Of a stretch of DNA of 54,360 bases, positions 1 through 54,360 are shown piece by piece; position 1 is the stretch's first letter; each line of letters begins with the position of its first letter. The stretch covers positions 1 through 54,360 of the forward strand of contig JAHHHW010000097.1 of assembly GCA_019359115.1 (NCBI GenBank). The letters run 5' to 3'. The notes under the pieces were generated by a model, which was not told where the DNA came from, did not search any database, and was given only the letters and a program-made list of their open reading frames with translations. The translations under genes and the position numbers were made by a program. This DNA comes from Pelatocladus maniniholoensis HA4357-MV3 (lineage in GTDB: Bacteria; Cyanobacteriota; Cyanobacteriia; Cyanobacteriales; Nostocaceae).

Positions 1-152
1 AGGCTTTATACAAAGACGGCATTCCATTGATGAAACAAGTGATTCAATTGAGTTGTTCTATTACTCCTCCATCCCTTGCAATACCTGTCTGATACTAATC
101 CGCGTCTCTCTAAAAGAGCCGCACCCATTTAATTTAGGACAAATTTAGGACA

Positions 153-638
153 TTGAAGTGGACGTTAGAGGTAGTAAATAACCGTCTAAAAGCAGGCAAA
201 ATCGGAGTAGCCGTAAGGCAAAGGGGCGATCGCTTGTCTTTGCGTGCCACACTACCGCCGAAACCAGCAAGCAACAAAGAACATTGGCATCAGCAGGATA
301 TTTCTTTGGGTATCTATGCCAATGTGGCCGGACTTCAAGCAGCTGAAGCAGAAGCAAAGTTACTAGGTGGCAGAATTGCTAGTGGGGAATTCAACTGGAG
401 TCAGTATCTAGAAGGCGGTGATTGTAAAGACAAGGGTTATCGCGTCTCTAGTTGTGGGTATTAGATCGATAAATTCAAAGAAGATTACTTTGCCCAAAAA
501 GGAGACGATGCTACCAAACGGCAAACCTGGAAGGAGCACTACGAAAGGTATTTTAATAAGCTGCCGACGAATGAAAATTTGACTCCCGAAATTTTAATCG
601 CGATCGCCACAACCACCATCCGTGAAAGGTTAGAGTAG
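153..638 (+). pseudogene. Tyrosine recombinase (phage-type integrase) N-terminal remnant, interrupted by in-frame TAG
   Basis: The frame opens with a TTG at 153 behind a TAGGA-type ribosome site and starts MKWTLEVVNNRLKAGKIGV, followed by QRGDRLSLRATLPPKP. This is the arm-binding N-terminus of cyanobacterial site-specific integrases. A TAG at 462-464 stops it after 103 codons, but the same frame continues without shift as IDKFKEDYFAQKGDD...WKEHYERYFNKLP, the core-binding region of the same family, to a TAG at 636-638. The catalytic domain with its R-H-R-Y residues is absent. It is therefore a truncated pseudogene, probably from the element whose relics fill the next 6 kb. The family call is from recognition; the in-frame stop is read directly. 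Confidence 0.72.
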
Positions 639-686
639 AGTGCATTTTGTCAATCAGCTAAAATACTCAAAACAATCTAAATAAAA

Positions 687-760
687 ATGATAATCGTGCA
701 TGAGGGAGAGAGGAAGGAGGCGAGCGACGCTCGCCTCCTTCCTCTCTCTTTGATTATCAT
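687..760. repeat. Very long perfect palindrome (nested inverted repeat)
   Basis: Positions 706-726 and 728-748 are perfect 21-base inverted copies around a single base (A727). An outer 9-base inverted pair, ATGATAATC at 687-695 and GATTATCAT at 752-760, encloses them. The stem is purine-rich on one arm (GAGAGAGGAAGGAGG) and pyrimidine-rich on the other. It lies between the broken integrase and the IS4-type relic. It could be a strong terminator, a hairpin-type mobile repeat or a cruciform. No T-tract follows the inner stem directly, so simple terminator function is uncertain. Confidence 0.85.
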
Positions 761-896
761 TATTAAAAAAGTTTTTCATAGCTATTTTGTCCAATGAAAA
801 AGTATTGTAACGATGGAATACTTTTGTAAAAAATGGGCAACATTGTTATATAAATTCAATGATCAAACAAGGTAATGAAAAGTTTGGTCTACTGCT

Positions 897-1403
897 ATGC
901 CCAAGCGACAAAAACAAAACTCTGACCACGCACACAAACATAATACTCCTACTATAGATAATGAGGTAATTTCTCAGCAATTAGAAGCTTTATTAACTCC
1001 AGCTATTTTTGCTCAACAAAAATATTACAAACAGTTAGGATTACGAGATAGAATTCTGAATTTATCTTTCATGGTAGCAGCAGTATTAACGCTATTGTGG
1101 AGGCAAGTTCCTGGAGTACAAGAATTAAATCGTCTTTTGGCAAGAGAAGGTTTCTTATGGTGTCCTGTTACTAAAGTTGCTCAACAATCACTATCAGAAA
1201 GATTTTTGGTATTTCCTGCTGAATTATTTGAGCGGGTCTTTAAAGATTTACTACCTCAGTTACAACTAAATTGGCAGCAAAGACTGAGGCGACCACTACC
1301 AGATAGTGTTAAGTTTGCACTGCATAATTTTGATAGAATTTGGATAGCTGATGTTGCAAAATTTGATTTAAGAGTAGGAACTGCTAACTTGCTTGTTGAT
1401 TAA
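897..1403 (+). pseudogene. IS4-type transposase, N-terminal fragment
   Basis: The ATG at 897 starts MPKRQKQNSDHAHKH. It is followed by stretches typical of a cyanobacterial IS4-like transposase: EALLTPAIFAQQKYYKQLG, LRDRILNLSFMVAAVLTLLW and RFLVFPAELFERVFKDLLP. Homology ends near RIWIAD (about 1350), where the first catalytic aspartate of the DDE domain would lie. The remaining residues (VAKFDLRVGTANLLVD) look unrelated and run antisense over the end of the next gene. The element is thus cut at its catalytic domain and cannot be active. No terminal inverted repeats were found around it. Confidence 0.75.
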
Positions 1404-1572
1404 CTCGTCTTAGCATTTCTGCATCTGCTTCCTCATCCGTCGTGCAAAGCACACCAGGACGATCGCTTAACCTATCCATATATTTGTGAAATGCCTCTGT
1501 ATCCTGTGGATGAGTTCTAACATAGGCTAGCAACTCTTTATCCGACATCTGCTCAAAATTCATCTGGGTCAT
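1384..1572 (-). CDS. DUF6887-type small protein (possible toxin-antitoxin partner)
   Basis: This is a 62-residue acidic protein, MTQMNFEQMSDKELLAYVRT followed by HPQDTEAFHKYMDRLSDRPG. It matches my recollection of DUF6887, a tiny cyanobacterial family headed by NFE-M-S/N-x-EL-AYV. It has no signal peptide or membrane segment. Its ATG at 1570-1572 overlaps the TGA of the upstream DUF6888-type gene (ATGA), so the two are translationally coupled. The stop lies inside the 3' end of the IS4 relic on the other strand, so the last few residues may have been altered by that junction. Function is unknown; the layout resembles a toxin-antitoxin operon. Confidence 0.72.
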   Translation of the reverse strand: MTQMNFEQMSDKELLAYVRTHPQDTEAFHKYMDRLSDRPGVLCTTDEEADAEMLRRVNQQAS

Positions 1573-1745
1573 TTAATAAATACCTCCCCATTTGGAAATA
1601 TTTCTACTTCAATTGTGTCGCCAATTAAAACAAAAAGTCTTTTGTTTCGTTCGTCTAAACGAACCACGTTAATTGGCTGCATCAAGTTACTTGCTGCTAC
1701 ACATCTGCGGTAAAACGCTTTTAACTGTGCTGATGTTGGCTCCAT
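1569..1745 (-). CDS. DUF6888-type small protein (first gene of an overlapping pair)
   Basis: The 58-residue protein starts MEPTSAQLKAFYRRCVAASN, continues LMQPINVVRLDERNKRLFVL and ends IGDTIEVEIFPNGEVFIK. The pattern Q-L...C-x-x-x-S-x-L-x-x-P-I-N-x-V-R-x-D-E-R, then a beta-rich end with I-x-I-F-P-N-G, fits DUF6888, the usual partner of DUF6887. The stop TGA overlaps the start ATG of the next gene by the ATGA arrangement. Upstream on the minus strand is only prophage debris, so this two-gene unit looks self-contained. The family call rests on memory; the overlap and reading frame are read directly. Confidence 0.7.
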   Translation of the reverse strand: MEPTSAQLKAFYRRCVAASNLMQPINVVRLDERNKRLFVLIGDTIEVEIFPNGEVFIK

Positions 1746-1767
1746 CAAACTTCTCTTTTATTCTCGC

Positions 1768-2070
1768 CTACAAAAAGTACAGACTACAGTCCGTCATTAT
1801 TATCACTACTCCTTTCTCTGCCTTATCCTCATCCGCTTCGCCTACTGGTAAAACCAGTTTCTCGCCAATTCGTGGTAGCCACCTGCAACTTGAGAACTCA
1901 GCAACCATCTTTTTGGAAGTTCCAACAAGCCACATAAGGCAGAGCTTGAAATCTTGAGGATTGTTAGTTATAAAAGCGTTTGACATATGCGCCCCCATTG
2001 TTGACTCGCTCAACTCAAGAGTATTGTTTCGCTCTTGTATTACGTTGCAGCAAAGCCACCGAAGTGCCAA
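1768..2070 (-). CDS. Hypothetical protein in prophage remnant
   Basis: An open frame of up to 100 codons; an internal start at 1998 gives MGAHMSNAFITNNPQDFKLC, followed by a hydrophobic stretch and RWLPRIGEKLVLPVGEADED. I do not recognise it. It lies downstream of the tape-measure-like relic on the same strand, where tail genes would be expected, so it may be a leftover phage gene. It could also be a chance frame: the first 24 residues are compositionally odd and there is no convincing ribosome site at 2070. Confidence 0.35.
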   Translation of the reverse strand: MALRWLCCNVIQERNNTLELSESTMGAHMSNAFITNNPQDFKLCLMWLVGTSKKMVAEFSSCRWLPRIGEKLVLPVGEADEDKAEKGVVIIMTDCSLYFL

Positions 2071-2145
2071 TAAAGATTCTGATAAAAGTGCGGATTGACA
2101 TCCGTACTTATCGCGATTCTATAAAATCGCTGTGAAGTGATCGCT

Positions 2146-2553
2146 TCACAAACCCGCTTTCGCAAGCTGTTGACGAGAAATCTTGCTCATAATATCCGCC
2201 GCATCGTCAACCGCGCGCGGAGTTTGCACGGTCAGACTTCTTGGGCTATTGGCAAGCTGCATAATTCGTTCATTCAAGGTGTCGAGTCGCTGCTCGATTC
2301 CCTGGTTTGCCACCTTTAAAGCATCCACAAACTGGCTATATCCAGCGCTAGTTTCAGGAGTTTTGATTTCTGCCGCCTTCACCATATCAGCAGTTCTGTC
2401 AATTGGGGGCATACTACCCGAATATCTGGGGTCATAAGGGTCAAAATACCAATAAGGCAAATTACCTTGTTTTTTGTTCAACTCCAAATCGTAATTGTAG
2501 CCACTGGTATCAATGACACTAGTTCTTTTATTACCTACATTCCGCACCCTCAA
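2146..2553 (-). pseudogene. Tape-measure-like protein, C-terminal fragment beyond the MITE
   Basis: From residue VGNKRTSVIDTSGYNYD onward this is the continuation of the fragment ending at 2692; the apparent start (TTG at 2553) lies inside the MITE terminal repeat. If the element and one target copy (195 bp in total, a multiple of three) are removed, the two parts join as ...GQIVETNKRTSVIDTSGYN... in one frame. The tail contains YWYFDPYDPRYSGSM and a coiled stretch, QGIEQRLDTLNERIMQLA. It ends at 2146, followed by several small hairpins (about 2083-2150). Confidence 0.65.
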
Positions 2554-2722
2554 CTGTCACAATCGGTTTTTACTATGTTTTAGGAGGAGATGAAGCTATC
2601 TCATATACCTAAAGTCCCAGAATTAACGGTTAAAGAACGATTTGAAAGCATAATTTGTAGCAAAGAAACAAGAAAAAATTAAGTGATTATGCTATGTGAC
2701 ACCCCAAGGTGCGGAATGTGGG
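2534..2722. mobile_element. 189-bp MITE-like element with 28-bp imperfect terminal repeats and 6-bp target duplication
   Basis: The left end CCTACATTCCGCACC (2534-2548) and the reverse complement of the right end CCCACATTCCGCACC (2722-2708) differ at one base. After a 6-base variable stretch both continue with TGTCACA. The element is flanked by TTATTA at 2528-2533 and again at 2723-2728. It sits inside the tape-measure-like relic, in frame. It contains a short open frame with a good ribosome site (2590-2682), which suggests an internally deleted insertion sequence. I cannot name the parent family. A second copy was not noticed in this window. Confidence 0.8.
2590..2682 (+). pseudogene. 30-codon transposase-like N-terminal stub inside the MITE
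   Basis: Behind AGGAGG (2582-2588) an ATG opens MKLSHIPKVPELTVKERFES followed by IICSKETRKN and a TAA. The strong ribosome site and the position just inside the terminal repeat suggest the first codons of the parental transposase, with the rest deleted. The transposase family is not recognised, and a neutral origin cannot be excluded. Confidence 0.4.
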
Positions 2723-4176
2723 TTATTAGTCTCTACAATCTGTCCGGTCATCTTCATCCAGTTGATCCGGCTTTCGTAGTCAAATAAACCTTCTCCAGGT
2801 TTTTGGATATAAGGATTCTCCCAGCCAGGTACGTCGTTGTTTGCTGTAGGTGAACTAGCAGGCGCTGCTGTGGTGGTATCTCTCGACTCTTGTTTTTGAA
2901 TCTTAGGAGCAGACGCCTCCACTCTCTCCAATGCCGCCGCTTGTCTTCTGGCGCTGTCAGCAGCCAATTCCTGGTTCAGTGCCGCCTTTTGAGTTGCTTC
3001 CTGTGCCAGTGTGGCATTGCGAGCTAGTTCATCTTGGACTTTGAGGTTGTCTTCAGCAGCGCTAAATTTTTTATCAGCCAACTCAGCGCCTCTTGACGCC
3101 AATTCAATTTCCACCTTGGCTGCTTCAATGCCAACCTTGTCTTTTTTGATGGTGGCTATCCGCAAAGCCGATTCAGCTTCCAACTTGGCTTTAGCAGCTG
3201 CGAGTCTTGCTGATTCGGCTTCAAAAACAGCCATTTGGGCAGATATCTTTTGCCGCTTCAGGTCAAGTTGCAAGGACTGGCGTTGATATGCTTGTTCGAG
3301 CTTGAGTGCTTCCAGTTTCTTGTCCGCAATCTCCGATTCAATTTGTGATCGCTTCTCTAATATTTGTAGTTCATTTGTACCAAAGCCCAGGCTATTAAGC
3401 TGGGATGCGATCGCCCCTTTCATGCCGAGGCTGGTATTGTCATCCTTGAGTTTCTTGGCTTCGGTTCGTTGCAGTATCTGTTGCTGCTTGTTAGCGCTGT
3501 CTTGCAGCTGAGTAAGAGAAATATCCTGAGTCGCTTGCTGTACCTTGAGTTGAGATTCAGAAAACACAGTCTTTGCACCCGCCAGTTGGTTACGCCGCTC
3601 TCGCTCACTCTTAAGTTTCTCTAAAATCCCCCTATCAGCTTCATCGGATGTATTTTTTAGTACATCATCAATTTTGGCTACTGACGAATCAGGAGAAACA
3701 CTCAGTCTTTGTAAGGTTGATTGAAATTCAGGAGATGCGATCGCGGCACTGCCTTCATTAACCGCAGATTGTAGATCTGCTAAATCAGCCTTGGCTTTTT
3801 CTCTTTCAGCTACTGCTGTATCTAAAGCAGCCTGTCGTCCAGCTTGTTTGTTTGTTTTGAAGCCAGCGAGTTGAGATTGAGCAATCCGGGTTTTGCGTCC
3901 CTCGAATTGTTGCTGATTTCGCTCCTGAGATTCAGCAAAGGCTAAGTTAAGTTGGCGTAGTGCCTGAGTAAAAGCCAGTACGGGGTCAACACGCAACGAA
4001 GCGAGTGTTGATTCTGCTTCAGCCTTAAACTGTTTCAATTTTTCTGCATTTGCCTGTAGTTGCTGTGTCAACTCCTGTGCTGCTTGCGTACCTCCAGATG
4101 CTGCGATCGCTTCTGGGGATTTCAACGCCTCAATCTGAGATTTGATGGCGTTGATTTGTTGGTCGGTTCGTGCCAA
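2692..4176 (-). pseudogene. Tape-measure-like coiled-coil protein, long central fragment
   Basis: This 494-codon frame is dominated by Ala, Gln, Lys, Glu and Leu in long coiled-coil heptads (ADKKLEALKLEQAYQRQSLQ, AAKAKLEAESALRIATIKKD). It ends in a Pro/Thr/Ala linker and GWENPYIQKPGEGLFDYESR. Its apparent start at 4176 is internal: upstream in the same frame the sequence still looks coding (NNVRSDASKPFNLDL), while the preceding part lies in another frame, so a frameshift occurred near 4180-4215. The last seven residues (PHSAPWGVT region) and the stop come from the MITE. Length, coiled coil and neighbours fit a phage tail tape-measure protein; no homologue was checked. Confidence 0.6.
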
Positions 4177-4178
4177 AT

Positions 4179-4775
4179 CTAGGTTGAATGGCTTGGAAGC
4201 GTCGGAGCGGACATTATTAAAATTTCCTGATATTGCTTGACTATTTCTTCGATTTCAATAGTTGGCAAGCCATCAAAGTTTACAGATTTAGCCCCGATTT
4301 CATCAGCTTTAGTCCTAATATCTTTGACGACCGCAACGTATTTGGATTTTTGTTTAGCAACATCAATACCCAATTTTTGGGCTTCTGCCAGAAAAGCATA
4401 AATACCGTCAATTAACTTATTGGCATCAGTCAGCCCAATCTTAGAGCCAGCTATACCGCCCAAAGACAATGCTTGGTCTTTAAGCTGTTTGCGTTTTAAT
4501 TCCTCACGCACCCGGTCTGTATTTCTAAGTTGAAATACATTTGCTCCTGTTTCTAACTCTCTAGATAAAGGCTTTCTCTGGTCTGGCTGAATTGCTACAG
4601 ATGATTCGATTTTGTCTGCCAGCTTCAAAAGCTCTTCAGGAGTGGGAGTAATATCGACAGCAAGATTCCCAGTCTTGTCAGCGATCGATGAACCAAAATC
4701 ATGCTGAAAAGCATGAAAAATCTCATGGACTATGTTACCAATAACTTCATCCGTTACTTGATTGATATCGCCTAC
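4179..4775 (-). pseudogene. Tape-measure-like protein fragment with HExxH metallopeptidase-like motif
   Basis: Immediately after the TAA at 4776-4778 the same frame continues VGDINQVTDEVIGNIVHEIF HAFQHDFG (one run, split here). This places a zinc-peptidase-like HEIFH motif at 4713-4727. From codon 4626 on it reads MKLADKIESSVAIQPDQRKP and continues to DGLPTIEIEEIVKQYQEIL, then leaves the frame at the frameshift near 4200. Only 149 codons follow the first ATG, but the HExxH part shows that the real gene began much earlier. Peptidase activity would have required the intact gene; here it is not expressed as one protein. Confidence 0.6.
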
Positions 4776-5381
4776 TTATAATTTTTGATACAAATCAGGT
4801 CGAATTCTGTAGGTGTTGGATGCCGTAAGGTAATCCCCTCTACCTGCAACCTCAGCAGATGGCACAACAGTGGGGATTTTTTCAGCAGGTAAATTTTGTC
4901 CAGTTACTATCCGAGCTACCGATTGCACTGCATCCACATACAATGGCGGCAGGGTGTTTGCCTGTTGTGCTTTTTGTCGTTTTAGCCGCCCAACCTCAGA
5001 TGCTTTACGAGCTTCCTTTTCGGATGCTAGAGCCTGCTTTTCAATTACTAATTGCCCCTTAGTCGGTTGAGGTAGGTTGCCAACATTGACAATTTCTCTG
5101 GTTGCACTCTCAATTGCCTGTACCAGTCCACTTGATAGTTTTTTTTGTAACTGCTCCAATACTGAAGATAGTTCATCGTTAAGTGCTTTCAGTCGCTTAG
5201 AGGTTTTTTGAATGTCTTTTTCTGGATTAGCAATTTCTATAGCCCTTTTAGTTTCCCGAAGTGCTTCAATTTCCTTAGTTGTCTCTTCTAGTGCCGCACT
5301 TGAGCGAGCTAGGCTTTGAATATCTTGGCGATTCGCTTTCTTGGATGAAATTTTTGCTTGTAATTCAGCTAATTGCAACAA
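4776..5381 (-). pseudogene. Tape-measure-like protein fragment, coiled coil ending in premature TAA
   Basis: The frame contains LQLAELQAKISSKKANRQDI, a heptad-rich region (KRLKALNDELSSVLEQLQKK) and LPPLYVDAVQSVARIVTGQN, and ends YRIRPDLYQKL then TAA. The next fragment continues in the same frame, so this stop is a simple nonsense mutation. The apparent start at 5381 lies in one arm of the 49-bp inverted repeat, so this fragment has lost its natural beginning too. Confidence 0.6.
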
Positions 5382-5709
5382 GTACTTGAAAGATTGATAC
5401 TAAATCTTTCAAGTACTTGTTGCAGGGTTTCTAGCTGCTTAACTACCACATTACCAATAGGATTGGCGCGGATAGTTTCTACCAGTTCCTGCTGTATCTT
5501 GGGTATCGCCTGAATTGATTTTTCTGTGGCGCGCTGGGCGATTAGTTCTAAAGAACCAATTTGACTTCCCAGAGATGACTGTACGCCTTTGGCAATTCCA
5601 CTTCCCAACTGCATACCAATGGGCGCGCCAATTCCGAGCAGTACACCTTGCAGTGCTTGCTGTACTGGGGAAAGGATTAATCCAGCCAGAGAACCAAATA
5701 AATTTTTCT
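5369..5709 (-). pseudogene. Tape-measure-like protein, N-terminal hydrophobic fragment
   Basis: The frame reads QKNLFGSLAGLILSPVQQAL, QGVLLGIGAPIGMQLGSGIA and KGVQSSLGSQIGSLELIAQR, then KQLETLQQVLER. Glycine-rich hydrophobic stretches followed by amphipathic helices are usual in tail tape-measure proteins. It ends in a frameshifted tail (FSINLSSTCCN) created by the inverted repeat at 5375-5423. At its 5' side the frame enters the terminase-like start near 5710 in a different frame. Confidence 0.55.
5375..5423. repeat. 49-bp perfect hairpin breaking the tape-measure-like frame
   Basis: Positions 5375-5395 and 5403-5423 are perfect 21-base inverted copies around a 7-base loop (GATACTA). Each arm contains the self-palindrome CAAGTACTTG. 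Coding-looking sequence on both sides is in different frames, and the frame change falls within this hairpin. This is the pattern left by a replication template switch. Confidence 0.85.
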
Positions 5710-5828
5710 GAGGCAGCCATTGTCTGTGGGCCAGGCAAAGGCTTCCACAAAACTTTTTCGGGCTGAGTCTCTTTCTCTGCCTGATTAACAACTTCTTCCC
5801 ATTGCTGCCTTACGCCCTTTTTGCCCAC
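5710..5828 (-). pseudogene. Large-terminase-like N-terminal stub fused to tape-measure relic
   Basis: A GTG at 5828, overlapping the end of the small-terminase-like gene by 19 bases, opens VGKKGVRQQWEEVVNQAEKE and continues PEKVLWKPLPGPQTMAAS. A W-x-PLPGPQ segment shortly before the ATPase domain is usual at the start of phage large terminases. After about 39 codons the similarity stops, and the DNA continues in another frame as the hydrophobic tape-measure-like protein. The simplest reading is a deletion that removed the rest of terL and all genes up to the tape measure. The terminase assignment is an inference from a short motif and gene order. Confidence 0.5.
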
Positions 5829-6271
5829 GCATCTCTAAGCTGCTGTAAAAATTCATCTGGACTAACACCAAGCTCAATTGCCCGTTCCACTAAATCAGCC
5901 ACAGTCTCAGGCTTGATTTTGCGCTTCAGTTCCACCAGTCGAGCGATCGCACCAGCAATCCCACCCTTTGATTTATCGTCTGCTTCTGGCAGTGAAGCGT
6001 GAAGTTCCGATAACGCCGCCTCAACTATGCCAATATCATCCAGACTTTCCACACTGCGAATTTTTGGTAATTCAAGTTTTGGGCTTGAGTTTATCGGCTT
6101 GGGCTTGAGATGGACAATATTAGTTTGTTGCAAATCCCGCCAGTTTCCCTCTGCCGCCCAACGCTCAATCGTCCGGCGACTCACACCCAAGCTATCAGCA
6201 ATTTCCTGAATGTGAACCCCGGTGATAAATTTAGCCTTTGCTATCTCTTTGCGCTGGTCGGGCTGCGACAT
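5810..6271 (-). CDS. Phage terminase small-subunit-like protein with helix-turn-helix
   Basis: The 153-residue protein starts MSQPDQRKEIAKAKFITGVH and carries a clear helix-turn-helix at about residues 21-42 (IQEIADSLGVSRRTIERWAA), directly followed by EGNWRDLQ. The remainder is helical, with GIAGAIARLVELKRKIKPET and SPDEFLQQLRDAW at the end. This layout, DNA-binding head and helical tail, is that of small terminases or Mu-type gp27-like proteins, and the following overlapping frame looks like a large terminase start. It is intact but now without partners. Alternatively it is a simple phage regulator. Confidence 0.6.
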   Translation of the reverse strand: MSQPDQRKEIAKAKFITGVHIQEIADSLGVSRRTIERWAAEGNWRDLQQTNIVHLKPKPINSSPKLELPKIRSVESLDDIGIVEAALSELHASLPEADDKSKGGIAGAIARLVELKRKIKPETVADLVERAIELGVSPDEFLQQLRDAWAKRA

Positions 6272-6912
6272 TTATAACGACATAAAATGAAATGGCAATA
6301 CTAAAATGCCCATGCTATCAAGTGTCTAGACCTGTCGGAGGTGTCGCGATGTACGAAATTGAAAGAGAGGTTGGCGAGAATTACACTTTGCGACTTTGGT
6401 CAGAAGTAGAGCGCCCTGCATCACATACCAGAGCAGTGAGAAATATTGCCTACCTAGTAAGCAAGTCCCTAGAAATGCTTTTGCATATAGAGGCTGAGTA
6501 TAGATGCGATCGCAGTTGGCACTTCAAAATCTTTTTTGATGCAGGACAACAGACTGCTAATGTAAGTCAGGCTGTTAGTCAAATAGAGTTACTTAATCCA
6601 TTTAGCGTGCATGGCTTTGTGGAGAATATTGTCCGAGAAATCAAAAGGTTTATTTACCACACCACTCAAACCTGGGAAATTACAAATCTTAGGTATGAAA
6701 AGAGGTTGGTTGTTAGTCAAGGCGATCGCTCAACTAGAGATATTGTGCTTGACGAAGTTATTTCGTATATTTCGCATGATGGTAGTGTTAGCAACGTCGT
6801 CATTACAGCCACTTTATCTGAAGGCAGGGTGGAACTACTAGTCTGACAAGTTAACTTTGCTAGGTGAGACGGATTCTGATAAACTATTTGAAGTGTGGTT
6901 GCGAGTAGGCTC

Positions 6913-8041
6913 ATGGCAAAGAAGTATACAGTATCTTTGAGTAAAGAAGAAGTAGAAAAACTGCGATCGCTAATCAAAACAGGTAAAAGCAAAGCAAGGA
7001 GTATGACTCGCGCTCATATACTGTTGATGGCATGGGAGGGAGAAACTGACAAAGCGATCGCACAATGTCTAAGAGTACACGTTTCTACCGTAGAGCGAAC
7101 CCGTGCCAGATATGTAGAGGGAGGAATTGAATTAGCTGTACAAGACCGTCCTCATCCACCAAAGCAACCAAAGTTGAATGGTGAACAAGAAGCCTTTCTG
7201 ATTGCAACAGCATGTTCTACTGCACCAGAGGGAAGAAATCGTTGGACGATGAAACTATTAGCAGAGCGCATGGTGAGTTTAAATATCATCGATTCAGTTT
7301 CTGGGGAAACTGTACGCTCTTATTTAAAAAAAACGAAATTAAACCTTGGTTAAAGGAACAATGGTGCATTCCGAAAATAGATGCTGAATATGTTTTAAGG
7401 ATGGAAGATTTATTAGATTTATACAGCAAACCATACGATCCAAAACATCCAGTAATTTGTTTTGATGTTGCGAAGCTTCCCGAAGGGTACGCCCATATCC
7501 TTTGTTGGATGACACTAGAGAACCATTACCACCCGAACCAGGGCAACCAGAGCGTTATGACTATGAATATAAAAGGAATGGGAGTGTCAACTTATTTGCA
7601 ATTTTTGAACCGCATAAAGGTTGGCGGCATATTGAAGTTACACAACAGAGAACTAAAAAAGATTTCGCCATCCAAATGAAGAATTTAGTGGACGTTCATT
7701 ACTCACAAGCAGAGTCTATTCGTCTAGTAGTTGATAACTTGAATACACATAATCCATCGGCTTTGTACGAAGTATTTCCACCAGAAGAAGCACGTCGGAT
7801 TGTCCAAAAGTTAGAGTTTCACTACACCCCCAAACACGCTAGTTGGTTAAATCAAGTTGAGATTGAATTTTCTGTTTTATCACGTCAGTGCTTGGAAAGG
7901 CGAATTGCTGATGTACAAACATTATCCCAAGAAATCGCCTTTTGGGAAAGCGATCGCAATTTTCACAAGGCGAGTGTAAATTGGCGCTTTAAAACTACGG
8001 ATGCACGTAAGAAAATGGGACGCGTATACCCAGATGTCTGA
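6913..8041 (+). pseudogene. IS630-family transposase, frameshifting and then broken by a 26-bp repeat
   Basis: The first part, from ATG 6913, starts MAKKYTVSLSKEEVEKLRSL and has a helix-turn-helix (DKAIAQCLRVHVSTVERTRA), ending in TAA at 7351. A run of eight A (7326-7333) just before allows a -1 shift, common in IS630, into [20 protein letters not shown] and PVICFD (first catalytic Asp). Then a 26-bp insert at 7468-7493 shifts the frame again. The rest, [30 protein letters not shown] (second Asp) and LNQVEIEF (Glu), is complete to 8041. All DDE residues exist, but no ordinary decoding joins them. Confidence 0.82.
7468..7493. repeat. 26-bp small palindromic repeat inserted in the transposase
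   Basis: The segment TTGCGAAGCTTCCCGAAGGG plus TACGCC resembles the small dispersed repeats scattered in Nostoc-type genomes. Its length (2 mod 3) equals the frame change between the transposase parts before and after it. Joining the sequence on both sides gives [13 protein letters not shown] in one frame. Confidence 0.65.
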
Positions 8042-8349
8042 CCTAGCAAAGTTAACTTGTCAGACTACTAGACAATTATTTGGGAGAACCGCGTATGACT
8101 ACAGCAGTTTTAGAGCAATCAAATTTATCTTCTAAAGAAACCAAAGAAACAAGCACCAAAACAAAACTCTATAAACTAGACGCTTTAGTCAAAGCCACTC
8201 AAAAACCCATAGAAGAAGTAAAAATCATGCTAGCTCGCGTGAGAGCGGCAATTTACCCACGAGAAGATGGGTCAGAATTGGTTGCTGAATCTCACTTTGA
8301 CAAGGTTGTACTGGAGTGGGCAAAGTCGAATAAACAGGACTTGCAGCAA

Positions 8350-8513
8350 TGCAACTACGGTCGGGCAGACCGAAAGTTAACGCTTGGGGAGAGTCCCACC
8401 TCTGGGTTAGATGACGCAAGGAACCTAATCTAAGTGGTCTCGTTGAACCAAGAATCCCCTGGTTTTTAGCGCGAATGAGCGTAGCCATATTCACGCAACC
8501 AGGGGAGTGTCAA
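8350..8513 (+). mobile_element. 164-bp IS200/IS605-like right-end fragment
   Basis: The insert begins near TGCAACTACGGTCGGGCAGA, resembling the 3' end of a cyanobacterial tnpB, and ends with the GAATCCCCTGG...CCAGGGGAGTGTCAA hairpin (8453-8513) typical of IS200/IS605 right ends; the same AGAATCCCCT and GGGAGTGTCAA marks occur at 15662-15694. Removing 8350-8513 restores ...KQDLQQWFIDKSRKYP... in the host gene. The hairpin loop holds an extra palindromic piece (GCGCGAATGAGCGTAGCC region). No transposase gene is complete here. Confidence 0.6.
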
Positions 8514-8617
8514 TGGTTTATTGATAAATCAAGGAAGTATCCCAAATGTTCAAAAAATCCGCCTGCAATTGAAATCGCAGCAGACTGTTTGATTGATTAG
8601 AGTTGTATGAAGGTGTT

Positions 8618-8643
8618 TAGAGACGCAAAATTTCGCGTCTCTA
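8618..8643. terminator. Hairpin downstream of csaB
   Basis: TAGAGACGC (8618-8626) and GCGTCTCTA (8635-8643) are perfect inverted copies. The hairpin lies ten bases beyond the csaB stop on the minus strand and may end that transcript. Related AGAGACGC/GCGTCTCT stems also occur near 100-120 and 40286-40322, so it is also a dispersed repeat. Confidence 0.5.
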
Positions 8644-8652
8644 CCGAACTGT

Positions 8653-9693
8653 TCACTGACTTAAGGCTTGATACAACACTTCGCGATGAATCAGCGCTCT
8701 GTCTACTAAAAACTGGATTTTTTCTGATGACAATGGATCACCATTGGCATAATGCTCAATCCAAGTTTTACTAATAACATTGGGGTCGTCTGGTAAATTT
8801 GCTAAATCCCACCCCGGCATATCTAAATCTTCCATCAAACGGTTAACTTTTGGGTCATAACTTAAAGCAAAACAGCGACAACCTTCGCTGGCTGCCATGA
8901 TTAAACTATGCAAACGCATTCCGATCGCCATTTCAATTCCCCGAAACACACCTTTTAATAGTTGTGGTTCTTCCAAGCAGAGAATTTGACTAACATCTTT
9001 GAGTGCTGGTTGAATTGCTTGGGCGAGATTCAAATCTTGGGCCTTTTGGAAAGGTAGCAGCACAATAAAAGTCTGCGTAGCTTTTTGAAAGTCTACCAAG
9101 GCGCGAGTCAGATGACTCAGGCGAGTTGGGGTAAGTTGGGGATGCGATCGCAACGTCACAGCAACTCTTGGTGCTGATAAATTCCAAAGTCCGGGGACTG
9201 GTTTGGATTGTAACGCCCACACCGGATCGGGTGCCTTGATGTGGGGAATTTGCCAATCAGATAGTAAACTGGCCGAAGCGCGATCGCGTACACTCACTTG
9301 CGTACAACCTGCAAAAGTTTGTCGCGCTAACCAACGTGTCACCCCACGATGTAAAGGGCCGATACCCTGCGCCCAAGCGATTGTTTTTAAGCCCATTTTT
9401 TGAGCTACGCTCATCATTGTCCCATAGTAAAATGGGCTGATGGCACTAGTGGCATCTTGGATTAAACTACCACCACCCCAAATTAAAGCATCACAAGAAC
9501 GCAAACCTTTGATTAAGCTGGGAAAAGCCATACGTTCATAAGCTTCTACGCCATAGCGATTTCGTGTTTCCTCTGGATTGCCAGAAAGAACCACTGGTGT
9601 GACATCAGATGGTAACATTTGCAGTAGCGTTGCCAACAAAGCCTCATCGCCACCATTTCCTTTCCCGTAGTATCCAGACAATAACGCCCGCAT
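8653..9693 (-). CDS. csaB: Polysaccharide pyruvyl transferase CsaB
   Basis: CsaB is thought to transfer pyruvate from phosphoenolpyruvate to cell-wall-linked polysaccharide, making ketal groups recognised by SLH domains. The 346-residue protein starts MRALLSGYYGKGNGGDEALL, the Rossmann-like head of the family. It continues with LIWGGGSLIQDATS near residue 70-85 and GMRLHSLIMAASEGCRCFAL in the C-terminal half, the conserved donor-site region. A further 20 codons upstream are open, but the ATG at 9693 matches the family start. It is monocistronic, ending close to a hairpin. The SLH-domain protein at 16209 in the same window is a plausible beneficiary of the modification (inference). Confidence 0.88.
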   Translation of the reverse strand: MRALLSGYYGKGNGGDEALLATLLQMLPSDVTPVVLSGNPEETRNRYGVEAYERMAFPSLIKGLRSCDALIWGGGSLIQDATSAISPFYYGTMMSVAQKMGLKTIAWAQGIGPLHRGVTRWLARQTFAGCTQVSVRDRASASLLSDWQIPHIKAPDPVWALQSKPVPGLWNLSAPRVAVTLRSHPQLTPTRLSHLTRALVDFQKATQTFIVLLPFQKAQDLNLAQAIQPALKDVSQILCLEEPQLLKGVFRGIEMAIGMRLHSLIMAASEGCRCFALSYDPKVNRLMEDLDMPGWDLANLPDDPNVISKTWIEHYANGDPLSSEKIQFLVDRALIHREVLYQALSQ

Positions 9694-9824
9694 CTTAGCC
9701 TTTTGAGATATGTAGATATTCAGATTATTGTATTGGTTGGCGTGTATCAACAATTTTTGTTGAGTCTACTTTAGCGGGATTTAAGTTTACACCGAATTGA
9801 TTTATATTATTTGAAAAACTAAAA

Positions 9825-9844
9825 CCCCGACTTATTAGCCGGGG
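9825..9844 (-). terminator. Rho-independent terminator on the minus strand
   Basis: Read on the minus strand, CCCCG-GCTAATAAGT-CGGGG is followed by TTTTAGTTTTT. It lies upstream of csaB and would stop leftward transcription coming from the AbrB-family gene. Confidence 0.65.
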
Positions 9845-10228
9845 CGACTTTTACTACACCTCTTGCACAATCAAAAAATATCAGTATTAAGAAGCTGAAA
9901 CTTGCCAAATTGCCGAATTGAGAATTGGAATACCGCTCAGGGTTTAAACCCTTAGCTAAATCCTGTACCAGACGCACTATATCGCGTCTGGTACAACCCC
10001 AAAATTATGACGAAAAATCCTTAACCGAACCGTATTGACACCACCTACGTGGGTTTAAAACTCTGTTAGTCCGCATCGACGGACTTGGTTTGTATAGCGG
10101 CGATTACGAATATCGCCAGAAGTGAATAAATTTTTACTTTTAGATTTGATATCCAACCTACGTATTTTCTCACGATTCAGTTCGGACTGTTATAGTCATG
10201 TTGCTATAGCGATTGTTTTAAAAAGCTG
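9845..10228. other. Intergenic stretch with several hairpins, no gene
   Basis: No coding frame is seen between csaB and the AbrB-family gene. The stretch holds a perfect 11-base inverted repeat, GTACCAGACGC at 9965-9975 and GCGTCTGGTAC at 9984-9994. It also holds small stems around 10067-10086 (AGTCCGC...GACGGACT) and 10098-10117 (GGCGAT...ATCGCC), and a sequence near 10013-10036 (AATCCTTAACCGAACCGTAT) that recurs with one change at 43055-43075. Confidence 0.6.
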
Positions 10229-11404
10229 TTATACCATTTCTCTTCTATCTTCTTTATTTTCAAAATAGCGAAACAAAAATAACCAAATTGGCAGGAAACT
10301 ATTAATAGCAATTAGTCGTACAACATGACCGGCTGTAACAATTTCGACATTATGATCTAGTGTTAAAGCAACTAAAATAATTTCCGCAGCTCCTCCAGGT
10401 GCTGTCACCAAAAGACAAGTTAACCAGTCCCAAGAAGTTAATTGCATTGCAAGTAAAGTAGCAGCTACGCCAGCAGTAAGAGTCATTGCGACTGAGATCA
10501 AGGCGTATCCTATAGTTCGTTTTTTGAAAGTCGGTTTTTCGCCCCAATACTCACCAATAGTAATTCCCAACAGCATTTGACCCAGTAATTTGATTAATAT
10601 TGGTGGGGTGAAGTAGATATCACTTCCCAAAGATAGCCAATTTAGAATTGGATTAATTGTTATTCCCACGACTAACGAGGCGAAAAAAGGAGCAGCAGGA
10701 ATTTTCAATAATTGAGTTATGTAAACTGCTAATGTACTAATTAATAATACTAACAAAAGTAACTCTAAAGAATATGGCTCGTTAGTAGAGGATATGGGTG
10801 GTTGAATAGAGGTATGATTTGTGACTCTTGCTATTAAGGGAATGAGGAAAACTACGCTTGTGACTCGGAGTGCTTGTACTAAGGCTACCAAAGTGACATT
10901 TTTGTTGTAATCTGCTGCAATAGCTGACATCACACCCACACCACCAGGAACTGTAGCCAGCATTGATGTCAAAAGATTGGTTTTGGTCAAACGAGAATAA
11001 ATGTAGCCAATGCAACTTCCACACAGCATGAGAAACAGAGTGAGGAAAACAAAAACTGGAACGCCAGCAGTAATATTAGCTAAATTAGCATGAGCATTAG
11101 AAGCACCGATAGTTATACCCACCAACATCATTCCCACCTGTCTAGCAACGCGGTTAGGTTTAGGCGAATAGTTATAAAAAATCCGACATGTCTGGAATAC
11201 CAGCGCACCAGAAATGATTCCGCCAAAAATCCAAGCAATACCACCAAAATTGAAATGAGATAGAGCTAAACCAAAGGGTATAGCTAAAAGTAACTCTACA
11301 CTCAGGATCTGGAGTTGCTTGATAGATATCTGTTGTTGCTTAACAACAGGACTTTCTGTGGTGCTATGTTCTTGATTGGGAACAACAGTTAAACTTTGAT
11401 TCAT
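10229..11404 (-). CDS. AbrB-family membrane protein (PF05145-like)
   Basis: A 391-residue, very hydrophobic protein with about ten membrane segments arranged as two repeats, the layout of the AbrB membrane family (not the AbrB transcription factor). Each half carries the glycine pattern characteristic of the family: SMLATVPGGVGVMSAIAADY in the first half and CLLVTAPGGAAEIILVALTL in the second. A 25-residue polar N-terminus precedes the first segment. The physiological substrate is not established, although older annotations call members ammonia monooxygenase-like. It follows the histidine kinase on the same strand, 46 bases apart, so co-transcription is possible. Confidence 0.82.
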   Translation of the reverse strand: MNQSLTVVPNQEHSTTESPVVKQQQISIKQLQILSVELLLAIPFGLALSHFNFGGIAWIFGGIISGALVFQTCRIFYNYSPKPNRVARQVGMMLVGITIGASNAHANLANITAGVPVFVFLTLFLMLCGSCIGYIYSRLTKTNLLTSMLATVPGGVGVMSAIAADYNKNVTLVALVQALRVTSVVFLIPLIARVTNHTSIQPPISSTNEPYSLELLLLVLLISTLAVYITQLLKIPAAPFFASLVVGITINPILNWLSLGSDIYFTPPILIKLLGQMLLGITIGEYWGEKPTFKKRTIGYALISVAMTLTAGVAATLLAMQLTSWDWLTCLLVTAPGGAAEIILVALTLDHNVEIVTAGHVVRLIAINSFLPIWLFLFRYFENKEDRREMV

Positions 11405-11450
11405 TAAAAAGTGTTTCTTAAATCAACTAGTAACCAAACTAGCGCGATTA

Positions 11451-12844
11451 TTAAACATTTGGGATGCTCCCCGCTAACTGGACTGTAAAAGTGGAACCTT
11501 CGGAAGGTTTGCTTTTAACAGAAATAGAGCCACCACACCCGTGTAGTAGTTGCTGTACAATTGTTAGACCTAAGCCTGCACCGCCAGGATCTTCTATTGA
11601 CAGTGGACGCACGCGATAAAAACGGTCAAAAATTTTGGGAATTTCGCTTTCGCCAATACCGATACCGCTATCACGAAATTCTAATTGAACATAATTGCTT
11701 TGGAGGCGTCCGCGCACCCAAACTTGTCCTCCTTTGGAGTATATTTAATGCTATTAGAAAGCAGATGAATGACAATTTGCCTAACTCCTCCACTTACACA
11801 CCAAACAGCAGGGAGTTCTATTGGTACGGTGTAAGCTAACATAATCCCTTTTTCTTGTGCTAGGGGTTGATAGGTACTAACTACTCCAGGTACAATGTCT
11901 GCAAGGTGTACTGTTTCTAAATGCATTGCTTCCAAATTATGCTCAATTTGCACCAATTCCAAGACGCCATGAATTAGCGAATTTTGGCGATCGCATTGAG
12001 TATTGAGCATTTGGGAATAGCGCTGTCGTTGGGTGTTTTTTAGACTAGGCGAATTTAATAGACTTAAGGCTGTCTTCATGTGTGTCAAAGGTGTACGTAG
12101 TTCATGACAGACATTACTTAAGAATTCGTCTTTGAGTTGCAAACTGTTGTGTAGTTTTTGTTTTTGCTGTTCTATCTTGGCTATCTGCTGAGAAATAATT
12201 TGACGGTTAATTTCATCGTGTCGTTGGAGTTGTTTTGTCAACAATTGACTCATCAGTGCTGGTTCAAGCACACTTGTACAAATCAAATCATCTGGTGCAA
12301 TCGGATATTTTTCTAGTACTATTGCTTGTTTGATACCATCTAATACCTGTTGGATTCTTTGTGGTTCAATAGTAGTTATAGTCAACAAATTTCTATAATT
12401 TTTAATTTCTCTTTCAGTTACCGTTAAACTGCAAAAATTGGCTGATAATACTATTAAGAAATACTCTCGATGTATTTTTGATTTAGGGTATAAATCTGTC
12501 TTGGACTGTTTGCCATAGATTTGGGATGGTGAAGTTATAGGAGGAGTGTTTTTCTGAGTCTCCCCATCAACCAAAGTATTCCCCAGATTCTCAACTTGGC
12601 AATTATAAACAACTCCAGAATTATCAAATTGCTGTTGGTAGCGTTGAATTTCTGAATGCCAAATTTTTCCTGGCGGCAATTTTACCCATAAAGTTGCTGG
12701 AATATGCTGCTCTATTAATAAGTCTATTTGTGACTTCAATAGTGATAAGAGAGTAGCAGGAGTCACCGACAAAACTGGAGGAGGTGTTTGTCCACCCAAA
12801 GCCAGTTGAAATATTGATAGTTCCTGAACCAGAGAAACATTCAT
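11451..12844 (-). pseudogene. Sensor histidine kinase with a single-base frameshift
   Basis: The first part (12844 to about 11730) has an N-terminal sensor region of about 230 residues that I do not recognise. A coiled linker follows (QQIAKIEQQKQKLHNSLQLK), then the H-box FLSNVCHELRTPLTHMKTAL and the N-box HLLSNSIKYTPK. Immediately after, the frame changes at CCAAAGGAGGACAAG (about 11727-11738). The other frame supplies GQVWVRGRLQ, FRDSGIGIGESE (G1), IFDRFYRV (F-box) and GGAGLGLTIVQQLLHG (G2). One extra G would restore KYTPKGGQVWVRG. The kinase is either inactivated by a one-base loss or contains a sequencing error. It would have about 464 residues with no receiver domain and no obvious membrane segment. 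Confidence 0.8.
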
Positions 12845-13041
12845 TTGTTATTTGTTATTTGTCATTGGTACGGAAATGGAGAATAATTTTATACTAATAA
12901 TTTCCTGTTCCTAGAACGCCGATTCAGTATTTATAAATTGTCTTTAATGAGTAAGACAAGGAGAGGAGGAAACAGATAACAAATATTCTCCCTTTTCCTC
13001 CTTGTCTGTTTGTCCCCTTTTTGATCCCCGATCCCCGATTC

Positions 13042-14541
13042 CTAAGCTTTAGTCCTTAGCTTTTCTTCTAAGGCGTCGCGTGCGTGTTCTCTGTCGTCAA
13101 AGTGGATTTTTTCGGTTCCGAGAATTTGGTAATCTTCGTGACCTTTACCAGCTAGCAGGACACCATCTCCAGGTTGTGCTTCCAAAATTGCACTCTTAAT
13201 AGCGGTAGCGCGATCGCAGATCACTATTGGCTGAATTGTTTCCGGTATTCCTGTTAAAATGTCCTCCAAAATCCGCTCTGGATCTTCAGTACGGGGATTA
13301 TCGGATGTCACTACTGCTACGTCAGCTAGTTCGGCGACAATTTTACCCATTTTGGGGCGCTTAGTTCTATCCCTATCTCCTCCGCAACCAAATACACAAA
13401 TCATCTTACCAGGAATAAACGGACGCGCTGCTTTGAGCAAGTTTTCTAAACTATCAGGAGTGTGAGCATAATCTACAATCACACTGATGTCCTGTTGTGG
13501 ATTCACCTGTACTCTTTCCATGCGTCCAGGAACACCCGGGAACTCTGGTATCACAGATATCACCAACTCTAAATCTAAACCTAAATGTAAAACTGCTCCG
13601 ACTGCTGCCAAAAGATTTTCCAGATTATATTGACCAACTAGAGGTGAACGAAAAGCTACATCACCTGTTGGTGTGTGCAGTTTACCACTAACACCATTGG
13701 GTTCGTAACTTAAATCACTCATCCATAAATCAGCACTGGAATTTCTGACACTATAACTCCAAACTTTATTTGCATCTAAAGATGTAATTAATCGCTGTCC
13801 GTAGGGATCATCGGCGTTAATTATTGCTCGCTCTTTGAGATAATCAGAATTAAATAGCAAAGCTTTGGCCGCGAAGTAATCTTCCATATCGCGGTGAAAG
13901 TCAAGATGGTCTTGAGTAAGATTACTAAACACCCCAACTTCAAATTGGCAACCCATTACCCGTCCTTGTGCCAAAGCGTGGGAACTAACTTCCATTACAC
14001 CATATTCATTACCAGCAGCTATGGCTGCTGCTAGCTGGTGTTGCAGTTCGACTGCAAATGGTGTGGTATGAACAGCAGTTTGAGTGAAACCTGGCCAGCG
14101 AGTATACAAAGTACCCATTAAAGCCGTAAGTTTATTGGCTTTGTTAAGGAAATATTCAATCAAATGGCTGGTTGTGGTTTTACCGTTTGTACCTGTGACG
14201 CCCACAAGTTTGAGTTTTTGCCCAGGATAGTCATAAAAAACTTTAGCTAATTGGGCGCAGGCTGTTGTCATGTCTGTGACGGTAATGACACAAGCGTCTG
14301 GGGTGGAAGGGTGTTTCTGTGCTGCGTTAGGAGATATGATTGCCGCTACAGCACCAGATGCGATCGCACTTTGCCAAAAATCCCCGCCATCAACCCGTGT
14401 TCCAGGCATACCAATAAATAAATCTCCTGGAGTGGTAGCATGGGAATTTGTTGTTAATCCTGTCACCTCACTATCCATTGCTGGATGTTCAGGTAAATGC
14501 ACAATCCCTTCTACACTGGCTATTAACTCCCGCAGTATCAT
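13042..14541 (-). CDS. murE: UDP-N-acetylmuramoyl-L-alanyl-D-glutamate--2,6-diaminopimelate ligase
   Basis: MurE adds meso-diaminopimelate to UDP-MurNAc-L-Ala-D-Glu in the cytoplasmic steps of peptidoglycan synthesis. The 499-residue protein is full length. It has the N-terminal uridine-binding domain with GLTTNSHATTPGDLFIGMPG, the ATP loop GVTGTNGKTTT at residues 114-123, and MEVSSHALAQGRV. VIVDYAHTPDSLENLL and VFGCGGDRDRTKRPKMG follow, and the DNPRTEDPERI motif whose DNPR marks diaminopimelate, rather than lysine, as substrate. The C-terminal GKGHEDYQ is present. The gene stands alone, with GTTCACAAC rather than a strong ribosome site before the ATG. Confidence 0.96.
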   Translation of the reverse strand: MILRELIASVEGIVHLPEHPAMDSEVTGLTTNSHATTPGDLFIGMPGTRVDGGDFWQSAIASGAVAAIISPNAAQKHPSTPDACVITVTDMTTACAQLAKVFYDYPGQKLKLVGVTGTNGKTTTSHLIEYFLNKANKLTALMGTLYTRWPGFTQTAVHTTPFAVELQHQLAAAIAAGNEYGVMEVSSHALAQGRVMGCQFEVGVFSNLTQDHLDFHRDMEDYFAAKALLFNSDYLKERAIINADDPYGQRLITSLDANKVWSYSVRNSSADLWMSDLSYEPNGVSGKLHTPTGDVAFRSPLVGQYNLENLLAAVGAVLHLGLDLELVISVIPEFPGVPGRMERVQVNPQQDISVIVDYAHTPDSLENLLKAARPFIPGKMICVFGCGGDRDRTKRPKMGKIVAELADVAVVTSDNPRTEDPERILEDILTGIPETIQPIVICDRATAIKSAILEAQPGDGVLLAGKGHEDYQILGTEKIHFDDREHARDALEEKLRTKA

Positions 14542-14602
14542 GTTGTGAACCTCTTCAAAAAAGGAACTATAGGCTAATACTCGACTACACGAACTATGCT
14601 GG

Positions 14603-14652
14603 GTTCGTAGTGAGCGCTTAAGCGCTCATAGAGGACTAAAGTCCTTACTACA
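14603..14652. repeat. Dispersed palindromic repeat (GTAGTnAGGACTNNAGTCCT type) with an extra palindrome
   Basis: GTTCGTAGTGAGCGCTTAAG is followed by CGCTCATAGAGGACTAAAGT and CCTTACTAC. It contains the palindromes GAGCGCTTAAGCGCTC and AGGACTAAAGTCCT. Relatives occur at 22801, 24512, 27991 and 29405 in this window. Confidence 0.7.
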
Positions 14653-14729
14653 AACTACTAGGGTTAGAAACTAAACCTAACCGATAGCTTGCGCTTTATT
14701 CTGCACTATTTTCCTTTTTCTACAAATAC

Positions 14730-15017
14730 TTATAGATACTTCCGGAGTAAATTTTCCAACTGTTGTACTGTCGCACGGGGAGAAGGGCGGGGTATAAGTT
14801 GCATTTTCTCTTTATCTTGGACGCTATTTGCCTGATGGGCTACAAACAACACAGGAACCTCATATTGGTAGGCTTGGAACCAATTGTCATCAGTGGTAAT
14901 GTCCCGAATTTCTAGCTGTAGAGATGAAATATTTTCCATCTCTATAATTTTTTCTAATTTTTCCTGTAAACCCTCACATAAATGACATCCCGGCTTACTG
15001 TATAAGATCAATTGCAT
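14730..15017 (-). CDS. Glutaredoxin-like (thioredoxin-fold) small protein
   Basis: The 95-residue protein begins MQLILYSKPGCHLCEGLQEK. This is the first beta strand and the redox motif C11-H-L-C14 of the DUF836/glutaredoxin-like family found across cyanobacteria. LQLEIRDITTDDNWFQAYQY and EVPVLFVAHQ follow, with the cis-proline of the thioredoxin fold (VPVL). It probably acts in the cytoplasm as a small thiol-disulfide protein; its partner is unknown. No operon partner lies on the same strand within 180 bases apart from the carbonic anhydrase fragment upstream of it, 42 bases away. Confidence 0.82.
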   Translation of the reverse strand: MQLILYSKPGCHLCEGLQEKLEKIIEMENISSLQLEIRDITTDDNWFQAYQYEVPVLFVAHQANSVQDKEKMQLIPRPSPRATVQQLENLLRKYL

Positions 15018-15059
15018 TTGTTGATACCAATTCTCACATTGCCAAGCAATAGACTTTTG

Positions 15060-15278
15060 TTAGGTTACGATAGATACTTTACTAGTATCCACATCGTAAC
15101 GAACGCCAACAATTTTAAGTTTATTTTGGCGAACAAGTCTAGATAAAATTGTTGAATCTTCTATCAACTTATTGGCTTGGTATTTAATATTGGCTACAAC
15201 TGCATGAGCCTGTAAATTTTCTGGGGACGATTTGATTGTTTCAATAGCAGGTTTGATACCTTCAACTATCAAACCCAT
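15060..15278 (-). pseudogene. Beta-carbonic anhydrase, C-terminal fragment
   Basis: The 72 codons read IKPAIETIKSSPENLQAHAV, VANIKYQANKLIEDSTILSR and LVRQNKLKIVGVRYDVDTSK. This matches the last third of beta-carbonic anhydrases, in which a helix (AVVANIKYQ) is followed by KLKIVG-x-YD-x-T-GKV. The zinc ligands (C...HxxC) and active site belong to the missing N-terminal part. Upstream, coding similarity ends where a TnpB relic on the other strand begins (15287), so insertion and decay of that element probably removed the rest. The remaining piece cannot be an enzyme. Confidence 0.78.
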
Positions 15279-15289
15279 TCTGCCAGAAA

Positions 15290-15680
15290 TTTGCTATTGA
15301 TGTCGAGGTTAAGACTGAGGCTAGAATAGCTGACAGTGAAGTAGGTTTAGATGTCGAGTTAGAATTTTTCTACTCAGACTCCAATGGGCATCATGAACCT
15401 AACCCAAGGTTTTTAAGAAAAGCAGAAAAATCCATCAAACACGCTCAAAAACAGATTTACAAATGTTAAAAAATCTCTTTCAACTCGTACCCATAAATGT
15501 AGTTGTGGGTGCGACTTGCAAAGAGAAATTAACGCTGCAAAAAATATTCTGAATCTTGGAAGACAAGCTAGGGGAGGGCATCCCCAAAGTAACGCTACAG
15601 GAGTCGGAATCAATACCCTACTTGGCGCAAGCCTGGTAGGGCAAATTCTGACGGTGAATGTAGAATCCCCTCGGCTTTAG
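15290..15680 (+). pseudogene. IS200/IS605-type TnpB remnant
   Basis: Two pieces in different frames are seen. The first (to TAA at 15467) reads KFAIDVEVKTEARIADSEVG, then FFYSDSNGHHEPNPRFLRKA and EKSIKHAQKQIYK, the start of the RuvC-like domain of TnpB. The second (from about 15471) reads KSLSTRTHKCSCGCDLQREI with a partial zinc finger (CSCGC) and AAKNILNLGRQARGGH, ending in TAG at 15678. The middle, including most catalytic residues, is deleted. The right-end hairpin AATCCCCTCGGCTTTAGCCA plus AGGGAGTGTCAA lies at 15664-15694. Confidence 0.75.
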
Positions 15681-15694
15681 CCAAGGGAGTGTCA

Positions 15695-16208
15695 AGAGCA
15701 TAACAGACATTTAACACCTGTCATCCCTTGCTTTCGGTAGATATATATTCCTTGCTTTTGATATATGACTCAGGCACTCAAAAACAGGTATTATTAGTAA
15801 GCAGCTTAATACTGACTCTAGCAATTGCCTACTTTAGATAGTGTAATTAGTGATCACTTTCTAGATTGCTCATCATCAATCGATGATGTGGCTTGTAATC
15901 TAGCTAACATAGATAGAATCACAAATAAACTGCTCCTTCACTATCTATGACTTAACTTAAATATTTGCCAACCAATGCTAGAAAAAATTTATACCTTACA
16001 AAGTATTGTTTTTTTGATGGATCTGTTGGACATTAGAGCTATGAAACTTCTTAAGTGGAAGTCAAGACAAAAACTTATGTTTGAATTTACAAAATCAACT
16101 GATATCATCACAAATAAAAGCAAGAAGGATTGTATTTTGCATGTCTAAGTCAATGTAAAAGTTCTGTTTGATGAACTGTCGATATGTGTTGTTGAGGAGG
16201 AAGTGTTC
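15695..16208. other. Intergenic region upstream of the SLH-domain gene
   Basis: No coding frame was found. The 500 bases are AT-rich and contain a small inverted repeat, CATCATCAATCGATGATG, at 15872-15889. A strong ribosome site, GAGGAGGAAG, lies near 16193-16202 just before the next gene. A long leader or promoter region for the abundant-type outer-membrane protein gene is likely, but no clear -35/-10 pair was identified. Confidence 0.5.
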
Positions 16209-17852
16209 ATGCGTAGTTTATCTAGTTGGTCGTTCACAAGTAGCGCATTAGTGGCTTTAGGAATGATGGCTACTGTGACAAGTCCAATAATAATGTCCGC
16301 TCCTGTATCCGCTCAAGTTAATGCCCCAACTCCAGCACCTGCACTCACACCTGCACCTGCTGTGACTACTCCTAGCTTTGCTGATGTGCCAGCAGATTAT
16401 TGGGCGTTGCCATTTATTCAAGGTTTAGCTGCAAGAAATGTAATTGCTGGTTTTCCAGATGGAACCTTCAGACCAAATCAACCTGTAACCCGGGCTGAAA
16501 TTGCTGCTATGTTCCAAAAAGCTTTTACGCTAAATCCAGTTCGTCAGCTACCACCAGAAGGCTTCAGAGATGTGCCTTCTGATTATTGGGCAGCATCTGC
16601 AATTAAAGCTGCTTATGAAGCTGGATTTCTAGCAGGTTATCCAAATAACTTGTTTCAGCCGAATCAAACAGTTTCCAAAGCAGATGCTATTACTGCGATA
16701 GCTAGCGGACTCAATTTATCTCCCAGTGGCTCTGTAGAACAAACTCTTTCTACTAATTATGTAGATGCTGGGCAGATCCCATCTTATGCTATTAATCAGG
16801 TCGCGGCAGCAACCCAAGCTAATCTTGTCGTCAACTATCCTGATGTCAGAACGCTTAATCCTCAAGGAGGTTTAACGCGTGCTGAGGCGGCTGCACTTTT
16901 ATATCAAGCGTTGGTGAGACTTGGACAAGTGCAACCATTACCTAGTAATGTGGCAGCTGTAAGTTACATTGTGGGTGGTAATCCTCAAACTACAGGTGAT
17001 ATTGTTTCGCTAGCTGAGTCTAGTGGTAGTTTTACAACTCTGACTTCTTTACTGAAGACAGCAGGTTTAGCAGATGCTTTGAGACAACCAGGGCCATACA
17101 CACTTTTTGCCCCGACAGATCAAGCATTTGCAGCTTTACCTCCAGATGTTTTACAGCAGTTACAGCAACCAGAAAACAGAGAAACGTTAATCAAGATTTT
17201 GAGATATCACGTAGTTTCTGGTGATCTGCCTGCAAACAAGCTTACATCTGGTGAAGTCAAAACTTTGGAAGACGAAGCTGTTAATGTAAAAGTTGATACT
17301 GCGAATAACCAGATTGCGGTCAATAATGCCAGTGTCATCCAACCAGATGTTAAAGCGACTAATGGTGTTGTACACGTCATCAACCAAGTTTTGATTCCAC
17401 CTGAATTAGCACAGGGTGAACAAACAGAAGGTGAAGATACTGCTGTCAGAGTTAAGAGAAACTATATTGCCGTTGGTGGTAACATTGGTTTAGGTGGTAA
17501 TACGGCTCTTGGCAGTGGAAACTTTGCAGTCACCAGCAAATTTGGTATTACAAACAATTTCTCAATCCGGCCAGGAGCAGTTATTGGTGATGATACTGTC
17601 TTCCTAGTTCCCATCACTTTTGACTTTGCTTTCCGACCAACTGATATTGGTGGTAGTGATGCTGTTATATCTCCTTACATAGGTGCTGGCGTAGCTATCG
17701 GGACTGGTGATGACACTGATATTGGTTTGCTACTGACTGGTGGTGTAGATTATCCTTTGTCTTCTCAATTTATGATCACAGGTTCTGTGAATGCTTCTTT
17801 TGTAGATGACACAGATGTTGGCCTGATGTTAGGAATCGGTTACAGATTCTAA
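16209..17852 (+). CDS. SLH-domain, fasciclin-domain outer-membrane protein with C-terminal barrel-like region
   Basis: The 547-residue protein begins with a signal peptide (MRSLSSWSFTSSALVALGMM to about VSAQ) and a Pro/Ala linker (APTPAPALTPAPAVT). Three SLH units follow (FADVPADYWALPFIQGLAAR; FRDVPSDYWAASAIKAAYEA; YVDAGQIPSYAINQVAAATQ), each with a TRAE- or SKAD-like end. At about 270-405 lies a FAS1 fold (LLKTAGLADALRQPGPYTLF APTDQAFAALP, split here; ILRYHVVSGDLPANKL; NGVVHVINQVLIPP). The last 135 residues are glycine-rich alternating strands ending LGIGYRF, an outer-membrane barrel signature. ATG 16209 is preferred over GTG 16203 for spacing to GAGGAGG. Likely role: anchoring or adhesion between wall and outer membrane (inference). 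Confidence 0.85.
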   Translation: MRSLSSWSFTSSALVALGMMATVTSPIIMSAPVSAQVNAPTPAPALTPAPAVTTPSFADVPADYWALPFIQGLAARNVIAGFPDGTFRPNQPVTRAEIAAMFQKAFTLNPVRQLPPEGFRDVPSDYWAASAIKAAYEAGFLAGYPNNLFQPNQTVSKADAITAIASGLNLSPSGSVEQTLSTNYVDAGQIPSYAINQVAAATQANLVVNYPDVRTLNPQGGLTRAEAAALLYQALVRLGQVQPLPSNVAAVSYIVGGNPQTTGDIVSLAESSGSFTTLTSLLKTAGLADALRQPGPYTLFAPTDQAFAALPPDVLQQLQQPENRETLIKILRYHVVSGDLPANKLTSGEVKTLEDEAVNVKVDTANNQIAVNNASVIQPDVKATNGVVHVINQVLIPPELAQGEQTEGEDTAVRVKRNYIAVGGNIGLGGNTALGSGNFAVTSKFGITNNFSIRPGAVIGDDTVFLVPITFDFAFRPTDIGGSDAVISPYIGAGVAIGTGDDTDIGLLLTGGVDYPLSSQFMITGSVNASFVDDTDVGLMLGIGYRF

Positions 17853-17894
17853 ATTAATAAAAGAAAAGATTGTCGAATCCCCTATGATGATATG

Positions 17895-17932
17895 ACCCCG
17901 CTCCTAAGTTTAGATAGTAGGAGTGGGGTTTT
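17895..17932 (+). terminator. Rho-independent terminator after the SLH-FAS1 gene
   Basis: ACCCCGCTCCTA and TAGGAGTGGGGT form a 12-base stem (one G-T pair) around an 11-base loop, followed by TTTT, 43 bases after the stop. Confidence 0.85.
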
Positions 17933-18003
17933 ATTGATGAAAGTCAGTCCAGTTTTGATATCTTAGATAGAATCACCTGATCAAAAGATTCGCAGAAATA
18001 TCA

Positions 18004-19641
18004 ATGGATTGGATAACTGTACTGCGATCGCTCCAATCAGACTTTATCAAAAGGCTAACATCTGGTTGTCTGCTGCATTGTCAAACAGAGGGTCAATATA
18101 GTGAAACGACGATAATCTCTGGGGAAAGATTAAAAACTCTTAGAGACTTTTGCTGGCTAATGGCAGAAAAATATAAACGTGTATCATCAGTTCGTGATGT
18201 TTTCATCAGCTACCTCAAAGGAAAGTTAGGAGAGGAAGTAGTGAAAGAACGACTAGCTGATTTGATCACAGAAGTAGATTACGAAAAAAGAATTGGCGGA
18301 GATGGTAAAACAGATTTTACGATGACGGCTAATCCATCTATTGGTATTGAGGTGAAATCTCGTTACGGTAACATTGATAAAGTCAGATGGTCAATTAGTG
18401 CCGAAGAAGTTGAGAAAAATGCAGTTGTGGTTTGCATTTTAATTCAAGAGCAAGTCAATGAGGCGCAATCAGAGTATCATCTCTTCCTAGCTGGTTTTCT
18501 TCCGACTCAAATGATTAAGCTGAAAACTGGGAGAATTTCCTTCGGAATACAGCAATTACTTTATGGTGGTGGTTTACGCGGTTATTTAGAACAATTACAA
18601 AATTCTAAAAATCATCAGCCAAATGAAAAAACCTTCATAAATCATAAACAAAATGTGAAATCAGAATTAATCTATCAACAACCAGATAATTACCTCACAA
18701 AACCTGCTTTAGATTCAGTTAAAAATATAAATACTCAAAGTGAAGAGTTAAATCTGATTTATATCAAACTCGGCGATGAATGCAGCAAAAAAGGACAATA
18801 TCATGCTGCTATCATCAATTATAATGAAGCATTGCAAATTTATGCTCATGATGCCGATACATACTATAAACTTGGTTTAGCACGTTATCAAGTAGGAGAT
18901 TATGAAGGTGCAATTGCCGATTATGCTCAGGCAATTAGAATTAATCCTAGATATATTAAAGCTTACAATAAAAGTGGTTTAGCACGTTATCAGTTAGGAG
19001 ATTATGAAGGAGCAATTGCTGATTATACTCAGGCAATTAGCATTAATCCCAATGATGCGATCGCTTACAAAAATCGTGCTGATGTGCGTTATTTTCTAGG
19101 AGACAAACAAGGAGCTATTGAAGACTATACTCAATTAATCAAGTTGTATCCACAGCCAGAAGGGAAGATAAATTTAAAAAATATCAAAATTGGAGATTAC
19201 CAGGAACAAGTTGAAGATTTTGTCCAAGAAAATGAGCTTGATGCTGATGATTTTCTTGCTTATAAAAAGCGTGGCAACTTTCGCTTAGAATTGGGAGACT
19301 ATGAAGGAGCAATCATAGATTATACCCAAGCAATCAAAATTAATCCTCATGATGCCGATGCTTATTATAATCGCGGGAATGCTCGTTATGATGTACAAGA
19401 TTACGAGGGAGCGATCGCAGATTATACAGAAACCCTCAAAATTAATATCAATGATGCCGATGCTTATTATAATCGTGGCAATGCTCATGATGATTTAGGA
19501 GATAAACAAGGAGCGATCGCAGATTTTCAGAAAGCTACAGCGATATATTATAAAGAAGGTAATCTGGCAAAACATAAAAAAATTCAAGAAAGAATTTTAG
19601 ATTTAGAAATTGAAGATTCTTTGGATGATTTAAAATTTTAG
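18004..19641 (+). CDS. PD-(D/E)XK nuclease-like domain fused to TPR repeats
   Basis: The 545-residue protein has an N-terminal domain of about 200 residues. In it GGDGKTDFTMTANPSIGIEV KSRYG (split here) gives D104, E116 and K118, the D...E-x-K core of PD-(D/E)XK nucleases, preceded by KLGEEVVKERL. The C-terminal half is about seven TPR units of the form YYKLGLARYQVGDYEGAIAD YAQAIRINP (split). One weaker unit with an insertion lies in the middle. There is no signal peptide. The family may act on DNA, or the fold may be used for binding only; function is not established. The gene starts 75 bases after a terminator and is followed by a convergent rhomboid-like gene 14 bases away. Confidence 0.75.
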   Translation: MDWITVLRSLQSDFIKRLTSGCLLHCQTEGQYSETTIISGERLKTLRDFCWLMAEKYKRVSSVRDVFISYLKGKLGEEVVKERLADLITEVDYEKRIGGDGKTDFTMTANPSIGIEVKSRYGNIDKVRWSISAEEVEKNAVVVCILIQEQVNEAQSEYHLFLAGFLPTQMIKLKTGRISFGIQQLLYGGGLRGYLEQLQNSKNHQPNEKTFINHKQNVKSELIYQQPDNYLTKPALDSVKNINTQSEELNLIYIKLGDECSKKGQYHAAIINYNEALQIYAHDADTYYKLGLARYQVGDYEGAIADYAQAIRINPRYIKAYNKSGLARYQLGDYEGAIADYTQAISINPNDAIAYKNRADVRYFLGDKQGAIEDYTQLIKLYPQPEGKINLKNIKIGDYQEQVEDFVQENELDADDFLAYKKRGNFRLELGDYEGAIIDYTQAIKINPHDADAYYNRGNARYDVQDYEGAIADYTETLKININDADAYYNRGNAHDDLGDKQGAIADFQKATAIYYKEGNLAKHKKIQERILDLEIEDSLDDLKF

Positions 19642-19655
19642 TGCTTATTCATAAC

Positions 19656-20366
19656 TCATTTTAGTTGTAATCTTTTCATTGTAGTTATACCCATAATGAA
19701 TCCTGCAATCTGCGCCCAATAATTAACACTATTAAGTGGGTTAACACCACCTGGAATATTTAAACTACCAATTCCATAAAACAATTGTTGGACAAACCAC
19801 CAAATTGTATAGAAAACAGCTGGAATTTGCATAGGTATAAATATAACTAAAAGAGGCATTACAGTATCAATTTTAACCTTGGGAAACTTGAAGATATATG
19901 CTCCCAAAACAGATGCGATCGCACCATTTGCACCTATCAGTGGTACGGTCAAGTTGGGATTAGCAAGAATTTGGATTATTCCTGTCAGAATGCCACACAT
20001 TAGATAAAATACTAAAAATCGACCATGACCAAGAATATTTTCTAAATTTCTGCCAAAAACCCACAAAAACAGTAGATTACCCAAAATTTGGCTAAAACTA
20101 CCGTGAATAAACATTGCAGTTAACAGAGAAACAGAACGCGACAGCACAAATATTCCAGCAGCAGAATTACCAGCAAAGAAACTAGCGATCGCACCATGCA
20201 TTTGTGCTGGAATTAAACCCCAATTAACCACAAAAACACCTAACTGTCCACTAATTTCTAGCTTGAATTCCCATAAAAACAAAGCAAGGTTCATACCAAT
20301 TAACCAATAAATCATTATCGGTTTTTTACGCGAATTAATGAAAAGGTTATCGCTAATAGGAATCAT
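19656..20366 (-). CDS. Rhomboid-fold membrane protein lacking catalytic residues
   Basis: The 236-residue protein has about six or seven membrane segments and the rhomboid order: an N-terminal segment (YWLIGMNLALFLWEF), the HGSFSQILGNLLFLWVFG segment (first His 88, Asn 97), then IGANGAIASVLGAYIF, and a last segment NYWAQIAGFIMG. In active rhomboids the third motif is G-A-S-G and the last contains a catalytic His (W-A-H-I-G-G). Here residue 147 is Asn and residue 219 is Gln, so the protease dyad is missing. It is therefore a pseudoprotease by sequence, likely a membrane binding or chaperone-type protein (inference). Confidence 0.85.
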   Translation of the reverse strand: MIPISDNLFINSRKKPIMIYWLIGMNLALFLWEFKLEISGQLGVFVVNWGLIPAQMHGAIASFFAGNSAAGIFVLSRSVSLLTAMFIHGSFSQILGNLLFLWVFGRNLENILGHGRFLVFYLMCGILTGIIQILANPNLTVPLIGANGAIASVLGAYIFKFPKVKIDTVMPLLVIFIPMQIPAVFYTIWWFVQQLFYGIGSLNIPGGVNPLNSVNYWAQIAGFIMGITTMKRLQLK

Positions 20367-20400
20367 TGAAAGTAATTGGTGGTTGATGGTTGCTGGTTGG

Positions 20401-20495
20401 TATAGCCGTAGCCATTTTTGTTAGGACGTTAACATTTGATAGACGCAATGAGAACTCTTATAGTCTATGTCCTAATCTTGATGGCTATAGCTATA
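20401..20495. mobile_element. 95-bp MITE-like element with 27-bp terminal repeats and 5-bp flanking repeat
   Basis: The left end TATAGCCGTAGCCATTTTTG plus TTAGGAC (20401-20427) pairs with the reverse complement of the right end (20495-20469), TATAGCTATAGCCATCAAGA plus TTAGGAC. GTTGG lies directly outside both ends (20396-20400 and 20496-20500). The flanks are themselves GTTGG-rich, so the target duplication is only suggestive. It lies between the diverging rhomboid-like gene and the kinase gene and could affect their promoters. Confidence 0.6.
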
Positions 20496-20619
20496 GTTGG
20501 TGGTTAGTATTTACTTGTGGTTATTTATCACTAATCACTATCCACTAACTACTAACCACAGTAAGAAAAGTGTGGCAAGATCAAAATCAGGTCGTAGCGT
20601 ATTCAACTAGGTAAACCAA

Positions 20620-22791
20620 ATGCTGGGAAACATACTTGTTGGAAGATACCAAATTATCAGTCATTTGGGCGGAGGAGGCTTTGGTGAAACTTTTGTCGCT
20701 TATGATACTCAATTACCTGGTAATCCTAAATGTGTTGTCAAGAAACTTAAACCCCAAGTCACAGATCCAGAAAGTCTGCAAACAGCTAGACGTCTATTTG
20801 ATACAGAAGCCCAGGTTTTGCATAAATTAGGTACACACCATCAGATTCCCCAACTTTTGGCATACTTTGAAGAAAACGAAGAATTTTATCTGGTACAAGA
20901 ATTTATTGAAGGTCATAATCTGAGCAAAGAAATCATACCAGGAAAGCCCCTCAGTCAATCTCAAGTTATTTCTCTTTTGCAAGAGATTTTGCAAATATTA
21001 GATTTTGTCCATCAACAAAAAGTTATCCATCGTGACGTCAACCCCCATAATTTACTAAGAAGAGAACCAGATGGCAAGTTATTTTTAATCGATTTTGGAG
21101 CAGTCAAACAAATTACGACTCAGGTAATTAATCCTAGTAGCAAAACTAAATTTACCGTTGCGATTGGTACTCCTGGCTATATTCCTGGGGAACAAGCCCA
21201 AGGTAGCCCAAAATATAGTAGCGATATATATGCTGTCGGTATTCTTGGGATTCAAGCACTCACTGGCTTATATCCTGAAGAACTTGAAAAAGACGCAGAA
21301 ACTAATGAAATTATTTGGCAAAATCATACTGAAGTCAGCCAGGAATTTGCTCAGTTTTTAGATAAAATGGTGCGTTATGATTTTCGTCAACGTCATTCAT
21401 CAGCAACTTTAGCTTTACAAGCGTTAAAAGATTTGCATAATCCCAACTGGCAAACAGTAGCATTAAATATTCCTGATCACAATCAACCATCAATTACAAA
21501 TAAAAAACCCAAAAAAAATATTATCAAAAAGATCTTAGCTGGAATGGTAATTTTAGGAGTGGGAACAGTAGCATCTTTATATATTATTAATAGTATTAAT
21601 TCTGTCAACGCTAGCGAATTATATAAAAAAGCTAATACACTTTATGAATTACAACGCTATCAAGACGCTTTGTCAGTATATGAAAAAGCAGTAAAAATTC
21701 GACCAGAATATGTTGAAGCTTGGAATGGACAAGCTAGTGCGCTGAGTAAGTTAAGAGAATACAAAGCAGCCCTCACAGCTTATGATAAAGCAATTCAAAT
21801 TGAACCGGATTATTTAGAAGCTTGGATAGGTAGAGGTTTTGTATTAAAAGATTTGCGTCGATATCAAGAAGCGATCGCCTCTTTTGATAAAGCCTTGCAA
21901 CTAGAAAATAATTCTCCCCAAGTTTGGAATGCAAAAGGAGAAGCTTTAAACAGTTTAAAGCGATACGATGAAGCAATATCGGCTTATGAACAAGCAATTA
22001 ATTTGCAAAAAGATGATTATGAAGCTTGGTACAATAAAGCTCAAACTCTACAAAATTTAAAACGTTACGAAGAAGCAATAAAAGCATACGATAAAACTCT
22101 TGAAATCAAACCAAGTTATGCAGAAGCTTGGTATAATCGCGGCAATTCTCTTGTGAATTTGCAACGTTCTCAAGATGCATTGACAGCCTATGATCAAGCC
22201 GTACAAACTAATCCAAATTATTACCCAGCGTGGTTAGCAAGAGGTAATATTATGATGAGTTTACAGCGCTATCCAGAAGCAGTTGAATCATTTAATAGAT
22301 TTATTGAATTAAACCCTAATAATTTCCAAGCATGGTATAACAAGGGTTGGTCGCTACATCAAATGCAAAAATACAACGAAGCTTTAGCAGCTTACGAGCA
22401 AGCAGCAAAATTGAAACGAAACGATGATCAACTTTGGTATAATCGGGGCAATTCGCTATATCTTTTACAAAAATATGAAGAAGCGATCGCCTCATATGAT
22501 CGCGCCGCCCGTTACAACCCAAAACACTACGAAACTTGGTTTTCTAGAGGAAATGCCTTGTTTAATTTACAACGTTATCAAGAAGCGATCGCTTCTTACA
22601 ATCAAGCAATAAAAATTAAACCAGACTATCAGCAAGCTATCCAAGCACGAGACAAAGCCCAAAACCAGTTGTCAGTTACTAAACCAAATGCATTTATTAG
22701 TCAACCGCACGTAACTCAGCCAAAAACTGGTGTAGAACCAATTCAAACATCAAAACCAATACAATTAATTCTGCCAAAACCTCTACGTTAG
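20620..22791 (+). CDS. Ser/Thr protein kinase with C-terminal TPR array
   Basis: The 723-residue protein starts MLGNILVGRYQIISHLGGGG. The glycine loop GGGGFGET lies at 17-24, the lysine at 41-42 (VVKK), the catalytic loop HRDVNPHNLL with D139 and N144, and DFG at 158-160, so a complete Hanks-type kinase domain is present. VGTPGYIPGEQAQG is the activation-segment end. A membrane segment (ILAGMVILGVGTVASLYII) at about 305-325 is followed by about ten TPR units (YQDALSVYEKAVKIRPEYVE type). The topology would place the TPRs outside the cytoplasm. Such kinases are common in filamentous cyanobacteria. The gene is monocistronic. Confidence 0.93.
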   Translation: MLGNILVGRYQIISHLGGGGFGETFVAYDTQLPGNPKCVVKKLKPQVTDPESLQTARRLFDTEAQVLHKLGTHHQIPQLLAYFEENEEFYLVQEFIEGHNLSKEIIPGKPLSQSQVISLLQEILQILDFVHQQKVIHRDVNPHNLLRREPDGKLFLIDFGAVKQITTQVINPSSKTKFTVAIGTPGYIPGEQAQGSPKYSSDIYAVGILGIQALTGLYPEELEKDAETNEIIWQNHTEVSQEFAQFLDKMVRYDFRQRHSSATLALQALKDLHNPNWQTVALNIPDHNQPSITNKKPKKNIIKKILAGMVILGVGTVASLYIINSINSVNASELYKKANTLYELQRYQDALSVYEKAVKIRPEYVEAWNGQASALSKLREYKAALTAYDKAIQIEPDYLEAWIGRGFVLKDLRRYQEAIASFDKALQLENNSPQVWNAKGEALNSLKRYDEAISAYEQAINLQKDDYEAWYNKAQTLQNLKRYEEAIKAYDKTLEIKPSYAEAWYNRGNSLVNLQRSQDALTAYDQAVQTNPNYYPAWLARGNIMMSLQRYPEAVESFNRFIELNPNNFQAWYNKGWSLHQMQKYNEALAAYEQAAKLKRNDDQLWYNRGNSLYLLQKYEEAIASYDRAARYNPKHYETWFSRGNALFNLQRYQEAIASYNQAIKIKPDYQQAIQARDKAQNQLSVTKPNAFISQPHVTQPKTGVEPIQTSKPIQLILPKPLR

Positions 22792-22800
22792 CTCAGAAAG

Positions 22801-22823
22801 TTCGTAGTAAGGACTTGAGTCCT
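22801..22823. repeat. Dispersed repeat, GTAGTAAGGACTTGAGTCCT type
   Basis: TTCGTAGTAAGGACTTGAGT plus CCTG lies just after the kinase stop. The inner AGGACTTGAGTCCT is palindromic. It may act as a hairpin terminator because TTTTT follows. Confidence 0.6.
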
Positions 22824-22976
22824 GATTTTTAACCACTAAAATGCTGATTACAAACCCTTAATAAAAGTCTCATTTAATACTTTGCGATCATTCCAGAGTC
22901 ATAACTATCAGGCGATTTGTCTATCTCGATTTGACGATGAATCTTTTTCAGTAATTTCATTGGGAGAATAGAAACG

Positions 22977-23690
22977 ATGCATCAGCAGAAAGTTGTGATT
23001 GTTACTGCTGCAAGTCGCGGTATCGGAGGAGGTTGTGCGCGAGAATTAGCAGCACAGGGTTACAAAGTTTCACTCATAGCTCGAAGCAAGAGTGTGTTCC
23101 AGTTGGCTGAAGAGTTGGGAGGTATAGCAACCCAAGGTTCGATTGCAAATTCCCAAGATTTACAGCACTTGGTACATACGACGTTGGCTAATTTTGGTCG
23201 CATTGATGCAGTAGTGAATAGTTTTGGAGATCCACCCCGCCCAGATTTACTATCAATTTCCGATGAAATGTGGCTAGAAAATTTTGAAATGCTATTTTTG
23301 AGCGTTGTTCGCATAGCAAGGCTGGTTACAGAACCGATGCAAAAACAAGGAGGTGGGGTGATTGTCAATATTTCCGCATCTGACTCCCATGAACCAGATT
23401 TGGGAACACCCTTTAGCGGTACACTCCGCACTGCAATGGAAGGATTTACAAAACTTTATGCCAAGTGTTACAAAGCCAATAAAATTCGTATGATTTCTGT
23501 TGCGCCTTACTTTGTGGGAGATAGAATGGAAGAATTTGAAGGCTGGAATCTGCCGACAGACCTAATGTTGGGTCGTCCTGCTACCTATGCTGAATTTGCG
23601 AAAATAGTTGCTTTTCTGATTTCTGAAGATGCCAAGTTTATCACAGGTACGACTATCAAAGTTGATGAAGCTTATTCTGCTGCAATTTAG
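22977..23690 (+). CDS. Short-chain dehydrogenase/reductase-type protein, catalytic Tyr not evident
   Basis: The 237-residue protein opens with the Rossmann motif VVIVTAASRGIGGGCARELA (T-A-A-S-R-G-I-G at 10-17) and has SFGDPP near residue 82 and NISASDSHEPD around the catalytic Ser. Where SDR enzymes carry Y-x-x-x-K, this one reads FSGTLRTAMEGFTKLYAKCY, so the usual tyrosine appears replaced. Related SDR groups with R-A-A-L-x-x-F-x-K-L-Y-A also lack it. The C-terminus ISEDAKFITGTTIKVDEAYS is the usual substrate-loop end. An NAD(P)-binding role is likely; substrate unknown. A GGGAG site lies before the ATG. Confidence 0.82.
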   Translation: MHQQKVVIVTAASRGIGGGCARELAAQGYKVSLIARSKSVFQLAEELGGIATQGSIANSQDLQHLVHTTLANFGRIDAVVNSFGDPPRPDLLSISDEMWLENFEMLFLSVVRIARLVTEPMQKQGGGVIVNISASDSHEPDLGTPFSGTLRTAMEGFTKLYAKCYKANKIRMISVAPYFVGDRMEEFEGWNLPTDLMLGRPATYAEFAKIVAFLISEDAKFITGTTIKVDEAYSAAI

Positions 23691-23696
23691 AACTAC

Positions 23697-23724
23697 AAAA
23701 GGTGCTGCGATCGCAGCACCTTTT
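23697..23724 (+). terminator. Perfect 28-bp palindromic terminator centred on a HIP1 site
   Basis: AAAAGGTGCT-GCGATCGC-AGCACCTTTT is a perfect palindrome 7 bases after the SDR-type gene. Both strands end in a T run, so it can stop transcription from both directions. The HIP1 octamer forms the apex. Confidence 0.85.
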
Positions 23725-23786
23725 CTAACCATAAAATCAAAAATAAATCTTTTCTTTTCCCTTTACGCCTTAACTTTTCTCTTGCT

Positions 23787-24146
23787 TTAATAAGCATCCT
23801 CAACCTCAAGTTGAGCCACCGTCACCGCATTAAAAGCGAAAGCTGCAACCAATGGTATCGGACATCTCAGCCAATAGGTCACAAAAGCCGCAATCATAGT
23901 TGCAATTACTGCTGTAAACGACCAAAAACGTTCTTCACAGGTTAATCCTTTTTCAGCTTTAATAATTCTAAGAACTTGCATGGGAATTGGTTCTGGCATT
24001 ACTGCGCCAGGAGGAAAAGCCCAGTAACTATTACAGCGCTCAATAAATAAATCTGTCCAGCCATTATCCTTGCACCATTCTTCAATCCATGCATCAGAGT
24101 AATGTTTCATATTCCGACTACCAATTCGCTTCAAGAAGTTCAACAT
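23787..24146 (-). CDS. Conserved hypothetical membrane protein
   Basis: A 119-residue protein, or 107 if the Met at 24110 is used (MKHYSDAWIEEWCKDNGWTD). The N-terminal part is soluble and rich in Trp and acidic residues. It contains ERCNSYWAFPPGAVMPEPIP, followed by ERFWSFTAVIATMIAAFVTY and CPIPLVAAFAFNAVTVAQLE, two hydrophobic segments. I believe it is a cyanobacterial family without known function. It converges with the SDR gene on the shared HIP1-centred terminator. Confidence 0.7.
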   Translation of the reverse strand: MLNFLKRIGSRNMKHYSDAWIEEWCKDNGWTDLFIERCNSYWAFPPGAVMPEPIPMQVLRIIKAEKGLTCEERFWSFTAVIATMIAAFVTYWLRCPIPLVAAFAFNAVTVAQLEVEDAY

Positions 24147-24769
24147 AATAATTAGAAAACCAATAAGTATAATTTTTTTAGTTAATCTTAATAATTGATC
24201 AATCTCTTTTAAGTTATTTTACTACGGCAATTATTAAAACTTGTTAAGAACAAAATCTACCTCTAAGCAACTTTAAACTAGTCTTTTCTTACATAAACAG
24301 ACTAGCAGTACTTTCATTCTTATTGCATCGATTGAAAATAAACTTTACCTGAAAATTGGTAACTAAATAATTTGCAACAATTGAGTAAGCATATGCTTTT
24401 TAAGTAAATCGGTAAAAGGTAAAGGGGAAACACTAATTTGCATTCATTTGATGGATGATTAAAGCTCAAAATAGTCAAGACTTACGCAACTGCCATATGA
24501 TTTTAAATTCCGTAGTGAGGATTAAAGTCCTCACTACAAATAAATGAGTATAATTGCTTAATAGTTTTTCATTTTATTTTTATTCAATTTACAAATTTAC
24601 TAAGCAAGCTTAACCATACTAGAGAAAGATATTTGAGGAAAAACTGCAAACTATAGATGTATCAAAATTACCAAAAATACAGACAATCTTAACAATCTAA
24701 AAATTTATCATCGCCACTACGACGAGTTTAAAGTTAATTCCTTAAGCCGCCTGTCCCACAAGAATTCCT
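24147..24769. other. AT-rich intergenic stretch without a gene
   Basis: No coding frame above about 30 codons with a ribosome site was found. It contains the dispersed palindrome at 24512-24537. Promoter elements for the hypothetical gene at 24146 are expected here but were not resolved. Confidence 0.6.
24512..24537. repeat. Dispersed repeat, perfect palindrome arms
   Basis: GTAGTGAGGA and TCCTCACTAC form perfect 10-base arms around TTAAAG. It is the most symmetrical member of the repeat family also seen at 14603, 22801, 27991 and 29405. Confidence 0.75.
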
Positions 24770-24820
24770 TTGGTGTCTTAGTGTCTTTGTGGTTAAAACA
24801 CAAAGACCTTAAGACACCAA
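24770..24820 (-). terminator. Long hairpin downstream of the pentapeptide-repeat gene
   Basis: TTGGTGTCTTA/TAAGACACCAA and GTCTTTGTG/CACAAAGAC form two stacked stems with one 2-base mismatch around GTTAAAA. It begins 11 bases after the stop codon on the minus strand. No strong T-tract follows, so it may serve as an mRNA-stabilising end or a repeat rather than a classical terminator. Confidence 0.55.
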
Positions 24821-24831
24821 GTTACCAACAA

Positions 24832-25341
24832 TTAAGGACAAGCCAAAGTATCGCGGGTATTCCGCCCTGTGACTGGATTAGTGCCTTTAGCTACTTCACA
24901 TAATTTCTTAAGCATGTCCTCACGGATGTAAGTATCAGTAAAATCTGCACCATCAATTATTGCTCCATTAAACATAGTGCCAGTAATAAATGCGCCTTCT
25001 AGGACTGCATTCGTCAAATTGGCTTTAGTCATTCGTGCTGATTCTAAGTCGGTATAACTGAGATCAGAATCGGTGAAATCTACTGAGGTTAAATTTGCCG
25101 AAAAGAATCTGACACCACGTAAATTGGAATCACTGAAGTTGCTATTGCGAAGATTAGCATGGTCAAAGCTGGAATCTGTTAAGTCCTGCTTGGAAAAATC
25201 AGCTGCTTCTAAAGTTCGGTTGTTGTAGTTAATTGCCACAGCACTTTCGGGGAAAGCTAGAGCAACTGTGATAGCCATCACAGCCAAAAACAACACACTT
25301 AGTATGCTTATTGTAATGCGATCGCTCAACTTAGAACTCAT
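24832..25341 (-). CDS. Secreted or lumenal pentapeptide-repeat protein
   Basis: From ATG 25341 the protein has 169 residues: [20 protein letters not shown] followed by [16 protein letters not shown], a signal peptide or anchor. It then has about 20 pentapeptide units of A(D/N)LxX form ([40 protein letters not shown]). It ends in a short C-terminal part with one cysteine pair (LCEVAKG...LACP). Such proteins are common in the thylakoid lumen; function unknown. An in-frame start at 25380 exists but would overlap the divergent yraN start, so 25341 is preferred. Only 15 bases separate the two start codons. Confidence 0.85.
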
Positions 25342-25356
25342 TGTAACTTTTAACCA

Positions 25357-25941
25357 ATGACGAACCATTCTCCTTACCATTATCTCGATATCGGCAACGC
25401 AGGAGAAGACCTAGTAGCACATTGCTTACAATCTCAAGGTTGGGTAATCCTTGATCGTCGCTGGCGTTGTCGTTGGGGAGAAATCGATATTGTTGCACAG
25501 TATGTCGAAGATGACGCAGGACCATTGGGGCATGGGGGACATGCAAAACAAGACAGACAAGGTGGTAATATTTATTCTTTGTCTCCTCCCTGTTTTTTGT
25601 CTCCTGTTCTTCCCCTCACGGCCTCTCCTACACTGGCGTTTGTCGAAGTAAAAACCCGCAGTCCTAAGAATTGGGATGCGGGGGGAAGAAGTGCGATCGC
25701 CTCATCCAAGCAAGTCAAACTTTGGCGTACAGCACAGATGTTTTTAGTAGCACACCCTGATCAAGCAGATTACCCTTGTCGATTTGACGTTGCTATTGTT
25801 AGTTATCGTCAAATATCAACAAAATTTACTAAGGATAAATTTCAAGAAAAAAACCTAATTAGCTCGTATATAGCAGGGTATAAATTAACATTGCAAGAAT
25901 ACATTCCTGCGGCTTTTGATGTTGCCGATGATTTTGGGTAG
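25357..25941 (+). CDS. YraN/UPF0102 family protein with internal low-complexity insertion
   Basis: YraN-type proteins adopt a PD-(D/E)XK nuclease fold. The 194-residue protein has [34 protein letters not shown] and [20 protein letters not shown], where D of GEIDIVA and E-x-K of FVEVKTR form the core. Between them lie about 40 extra residues ([20 protein letters not shown] to LPLTASP) encoded by low-complexity DNA at about 25509-25625, absent from the family. The frame survives. The C-terminus is longer than the standard 120 residues. Because the insert lies between two catalytic strands on a loop, folding may be tolerated. Confidence 0.85.
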
Positions 25942-26104
25942 TGGCTACTGTGAGTTTTTTTGTTGTTCAAAACAAAAAATTATCAACAATTACCATTAGC
26001 AATTACCAATTACCCCATACATCTTTGTTTTTTTGCTCTAATTATATTTCAAGGCTGACCTATAATTTTTAAAGCTGATAACTGATAACTGTTCACTGAT
26101 TTGG

Positions 26105-26494
26105 TTATGCCAAAGTTTCTGGACAATAACCTAATCCTCTAACAAATTGTTGTCTAAATGCCTCAATTTCCTCTTTTTCTGGGCTACCATGAGAAACAAT
26201 AGCAACTTGATAACGACGCATAACATCAACAGGACACTGACCTGCCTCTAAACTCCAAAGTGCCATTTGTACTCGCATTGGCGGCTCGTAGCTAATTCCT
26301 AATTCATTCAAAAAAGCTCGAATGTCACCATCTTCTTGGGCTGATACCTGTTTTCTAAGTTTGACTCTAACCACCCAACCATCAATTTGATGAATTACGG
26401 TGATGAAGGAAACAGGTATTTGGGGTTTAGCGTGCAAGTATTGAACAACCCTCAGAGTGAGACTGGCATTTGCCAGATAATACAAGTATTCCAT
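26105..26494 (-). CDS. Conserved hypothetical protein
   Basis: From the Met at 26494 the protein has 129 residues: MEYLYYLANASLTLRVVQYL, then HAKPQIPVSFITVIHQIDGW, VVRVKLRKQVSAQEDGDIRA and MRVQMALWSLEAGQCPVDVM. An upstream in-frame ATG at 26551 adds 19 polar residues (MTRSTNNRNVGLALIPSTK) that look less conserved. It is a soluble alpha/beta protein with no signal peptide. I recognise it only as a cyanobacterial hypothetical. It diverges from queA, 240 bases away. Confidence 0.72.
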   Translation of the reverse strand: MEYLYYLANASLTLRVVQYLHAKPQIPVSFITVIHQIDGWVVRVKLRKQVSAQEDGDIRAFLNELGISYEPPMRVQMALWSLEAGQCPVDVMRRYQVAIVSHGSPEKEEIEAFRQQFVRGLGYCPETLA

Positions 26495-26736
26495 CTTGGT
26501 GCTTGGGATCAAAGCCAATCCTACATTTCTATTATTGGTAGAGCGAGTCACAACCTGCTAGGGTAAAAGTCCCCGTTTTTAGATAGGGAGGTTTACCCAA
26601 TTTTCATATAGTTGCTTCAGTGGTACTTAATGCTATCTATCTTAAAGTCGAAGATTCTATTTTGTCGGCAATACTTTAGAGTTCTTTTAGAACCTACTAT
26701 TTTCAACCAGCTTGTTTAAGAAAGTCTAAAATCTAA

Positions 26737-27909
26737 ATGCAGGAACAACTCACAAAAACAAATTCTCATTTAAGATCTGAACAAACACCAGAAAATTCCG
26801 AACTAGATCTCTCATTAGCTGGGTACGATTATGAATTACCAACCGAACTAATTGCTCAAAACCCAGTAGTTCCCAGAGATAGTTCTAGACTGTTAGTTGT
26901 AAATTCTCTGAATGTAGGTATAGATACTATACCCCAACACCGGATCTTCCGAAATTTACCAGAAATCCTACGTCCGGGGGATTTACTCGTGATGAATAAT
27001 ACACGAGTTCTTCCAGCCCGGTTATATGGTAAGAAATTAACAGGAGCAGAGGTAGAAGTATTACTGCTAGAGGAAAGACAGCATAACCGTTGGTTAGCCT
27101 TGGTCAAGCCGGGAAAACGTTTTAAACGCGGTTCGCAAATTGTTTTTACAGCGAAGGTTAACACTGATGGGGATCATCCCACCACTCCACTTCCCTATCA
27201 TTCACTAACTGCGACTGTCATAGCAACCGACACCGCGACTGGAGGGCGTTTGCTACAATTTGAACTGCCAGAAGAAGTTTCTTTGCTACAATTGCTGGAT
27301 GTATTTGGTGAAATACCCCTACCACCATACATCACAACAACCGAAGCCCAAAGTGAACAGTATCAAACAGTATATGCTCAAAATCCAGGAGCGGTTGCTG
27401 CTCCCACAGCAGGATTGCACTTTACTCCAGAATTATTACAAAAGTTACGCGAACAAAATATTAATCAAGCTTTTGTAACATTGCACGTAGGTGTAGGAAC
27501 ATTTCGTCCAGTAGAAGTGGAGAACCTCACTACCCATACAATGCATGAAGAATGGATAGAAGTACCTCAAAATACTGTAGAACAAATTCGTGCTACGAAG
27601 GCTGCTGGTGGCCGCATTATTGCTGTGGGTACGACGGTAGTCCGTGCTTTGGAAGGATCTGCAACTAAAGATGAATTGCAACCGTTTTGTGGTAAGACTA
27701 ATTTGTTTATTTATCCTGGTTATAAATGGCGGGTAGTGGAAGGTATGATTACTAACTTTCATTTACCACGTTCAAGTTTACTAATGTTGGTAAGTGCTTT
27801 AATTGGTAGACAGAGATTACTAAATATTTATCAAGAAGCCATAGCATCTCGATATCGTTTTTATTCGTTTGGTGACGCGATGTTAATTTTGCCAGAAGCA
27901 ACAATATAG
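26737..27909 (+). CDS. queA: S-adenosylmethionine:tRNA ribosyltransferase-isomerase
   Basis: QueA adds the ribosyl part of S-adenosylmethionine to preQ1 in tRNA, the epoxyqueuosine-forming step of queuosine synthesis. The 390-residue protein shows [20 protein letters not shown] near residue 30, [19 protein letters not shown], and [10 protein letters not shown]. It also shows [18 protein letters not shown] and [20 protein letters not shown], all QueA signatures. An N-terminal extension of about 27 residues precedes the usual start; the internal Met options are not convincing. Divergent upstream region of 185 bases. Confidence 0.96.
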
Positions 27910-28248
27910 TAGTTTTTATTGTGGGATGATCCAGCTAGTTCATCTCACAAATATATATATCATTCTGAAAAATTGCGATCGCTCAAGTTTGTAGTCAGGA
28001 CTTTAGTCCTTAAATTTAAAAGTATTTATGATCAAGCTGTCTAAAGATATACAAAATACACTTAATTTAAGTTGGTATAAGTGGTTAATTAAGCAAAATT
28101 ATAAATAAATATTCAAAGTAAAAAAACAAGGTAAAAGCATATAATAATATCAATATTACTCCTCGCACTTAGTGTATTAAAGCACTTATATATTTGTTGT
28201 CAATTGTTAATAAGAAATCTTGAAATATTACTTAAAAGAGGGTGGCTG
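27910..28248. other. Intergenic region with a dispersed repeat
   Basis: The stretch holds the repeat GTAGTCAGGACTTTAGTCCT at 27991-28010, a HIP1 octamer at 27976-27983, and AT-rich DNA before the next gene. No gene was seen. Confidence 0.6.
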
Positions 28249-29280
28249 ATGGAACGGGTAGATTCTTTACAACAACACGCACAACAAGTTACAGGAGTAG
28301 AGGAACAAAAAACTCCAGTTGCAGAGCAAGAGGTTACAGCTATCACTCCTGCTGCATCAAATAGTAATATCAAAAACAGAGTACCTCTATCTCAAAGTCG
28401 TCTGCTGCCTGTTGTGGTAATTGGAGTACTTTTAGGTGCAGGAGCGATCGCATCCGGAATTTACGCTTATCGCCAATGGCAGTATAGCCAAAGTTTTCCG
28501 CAAACAGATAACGCCTATATTACCGCAGACATTTATCCTGTGACTGCTCGTGTCTCAGGAATAGTCAACCAGATTCCAGTCAACGAGAATCAAGTGGTAA
28601 CTCCGGGAACACTGTTAGTAAAACTTGATCCTCAAGATTATCAAGTATCTCTCACCCAAGCGAAAGCATCTTTAGAGTTAGCCAAACAGCAAGCAGCTTT
28701 AGCACAGAAAAAATTTAAAAATGTCCCTGTTTCGGCTTCAGTACCGCGACTATTACCAGCAGATAACAATACTCAAGCTAGACAGAATTTCCTCCAAGCA
28801 CAAGCAGCTCAACAAAGAGATATCAACGAACAACAATATAAAACTGCATTGGCTGCGATCGCTCAAAAAGAGGCAGAAGTCAAAAAAGCTGAATTACAAT
28901 TATCCTACACCAATATTAATGCCCTTGTTCCTGGAAAAATTGGTAACAAAAATATCCAAATCGGACAACGAGTAGAACCTGGTCAAACTCTTTTCACTGT
29001 CGTGCAACCAGATCCTTGGATTATTGGTAACTTTCAAGAAAGCCAGTTAGAAAAGATACAACAAGGACAAAGAGTAGACATTAAAATTGCCGCTTTTCCA
29101 AGTCGTAACTTTGCGGGTAAAGTAGATAGCATTGCTTTGATTCCGCCAAACAATAATACTAATACCAAGGATGTACGTAGAATTCCTGTCAAGATTATGT
29201 TTGATCCGGCGAGTATTAAAGGTTATGAATCGCGCATTACTCCTGGAATGTCAGCAGTTGTAAAAGTGACTGGTAAGTAA
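28249..29280 (+). CDS. HlyD/EmrA-type membrane fusion (periplasmic adaptor) protein
   Basis: The 343-residue protein starts MERVDSLQQHAQQVTGVEEQ and has one membrane anchor at about 52-74 (LLPVVVIGVLLGAGAIASGI). The first lipoyl half follows (TDNAYITADIYPVTARVSGI VNQIPVNENQVVTPG, split). A coiled-coil hairpin runs from LTQAKASLELAKQQAALAQK to EAEVKKAELQLSYTNINA. The second lipoyl half (GQRVEPGQTLFTVVQPDPW) and beta-barrel domain complete it. The TDNAY start is typical of EmrA-like adaptors, which couple an inner-membrane pump to TolC. No pump or TolC gene is adjacent here. An earlier in-frame TTG at 28204 lacks a ribosome site; GAGGGTGG supports 28249. Confidence 0.88.
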   Translation: MERVDSLQQHAQQVTGVEEQKTPVAEQEVTAITPAASNSNIKNRVPLSQSRLLPVVVIGVLLGAGAIASGIYAYRQWQYSQSFPQTDNAYITADIYPVTARVSGIVNQIPVNENQVVTPGTLLVKLDPQDYQVSLTQAKASLELAKQQAALAQKKFKNVPVSASVPRLLPADNNTQARQNFLQAQAAQQRDINEQQYKTALAAIAQKEAEVKKAELQLSYTNINALVPGKIGNKNIQIGQRVEPGQTLFTVVQPDPWIIGNFQESQLEKIQQGQRVDIKIAAFPSRNFAGKVDSIALIPPNNNTNTKDVRRIPVKIMFDPASIKGYESRITPGMSAVVKVTGK

Positions 29281-29344
29281 TTCAGTTATCAGTTTATTAG
29301 ATAATCGTTTACTACAGTCTGCTAAAAGTAGACTTAGACTATTA

Positions 29345-29368
29345 GCCCGCAGTTGACTTGCGGGCTTA
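29345..29368 (+). terminator. Hairpin terminator after the HlyD-type gene
   Basis: GCCCGC and GCGGGC enclose AGTTGACTT, followed by TTACTTCTTT. It lies 65 bases after the stop. The dispersed repeat at 29405-29425 (GTAGTCAGGACTTTAATCCT) follows, between two convergent genes. Confidence 0.7.
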
Positions 29369-29457
29369 CTTCTTTAGTTTGCGATCGCTTCTGCAATTAT
29401 ACTTTGTAGTCAGGACTTTAATCCTTTTGTAGAGCGCTCACTACCAGACCTCCTATT

Positions 29458-31614
29458 TTATTTATTCGATGTTGCTTGTTCGCGTGCTGCTGCCGCTTGC
29501 TCAGGATGAATACCTAAACGAGTAAGATTGATTCTACCCTTATTGTCAATTTCACGTACTTTGACAATTACTTCATCACCAACTGCAACTTCATCTTCAA
29601 CCTTACCAACACGGTAGTCAGCAAGTTGAGAAATGTGGATCATGCCTTCTTTACCTGGCAAAAACTCCACAAATGCACCAATAGGTATAATGCGGGTCAC
29701 TCTGCCTACGTAAACATCACCCTCATTCAGCTTCCGCGTCATGCCTTGGATTATGCTTTTTGCTCTCCTGGCCTTGCTTTCATCCACCGCAGAGATAGTT
29801 ACAGTGCCATCATCTTCAATGTCAACTTTAGCACCAGTCTCTTCAGTGATGCCTTTGATGGTTTTACCTCCAGGCCCAATCACCAGACCAATCATGTCTT
29901 GATCAATCTTGATCGTCAACAGACGTGGAGCATAGGGTGACATTTCTGTGCGTGGTTGGTCAATTGTCTGGAGCATTTTCTCCAGAATATGCAAGCGTGC
30001 GCCTCTTGCTTGATCGACGGCTTGGGAAATAATATCCAAGGACAAACCGCTAATTTTCATATCCATTTGCAAGGCTGTAATCCCGGTATCCGTACCAGCA
30101 ACCTTGAAATCCATGTCACCTAAAAAGTCTTCGATTCCTTGAATGTCTGTCAGGACTCGTACTTGATCACCTTCTTTAATCAAACCCATAGCCGCACCAC
30201 TCACAGGTTTGAGAATTGGTACACCAGCATCCATTAAAGCCAGGGTGGAACCGCACACCGAACCCATTGAGGTAGAACCATTGGAAGAAAGCACTTCCGA
30301 TACTACGCGAATTACGTAGGGAAATTCCTCTTTAGGTGGTAGCACTGGTAAAATAGATCTTTCCGCCAGCGCCCCGTGACCTATTTCTCGACGTCCCGGC
30401 GCTCGCATGGGTTTGGTTTCCCCAACGGAGAATGGCGGGAAGTTGTAATGGTGCATGTAACGCTTTGCTTGGTCTTGTTGCAAATCGTCGTTTAAGTTTT
30501 GAGCATCTCCTGGTGTACCGAGCGTACAAGCAGATAATACTTGAGTTAGCCCCCTATTAAATAAACCACAACCGTGGACTCGCTTGGGTAATAAACCAGT
30601 TGCACAGGAAACAGGACGAACTTCATCCAACTTGCGACCATCGACCCGGACATTATCTTCGATGATCTGACGGCGCATCAGCTTTTTGGTGATGTCTTTG
30701 AAAGTATTATCCAATGCCTTGGCGTTAGTAGTTGCAGCCACTCGAATTGGATCTTCTTCTGGTAGTTCCGCGATCGCAGTTGCTACGGATTCTTTGACCG
30801 CATCCAAAGCTGTATCTCGGTCAGTTTTATCGAAATCAAACTGTGAGAGGATTTTTCTAATTTCGTCGGTAGCGCGATCGCTAATAAAGTTACTCAGTGA
30901 TTGGTCTGGTTCTGGTCGTGCTTCATGCACTATTTCCAAACCCAATTCTGCAATTAAATCATGCTGCGCTTGAATTAAATCTTGCACAGCTTCGTAACCA
31001 AATTCAATCGCTTCAAGAATATCACGTTCGGGTAGCTGATTAGCTCCCGCTTCCACCATGATTACACCATCCGGCGAACCTGCAACTATTAAATCCAGGT
31101 CTCCAGCTTCGATTTCTGCATAAGTGGGATTAATGATAAAATCATCACCCACCAAACCGACGCGCACGGCTGCCATAGGCCCATTGAAGGGAATTTTTGC
31201 CATCAGGGTAGCAATAGAAGCACCAGTAACAGCTAGCACATCTGGCGGTACTAGCTCATCCATAGAAAGAGTCAGCGCAATAACTTGCAGATCATCCCGT
31301 AACCAAGAGGGGAACAAAGGACGTAAAGGGCGGTCAATCAGACGGCTGGTGAGAATTGCTCTCTCTGGTGGACGACCTTCACGTCGCAACAATCCTCCAG
31401 GGATTCTACCTGCTGCGTATAATCTTTCTTCATAATCTACCGTGAGGGGCAAAAAATCAATGCCTTCTCTGGCTGCTGATCGCGTAGCTGTAACTAGAAC
31501 TGCCGTATCCCCAGATTGTATCAACACCGATCCACCAGCCTGGGGTGCTAGTAAACCCACCTTCAGTCGAATATCCCTTCCATCGAAGGATATTGACTTC
31601 TCAAATTCTCCCAT
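29458..31614 (-). CDS. pnp: Polyribonucleotide nucleotidyltransferase (PNPase)
   Basis: PNPase degrades RNA phosphorolytically from the 3' end and can add tails. The 718-residue protein is full length. It has two RNase PH-type cores, the first with [20 protein letters not shown] and the second with [20 protein letters not shown] followed by [14 protein letters not shown] and [17 protein letters not shown]-like [20 protein letters not shown]. The KH domain has [20 protein letters not shown], and the S1 domain runs from [20 protein letters not shown] to the end. A strong RNA-degradation role in the cytoplasm is expected. It is monocistronic. Confidence 0.97.
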
Positions 31615-31739
31615 TCAGTTTTTTTTCCTTACTATGCTCGCTATTCTCTCTCTGTGGCAATCCTAACATTTATGATCTAATACTGGCTTGAGCAGTATAT
31701 AGAATTCATGATTAACAATTTCGTTACAAAAAGTATCGG

Positions 31740-31850
31740 GGAAAGGGCATGGGGCATTATTCTTCCCCTTATCTCCCTTATCTGCCTTGTCCCTATTCCC
31801 CGATCCCTTTTCTCGATCCCCTTTCCCCGATCCCCAATGCCCGCTTGTCA
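31740..31850. repeat. Low-complexity CCCCGAT/TTCCCC-rich stretch
   Basis: Short irregular repeats of ATCCCC and TTCCCC type (CCCTATTCCCCGATCCC and CCCCTTTCCCCGATCCCC). Similar sequence occurs at 12958-13040, 25530-25620 and 35655-35777. It truncates the acetyltransferase relic that follows. Confidence 0.6.
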
Positions 31851-32163
31851 GGTTGTACAATAGAACCAGCGTTGCAAATATGGCTACATCGATCTGGAAA
31901 GTTTGGTTTGAGATAAAATACTCCCCATATTTCTTTGGCTTGCTGTGTAGCAGATTTCGCTGCTTTTTTGATGACAAAAGCATCCTGATTTAACCAATAA
32001 GCTGCAAATTCTGATGGTGAGAGGGGTTGTTTTTGGGATAGGTTTTTCCTTCTAAAATCACAACATTCAGTAATTTCCTTACCTCCTCTTGTTCTTCTGG
32101 ATGCATATAATCTAATTCTACTTTTATACGATTTTTTAAATTTTTATAAAGGGGTAACTGCAT
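31851..32163 (-). pseudogene. GNAT N-acetyltransferase N-terminal remnant
   Basis: On the minus strand, ATG at 32163 opens MQLPLYKNLKNRIKVELDYM and continues HPEEQEEVRKLLNVVILEGK TYPKNNP (split). It then shifts frame near 32016-32024 to LSPSEFAAYWLNQDAFVIKK, AAKSATQQAKEIWGVFYLKP and NFPDRCSHICNAGSIVQPDK. That sequence corresponds to the front half of a GNAT acetyltransferase up to the strand before the acetyl-CoA loop (R-G-x-G-x-G/A), which is absent. The low-complexity stretch at 31740-31850 follows. One frameshift plus a truncation make it non-functional. Confidence 0.65.
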
Positions 32164-32319
32164 TGCTCATAAACTTTATTAAGATTATTTTTATTTTTAA
32201 AAAAATATTTAATACTTATTCATAATATGTATTTAAAATTTAAAAAGTTAGGAATTCACAAAAGTGGAGAATAAGCAGATTCAAGGCTTTGATGTTGGGA
32301 AAATTTGAGTAGTTGGCAA

Positions 32320-35300
32320 ATGGCAATATTACACGGTAGTTGGTTAATACAAAATCAAGGTAACTGTTTATTTATCTGGGGAGAGACTTGGCGATCGCTA
32401 GGGACGAATATTGATCCAAACACATTAACAGAAGTACCACTATTACCTTATGCGATCACACCAAGTGAATTAAGCGAGTGGCTAAGTTATCGTAATATTA
32501 AAATTCCAAATTCAAGATCGCAATCTGTAGAGACACAAGCGATCGCATCAGGGCAAACAGGGCGGCGTCAAGCGAAAAAAACTACAGAAACTTTGCCAAT
32601 CTCCTCGCAAACGATTATTGCTTTTCCCACTAATTTTGTAGAAGGCAAAACCGAGGGAGTAACAGCGATTTATCCTGTACATTCAGCAATATTAGGTTCA
32701 GAACAATCATCTGAACAATACCTACAACCGTGGCGAGTAGAGGGTTTTTGTCTCAATCCCACAGAAGCAGTAAAGTTTTTGGCTTCTTTACCTTTGAGTG
32801 TTGCCAAAGTTGAGGATGATTTTTTAGGAGGAGATTTACGATTTTGGTCACAAATAGCCCGTTGGAGTTTGGATTTAATCTCCCGATGTAAATTTTTGCC
32901 TACTCTTGAACACCAAATAGATGGTTCTTTCATTGCCAAATGGCAAGCACTTTTAGATAGTGCTTTGGATGGAACCCGTCTAGAAAAATTTTCCCAACTT
33001 ATGCCATTAGCTTGTCGGACATATCAGGGACAAGAGGGAATAGAGAATGATTCTCAATCCTCATTAAGTGTAAATTTCCCACCAGAACCACAAGAATTAC
33101 TACTGGGATTTCTCAATAGTACGATTGATACTCAAATCAGAGAAATGTTTGCTTCCCAAACTGTGCTGGAAGCAAGAGTAATGGCATCTATTCCATCGGC
33201 GGTACGACAGTGGTTGCAGTCTCTAACAGGTACACTAGGTACTGTCAACGCTGAACCTATAGGTTTGGAACGACTAGAAGCGGCACTAAAAGCTTGGACA
33301 ATGCCGCTACAATACCAGATGGCAGGAAAAAATCTGTTTCGTACTGCTTTTGTTTTGCATCCACCGGAGTCAGACGAAACAGATTGGACTTTAGCGTATT
33401 TTTTGCAAGCACCAGATGATCCAGAATTTTTAGTGGATGCAGAAACAATATGGCAGCATTCAGTTGAAAACTTTGTTTATCGTGGTCGTACTATTAAACA
33501 ACCACAAGAGACATTTTTACGTGGATTGGGATTAGCATCGCGTTTGTATCCAATTATCACACCCAGCATGGATACCACTTATCCCCAATCTTGCAACCTT
33601 AGCCCCATCCAAGCCTACGAATTTATTAAGTCGGTGAAGACACGGCTTGAAGATAATGGTTTAGGTGTGATTTTACCTGCGAGTTTAGCAAACCGGGAAG
33701 GATGGGCGAACCGTCTGGGTTTGAAAATTTCTGCCCAAACACCAAATCAAAAACAGGGACGTTTAGGTTTACAAAGTTTACTAAATTTCCAATGGCAATT
33801 GGCAATTGGGGGACAGACTCTTTCCAAAAAAGAATTTGACTCCTTAGTGGCGTTGAATAGTCCCTTAGTTGAAATTAACGGCGAGTGGGTAGAATTGCGC
33901 CCCCAAGATATCAAAACAGCCCAAGCCTTTTTTGCATCTCGTAAAGACCAAATGGCCCTTTCCTTGGAAGATGCTTTACGTTTGAGTACGGGAGATACCC
34001 AGACAATTGAAAAATTGCCCGTGGTTAGCTTTGAAGCATCAGGCGCATTGCAAGAGTTGGTTACTACCCTGACAAATAACAAAGCAGTCGAACCCTTACC
34101 AACACCCGCCGATTTTCAAGGAGAGTTGCGTCCCTATCAACAGCGTGGAGTTGCTTGGTTGACATTTCTCGAACGCTGGGGTTTGGGTGCTTGTCTGGCG
34201 GACGATATGGGATTGGGTAAGACGATCCAATTTATCGCTTTTTTACTACATTTAAAAGAACAAGATGCATTAGAAAAACCAACACTTTTAATTTGCCCAA
34301 CTTCAGTCTTAGGAAACTGGGAAAGAGAAGTTAAAAAATTTGCCCCGACGCTGAACGTTTGGCAATATCACGGTGATAAGCGTCCCAAAGGTAAGACATT
34401 TGGAGAAATAGCAAACAAGCATAATTTGGTAATTACCAGTTATGCGCTCATTCACCGAGATATCAAGTCATTACAAACTGTTTCATGGCAGGGAATTGTT
34501 TTAGATGAAGCCCAAAATATTAAAAATGCAGAGGCAAAACAATCTCAATCAGTGCGCCAATTAGAAGCAGATTATAAGATTGCTTTAACGGGGACACCTG
34601 TAGAAAATAGGCTCCAAGAACTCTGGTCTATTTTGGATTTTCTTAATCCAGGATATTTAGGAAATAAACAATTCTTTCAACGACGCTTTGCTATGCCAAT
34701 TGAAAAATATGGAGATACTTCTTCATTGAATCAATTGCGTTCATTAGTGCAACCATTTATTTTGCGTCGTTTAAAAAGTGACCGTGAAATTATTCAAGAC
34801 TTGCCAGAAAAGCAGGAAATAAATGTTTTTTGTGGTTTGAGTTTGGAACAAGCAGAACTGTATCAAAAAGTAGTAGAAGATTCACTTGCTGAAATTGAAA
34901 CAGCCGAGGGAATTCAGCGTCGGGGGATGATTTTAGGTTTACTCGTTAAACTCAAACAAGTCTGCAATCATCCCGCCCAGTATTTGAAAAAAACTACTCT
35001 CTCAGAACCGCAGTTATCTGGTAAATTACTACGATTGCAGGAAATGTTAGAAGAGGTTTTATCGGAAGGCGATCGCGCTTTAATTTTTACCCAATTTGCT
35101 GAGTGGGGTAAACTACTCAAACCCTATTTAGAACAACAGCTAGGACGAGAAATTTTCTTTTTGTATGGTAGTACTAGCAAAAAACAACGTGAAGAAATGA
35201 TTGACCGTTTCCAACATGATCCTCAAGGACCACCAATAATGATTTTGTCACTCAAAGCTGGGGGTGTAGGACTAAATTTAACTCGTGCAAATCACGTCTT

Positions 35301-35571
35301 CCACTTTGATCGTTGGTGGAACCCCGCAGTAGAAAATCAAGCCACAGACCGAGTTTTTCGTATTGGTCAAACCCGCAATGTCCAAGTACATAAATTTGTT
35401 TGTACTGGCACTTTAGAAGAGAAAATCCATGACATGATTGAAAGCAAAAAGCAACTAGCTGAACAAGTTGTGGGTGCAGGTGAAGAGTGGTTAACTGAAC
35501 TCGATACAAACCAACTCCGTAATTTACTTTTATTAGATCGTAGTGCAGTGATGGAAGAAGATTCAGAGTAA
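32320..35571 (+). CDS. SNF2-family DNA-dependent ATPase (helicase-like)
   Basis: The protein has about 1083 residues from ATG 32320 (MAILHGSWLIQNQGNCLFIW). The N-terminal 550 residues are a family-specific SNF2-associated region. The ATPase shows LRPYQQRGVAWLTFLERWGL, GACLADDMGLGKTIQFIAFL (Walker A), LDEAQNIKN (Walker B), ALTGTPVENRLQELWSILDF and PFILRRLKSD. The second lobe has FTQFAEWGKLL and SLKAGGVGLNLTRANHVFHF followed by DRWWNPAVENQATDRVFRIG Q (split). An earlier TTG at 32305 is open, but MAILHGSW is the usual start. The SWIM-domain gene 207 bases downstream is its habitual neighbour. Likely role in chromatin-like remodelling of protein-DNA complexes, repair or transcription; not demonstrated. 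Confidence 0.93.
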   Translation: MAILHGSWLIQNQGNCLFIWGETWRSLGTNIDPNTLTEVPLLPYAITPSELSEWLSYRNIKIPNSRSQSVETQAIASGQTGRRQAKKTTETLPISSQTIIAFPTNFVEGKTEGVTAIYPVHSAILGSEQSSEQYLQPWRVEGFCLNPTEAVKFLASLPLSVAKVEDDFLGGDLRFWSQIARWSLDLISRCKFLPTLEHQIDGSFIAKWQALLDSALDGTRLEKFSQLMPLACRTYQGQEGIENDSQSSLSVNFPPEPQELLLGFLNSTIDTQIREMFASQTVLEARVMASIPSAVRQWLQSLTGTLGTVNAEPIGLERLEAALKAWTMPLQYQMAGKNLFRTAFVLHPPESDETDWTLAYFLQAPDDPEFLVDAETIWQHSVENFVYRGRTIKQPQETFLRGLGLASRLYPIITPSMDTTYPQSCNLSPIQAYEFIKSVKTRLEDNGLGVILPASLANREGWANRLGLKISAQTPNQKQGRLGLQSLLNFQWQLAIGGQTLSKKEFDSLVALNSPLVEINGEWVELRPQDIKTAQAFFASRKDQMALSLEDALRLSTGDTQTIEKLPVVSFEASGALQELVTTLTNNKAVEPLPTPADFQGELRPYQQRGVAWLTFLERWGLGACLADDMGLGKTIQFIAFLLHLKEQDALEKPTLLICPTSVLGNWEREVKKFAPTLNVWQYHGDKRPKGKTFGEIANKHNLVITSYALIHRDIKSLQTVSWQGIVLDEAQNIKNAEAKQSQSVRQLEADYKIALTGTPVENRLQELWSILDFLNPGYLGNKQFFQRRFAMPIEKYGDTSSLNQLRSLVQPFILRRLKSDREIIQDLPEKQEINVFCGLSLEQAELYQKVVEDSLAEIETAEGIQRRGMILGLLVKLKQVCNHPAQYLKKTTLSEPQLSGKLLRLQEMLEEVLSEGDRALIFTQFAEWGKLLKPYLEQQLGREIFFLYGSTSKKQREEMIDRFQHDPQGPPIMILSLKAGGVGLNLTRANHVFHFDRWWNPAVENQATDRVFRIGQTRNVQVHKFVCTGTLEEKIHDMIESKKQLAEQVVGAGEEWLTELDTNQLRNLLLLDRSAVMEEDSE

Positions 35572-35660
35572 CAGGGATCAGGGATCGCAGACAAGGAGGA
35601 CAACTAATCAGTTATCAGTTATTCAGTGATCAGTTATCAAATTAAACTGTTAACTGATTC

Positions 35661-35777
35661 ATCCCCGATCCCCAATCCCCAATCCCCAATCCCCATTACC
35701 CCTTATCCCCTCCAGGAGACCCCTACCTTCCCCTTATCCCCAGAGGGGACCCCACCTTCCCCAATCCCCAATCCCCA
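35661..35777. repeat. Heptameric tandem repeat (ATCCCCR)n and related low-complexity DNA
   Basis: Five copies of ATCCCCG/ATCCCCA lie at 35661-35695. Two similar blocks containing GACCCC-ACCTTCCCC follow (35700-35760). A second heptamer run, CCAATCCCCAATCCCCAATG, then reaches into the start codon of the SWIM gene at 35778. These are short tandemly repeated sequences of the type known from heterocystous cyanobacteria. Confidence 0.85.
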
Positions 35778-36614
35778 ATGACAAATTACACATTACAAGC
35801 AAGTCGAGAATGGTGGTCACAACGGTGGCTAGAATTATTAGATTCCTATCGCTTTAAGAAGCGTTTAGAACGTGGTAGAAACTATGCACGTCAAGGAAAT
35901 GTGCTTAGTATTGAGTTTGAGAGTGCAAAGGTGTTAGCGAAGGTTCAAGGTAGTGAAACAGAACCTTATATAGTTTCTCTTTCTCTTGACTCTTTTAGTG
36001 ATGAAGAGTGGGGTTATGTAGTAGAAACAATGTCTCAAAAAGCAATTTTTGCGGCTAAACTTTTGGCAGGAGAAATGCCACAAAATATAGAAGAAGTTTT
36101 TAGTGCTAATGGGATTTCGCTATTTCCTTTTACTCTATCTGATGTCCACAGTAGATGTTCTTGTCCTGATAAAGCAAATCCCTGTAAACATATTGCAGCA
36201 GTTTACTATCAGTTAGGCGATCGCTTTAGCGAAGATCCTTTTGTACTCTTTCTATTGCGGGGACGCACAAAAGAGCAAATTATTAGCAACTTACGTCAGT
36301 TACGTAGTGCGAATATTGAAGTCCCAACAGATAAAACTCTAGACGATAAAGAGTTGGTTTCACAAACTCAATATTCTTTAAATATAGAATCTTTTTGGCA
36401 ATATCATGAGCCTTTAGAATCTTCTTTAGTTGTAATCGCGCCATCAACTAGTGAAACAGTTTTAGATGTTTTAGGAGCAATTCCTCTTGCTAAAGAAGAG
36501 GAAAATCTTGCAAGCTTAACTGCGGCTGATCTAGCTATGAAATATTTAGATACAATTTACAAAGATGTTAGCCAAAAAGCCTTTTTGGCTGCTATGAATG
36601 TAGGTGTAAATTGA
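35778..36614 (+). CDS. SWIM zinc-finger protein
   Basis: The 278-residue protein starts MTNYTLQASREWWSQRWLEL and contains a SWIM finger, SRCSCPDKANPCKHIAAVYY, with ligands C127, C129, C136 and H138. SWIM domains bind DNA or protein. Genes of this type sit next to SNF2 helicases in many bacteria, as here, so joint action is likely. The C-terminal half is helical with no further motif recognised. The start codon directly follows heptamer repeats and has no Shine-Dalgarno-like sequence, so translation may depend on coupling or leaderless-like initiation. Confidence 0.88.
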   Translation: MTNYTLQASREWWSQRWLELLDSYRFKKRLERGRNYARQGNVLSIEFESAKVLAKVQGSETEPYIVSLSLDSFSDEEWGYVVETMSQKAIFAAKLLAGEMPQNIEEVFSANGISLFPFTLSDVHSRCSCPDKANPCKHIAAVYYQLGDRFSEDPFVLFLLRGRTKEQIISNLRQLRSANIEVPTDKTLDDKELVSQTQYSLNIESFWQYHEPLESSLVVIAPSTSETVLDVLGAIPLAKEEENLASLTAADLAMKYLDTIYKDVSQKAFLAAMNVGVN

Positions 36615-36649
36615 TATGTCAAAAGTCAGATTAGTTTATATATATTTAG

Positions 36650-36703
36650 CTCACCCCGACTACTTATCCCTTTTCCTTAGCAAGAAGAGGGAATGGGGGT
36701 GAG
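36650..36703. terminator. Extended hairpin between convergent genes
   Basis: CTCACCCC (36650) pairs with GGGGTGAG (to 36703), with internal matching CCC...GGG and CCT...AGG segments. It lies between the SWIM gene and the convergent VOC-like gene and can serve both. Confidence 0.55.
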
Positions 36704-36731
36704 GTTGTGTATTTTATTTAGTTCAAATTCT

Positions 36732-37322
36732 TCAATTTGCAACTTCAGCCATCTCAATAACTCGCCCTTCGTAATCTTTAACCAAAAAGTTCAAGGGTTT
36801 TCTGCTGCGAATTTTGAATTTCAACCCCCGCACCTCTACCCGCATTAAAATCATTTCCATACATTCGTGGTCAAAGCAAACGTGGCGTTGTTGATTTTTG
36901 GTACCTAAACTAGCTCCCGTAATTACATGCAACTGAACGTTTTTCTTAAGTTGATACCAAAGTCCTTCACTTCCATTCGACATTTTGTTAGCAAAGGAAG
37001 GACTGCTTCCTAAGTAAAGCGGATCAACTCCTGTTGCGCCTATAGTTTGCTCATAATTGTAGTAGTAGTGTAGCGGTACTTCTGCTGCTGGTAAATCTAG
37101 GAGTCCTTCATACAACTGTCGTGCAATTTCGAGATCCGACACCATAACCGTATATACCTTTGGCGCACTGGTAAGAAACATCCACATGGCGCCGGCATAG
37201 GCTGCTAGTAGCATCACCATTATGCCTTGAGTAGAGAAAAGGCTATCTAGTGGTATGGAAGGCAAAAAAGAGCCAAAAGTATATGTATTAACCAAGAATG
37301 GTGTCACACTTGCTATAAACAT
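36732..37322 (-). CDS. Membrane-anchored VOC (glyoxalase/bleomycin-resistance)-like protein
   Basis: The 196-residue protein has an N-terminal hydrophobic region with two segments (MFIASVTPFLVNTYTFGSFL; QGIMVMLLAAYAGAMWMFLT). A VOC-type fold follows: PKVYTVMVSDLEIARQLYEG LLDLPAAEVPLHYYYNYE (split), GLWYQLKKNVQLHVITGASL, QRHVCFDHECMEMILMRVEV RGLKFKIRSRKPLNFLVKDY (split) and EGRVIEMAEVAN. The order and the final D-x-x-G-x-V-I-E-M match VOC proteins, but the metal-ligand pattern is incomplete. Substrate unknown. The membrane anchor is unusual for the superfamily. Confidence 0.7.
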   Translation of the reverse strand: MFIASVTPFLVNTYTFGSFLPSIPLDSLFSTQGIMVMLLAAYAGAMWMFLTSAPKVYTVMVSDLEIARQLYEGLLDLPAAEVPLHYYYNYEQTIGATGVDPLYLGSSPSFANKMSNGSEGLWYQLKKNVQLHVITGASLGTKNQQRHVCFDHECMEMILMRVEVRGLKFKIRSRKPLNFLVKDYEGRVIEMAEVAN

Positions 37323-37524
37323 GAACAGAATCGGGAATTATATATAAGGGAGTCGCTTTTGTTTTGTAAATTATGACTTAAATAAAGTCTTTATTTCTAG
37401 TGTACCAAGTGCTAATCTGCCTTGGTGTTAGCTCAAAAACAGGCTTACACCAACAGACTATGCGATTAATTACTATAGATTGCTATTGCTAAGTTAATTC
37501 TAACAACATAAGCTGATTCGGACT

Positions 37525-38163
37525 GTGCAAATACCTCATTTTCCTGAAGCTAATCATCCCCTAGTGAAGTCACTGTTCCATCACACTGATCCAGAACTCG
37601 TCAGGTTGTTCCAGCAACATCCAGAGTCGGGAAGATACTTTACAGCTATTTTTTGCCGTTATAGCCCCATAGTTTATACAGTGATTCGTCATTCGGCGCG
37701 ATCGCCTGTGCAAGCAGATTATTTATTTGCTCTAACTTGGCGACATATCTACTATGAATTGGGTGGATTTAATCTCGGTAGCACTCAACCTGGTAGAGAA
37801 AGTCTGAGCTTACAAAATTGGCTCATTGATCAGACTGCTTACTGCATCAACGAGATTGAACTTCCTCCAACTGAAGCAATTCATTATTCTCTCAAAGCGA
37901 CTTCTGTACCGTTATGGTGTTATTTAGAACAATCATTAGATCAAATGGCACCAGTATTACGCTTGATGGTTCTGATGGCTCAAACCTTCCATTGGAGCGA
38001 AACAAGAATTGCTGCCTATCTACAAGCTGAAGGAGAAGCGATCGCTCCTAGCGAAGTAGCCAATTTTCTCCAAGAAGGTTATCGTATGCTAGAGGATAAG
38101 TTACCAACAGATATTCGTGCTATCTACTTGGGTGAAAATTTACTGCCACCAGCTATTGCGTAG
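37525..38163 (+). CDS. Sigma-70-like protein (group uncertain)
   Basis: Starting from GTG (37525), the 212-residue protein reads YFTAIFCRYSPIVYTVIRHS ARSPVQADYLFALTWRHIYY (split), which resembles sigma region 2. PVLRLMVLMAQTFHWSETRI AAYLQAEGEAIAPSEVANFL (split) and EGYRMLEDKLP resemble region 4 with a helix-turn-helix. Length and layout suit an ECF-like sigma factor of cyanobacteria, but the DNA-melting residues are poorly conserved. It may be a diverged sigma factor or a regulator derived from one. No anti-sigma gene is adjacent. Confidence 0.6.
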   Translation: MQIPHFPEANHPLVKSLFHHTDPELVRLFQQHPESGRYFTAIFCRYSPIVYTVIRHSARSPVQADYLFALTWRHIYYELGGFNLGSTQPGRESLSLQNWLIDQTAYCINEIELPPTEAIHYSLKATSVPLWCYLEQSLDQMAPVLRLMVLMAQTFHWSETRIAAYLQAEGEAIAPSEVANFLQEGYRMLEDKLPTDIRAIYLGENLLPPAIA

Positions 38164-38251
38164 AAACCACTAAAATATGTGTATTTATTAGTAACAAATA
38201 ATCAAAAGTAATTAAATTATTCTTGAAGCCGCAATTTTACGGTCAAATTTT

Positions 38252-39340
38252 ATGAAAGAATGGTATTTGATACCTTTTTCTTATTTTTCTTGTCTCCCTT
38301 TCCCTTTGCTCTTTTTAGTTGCTAGTTTTATATCTCATCCCATAGTGACTAATGCTGTGGATATTACTGAACAACTCCATGGTCAGACAGATAAATCTGT
38401 AGTCCAACAATCAACTGACCAAGCAGATACTTTACTGCGAATTGGTCAGCAGCAACAAGCTTCTGGGAGATCTGACAAAGCAATCGAGTCTTGGTTACAA
38501 GCACTCTCAATTTATCATTCGATTGGTGATCTCAATGCCCAGGGTTTAATTTACGATTACCTTGGTAGAGGTTATGTCCAGTTGGGTCGTTACAAAGAAG
38601 CAGAAGACGCTATACGCCGACGCCTAGCGATCGCTCGTGATACCCATGACTTTCAAAGTCAAATCTTCGCCTTGAATAATATAGGTACACTATTGTTGCA
38701 ACAAGGCGAACCCACTGCTAGTTTGCAAACTCTTACAGAAGCTCTGGAAATTGCTCGCCATGTAAAAAATCTTGAAGGTCAAGGATTATCTTTGAGTAAT
38801 TTGGGGCTAGCAAATGCGAGGTTAGGAAATTACAATAAAGCCATCAAACTTTATGAGAATGCTCTAAGTTTCCGACGTCAGGTTCGTGATTCCATTGGTG
38901 AGGCTAATACTCTGAATAATTTAGGTGAGACCTACCTAGCAGCAGGAGATTATCAAGGTACAATTGGGATTTACGGATCAGCATTGCGGATTGCAAAATA
39001 CAGTGGCGATCGCGTAAACGAATTACGAGCAATTGATGGTTTAGTAATTGCTCACAGTTCTGTGGGACGCTATGAACGTGCCTTTGATTTGTTACAGCAA
39101 CGATTAACACTAGCTCAAGAATTACAAAATCGACAAGAAGAATTAAAATCTTTTGAGTCTTATGCTAAGTTATACGAGCAAATAGGTAATTTCCCAACCG
39201 CCCGTAATTTTTATGAAAGGGCTATTACCATAGCAAAAATGCTAGAAGACAGTAAGCAAGAAGTACGATTAATTGACCGACTCACTCAAATGATGCGAAA
39301 AGCTAACTTATTATCTCAAACAAACAGAACAAAGAAATGA
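38252..39340 (+). CDS. Exported TPR protein
   Basis: The 362-residue protein has an N-terminal signal sequence (MKEWYLIPFSYFSCLPFPLL followed by FLVASFISHP) and six or more TPR units of the tetratrico/Kinesin-light-chain type: LLRIGQQQQASGRSDKAIES, LIYDYLGRGYVQLGRYKEAE, FALNNIGTLLLQQGEPTASL, LSLSNLGLANARLGNYNKAI, NTLNNLGETYLAAGDYQGTI. Likely a periplasmic or lumenal scaffold. No enzymatic domain is seen. It ends shortly before a terminator hairpin. Confidence 0.85.
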   Translation: MKEWYLIPFSYFSCLPFPLLFLVASFISHPIVTNAVDITEQLHGQTDKSVVQQSTDQADTLLRIGQQQQASGRSDKAIESWLQALSIYHSIGDLNAQGLIYDYLGRGYVQLGRYKEAEDAIRRRLAIARDTHDFQSQIFALNNIGTLLLQQGEPTASLQTLTEALEIARHVKNLEGQGLSLSNLGLANARLGNYNKAIKLYENALSFRRQVRDSIGEANTLNNLGETYLAAGDYQGTIGIYGSALRIAKYSGDRVNELRAIDGLVIAHSSVGRYERAFDLLQQRLTLAQELQNRQEELKSFESYAKLYEQIGNFPTARNFYERAITIAKMLEDSKQEVRLIDRLTQMMRKANLLSQTNRTKK

Positions 39341-39369
39341 CAAATAACCACCAATAAAGAAAAAGCAAA

Positions 39370-39386
39370 GCCCGCTAAATGCGGGC
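39370..39386 (+). terminator. Hairpin terminator after the TPR gene
   Basis: GCCCGC-TAAAT-GCGGGC lies 30 bases after the stop; the following tract is A/G-rich, so efficiency is uncertain. Confidence 0.6.
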
Positions 39387-39425
39387 TAGAGCAAAGGAAA
39401 TTAAAATTAATTGAATTTTATATTA

Positions 39426-39589
39426 GACCTCTTGCAAAATTATTTTGTGGTATGATTAAAAGTTTTCTTCAAAATGCACATCAAAATCTATACAGAGAAC
39501 TTTTATTACTTTATTGGTATTTCTGATTGAAATGGAACGCAAATTTTAAAAACTTTCTATCATACCATGAATTATTTTTGCAAGAGGTC
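39426..39589. mobile_element. 164-bp MITE-like element at the psb30 stop codon
   Basis: The left end GACCTCTTGCAAAATTATTT... and the reverse complement of the right end GACCTCTTGCAAAAATAATT... share about 32 bases, including a conserved inner TGGTATGAT. TATTA flanks both ends (39421-39425 and 39590-39594). The right-hand copy supplies the TAA stop of psb30, read on the minus strand (39592-39594). There is no open frame inside. The parent insertion sequence is not identified. Confidence 0.8.
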
Positions 39590-39591
39590 TA

Positions 39592-39714
39592 TTAGAGGTC
39601 GCCACCGCGAAAAGCTAGTACAAAAATTACTGCTGGCCCAGCTAGCATGATCAGTGCTACGAATAATAGCTGAAAAATTACTTCCCAATTGATATTGGCT
39701 ATAGCCTCAAACAT
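39592..39714 (-). CDS. psb30: Photosystem II reaction centre protein Psb30 (Ycf12)
   Basis: The 40-residue protein reads [20 protein letters not shown] followed by [20 protein letters not shown]. One membrane helix with the conserved [16 protein letters not shown] end is the hallmark of Psb30/Ycf12, a low-molecular-weight photosystem II subunit in the thylakoid membrane. The short length matches the family (about 33-46). The stop codon lies within the target duplication of the adjoining MITE, so the coding part is intact but the natural 3' end and terminator have been displaced. Confidence 0.95.
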
Positions 39715-39757
39715 TAGTTGCTCCCAAAAAACTAAAAAGAATGTATTACTCTATTTT

Positions 39758-40145
39758 GACATCCTCACTGCCCTATAAGTGCAGTGATTCTTCGCCACGC
39801 CAGTAACCTACGCACTTTGTAGGGGAACTGGTCGCCGAATGGGGTTGACGTTTCATTGAGAAAAGCCTGAAATCAGGTCTTACACTCTCTCTACACCCGT
39901 TTTAAGTCTCGGAATGCCCTTCCGCGACTAATCGACTACAAGTTATTAAATTTTGAGTTTTTCCTTTGGGTCGTTGACCGTAGCTGTTTCAACGCGTCTT
40001 GAGCCTAGAGGGGGATCGTTAATCCAAGTGTATTTTAACATCAAAGCCGGTACTTCAAGGACGGGGCTTGTATCCCATTATTTTCGGTCAAACCCGGAAT
40101 TAATCATATCTGGCGATCGCCTATTAAATTTAATTTACTTAACAA
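39758..40145 (-). pseudogene. IS200/IS605-type TnpB C-terminal remnant and right end
   Basis: On the minus strand a decayed frame ends INDPPLGSRRVETATVNDPK EKLKI (split) at TAA 39946-39948, the kind of tail seen in cyanobacterial TnpB, with an in-frame stop further upstream. From 39760 to 39945 follows the non-coding right-end segment, closed by the GCAGTGAGGATGTCAA hairpin (fwd TTGACATCCTCACTGC at 39759-39774, pairing with GCAGTGATT at 39782-39790). In active elements this part encodes the guide RNA. No RuvC core remains. Confidence 0.55.
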
Positions 40146-40388
40146 AATTATAAGAAACCACATAAAAAACTAAGGTAGCAAGATGTATATGGCTGAATCC
40201 TGAAATTAGTAAACAGTAACAGCCACAGTAAAATAAGTGTCATCAGCACCTTCCAGCAAGCTTCAGAACCTGATAACTGATAACGGACGCGTAGACGCTC
40301 GTAAGAGTATAATCGCGTCTCTAGCTAACTGATAACTGTACAAACGCGATTAATCGCGTCTAACTGATAATTGAAAAAGGTAAAAAAA

Positions 40389-40748
40389 ATGACAATCTGG
40401 CAATGTATAAAACAATGTGGAGCCTGCTGTCATCTCGATCCTAAATACCGTCCAGACTTACACGAATATTTAAATCCAGACGAACTAGAACTTTATTTAA
40501 GTATGGTAGGTGAAGATGGATGGTGTATTAACTACGACCATGATAGTCGTGAATGCCGCATTTACTCTGATCGCCCACGTTTTTGTCGAGTAGAACCAGA
40601 CGTATTTGAAGATATGTATAGCATTAACTCAGAAGATTTAAACGATTTTGCCATTGAGTGTTGCCAACAACAAATAGAAGGTGTTTATGGCGATCGCAGT
40701 CTCGAAATGCTGCGCTTCAATCAAACCGTCGGATACATCGCAAAGTAA
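40389..40748 (+). CDS. YkgJ-family cysteine-cluster protein
   Basis: From ATG 40389 the protein has 119 residues: MTIWQCIKQCGACCHLDPKY, with C6, C10, C13 and C14, then WCINYDHDSRECRIYSDRPR FCRVEP (split) with three more cysteines. The C-x3-C-x2-CC...C...C-x-x-Y-x-x-R-P-x-x-C arrangement defines the YkgJ/UPF0153 zinc- or iron-sulfur-cluster family. Biochemical role is unsettled. A TTG at 40371 is also open but lacks support. It may be co-transcribed with aroK (60 bases gap). Confidence 0.88.
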   Translation: MTIWQCIKQCGACCHLDPKYRPDLHEYLNPDELELYLSMVGEDGWCINYDHDSRECRIYSDRPRFCRVEPDVFEDMYSINSEDLNDFAIECCQQQIEGVYGDRSLEMLRFNQTVGYIAK

Positions 40749-40807
40749 GAATAGGTGATTTGTCTAAAATCTACTAAAATCTAAAATCCAAAATTGCTAG
40801 AACTGGA

Positions 40808-41392
40808 GTGCAGCGACAGGTGAATGAGCGATTACAAGGAATCAACTTGTACTTAATAGGTATGATGGGTGCTGGTAAAACCACACTAGGGCGAATGTTA
40901 GCTCGTGAATTAAGATACGGCTTTGTAGATACTGATAATTTACTAGAAAAAGCAGCAGGAAAAACCATCAATCAACTTTTTGCTGAAGAAGGAGAAGCAG
41001 CATTTCGTCAGTTAGAAAGTCAGGTATTGGCACAAGTATGTGCTTTTACCAAGCTAGTCATTGCTACAGGTGGGGGAATAATACTGCGACGAGATAACTG
41101 GAGTTACCTGCATCACGGCATAATTATCTGGCTAGATGTACCAGTGGAAATACTATATAAACGTTTAGCAGAAGATACCACTAGACCATTACTGCAAGAT
41201 ACTGATCCTCAAGGAAAACTGCGATCGCTCCTCGAACAAAGACAAGCACTCTATAACCAAGCCGATCTGCGAATTACCATTACAGCAGAAGAAACCTCAG
41301 AACAAATCATCAAACGAATCATAGAAGCTATTCCTAGCATTCTCAAACAAACACAAGCAAATGGTCAATCGATTTTGGATTTTGGATTTTAG
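40808..41392 (+). CDS. aroK: Shikimate kinase
   Basis: Shikimate kinase phosphorylates shikimate in the chorismate pathway. The 194-residue protein starts with GTG and has the P-loop [19 protein letters not shown], the shikimate-binding [29 protein letters not shown], and the lid arginine in DTTRPLLQ. The first 13 residues ([13 protein letters not shown]) form a short extension before the first strand, which is normal in cyanobacterial AroK. C-terminal residues after about 180 are variable. Confidence 0.94.
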
Positions 41393-41475
41393 AAAATGGA
41401 ATTGATTTATCAACAATCCATAAAACACAAATTTTACGCAATACTGGTACAAGAACTTTTACACACAACAAACAA

Positions 41476-42957
41476 ATGGAAATTATACTTAGTAGTACCT
41501 CGCTTTTAGAGTGGACTGGAGATGGTTTGGCAGTAGGATTATTTGAAGATGCTACAGAGTTAACTGGCGAACTGGAGACTTTAGATCAGAAATTTGCTGG
41601 GTATATAAAAGAACTAATTGCAGAAGAAGAATTTAAGGGGAAAATCGGTAGTACTGCTGTCACAAGATTAGCTAGTGGTAGCCCAGTTCGTAAAATTATC
41701 TTGGTGGGTTTGGGAAAACTAGATGCAGTCAAATTGGATACTCTGCGTCGTGCTGCGGCTGTGGTTGCTCGCCAAGCCAAAAAGCAAAAAATTAAAACTC
41801 TAGGGATTAGTTTGCCTGTTTGGAATAACGATCCTGCCCAAACAGCCCAAGCCTTGGCTGAAGGTGTGGAGTTGGCACTGTATCAAGATAATCGCTTTAA
41901 GTCAGAGCCAGAGGATAAAGAGCCACAAATAGAAACCGTAGAATTACTGAATATGAGTGGACAAGAGGCTGCGATCGCTCGTGCGAATCAAATTAGTTCT
42001 GGAGTAATTTTGGCTAGGCAACTAGTAGCGGCTCCTGCGAACGAAGTCACACCAATTACAATGGCAGAAACCGCAACGGCGATCGCTTCCGAAACAGGAA
42101 TGCACATAGAAATTCTGGAACAAGAAGACTGTGAAAAGTTGGGTATGGGCGCGTTTTTGGGAGTAGCAAAAGCTTCTGATTTACCACCAAAATTTATTCA
42201 CCTCACCTACAAGCCAAATGTTACACCCAAACGCAAATTGGCAATTATTGGTAAAGGCTTAACCTTTGATTCTGGCGGACTTAACATCAAAGGCGCAGGT
42301 AGTGGGATCGAAACCATGAAAATTGACATGGGCGGTGCAGCAGCCACTTTTGGTGCAGCCAAAGCAATTGGTCAACTCAAGCCAGATGTGGAGGTTCACT
42401 TTATCTCCGCCGTCACTGAGAACATGATTAGTGGTCATGCGATGCACCCTGGTGATATTCTCAAAGCATCTAACGGTAAAACAATTGAAGTAAATAACAC
42501 CGATGCTGAAGGACGGTTAACTTTAGCTGATGCTTTGGTATTTGCTGATCAACTTGGAGTTGATGCGATCGTTGATTTAGCGACCCTCACTGGTGCTTGT
42601 GTAATTGCCCTTGGTGATGAGATTGCTGGTTTGTTTACACCTGATGATACTTTAGCCCAAGAGTTGGAAACAGCCGCTCAGGGCGCAGGCGAGAAAATTT
42701 GGCGGCTTCCAATGGAAGAAAAATATTTTGAAGGACTAAAATCTGGTATTGCGGACATGAAAAACACAGGTCCTCGTCCGGCTGGTTCTATTACTGCTGC
42801 CTTATTTTTAAAACAATTCGTCAAAGATACTGTAGCTTGGGCGCATCTGGATATAGCTGGAACTGTTTGGGCTGACAAAGAAAACGGTTATAACGGGTCT
42901 GGTGCAACTGGCTTCGGTGTTCGCACGCTTGTAAATTGGGTGCTGAATCACTCGTAA
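41476..42957 (+). CDS. pepA: Leucyl aminopeptidase (M17 family)
   Basis: The cytosolic M17 aminopeptidase removes N-terminal residues, chiefly Leu, using two metal ions. The 493-residue protein has a macro-like N-terminal domain. The catalytic domain has [20 protein letters not shown] (metal-binding Lys and Asp), [29 protein letters not shown] and [18 protein letters not shown], the family signature with Asp and Glu ligands plus the catalytic Arg. [20 protein letters not shown] completes it. It follows aroK by 83 bases and may be part of the same transcript. Confidence 0.96.
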
Positions 42958-43054
42958 ATTCTTAGAAATAAGCAAATTAATTTTTTATTTGCAAGAGTTC
43001 GGATAAGACCAAAACCTTGTGTAAAGGCCGTAAAATTACGGTCTCTACATGACA

Positions 43055-43075
43055 AAATCCTGAACCGAACCGTAT
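43055..43075. repeat. Dispersed 20-mer shared with 10013-10036
   Basis: AAATCCTGAACCGAACCGTA here, and AAATCCTTAACCGAACCGTA at about 10014, differ by one base. Both lie in gene-free DNA. A small stem (GGCCGTAAAATTACGGTC) precedes it at 43027-43043. Confidence 0.5.
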
Positions 43076-43163
43076 GTAAGTTCATAAATCAAACCGGATT
43101 CCTATATTTTTGATAGTTTTAAGAAATTGTACATAGTAATATCTATTGGGAGATGGAGTAAGC

Positions 43164-43649
43164 GTGAAAGGAGGAAGTAAATATCAGCCACTTTTAGAAT
43201 ATCTCCAAAGAAGTGATTGCCCTGAAATCACTATTTCTTTTACAGAAATTGAAAAATTAATTAATCACACTCTACCCAACTCAGCTAGAAAAGAACGCCG
43301 ATGGTGGGGAAATCGCAGCACAGGTTCACCCCAAGCTTCAGCGTGGATGAAGGCGGGGTATGTAGTAGAACCTAACCTAGAAACACAAACCGTCACTTTT
43401 CGCCGCAAACCAACTGATAGCTACAAAGTGCAAACTGCAACCAATACTATCAACTGGAACAACGAAACCATCAAAGCACTACGCCTTAAAATGGGACTTT
43501 CCCAAAAAGAATTTGCCGAAGAGTTAGGTGTTCGCCAACAAACCGTCAGCGAGTGGGAAACAAGTGTATATGAACCAACTCGTGCCACATCAAAACTTTT
43601 AAGCATGATAGCTGAAAAAGCTGGATTTAAATATAAAACAGGAGATTGA
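43164..43649 (+). CDS. DUF7662-like domain plus XRE helix-turn-helix regulator
   Basis: From GTG 43164 (behind GGAG) the protein has 161 residues. The first half, KYQPLLEYLQRSDCPEITIS FTEIEKLINHTLPNSARKER (split) and RWWGNRSTGSPQASAWMKAG, has the F-x-E-I-E...L-P-x-S-A-R...W-W-x-N...A-W pattern of the DUF7662 group. The second half is an XRE/Cro domain, IKALRLKMGLSQKEFAEELG VRQQTVSEWETSVYEPTRAT (split). An in-frame TTG at 43146 is possible. A DNA-binding regulator is likely. No partner gene lies on the same strand; the candidate small RNA follows 40 bases after the stop. Confidence 0.78.
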   Translation: MKGGSKYQPLLEYLQRSDCPEITISFTEIEKLINHTLPNSARKERRWWGNRSTGSPQASAWMKAGYVVEPNLETQTVTFRRKPTDSYKVQTATNTINWNNETIKALRLKMGLSQKEFAEELGVRQQTVSEWETSVYEPTRATSKLLSMIAEKAGFKYKTGD

Positions 43650-43688
43650 CATCCTCCCACCATTGCACCTGTACTCGTAAATGATGTA

Positions 43689-43793
43689 TTGACAAAAATA
43701 TTCGCTACCGTGTATTCTTGTTAAGTAGGCTTTTTGGAAAAGTCGTTTTTGCACTATTTCAGGTTAAGGGGAAAAGTCCCCTTAATCTTTTCT
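43689..43793 (+). ncRNA. Candidate small RNA with promoter and terminator
   Basis: TTGACA (43689-43694) and TATTCT (43713-43718) are spaced by 18 bases, a good sigma-70-type promoter. About 45 bases further a stem, TTAAGGGG-AAAAGT-CCCCTTAA (43764-43785), is followed by TCTTTTCTCC. A transcript of about 65-70 nt from about 43725 would carry no open frame. It lies between two convergent genes; the hairpin can also end both. No known RNA family was recognised. Confidence 0.4.
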
Positions 43794-43821
43794 CCTAATA
43801 ACTGCTGCGAAGTCCATCTGG

Positions 43822-44913
43822 TCATTTCAATTCTGGGTGCGCTCTATCTTCTAATGAAGGCGCACCCATACTATTAATAACAGCAATCATTTGATAAAGA
43901 CGCCCCAAATCTCTTTGATTGAAGTAAAGAACTAAGCGGGGTAGTTCCAATGTTTCATCTTGTCCTTCTTGAGGTAAAGCTTGGCTTTTTTCAATTCGTC
44001 CTGTCACCAGAATGTCGCTAAAATTAGCATTTAATTGCTCTACCTCCGCATCTGATAAGTCTGTTCTGAGGCGAATTACCAAGCGATCGCCTACATAGCG
44101 ACTAGAATGATAAACCTGGTAAAAACGGGTAATCGCATTACAAGCCACCACCAAATCATCTGTTACTGTATATAGACTTGGATCTTCAGGACTTACCAAG
44201 CCATTTTGCACCAATTGTTTATCAATATATTCACTCCAAGAGCGCCAGTAGTCTCCACCAGGACGGTCAATTAAGACTACGGGTACTGGGCCAAACTTAC
44301 CCGTTTGACTTAGAGTCATACACTCAAAAGCTTCATCTTGAGTGCCAAACCCACCAGGAAATAAAGCAACAGCATCACTTTCTTTTAAAAGAAATAACTT
44401 GCGAGTAAAGAAATATTTAAAATGAATCAGCTTCGGATCACCCTCAATAATTGGGTTTGCTTGCTGTTCAAAGGGTAGTTGAATATTTAGACCAAAAGAA
44501 TTTTCTCGTCCAGCACCTTCATGACCGGCTTGCATAATCCCACCACCACCACCGGTCATGACCATGAATCCTAGTTGAGTAACATAGCGAGCAAAGTCAA
44601 CAGCCATGTGATATTCTGGGCTTTCTGGTGACAGGCGAGCCGAGCCAAATATGGTCACTTTTCGGACATGTCGGTAATCATGAAAGAGTTCAAAACCACG
44701 CTCCATGTCTATTAAAGCAGCCGACATAATTTTCCAATCCAGGCGATCGACTTCACTCTCAGCCAGACGCACTATGGTAGCTAGCGCCTGCTGAATATAC
44801 CGTCGATTCTTCAACTTTGGTAAGCGCTCAAATAATTCGGCGATATCGGTTTGGAGAGACTCTAACTCTAGTATGTTAAACGACGCAGATGAGGTCATGA
44901 GAACTGTAGCCAA
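43822..44913 (-). CDS. LOG-family (lysine-decarboxylase-like) nucleotide-binding protein
   Basis: The 363-residue protein carries KVTIFGSARLSPESPEYHMA, MVMTGGGGGIMQAGHEGAGR and the defining ALFPGGFGTQDEAFECMTL (P-G-G-x-G-T-x-x-E), where R and E are catalytic in LOG phosphoribohydrolases. It is longer than single-domain LOG proteins, with about 70 residues before and 100 after the fold, as in the large cyanobacterial group. It likely cleaves a nucleoside monophosphate; the substrate is uncertain. It diverges from pdxA, 137 bases apart. Confidence 0.88.
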   Translation of the reverse strand: MATVLMTSSASFNILELESLQTDIAELFERLPKLKNRRYIQQALATIVRLAESEVDRLDWKIMSAALIDMERGFELFHDYRHVRKVTIFGSARLSPESPEYHMAVDFARYVTQLGFMVMTGGGGGIMQAGHEGAGRENSFGLNIQLPFEQQANPIIEGDPKLIHFKYFFTRKLFLLKESDAVALFPGGFGTQDEAFECMTLSQTGKFGPVPVVLIDRPGGDYWRSWSEYIDKQLVQNGLVSPEDPSLYTVTDDLVVACNAITRFYQVYHSSRYVGDRLVIRLRTDLSDAEVEQLNANFSDILVTGRIEKSQALPQEGQDETLELPRLVLYFNQRDLGRLYQMIAVINSMGAPSLEDRAHPELK

Positions 44914-45050
44914 TGCGGCACTATATTGTACCTAAATTTGCTCTAATGTGGAATTTATCAGTGTATACAATAGGTGCAAAACCCAGTCTTTTCAAAGCTG
45001 GGATTTGCACTAAAGGCAATTTTAATTGCCGTCAGACATGGTAATACAAT

Positions 45051-46139
45051 ATGTCTCAGTCCCAATCGAATCAAAACAACCTCATATCACCATTACAGCA
45101 TCGCCCACGTCTAGCGATCACTTTAGGAGATCCAGCCGGAATCGGCCCAGAAGTGATATTAAAAGCTTTGGCAGATCCAGAACTGAGCAAAATTTTTGAT
45201 GTGACGGTTGTGGGTAGCCAAGATTTACTATTGAGAAATTATACTAAGCTTCTTGTCAGTGGTAATTTAGTACCTCTAGCTAATCCAGAAAATCTATCTA
45301 TTCTGGATGTAGCATTAGAAGCACAAGTTAAACGCGAAATTGTGATGGGGACAGGTAATGCAGCCAGTGGTGCAGCTAGTTTTGCCTATATGGAACATGC
45401 GATCGCTCGCACTCAAAAAGGTGAATTTGATGCGATAGTGACTGCTCCGATTGCCAAATCTGCTTGGAAAGCAGCAGGATATGATTATCCAGGGCAAACA
45501 GAACTTTTAGCCGAAAAGTCAGGTACAGATAAATTTGGCATGTTGTTCGTAGCGCGATCGCCCCACACTAATTGGACATTACGGTGTTTATTAGCCACTA
45601 CACATATACCTTTATGTCAAGTACCTGAAGCATTAACACCAGAGTTGCTGACAAAAAAACTCGATTTGCTGGTGGAGTGTTTAGAGAAAGATTTTGGTCT
45701 TGATAGTGGCAGAATTGCGATCGCGGGTTTAAATCCCCACAGTGGTGAACAGGGACAACTCGGACATGAAGAACTAGATAAAATTATTCCCTGGTTAGAA
45801 CAAGAACGTCAAAAACGTCCCCAATGGCAACTATATGGCCCAATCCCGCCCGATACAATGTGGGTTGAGCCAGGTAAAGCGTGGTACGGTGGCGTTGACT
45901 CAACCAAAGCCGCAGACGCTTACCTGGCACTTTACCACGATCAAGGTCTAATTCCGGTTAAATTAATGGCATTTGACCGCGCCGTCAATACATCTATTGG
46001 TCTACCTTTTATTCGTACCTCACCAGATCACGGTACAGCGTTTGATATTGCAGGTAAAGGAATTGCTGATGCAACCAGTATGAAAGCAGCGATCAACTTA
46101 GCAGGTGAATTAGCAAGAGTGAGAGGACAAGGCGAATAA
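45051..46139 (+). CDS. pdxA: 4-hydroxythreonine-4-phosphate dehydrogenase
   Basis: PdxA acts in the deoxyxylulose-5-phosphate-dependent route to pyridoxal phosphate, oxidising 4-phosphohydroxy-L-threonine with NAD. The 362-residue protein has [40 protein letters not shown] and [17 protein letters not shown]. It also has [18 protein letters not shown] and [40 protein letters not shown] (split), including the conserved metal-binding histidines. Full length, with about 18 extra N-terminal residues. Confidence 0.96.
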
Positions 46140-46150
46140 TTACCAACAAA

Positions 46151-46178
46151 CTCTTGACTCTTGACCCTTGACCCTTGA
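46151..46178. repeat. Heptamer tandem repeat (CYCTTGA)4
   Basis: CTCTTGA, CTCTTGA, CCCTTGA and CCCTTGA lie in direct succession just after the pdxA stop. A short tandemly repeated sequence in a 76-base gap. Confidence 0.8.
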
Positions 46179-46215
46179 CTATTATTTGTGGTGTTTTTAA
46201 CAATCACAATCAACG

Positions 46216-46728
46216 ATGAATAATAACAAACTTCGCAACATACTCATCGGGACTGGAATTGCTGCTGTTGGTGCTATTGGAACTAAAGCCGCAGTAGATT
46301 ATTTCCGTAATCGTGGGAAGGAAGAAGTTGTTGATGAAAGTCAAGGCGACGCTGTAGCTACATCTCCCCAAGAAGTTGCTTATGCAACTGTAGAAACAAA
46401 CTCTGTACAAGATTTTCTAGATAAAAGTTTTGGTGAAGCAGGGCGTTATGTCCCAAATCGTCCACCCAAAATATTTGATTATGAAGACAATCAATATATG
46501 GTCATTTGGGCATACGACAATAAGCAACAAAAAAATCAAATGTTGGCTTTTATCTACACAGATCAAGGTCGGAAGATGATCGCTAGTGTTGGGTATACCA
46601 ATCAGAAAACTGACTACAATCTTAATTTAGATAGCACACCTTTTGCTGTGGAAGTGAATAATCAACAATTGCGTTCTGGAAAATCTGAAACTGGTGGAAC
46701 AAGTGATGTTGATTTTGTGTTGGCTTAA
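46216..46728 (+). CDS. Hypothetical protein with N-terminal membrane anchor
   Basis: The 170-residue protein starts MNNNKLRNILIGTGIAAVGA followed by IGTKAAVDYF, a single membrane segment or uncleaved signal. The soluble part reads EAGRYVPNRPPKIFDYEDNQ, YMVIWAYDNKQQKNQMLAFI and YTDQGRKMIASVGYTNQKTD, a beta-rich fold. I do not recognise the family. It is followed by a terminator. Confidence 0.72.
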   Translation: MNNNKLRNILIGTGIAAVGAIGTKAAVDYFRNRGKEEVVDESQGDAVATSPQEVAYATVETNSVQDFLDKSFGEAGRYVPNRPPKIFDYEDNQYMVIWAYDNKQQKNQMLAFIYTDQGRKMIASVGYTNQKTDYNLNLDSTPFAVEVNNQQLRSGKSETGGTSDVDFVLA

Positions 46729-46754
46729 AAATTTTTGAATTGATTTTTTTTGTT

Positions 46755-46780
46755 AAGGTGGTTGAAAAGCCACCTTTTTC
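46755..46780 (+). terminator. Rho-independent terminator
   Basis: AAGGTGG and CCACCTT enclose TTGAAAAG, then TTTCTTAATTTTTT, 27 bases after the preceding stop. Confidence 0.8.
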
Positions 46781-46788
46781 TTAATTTT

Positions 46789-46905
46789 TTATAAGGTTGC
46801 TTCGTTAAGAAAATGTACCCATAAAGCGCCTGAGTTTTTAGCAGCTTCAGCAAGCCGTCGATCAGCTGTCCAAAATTCTGCTTCATATAAATTTCTCGAT
46901 TTTTT
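46789..46905 (-). pseudogene. VapC/PIN-domain toxin, C-terminal relic
   Basis: On the minus strand a frame reads RNLYEAEFWTADRRLAEAAK then NSGALWVHFLNEATL and TAA (46789-46791). F/W-x-T-x-D-x-R-L-A-x-A-A is the last acidic motif of PIN-domain ribonucleases. Upstream, the similar-looking PSLEIEKNREIY is in another frame across a run of A, so a frameshift is present, and the catalytic front part is missing. No VapB antitoxin gene is seen. Confidence 0.5.
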
Positions 46906-47001
46906 TCAATTTCAAGTGAAGGTAAACCAATCTTTAGTAATTCTAATATTATTTTTTCCAGAGTTTGAATATTTAGTAAGTAGTGAAAATTTTAGATTAT
47001 A

Positions 47002-48630
47002 TTATTTCAGTTCAATGGCATCTCTGGTAATTTTATACGCTTCTACAAAAGTTCGATAGGATTCTTGAGAAATCTGTTCAGCAATTAAGTCACTTGCTAC
47101 TTGTTCAAGAATTTGATCTAATTTTGTTTGTAGTAAATCTTTCCTGATGGTTTTATCTTGTAATAATGCGACAACTGCCTTAATATACTCCGCAGAAATT
47201 TCTCTTTGTTTTTGCTCAATTTCTTGATAATAAATTTCTTTTTCTCTGTCTATTGCTTCTCTTGTAGTTTTATAAGCTTCATTAAAAGTACGAAATGACT
47301 CTTGAGAAATTCTTTCGGCGATTAAAGCCTCGGCAGCATTTTTAAAAGTATGATCAAGTTGTTTTTGTCTATCTTCCAGCTTACCTATACCTTTATCCAT
47401 CAGTTTGATAGCCGTATTAATATAATCATCGGCTTTATCTTTTTTACTACGCTCTACCCATAATTTAAGTTGTTGGAACCAGGAAGCTACTAGTAAGAAT
47501 ATTGTTAAAATTAAAGCTAAAAAATCTGCATTTTCTTGAACAAAAGATGGTTTATCTCGTTCGTAAAAAGCGATCGCACCTGGATGAATTGGAATACCTG
47601 TACCATCATTATCTCTAGGACGTTTAATGCTAGCAACTAAAGGTTTGACTTCGGCATGATTTTCAGCGATCGCATCTGCTATTTCTTGACGATTTTCAAA
47701 TATAATTCGTGTAATTTCTCTAATTACGTTGTCATCGATTTTTTGGCTAGCCACCAATAGCCGATCTATAGCTACTGTATCTAATTCAGCCAATGGCATC
47801 GGCGGATTACCCCTGTATGCTCCTTGGGGAATTTTCGCATTTTCAAAGGCAGGATACTTGATTTTCATTGCTTGTGCTTGAGCAATTGGTAGCAAGCGCC
47901 CATCTTGGTCTTGAACAAGCTTGGCAATACCAAGATTACCTAAAGCGCGGACACGAAACAGCACATCTGCTCTTTTTGATTTAAAGTCTTCTTCTGCTTG
48001 CCTATCATCGTAATAATTACTCTGTAAACCTAAAATAATCACATCTGCTTTATCTTGTTTTACCAAACCATAATGTTCTGCGATTTTCAAAAAAGATTTA
48101 TATTGTCCACCTTTAGCTGGTAAAGCAATGGTTTTACCCCGTAGTTGTTCAAATTCCTGAATATTTGGATCTCTGACAACTAACTGAAATAAATCTTGAT
48201 ACAACACTGCTACAGCCCGTGGAGAAGCTTGAATCTGAGAAATTGCTGAGTGAGATTGACGACTTTCAATTAGATCCATTTCTTGGCCAATAACATCTGC
48301 TTGAGCCGTCACTAATTCAGCTTTTCCTGTCTGTAACATTTCTAAATTTTGTGTCGTACCGCCTGTTGCAACTACTTTAATGTTAATGTTGGATTTCTTT
48401 TGTACAACCTTTTGAATAGCTTCGCTAATAATATAACTTTCTCCTTCTGGATCTCCCGCAGCCAGGATAAGTTGCGGTGAAGTGAGGCGGAGAATTAGAT
48501 TCCAGATAATAAATAAAACTAAACCAACACTGGCAAAACCAAGGCTAATAAATACTAATTTTGATTGAGGATCAAGGTTTTCAAAAACATTGATAAACCC
48601 TAAAGTTCGAGGATTTTTAGATGTAGACAT
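47002..48630 (-). CDS. TAXI-type solute-binding protein with two membrane segments and duplicated coiled-coil tail
   Basis: The 542-residue protein has a membrane anchor (LVFISLGFASVGLVLFIIWN) near residue 27-47. A TAXI-family TRAP solute-binding domain follows (LAAGDPEGESYIISEAIQKV; VVATGGTTQNLEMLQTGKAE; RGKTIALPAKGGQY; IPIHPGAIAFYERD). A second membrane segment (FLALILTIFLLVASWF) lies near 375-392, with a cytoplasmic coiled-coil tail. The tail holds two similar units, AEALIAERISQESFRTFNEA YKTTREAID (split) and ASDLIAEQISQESYRTFVEA YKITRDAIE (split). No TRAP permease gene is near, so a sensor rather than a transporter role is suspected. Confidence 0.8.
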   Translation of the reverse strand: MSTSKNPRTLGFINVFENLDPQSKLVFISLGFASVGLVLFIIWNLILRLTSPQLILAAGDPEGESYIISEAIQKVVQKKSNINIKVVATGGTTQNLEMLQTGKAELVTAQADVIGQEMDLIESRQSHSAISQIQASPRAVAVLYQDLFQLVVRDPNIQEFEQLRGKTIALPAKGGQYKSFLKIAEHYGLVKQDKADVIILGLQSNYYDDRQAEEDFKSKRADVLFRVRALGNLGIAKLVQDQDGRLLPIAQAQAMKIKYPAFENAKIPQGAYRGNPPMPLAELDTVAIDRLLVASQKIDDNVIREITRIIFENRQEIADAIAENHAEVKPLVASIKRPRDNDGTGIPIHPGAIAFYERDKPSFVQENADFLALILTIFLLVASWFQQLKLWVERSKKDKADDYINTAIKLMDKGIGKLEDRQKQLDHTFKNAAEALIAERISQESFRTFNEAYKTTREAIDREKEIYYQEIEQKQREISAEYIKAVVALLQDKTIRKDLLQTKLDQILEQVASDLIAEQISQESYRTFVEAYKITRDAIELK

Positions 48631-48969
48631 ACATGTAAAATTTTATTCAGTCAGGCATTTAAGAATAAGATATTTTGATGTATTATATTTGACGAAGATT
48701 AATTTTTGGTTAAGTGTTAAAAATTATCTACAAACTGACAAAATGAATTTTGAAATCAAGCAATATACCTCCAGATAGATAGGAAGAAATTCATCAGCTT
48801 CATTCTCAAGAAAGAGAAGTTTTAGTAGCTTTTTTAGGTACATTTTGGTCAGTGATTCAAATTCTGCACTCATCTGTAGGAGATTCAAAGCCGGAGGACG
48901 CTTGTTTGTTCATGTCTTGACGTTCTCAGGCTTTGTGAATTTGCTTAGTCTAATAAATGAGGAAAAATT
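48631..48969. other. Intergenic stretch with weak coding remnant
   Basis: A short frame (EEIHQLHSQEREVLVAFLGT, about 48780-48920) looks coding-like but has no start and is broken by a TAG. Otherwise the stretch is AT-rich and holds the upstream region of the rhodanese-like gene. Confidence 0.4.
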
Positions 48970-49425
48970 ATGGATAACAAACTTGTAGAAAATATTATTC
49001 CTTCACAACCCCCAATCAATGGACAGTCTGATGTGCATGTATTGAAATCTCGTTTAGAGTGGGGAGAACCTGCGCTAACAATTCTAGATGTGCGCGATCG
49101 CCAAACTCACAACCAAGGTCATATCACAGGTGCGATGCCAATGCCATTAAATGAATTGGTAGATCGTGCAACGGCAACCATCGCTAAAAGCCGTGATATC
49201 TATGTTTATGGTGCTAATGACGAAGAAACAGCCCAAGCCGCACAGTCGTTGAGAAGCGCTGGCTTTGAACATGTTTGTGAACTTAAAGGCGGTTTACCTG
49301 CATGGAAAGCAATTGGTGGTGCAACCGAAGGTGTTGTAGAAGCACAAGTTGCTCCTAGTGCTGGTGCATACAATGTTGTGGATCGCATGAAAGAACACAC
49401 AGAACATGCGGAAAAAGAAGTATAA
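48970..49425 (+). CDS. Rhodanese-fold protein lacking the active-site cysteine
   Basis: The 151-residue protein has the rhodanese order: LTILDVRDRQTHNQGHITGA MPMPLNEL (split), then RDIYVYGANDEETAQAAQSL and GFEHVCELKGGLPAWKAIGG. In active sulfurtransferases the loop after the fourth strand is C-x4-R. Here residue 81 is Gly and the loop reads GANDEET, with no Cys. The fold is therefore likely used for binding, not sulfur transfer. An acidic/His-rich tail (MKEHTEHAEKEV) ends it. Ribosome site GAGGAAA before the ATG. Confidence 0.85.
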   Translation: MDNKLVENIIPSQPPINGQSDVHVLKSRLEWGEPALTILDVRDRQTHNQGHITGAMPMPLNELVDRATATIAKSRDIYVYGANDEETAQAAQSLRSAGFEHVCELKGGLPAWKAIGGATEGVVEAQVAPSAGAYNVVDRMKEHTEHAEKEV

Positions 49426-49430
49426 ATTTT

Positions 49431-49458
49431 AGTCATTAGTCATTAGTCATTAGTCATT
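49431..49458. repeat. Heptamer tandem repeat (AGTCATT)4
   Basis: Four exact AGTCATT copies, then an imperfect one and an inverted relative (AATGACCAATGACTAAT, 49470-49486), lie between the convergent rhodanese-like and RNase D genes. The inverted halves can form a hairpin. Confidence 0.85.
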
Positions 49459-49495
49459 AAGTCATAAACAATGACCAATGACTAATAACCAGAAG

Positions 49496-50125
49496 TCAAT
49501 GTTCAAAAATATCTTTGAATTGCAACAAATCTAGGGAAACTATAGTCGGTAAAAACTGAAAGCATTCTTGAGCGATTTGCAAACGTTCTTCTCGTTTAAG
49601 CATTGCGATTAATTTCTGTTGAACTTTGAGTAAGTAACGGACATCGTTAGCAGCGTAACTAAGTTGAGCTTCGGTGAGTCGATCAGCGTTTCCCCAATCA
49701 GAACTTTGGGAACTTTTATCTAGTTCTACTTGTTCTAATTCTTGCACCACATCTTTCAGTCCATGACGTGGGGTGTAGGTGCGAACTAATTTACTAGCTA
49801 TTTTGGTACAGAAAACTGGATTGACGTGAATGCCGAGATGGTAACGTAAGGTAGCAACATCGAAACGGGCAAAGTGAAAGACTTTAACAATATTCGCCGC
49901 TTCTAGCAATTTTTTTAAGTTAGGCGCTTCAGTTTGTCCTTTAGCAACACGAATGGCTGTTACTTGGCCTTGGCTATTACATAGTTGTACCAAGCACAAG
50001 CGATCGCGCTGCGGTATTAATCCCATTGTTTCTGTATCAACTGCGATCGCATCAGCTTGTAAATACTGGGATAGAGAAGCATCTCTAAGGTCGCGATCGC
50101 AAACTTGAAAATCTTGTAATTCCAT
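49496..50125 (-). CDS. RNase D-type 3'-5' exonuclease
   Basis: From ATG 50125 the protein has 209 residues. The DEDDy exonuclease motifs are complete: ADAIAVDTETMGL with D30 and E32, VKVFHFARFDVATLRYHL with the second Asp, and LSYAANDVRYLLKVQQKL with Tyr and the last Asp. RNase D trims tRNA and other structured RNA. The HRDC domain of long RNase D is absent, as in the short cyanobacterial form. An in-frame ATG at 50170 adds 15 Cys-rich residues that look non-native. Confidence 0.9.
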   Translation of the reverse strand: MELQDFQVCDRDLRDASLSQYLQADAIAVDTETMGLIPQRDRLCLVQLCNSQGQVTAIRVAKGQTEAPNLKKLLEAANIVKVFHFARFDVATLRYHLGIHVNPVFCTKIASKLVRTYTPRHGLKDVVQELEQVELDKSSQSSDWGNADRLTEAQLSYAANDVRYLLKVQQKLIAMLKREERLQIAQECFQFLPTIVSLDLLQFKDIFEH

Positions 50126-50228
50126 GTAATCGTCACAAAAAAAGCAGTGTCTACTAGAAAATAATCTCACTAGACACTACATTATTGTAGTTGTTGGTTA
50201 GTGGTTAATGGCTAATAAAAATTACCAA

Positions 50229-50771
50229 TTACCGATTACCAATGAAAATTTGTGTCAAATAAACTTCACCCTTACTATTGGTCGCTACACCAATTCCGGT
50301 TAGATTGTAATTGCCTTTAATGTTGACTAGATGTTCAGGACTTTTGATCCAGCCAGTGACAGCTTCTGCTGCTGGGTCACTATATCCTAGATTGTAAGCA
50401 ACATTTTCGGCGGCGCTGATGTAGCGAATAGGAACAGCATTAACTCGTCTTTCAAATCCTTGATGACTAAAGGGGACTTTACCTCTAGCCATATTTTGAC
50501 TATGAATTTTTGCTTGTTTAGAGATATTAGCATTTAGAGTTAGTTTTTTTAGACCCAGAGAAGCACGATATCGATTAATTCGCTCAAAAACTAATTTTTC
50601 CAAATCAGTTGTTTTGAAAGTAACAGCAGACGTAATCTGAGGTGGTGAAGTCAGTAACGTCTGATTGGCGAATAATTTTTTTGTTGAAGTGTGACCTAGT
50701 GAAGTGGTTGTTAAGCCACCAGCAAGGACAAGCATACTTAAAGCAGTGCCAAAAGCAGATTGTCGGATCAT
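50229..50771 (-). CDS. Secreted CAP-domain (SCP/PR-1-like) protein
   Basis: The 180-residue protein has a signal peptide (MIRQSAFGTALSMLVLAGGL TTTSLGHT, split) and a CAP domain: VFERINRYRASLGLKKLTLN, AKIHSQNMARGKVPFSHQGF, AAENVAYNLGYSDPAAEAVT and GWIKSPEHLVNIKGNYNLTG. The H-S...S-H-x-G-F...A-E-N and W-x-x-S-P-x-H motifs are conserved. Function of bacterial CAP proteins is largely unknown; periplasmic or extracellular location is expected. Confidence 0.92.
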   Translation of the reverse strand: MIRQSAFGTALSMLVLAGGLTTTSLGHTSTKKLFANQTLLTSPPQITSAVTFKTTDLEKLVFERINRYRASLGLKKLTLNANISKQAKIHSQNMARGKVPFSHQGFERRVNAVPIRYISAAENVAYNLGYSDPAAEAVTGWIKSPEHLVNIKGNYNLTGIGVATNSKGEVYLTQIFIGNR

Positions 50772-51178
50772 GAACGATTACTTAAGTAGTTTACTTGATT
50801 GATGAGACACGCACCCTGGATTTTTGTTTCTTGAGATACTTGTATATTTTTCAGGATTCAAGAACTTTCCAAATGTTTGTCTATCCCGATTTTGGCGTTA
50901 ATTACAGTTAATTACAATCCTCTAAATGTGAAGTAATTTCAAATAAAAAATGAAAAGTTCAAGAAGTTAAATAAATACCTAATTTTATCCTCTGTATTTG
51001 CACTTAATTAATTTTACTGTTTTTTCTACATCATCACACATTTATACCTTTACATCTTTTTTAATAAAAATTAAATAACTATTAAATGGTCTCAATTCCT
51101 ACTCTTGAAAGCTGGAAAAATTGTTATTTTCCTGAGCGAATAAAGCTTTAAATAGCTGGATTCCATTATTGAGCTAAA
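50772..51178. other. AT-rich intergenic region between divergent genes
   Basis: No coding frame was found. It contains the promoters of the CAP gene (minus) and the truncated Tat gene (plus); elements were not resolved. TTGACA-like motifs are absent. Confidence 0.5.
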
Positions 51179-51406
51179 TTGATGAGTCAAATTAATGGAT
51201 TTGTTAGACGTCGTTATTTCTTGAAGCTAGCAGGCGCAGGAAGTATTGGTATGGTAGCCAGTGTTACTGGTTGTGATCTATCAGCCAATATAGAGCAAGC
51301 GATCGCGCCCCAAACAACTTTAGCTGATGCTGTAACAGCTAATCGCATTCCAGTTAATCCAGAAAATCTTTTATTTGTCAAGTTCGCATTATCCCAAATT
51401 AGATGA
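51179..51406 (+). pseudogene. Tat-signal lipoprotein, N-terminal fragment
   Basis: The 75-codon frame begins MMSQINGFVRRRYFLKLAGA GSIGMVASVTGCDLS (split). It has a twin-arginine motif (R-R-R-Y-F-L-K, residues 10-16), a hydrophobic core and a lipobox-like cysteine at 32. The mature part stops after 43 residues. A TAG follows, and a different frame continues with coding-like text (SHYPKLDELTLTAQSPAKSS) up to the sufE-type start. It seems to be the head of a larger periplasmic protein cut by deletion; the original protein is unknown. Confidence 0.6.
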
Positions 51407-51479
51407 GCTTACCCTGACTGCACAATCACCTGCAAAATCATCTAAACTCAAGGTGTATGCTCGCTTGCTGAACTGTGTT

Positions 51480-51908
51480 ATGTCCTCTATCCTAAACTCG
51501 CTGCCACCAAACCTTGCCAAAATTGTCCAGCGCTTTCAACGTGCTACTGACCCGAAACGACGCTATGAGCAGCTCATTTGGTATGGTCAGAAGCTGAAGG
51601 AATTTCCAGAAGCTGATAAAATCTCAGAAAATAAAGTACCTGGATGTGTTTCCCAAGTTTATATTACGGCTGCTTTGGCAGACGATAAAGTCATATTTCA
51701 AGGCGATTCAGATTCTCAATTAACTAAAGGATTAGTCGGTCTTTTAATTGAAGGTTTGAATGAACTTACCCCTGCTGAAATTGTTCAACTTACTCCAGAT
51801 TTTATTCAAGAAACTGGCTTAAATGTTAGCCTGACACCTTCTCGTGCTAATGGTTTTTATAATATCTTCAAGACTATGCAAAAGAAAGCTTTGGAATGTC
51901 AAAATTAG
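51480..51908 (+). CDS. sufE: SufE-family protein
   Basis: SufE accepts persulfide sulfur from the cysteine desulfurase SufS and passes it to Fe-S cluster assembly. The 142-residue protein from ATG 51480 has IVQRFQRATDPKRRYEQLIW YGQKLKEFP (split), then ENKVPGCVSQVYI with the acceptor C56. KGLVGLLIEGLNELTPAEIV and TPSRANGFYNIFKTMQKKAL complete the family signature. A longer start at 51375 is open, but its 35 residues belong to the upstream relic. sufS and other suf genes are not in the window. Confidence 0.93.
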   Translation: MSSILNSLPPNLAKIVQRFQRATDPKRRYEQLIWYGQKLKEFPEADKISENKVPGCVSQVYITAALADDKVIFQGDSDSQLTKGLVGLLIEGLNELTPAEIVQLTPDFIQETGLNVSLTPSRANGFYNIFKTMQKKALECQN

Positions 51909-51994
51909 GAGAAAAGGGAAAATATAAATTTTGTGTTTACAGTTTAATTAATAATAAAAGTTATTAAGAATCAATCATCATAAAAATTTGTCTC

Positions 51995-52909
51995 ATGTCA
52001 AATAATTTATTATCATCTCCTACTAATTTTGGTATCGGTGGAGTAGTCAAAGAACTCACCTGGAACTGGGAGAATCAGCAATCGCAGATTGTTTATGAAA
52101 CTATTGGTAATGGATCGCCGCTATTGCTACTTCCTGCTTTTAGTACTGTGTCTACACGAGAAGAAATGAGTGGGATAGCTAAGTTACTTGCTCCCTATTT
52201 TCAAGTTGTCGCTGTAGATTGGCCTGGATTCGGAGATTCTTCTCGTTTACCTGTAAATTACGAACCTGCAATTTATGAGCATTTTCTCGAATATTTTGTT
52301 ACCTCGGTATTTAATATTCCTGTAGCAGTGGTTGCTGCTGGTCATAGTGCAGCTTATGTTCTGCAATTAGCTCGTAAGAATTCCTCAGTATTTTCACGAT
52401 TGGTTTTAGTCGCACCTACTTGGCGTGGTCCCCTACCAACAATGGGTGTAGATCGACAACTAGCAAGGGTATTTAGGGAAATAGTGCGATCGCCTATTGT
52501 GGGACAAGTACTCTACAAGCTCAACACCGTACCATCTTTTTTAAGTTTTATGTACCGTCGCCATGTCTATGTAGATGCGGCCAAACTTACCCCTAGCTTC
52601 ATTGAGCATAAGTGGCAAAATACCCAACAACCAGGAGCTAGATTTGCACCTGCTGCTTTTGTGACGGGAAATCTCGACGCTGTACACAATCAGGCTGATT
52701 TTTTGGCGTTGGTTCAAGATTTATCTGTACCTTTACTGGTGGTTATTGGAGAATCTTCTCCCAGTAAATCCCGTGCTGACATGGATGCTTTGGCAGAAAT
52801 AAGCGGAGTCCAAACAACAACACTTCCTGGTTCTTTAGGAATGCATGAAGAATATCCAGAAGCAGTGACAAAAATTATTTTGCCCTTTTTGAGGACTATC
52901 GTATCTTGA
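51995..52909 (+). CDS. Alpha/beta hydrolase
   Basis: The 304-residue protein has the alpha/beta hydrolase order: SPLLLLPAFSTVSTREEMSG, VVAVDWPGFGDSSRLP, then the nucleophile elbow AAGHSAAYV with S118. A cap region and the catalytic H284 in GSLGMHEEYPEA near the C-terminus follow, with an acid candidate in VTGNLDAVHN. The S-x-x instead of G-S-G after the nucleophile, and no signal peptide, suggest a cytosolic esterase-like or haloperoxidase-like enzyme. Substrate unknown. Confidence 0.85.
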   Translation: MSNNLLSSPTNFGIGGVVKELTWNWENQQSQIVYETIGNGSPLLLLPAFSTVSTREEMSGIAKLLAPYFQVVAVDWPGFGDSSRLPVNYEPAIYEHFLEYFVTSVFNIPVAVVAAGHSAAYVLQLARKNSSVFSRLVLVAPTWRGPLPTMGVDRQLARVFREIVRSPIVGQVLYKLNTVPSFLSFMYRRHVYVDAAKLTPSFIEHKWQNTQQPGARFAPAAFVTGNLDAVHNQADFLALVQDLSVPLLVVIGESSPSKSRADMDALAEISGVQTTTLPGSLGMHEEYPEAVTKIILPFLRTIVS

Positions 52910-52936
52910 CATTCATAAATATAGATAAAAAACAAG

Positions 52937-52970
52937 ATCCCCGACTTCTCTAAAAGACCGGGGATTTTTG
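52937..52970 (+). terminator. Rho-independent terminator after the hydrolase gene
   Basis: ATCCCCG and CGGGGAT enclose a 15-base loop, then TTTTTG, 28 bases after the stop. The left arm with its loop start (GATCCCCGACTTC) recurs at 54030 without the right arm. Confidence 0.85.
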
Positions 52971-53071
52971 TTATGTGTTCAACTTCCACAAATCACATGC
53001 GATCGCTATATTTTAGAGCAAGACATCGTAGTTGTTAAAAAACACTTTTTTTTAATTCATTTTTAATTTTT

Positions 53072-53254
53072 TCACTTCTGCTTGAGGTTATAGATGATGG
53101 ATGGCTGGGTATTTGGAATATTTACGGAAGAGTAATTAGCAATAACTAACAGAGGTAATGTCAAAGTTAGCAAACCGATCACAGTTCCGATGATGTCTGC
53201 CAAACGATGGGAAGATGCGTCGGTTGAATTGGCAGACTGGCTGTTTGAATTCAT
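53072..53254 (-). CDS. Small single-span membrane protein
   Basis: The 60-residue protein reads MNSNSQSANSTDASSHRLAD, then IIGTVIGLLTLTLPLLVIAN YSSVN (split) and PNTQPSIIYNLKQK. A polar Ser/Asn-rich N-terminus precedes one long hydrophobic helix. ATG 53254 has no strong ribosome site (AAACATACTTTTT lies upstream on that strand). I recall similar short cyanobacterial proteins without assigned function. It is followed by AT-rich DNA. Confidence 0.65.
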   Translation of the reverse strand: MNSNSQSANSTDASSHRLADIIGTVIGLLTLTLPLLVIANYSSVNIPNTQPSIIYNLKQK

Positions 53255-54324
53255 AAAAAGTATGTTTGATCACTTTAATTTTGTATTTAGACTCTGTTAT
53301 GTCAGAGTCTAATTACTATTTTAGCTACTTTTTAACTGTAATTTTTTTTATTGTCAAGCATTGTATCTCTCTTAATCAAGCTACTTCCAAATTTTTTGTA
53401 TCTGCAACACTTGATACTAAATTTTTCTGACAAAAATTTTATAATCATGTAGTTATTACTGCTTAACTTTTTGTTAACCTCTACAATATCTGTATTGTTT
53501 ATTATCTAAATTTAGAGCATTAAAGAATACAATCATCAATTTTATTTTCATTATTTTTTGTAATCTTATATACAGTAGTTTTGATATATGGGAGTCAAAA
53601 AGGCTTAAAAACTGAGTTTAGAGGTTTTTTATTTTTGTAAATTGACTCAAAAATATACTAAATTAAATTATGCCTATATATTTATTTTTATCTTCTTGAG
53701 ATTAGTAAGTAATAGTACTGAAAAAATGACGTTGAGAGTATCTAAATAAGAAAAGCCTTTAATCCCTAAATATACATTGATAATATAAAAATATTTGTTT
53801 GATATTTTGTAATTTCCATCAGTGATTATACTCAAAAAAAATTAAGCTAATCGAAAAATAGAAAAAATACTATTCTTTTCGATTTTGTCAATCTATAAAT
53901 AGGTAGATAAAAATTATTTCATACTTAAGTAATTAATATAGTCTTTACTCCGCAGTATAATTCTAAAGCAAAAATTAGCATAATTCTTAGAAACTAGTGG
54001 TCTATCGCATTAATTATGAAGGGTTATAGATCCCCGACTTCGTAAAGGTTGTCGGGTATCTGAACACCCACGACTCATCAAAATTAATGCGATGAATCCT
54101 AATATTAGGATTCCTATTTGATTTTTGTTGGCGTAGCCTACACTCTGCGCTTAAAAAAACTCAGTATATATTCTGTTGTCTGTAAGAGTTCCTCATTCCC
54201 TATCTTCACGAATAAATCCATAAACAAAACTGGATGTAACTGCCTAGCTAGTAGTATTTGAGGAAAGGAAAACAGAGACATTACCTTGTAATGCGTTACT
54301 TATCACTTCCAGGAGATTAAGACC
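53255..54324. other. About 1 kb AT-rich non-coding region with palindromes
   Basis: No coding frame is supported. The first 750 bases are strongly AT-rich. At 54094-54113 lies the perfect 20-base palindrome GAATCCTAATATTAGGATTC. Around 54030-54060 is GATCCCCGACTTC, shared with the terminator at 52937. A partial inverted pair, GCATTAATT at 54008 and AATTAATGC at 54082, brackets this part, so 54008-54090 may be a decayed mobile repeat. Confidence 0.55.
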
Positions 54325-54360
54325 ATGCTTAGATGCAGTCGAAAGAAAAGAACGAATATT
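54325..54360 (+). CDS. Possible start of a gene running off the window
   Basis: AGGAGA at 54311-54316 stands 8 bases before ATG 54325, which opens MLRCSRKKRTNI to the window edge. Only 12 codons are visible; it may be chance. Confidence 0.3.
   Translation, partial: MLRCSRKKRTNI

What the first reader, a model, noticed from the sequence alone, without database searches (positions are those of the whole stretch)
1569..1745. DUF6888-DUF6887 pair: a compact, overlapping two-gene unit in a mobile-DNA context
Two tiny genes (58 and 62 codons) overlap by ATGA, both intact, while everything around them is broken. The combination of small size, coupling and persistence among mobile relics is what toxin-antitoxin or similar addiction modules show. 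To my knowledge the families have no assigned function. The first gene is easy to miss because of its size.
Basis: partly seen in the sequence, partly recalled or inferred. Interest (0 to 1): 0.75.

Follow-up and report, generated by a model that had tools for sequence, protein, structure and literature searches.

The report
Toxin-antitoxin-like mini gene pair
Two tiny overlapping cyanobacterial genes behave as one self-contained unit that looks like a toxin-antitoxin pair, and in many relatives the first gene seems to start at the rare codon AUU, which would keep its product scarce beside its strongly translated partner.

Summary
The pair is real: DUF6888 (1569-1745, minus, 58 aa) and DUF6887 (1384-1572, minus, 62 aa) overlap by ATGA. 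Seen only in cyanobacteria, it is a multi-copy two-gene unit. In 13 chosen genomes all 66 DUF6888 matches kept for the count had DUF6887 downstream; 21 of 86 DUF6887 stood alone. Named loci that align mostly share the unit, not the flanks (734 of 749).

New here: of 145 anchored DUF6888 genes, 57 have ATT/ATC/ATA, mostly behind a strong Shine-Dalgarno (SD), and no ATG, GTG or TTG start; coding conservation follows it. ATG-started DUF6888 genes mostly lack an SD, as does the window's; DUF6887 has a strong one. Both should keep the first product scarcer. Four loci add a RelE/ParE-type gene after a longer DUF6887 protein. I read DUF6887 as antitoxin-like and DUF6888 as candidate toxin (0.5).

The parts
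1569..1745 (-). DUF6888 gene (gene A), 58 aa, ATG start, candidate toxin
   Evidence: ORF; Pfam PF21828 83.8 bits, cut-off 27
1384..1572 (-). DUF6887 gene (gene B), 62 aa, candidate antitoxin
   Evidence: ORF; Pfam PF21826 63.4 bits, cut-off 24.2
1569..1572 (-). ATGA overlap: B start codon and A stop codon
   Evidence: sequence; the same 4-base overlap in 42 of 75 distinct pairs by a script that set the window's own pair to a later ATG
1582..1589 (-). Shine-Dalgarno of gene B (GGGGAGGT) inside the last codons of gene A
   Evidence: sequence; duplex energy -12.1 kcal/mol with the 16S tail (16S tail recalled, not taken from this genome)
1746..1765 (-). 20 nt before the gene A start: no evident Shine-Dalgarno
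   Evidence: duplex energy -2.9 kcal/mol, equal to the median of 33 ATG-started DUF6888 genes, whose shuffles average -3.1

Best explanation
The pair is a self-contained two-gene unit that works like a type II toxin-antitoxin system of reversed gene order. DUF6888 (first gene) is the candidate toxin, target unknown. DUF6887 (second gene) is the candidate antitoxin, which would bind and neutralise it. Shown by sequence comparison: DUF6888 goes with DUF6887, the genes overlap or nearly so, both are under purifying selection, similarity between loci mostly ends at the unit, the first gene mostly has weak-looking initiation signals (AUU/AUC/AUA behind a strong Shine-Dalgarno, or AUG with little or none) and the second strong ones. 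Inferred: that these signals keep antitoxin above toxin, that the two proteins bind, and that DUF6888 is toxic.
For: 66 of 66 DUF6888 matches kept for the count in 13 genomes (two of them halves of one frameshifted copy) have DUF6887 within 360 nt downstream, 62 of them 8-20 nt away, while 21 of 86 DUF6887 are solitary. 71 of 386 genomes hold DUF6888 and all 71 are among the 79 with DUF6887. 158 of 160 distinct DUF6888 reading frames are followed by DUF6887 (part of these loci were fetched by DUF6887). Distances between A and B correlate, r=0.82, against at most 0.106 in 500 permutations. Up to 15 matches in a genome. Four loci read A-B-toxin, with a longer DUF6887 protein overlapping an 83-aa gene by 4, 4, 4 and 1 bases; the two scanned match ParE_toxin PF05016 at 40.9 and 30.2 bits, cut-off 23, so DUF6887 sits in the antitoxin position. 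One solitary, truncated DUF6887 follows a PemK/MazF-type gene. Initiation: 57 of 145 DUF6888 genes have ATT/ATC/ATA and no ATG/GTG/TTG; their Shine-Dalgarno energy is -7.8 against -2.9 for the 33 ATG genes and -10.5 for 143 DUF6887 genes; by 80% clusters -7.0 (22) against -2.9 (23), p=3e-5, one mixed cluster in both. Plasmid-borne copies: 6 records, in 4 of them downstream of a small gene that reads as RHH (3, by eye) or is annotated helix-turn-helix (1).
Against: No similarity of DUF6888 to any toxin: no PDB hit better than E=0.53, nothing in PADLOC, NCBIfam or PHROGs for the window protein and one relative, no profile similarity to the ParE-type protein. Of six DUF6888 sites dropped before the count (five below the cut-off, one made of two fragments) only one has a DUF6887 match beside it, so remnants without partner exist. 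Solitary DUF6887 genes often follow unrelated genes (Uma2, DUF2726, TerD/TerF, a succinate dehydrogenase/fumarate reductase-like gene by eye), so DUF6887 may do something other than neutralise toxins. In decaying pairs a broken A with a whole B (6) does not significantly outnumber the reverse (2), p=0.29. DUF6888 is kept in the A-B-ParE loci, which a third-component reading also predicts. No structure, interaction or toxicity test was possible.
Confidence: 0.5

Rival explanations
1. DUF6887 is a general antitoxin-type adaptor and DUF6888 is its regulator, chaperone or co-repressor, not a toxin. A-B would be the regulatory half of three-component modules whose toxin gene has been lost or lies elsewhere.
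For: Four A-B-toxin loci keep DUF6888 upstream, in the order regulator-antitoxin-toxin; DUF6887 has other neighbours; DUF6888 resembles no toxin.
Against: No toxin family is among the 25 families listed (of 121) for the nearest downstream genes of 59 pairs; weak-looking DUF6888 initiation and its hardly ever being alone fit a harmful protein better than a regulator.
Confidence: 0.22
2. The pair is a small two-subunit complex with an accessory cellular role (for example in stress or nuclease control) and no toxicity; uneven translation only sets its stoichiometry.
For: Many copies sit beside housekeeping-type genes; solitary DUF6887 genes lie at like positions in different genera (upstream of the same 457-aa gene in L114 and L115, downstream of the same 575-aa sdhA/frdA-like gene in L116 and L129).
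Against: No fixed neighbourhood, patchy presence (71 of 386), up to 15 matches in a genome and similarity ending at the unit are unusual for a housekeeping complex.
Confidence: 0.2
3. The roles are reversed: DUF6887 is the toxin and DUF6888 the antitoxin.
For: Gene order antitoxin-toxin is the commoner order in known type II systems (recalled).
Against: 21 of 86 DUF6887 are solitary and none of 66 DUF6888 is; DUF6887 holds the antitoxin position before ParE-type genes; the presumed antitoxin would be the gene with the weaker start signals.
Confidence: 0.05

Closest known systems
Type II toxin-antitoxin systems of reversed order (HigBA, HicAB, MqsRA; recalled)
   Same: Two small overlapping genes, first gene candidate toxin, Shine-Dalgarno of the second inside the first, multi-copy, patchy, also on plasmids
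   Different: Neither protein was related to a known toxin or antitoxin in the Pfam, PADLOC, NCBIfam or PDB sequence searches; many first genes start at AUU/AUC/AUA
RelBE/ParDE modules
   Same: In four loci a longer DUF6887 protein precedes a RelE/ParE-type gene with a 4-base or 1-base overlap (two of four scanned with Pfam)
   Different: No such gene was found next to the window's pair, and DUF6888 stands in front in all four
E. coli infC (IF3) with its AUU start codon
   Same: AUU start linked to negative feedback by IF3 (title of a reference seen). The window's own genome has an IF3 paralogue with Shine-Dalgarno plus ATC/ATT and no normal start before its domain
   Different: infC regulates itself; DUF6888 is not IF3 by Pfam

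Membership tests
Pfam DUF6888 / DUF6887 | Score over the family's gathering cut-off | tested here: met
   83.8 against 27 and 63.4 against 24.2 bits
Type II toxin-antitoxin system | Two small adjacent co-oriented genes, inseparable on the toxin side | tested here: met
   66 of 66 matches and 71 of 71 genomes; 158 of 160; five of six dropped weak or fragmentary DUF6888 sites have no DUF6887 match near
Type II toxin-antitoxin system | First protein is toxic alone and rescued by the second | not testable with these tools
   needs expression
Type II toxin-antitoxin system | The two proteins form a complex | not testable with these tools
   structure prediction interrupted, then switched off; only A-B correlation of distances, r=0.82, which linkage alone can give
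Type II toxin-antitoxin system | Homology to a known toxin or antitoxin family | tested here: not met
Type II toxin-antitoxin system | Antitoxin made in excess of toxin | tested here: inconclusive
   initiation signals point that way; protein ratios not measured
Type II toxin-antitoxin system | Autoregulated promoter with an operator | tested here: inconclusive
   extended -10 box in 33% of AUU-type genes (3% in shuffles, n=89) but 6% of ATG genes (2% in shuffles, n=33); upstream sequences were only looked over by eye for an operator
RelBE/ParDE | RelE/ParE-type toxin gene next to the antitoxin | tested here: not met
   no Pfam match in the ORFs tested beside the window's pair; seen at 4 other loci

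The most novel reading that the evidence does not exclude
DUF6888 translation is gated by initiation factor IF3. AUU, AUC and AUA are starts that IF3 discriminates against (recalled), so the first protein would be made only when IF3 is short relative to ribosomes or initiation fidelity falls. The unit would then be a sentinel of the translation-initiation machinery, kept as portable cassettes across cyanobacteria and easily overlooked because annotation rarely accepts AUU starts.
Probability: 0.17. Interest if true: 0.85.

Novelty: new variant of a known kind. Interest (0 to 1): 0.62.

Why it matters
If right, this is an undescribed toxin-antitoxin-like family (no held paper names DUF6888 or DUF6887) and the largest set of related genes with AUU-type starts that I know of (recalled, not searched exhaustively). 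It gives a testable case that near-cognate starts set protein ratios inside an operon, and it means that gene finders limited to ATG/GTG/TTG would miss or misplace many of these small genes.

Tried and rejected
Chance ORFs: rejected (Pfam scores; third-position bias). Phage origin of the family: the window's DUF6888 has no match in 50,697 phage records, and a DUF6888 alignment found none in viral contigs (18 pattern matches, none a relative). A conserved third gene: the nearest upstream genes of 63 pairs and downstream genes of 59 pairs share no family in more than 3 members (I gave 63 of the 75 and 59 of the 79 neighbours found, leaving out by eye near-duplicates and some others; only the 25 commonest of 139 and of 121 families are listed). 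An upstream or downstream normal start for the AUU-type genes: 38 of 57 have an in-frame stop within 6 codons; 47 of 57 have no ATG in any frame within 24 nt before the motif, which argues in those against frameshifting from an overlapping ATG; 3 of 57 have no ATG/GTG/TTG in the whole gene, and in 47 of 57 the first one lies after the eleven codons that already show coding conservation. Independence: on a tree of 145 pairs the start class (124 rows AUU-type or ATG) changes 10 times, but co-variation of Shine-Dalgarno strength by independent pairs was not significant (4 supported pairs); the cluster-level comparison is. DUF6888 as a shrunken RelE: no profile similarity. Homology of A and B to each other: none. 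Circular plasmid test of own contig C164: no exact terminal overlap. Asymmetric decay: not significant.

Full report
What is there. The window lies on contig C97 of a 6.70 Mb, 167-contig genome, probably a cyanobacterium, to judge from the family's distribution (inference). On the minus strand, 1569-1745 encodes a 58-aa DUF6888 protein and 1384-1572 a 62-aa DUF6887 protein; the stop of the first and the start of the second share ATGA. Both score far over Pfam's cut-offs. Neither name occurs in any held paper. The own genome holds 7 DUF6888 matches, two of them halves of one frameshifted copy, and 7 DUF6887 matches, one of which, on C84, has no DUF6888 beside it.

Pairing. In a survey of 386 genomes of the phylum, 71 hold DUF6888 and 79 hold DUF6887; all 71 are among the 79. 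I then chose 13 genomes, mostly of few contigs; 12 hold DUF6888. All 66 DUF6888 matches kept for the count have DUF6887 downstream on the same strand: 62 with 8-20 nt between profile ends, one overlapping by 15, three at 59, 93 and 360 nt. 21 of 86 DUF6887 have no DUF6888. I dropped 7 of 73 DUF6888 rows and 3 of 89 DUF6887 rows: five DUF6888 rows and the three DUF6887 rows are below the cut-off, and two DUF6888 rows are fragments of one G143 site. Of these six DUF6888 sites only one (G174) has a DUF6887 match beside it, so weak or fragmentary DUF6888 remnants without partner exist. Over all loci then fetched, 158 of 160 distinct DUF6888 frames have DUF6887 downstream; the exceptions are a frameshifted copy running into DUF6887 (L178) and a truncated one near the end of its stretch (L174). 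Some of these loci were fetched by DUF6887, so and the loci, fetched by DUF6888, are the fairer samples. One search found 161 relatives in 84,980 species; the 80 kept all have cyanobacterial titles. The 14 control genomes gave no match over the cut-off.

A portable unit. The nearest upstream genes of 63 pairs and downstream genes of 59 pairs share no family in more than 3 members. Among 56 named loci with at least 1.5 kb on both sides, 749 locus pairs align across DUF6888, and in 734 the alignment ends within 300 nt of the unit on both sides. 143 of the 749 are at least 80% identical over at least 330 nt; since only 15 of 749 share more flank, at least 128 of these 143 share the unit only. Argonema (L142) and Microcoleus (L149) are 89% identical from the codon before the PT motif of DUF6888 to the stop of DUF6887 and not beyond. 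How it moves, I did not find. Six plasmid records carry pairs; in four a small gene upstream reads as ribbon-helix-helix (three, by eye) or is annotated helix-turn-helix (one), and two have a CyRepA1 replication gene within 4 kb. The own contig C164 with two pairs has an actin-like ALP_N protein, a ParA-like protein and an integrase, and an ORF that reads like a large terminase (by eye). No phage record and no viral contig matched. So mobile DNA is one home of the family; that it is the rule is not shown.

An AUU-type start for the first gene. DUF6888 proteins begin with a conserved PT..Q motif, which anchors the start. 13 of 158 genes lack it, many of them truncated, and were left out. Of 145, by one rule: 33 have ATG within 4 codons, 12 GTG/TTG, 7 other (six with ATG five or six codons up, one, L190, with no start at all), and 93 have ATT/ATC/ATA just before the motif; 2 of these 93 are really GTG starts, leaving 91. 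In 57 of the 91 there is no ATG, GTG or TTG within 12 codons or up to the in-frame stop; 19 have ATT or ATC followed by TTG; in the other 15 a GTG, TTG or ATG lies 3-12 codons up. In the 57 the chosen codon is ATT 48, ATC 6, ATA 3; the eleven codons from the motif on differ mostly at third positions (901, 954, 3255 over 645 sequence pairs), the 9 nt at -18 to -10 do not (776, 1086, 1022); 3 of 57 have no normal start codon anywhere in the gene. 47 of 57 have no ATG in any frame in the 24 nt before the motif. DUF6887 as control: 143 of 158 ATG, 15 GTG/TTG only, none without.

Two routes to weak initiation. Shine-Dalgarno duplex energy over 20 nt: the 57 genes -7.8 median (shuffled mean -4.3), GGAG or GAGG in 88%, in nearly all of these 5-9 nt before the codon; 33 ATG-started DUF6888 -2.9 (shuffled -3.1), GGAG or GAGG in 18%, a third at -5 or better; 143 DUF6887 -10.5, 86% (p=1.5e-8 between the two DUF6888 classes, relatedness ignored). 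At 80% clusters: -7.0 for 22 AUU-type and -2.9 for 23 ATG clusters (one mixed cluster in both), p=3e-5; 16 of 55 clusters hold a gene without any normal start. On a tree of 145 pairs the class changes 10 times; a test by independent pairs was not significant. The window is of the ATG kind: -2.9 for DUF6888, -12.1 for DUF6887. The DUF6887 Shine-Dalgarno lies in the last codons of DUF6888, as TGG AGG (Trp-Arg) in many relatives and as GGG GAG GTA (Gly-Glu-Val) in the window: the DNA motif stays while the peptide differs. ATT and ATA starts are reported from peptides in Nostoc PCC 7120, eight revised genes and, for ATA, two novel ones (PMC8557916, passages seen). The own genome's second IF3 gene has a like layout. 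Cyanobacteria initiate many genes without Shine-Dalgarno sites (recalled), so ATG without one need not be weak.

What it does. DUF6887 is tolerated alone and, in four loci, a longer form precedes a RelE/ParE-type gene with a 4- or 1-base overlap (two of four scanned); one solitary, truncated DUF6887 follows a PemK/MazF-type gene. DUF6888 over the cut-off was not found alone and its start signals look weaker. In E. coli type II systems translational regulation is the commonest way to keep antitoxin above toxin (PMC5535158, abstract seen; passages, did not bear on start codons of toxins). Hence DUF6888 as candidate toxin and DUF6887 as candidate antitoxin. Weak points: DUF6888 resembles nothing known; solitary DUF6887 follow several non-toxin genes; decay asymmetry is not significant; fold and complex prediction did not run.

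Novelty. I searched for AUU starts with toxins, in cyanobacteria and in toxin-antitoxin operons and for small overlapping toxin-antitoxin genes in cyanobacteria; I saw the listings, passages of two papers and one outline with abstract, and no gene family of this kind. Subscription papers are mostly not held.

Noticed in passing
G000:C11:54668-54871 (-), locus L221: The window's genome has a second, divergent IF3 (infC) gene whose reading frame shows no ATG/GTG/TTG before the IF3 domain, only a Shine-Dalgarno-like GAGAGG followed by ATC/ATT codons.
   Followed up: partly
L222:3853-4543 (own contig C107); L241, L242, L244: Three-gene arrangement DUF6888 - long DUF6887 - RelE/ParE-type toxin gene (two of four scanned with Pfam).
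   Followed up: partly
L226-L229: DUF6887 reading frames of 182-188 codons with a shared C-terminal extension of some 120 residues; the one scanned (L227) matched only DUF6887 in Pfam.
   Followed up: no
L116 and L129; L114 and L115: Solitary DUF6887 downstream of a 575-aa sdhA/frdA-like gene in two genera, and upstream of the same 457-aa gene in two genera (gene names by eye).
   Followed up: no
own contig C164 (24.9 kb; L223, L246): Plasmid- or phage-plasmid-like contig with ParA-like, actin-like, integrase and terminase-like genes and two DUF6888-DUF6887 pairs.
   Followed up: partly
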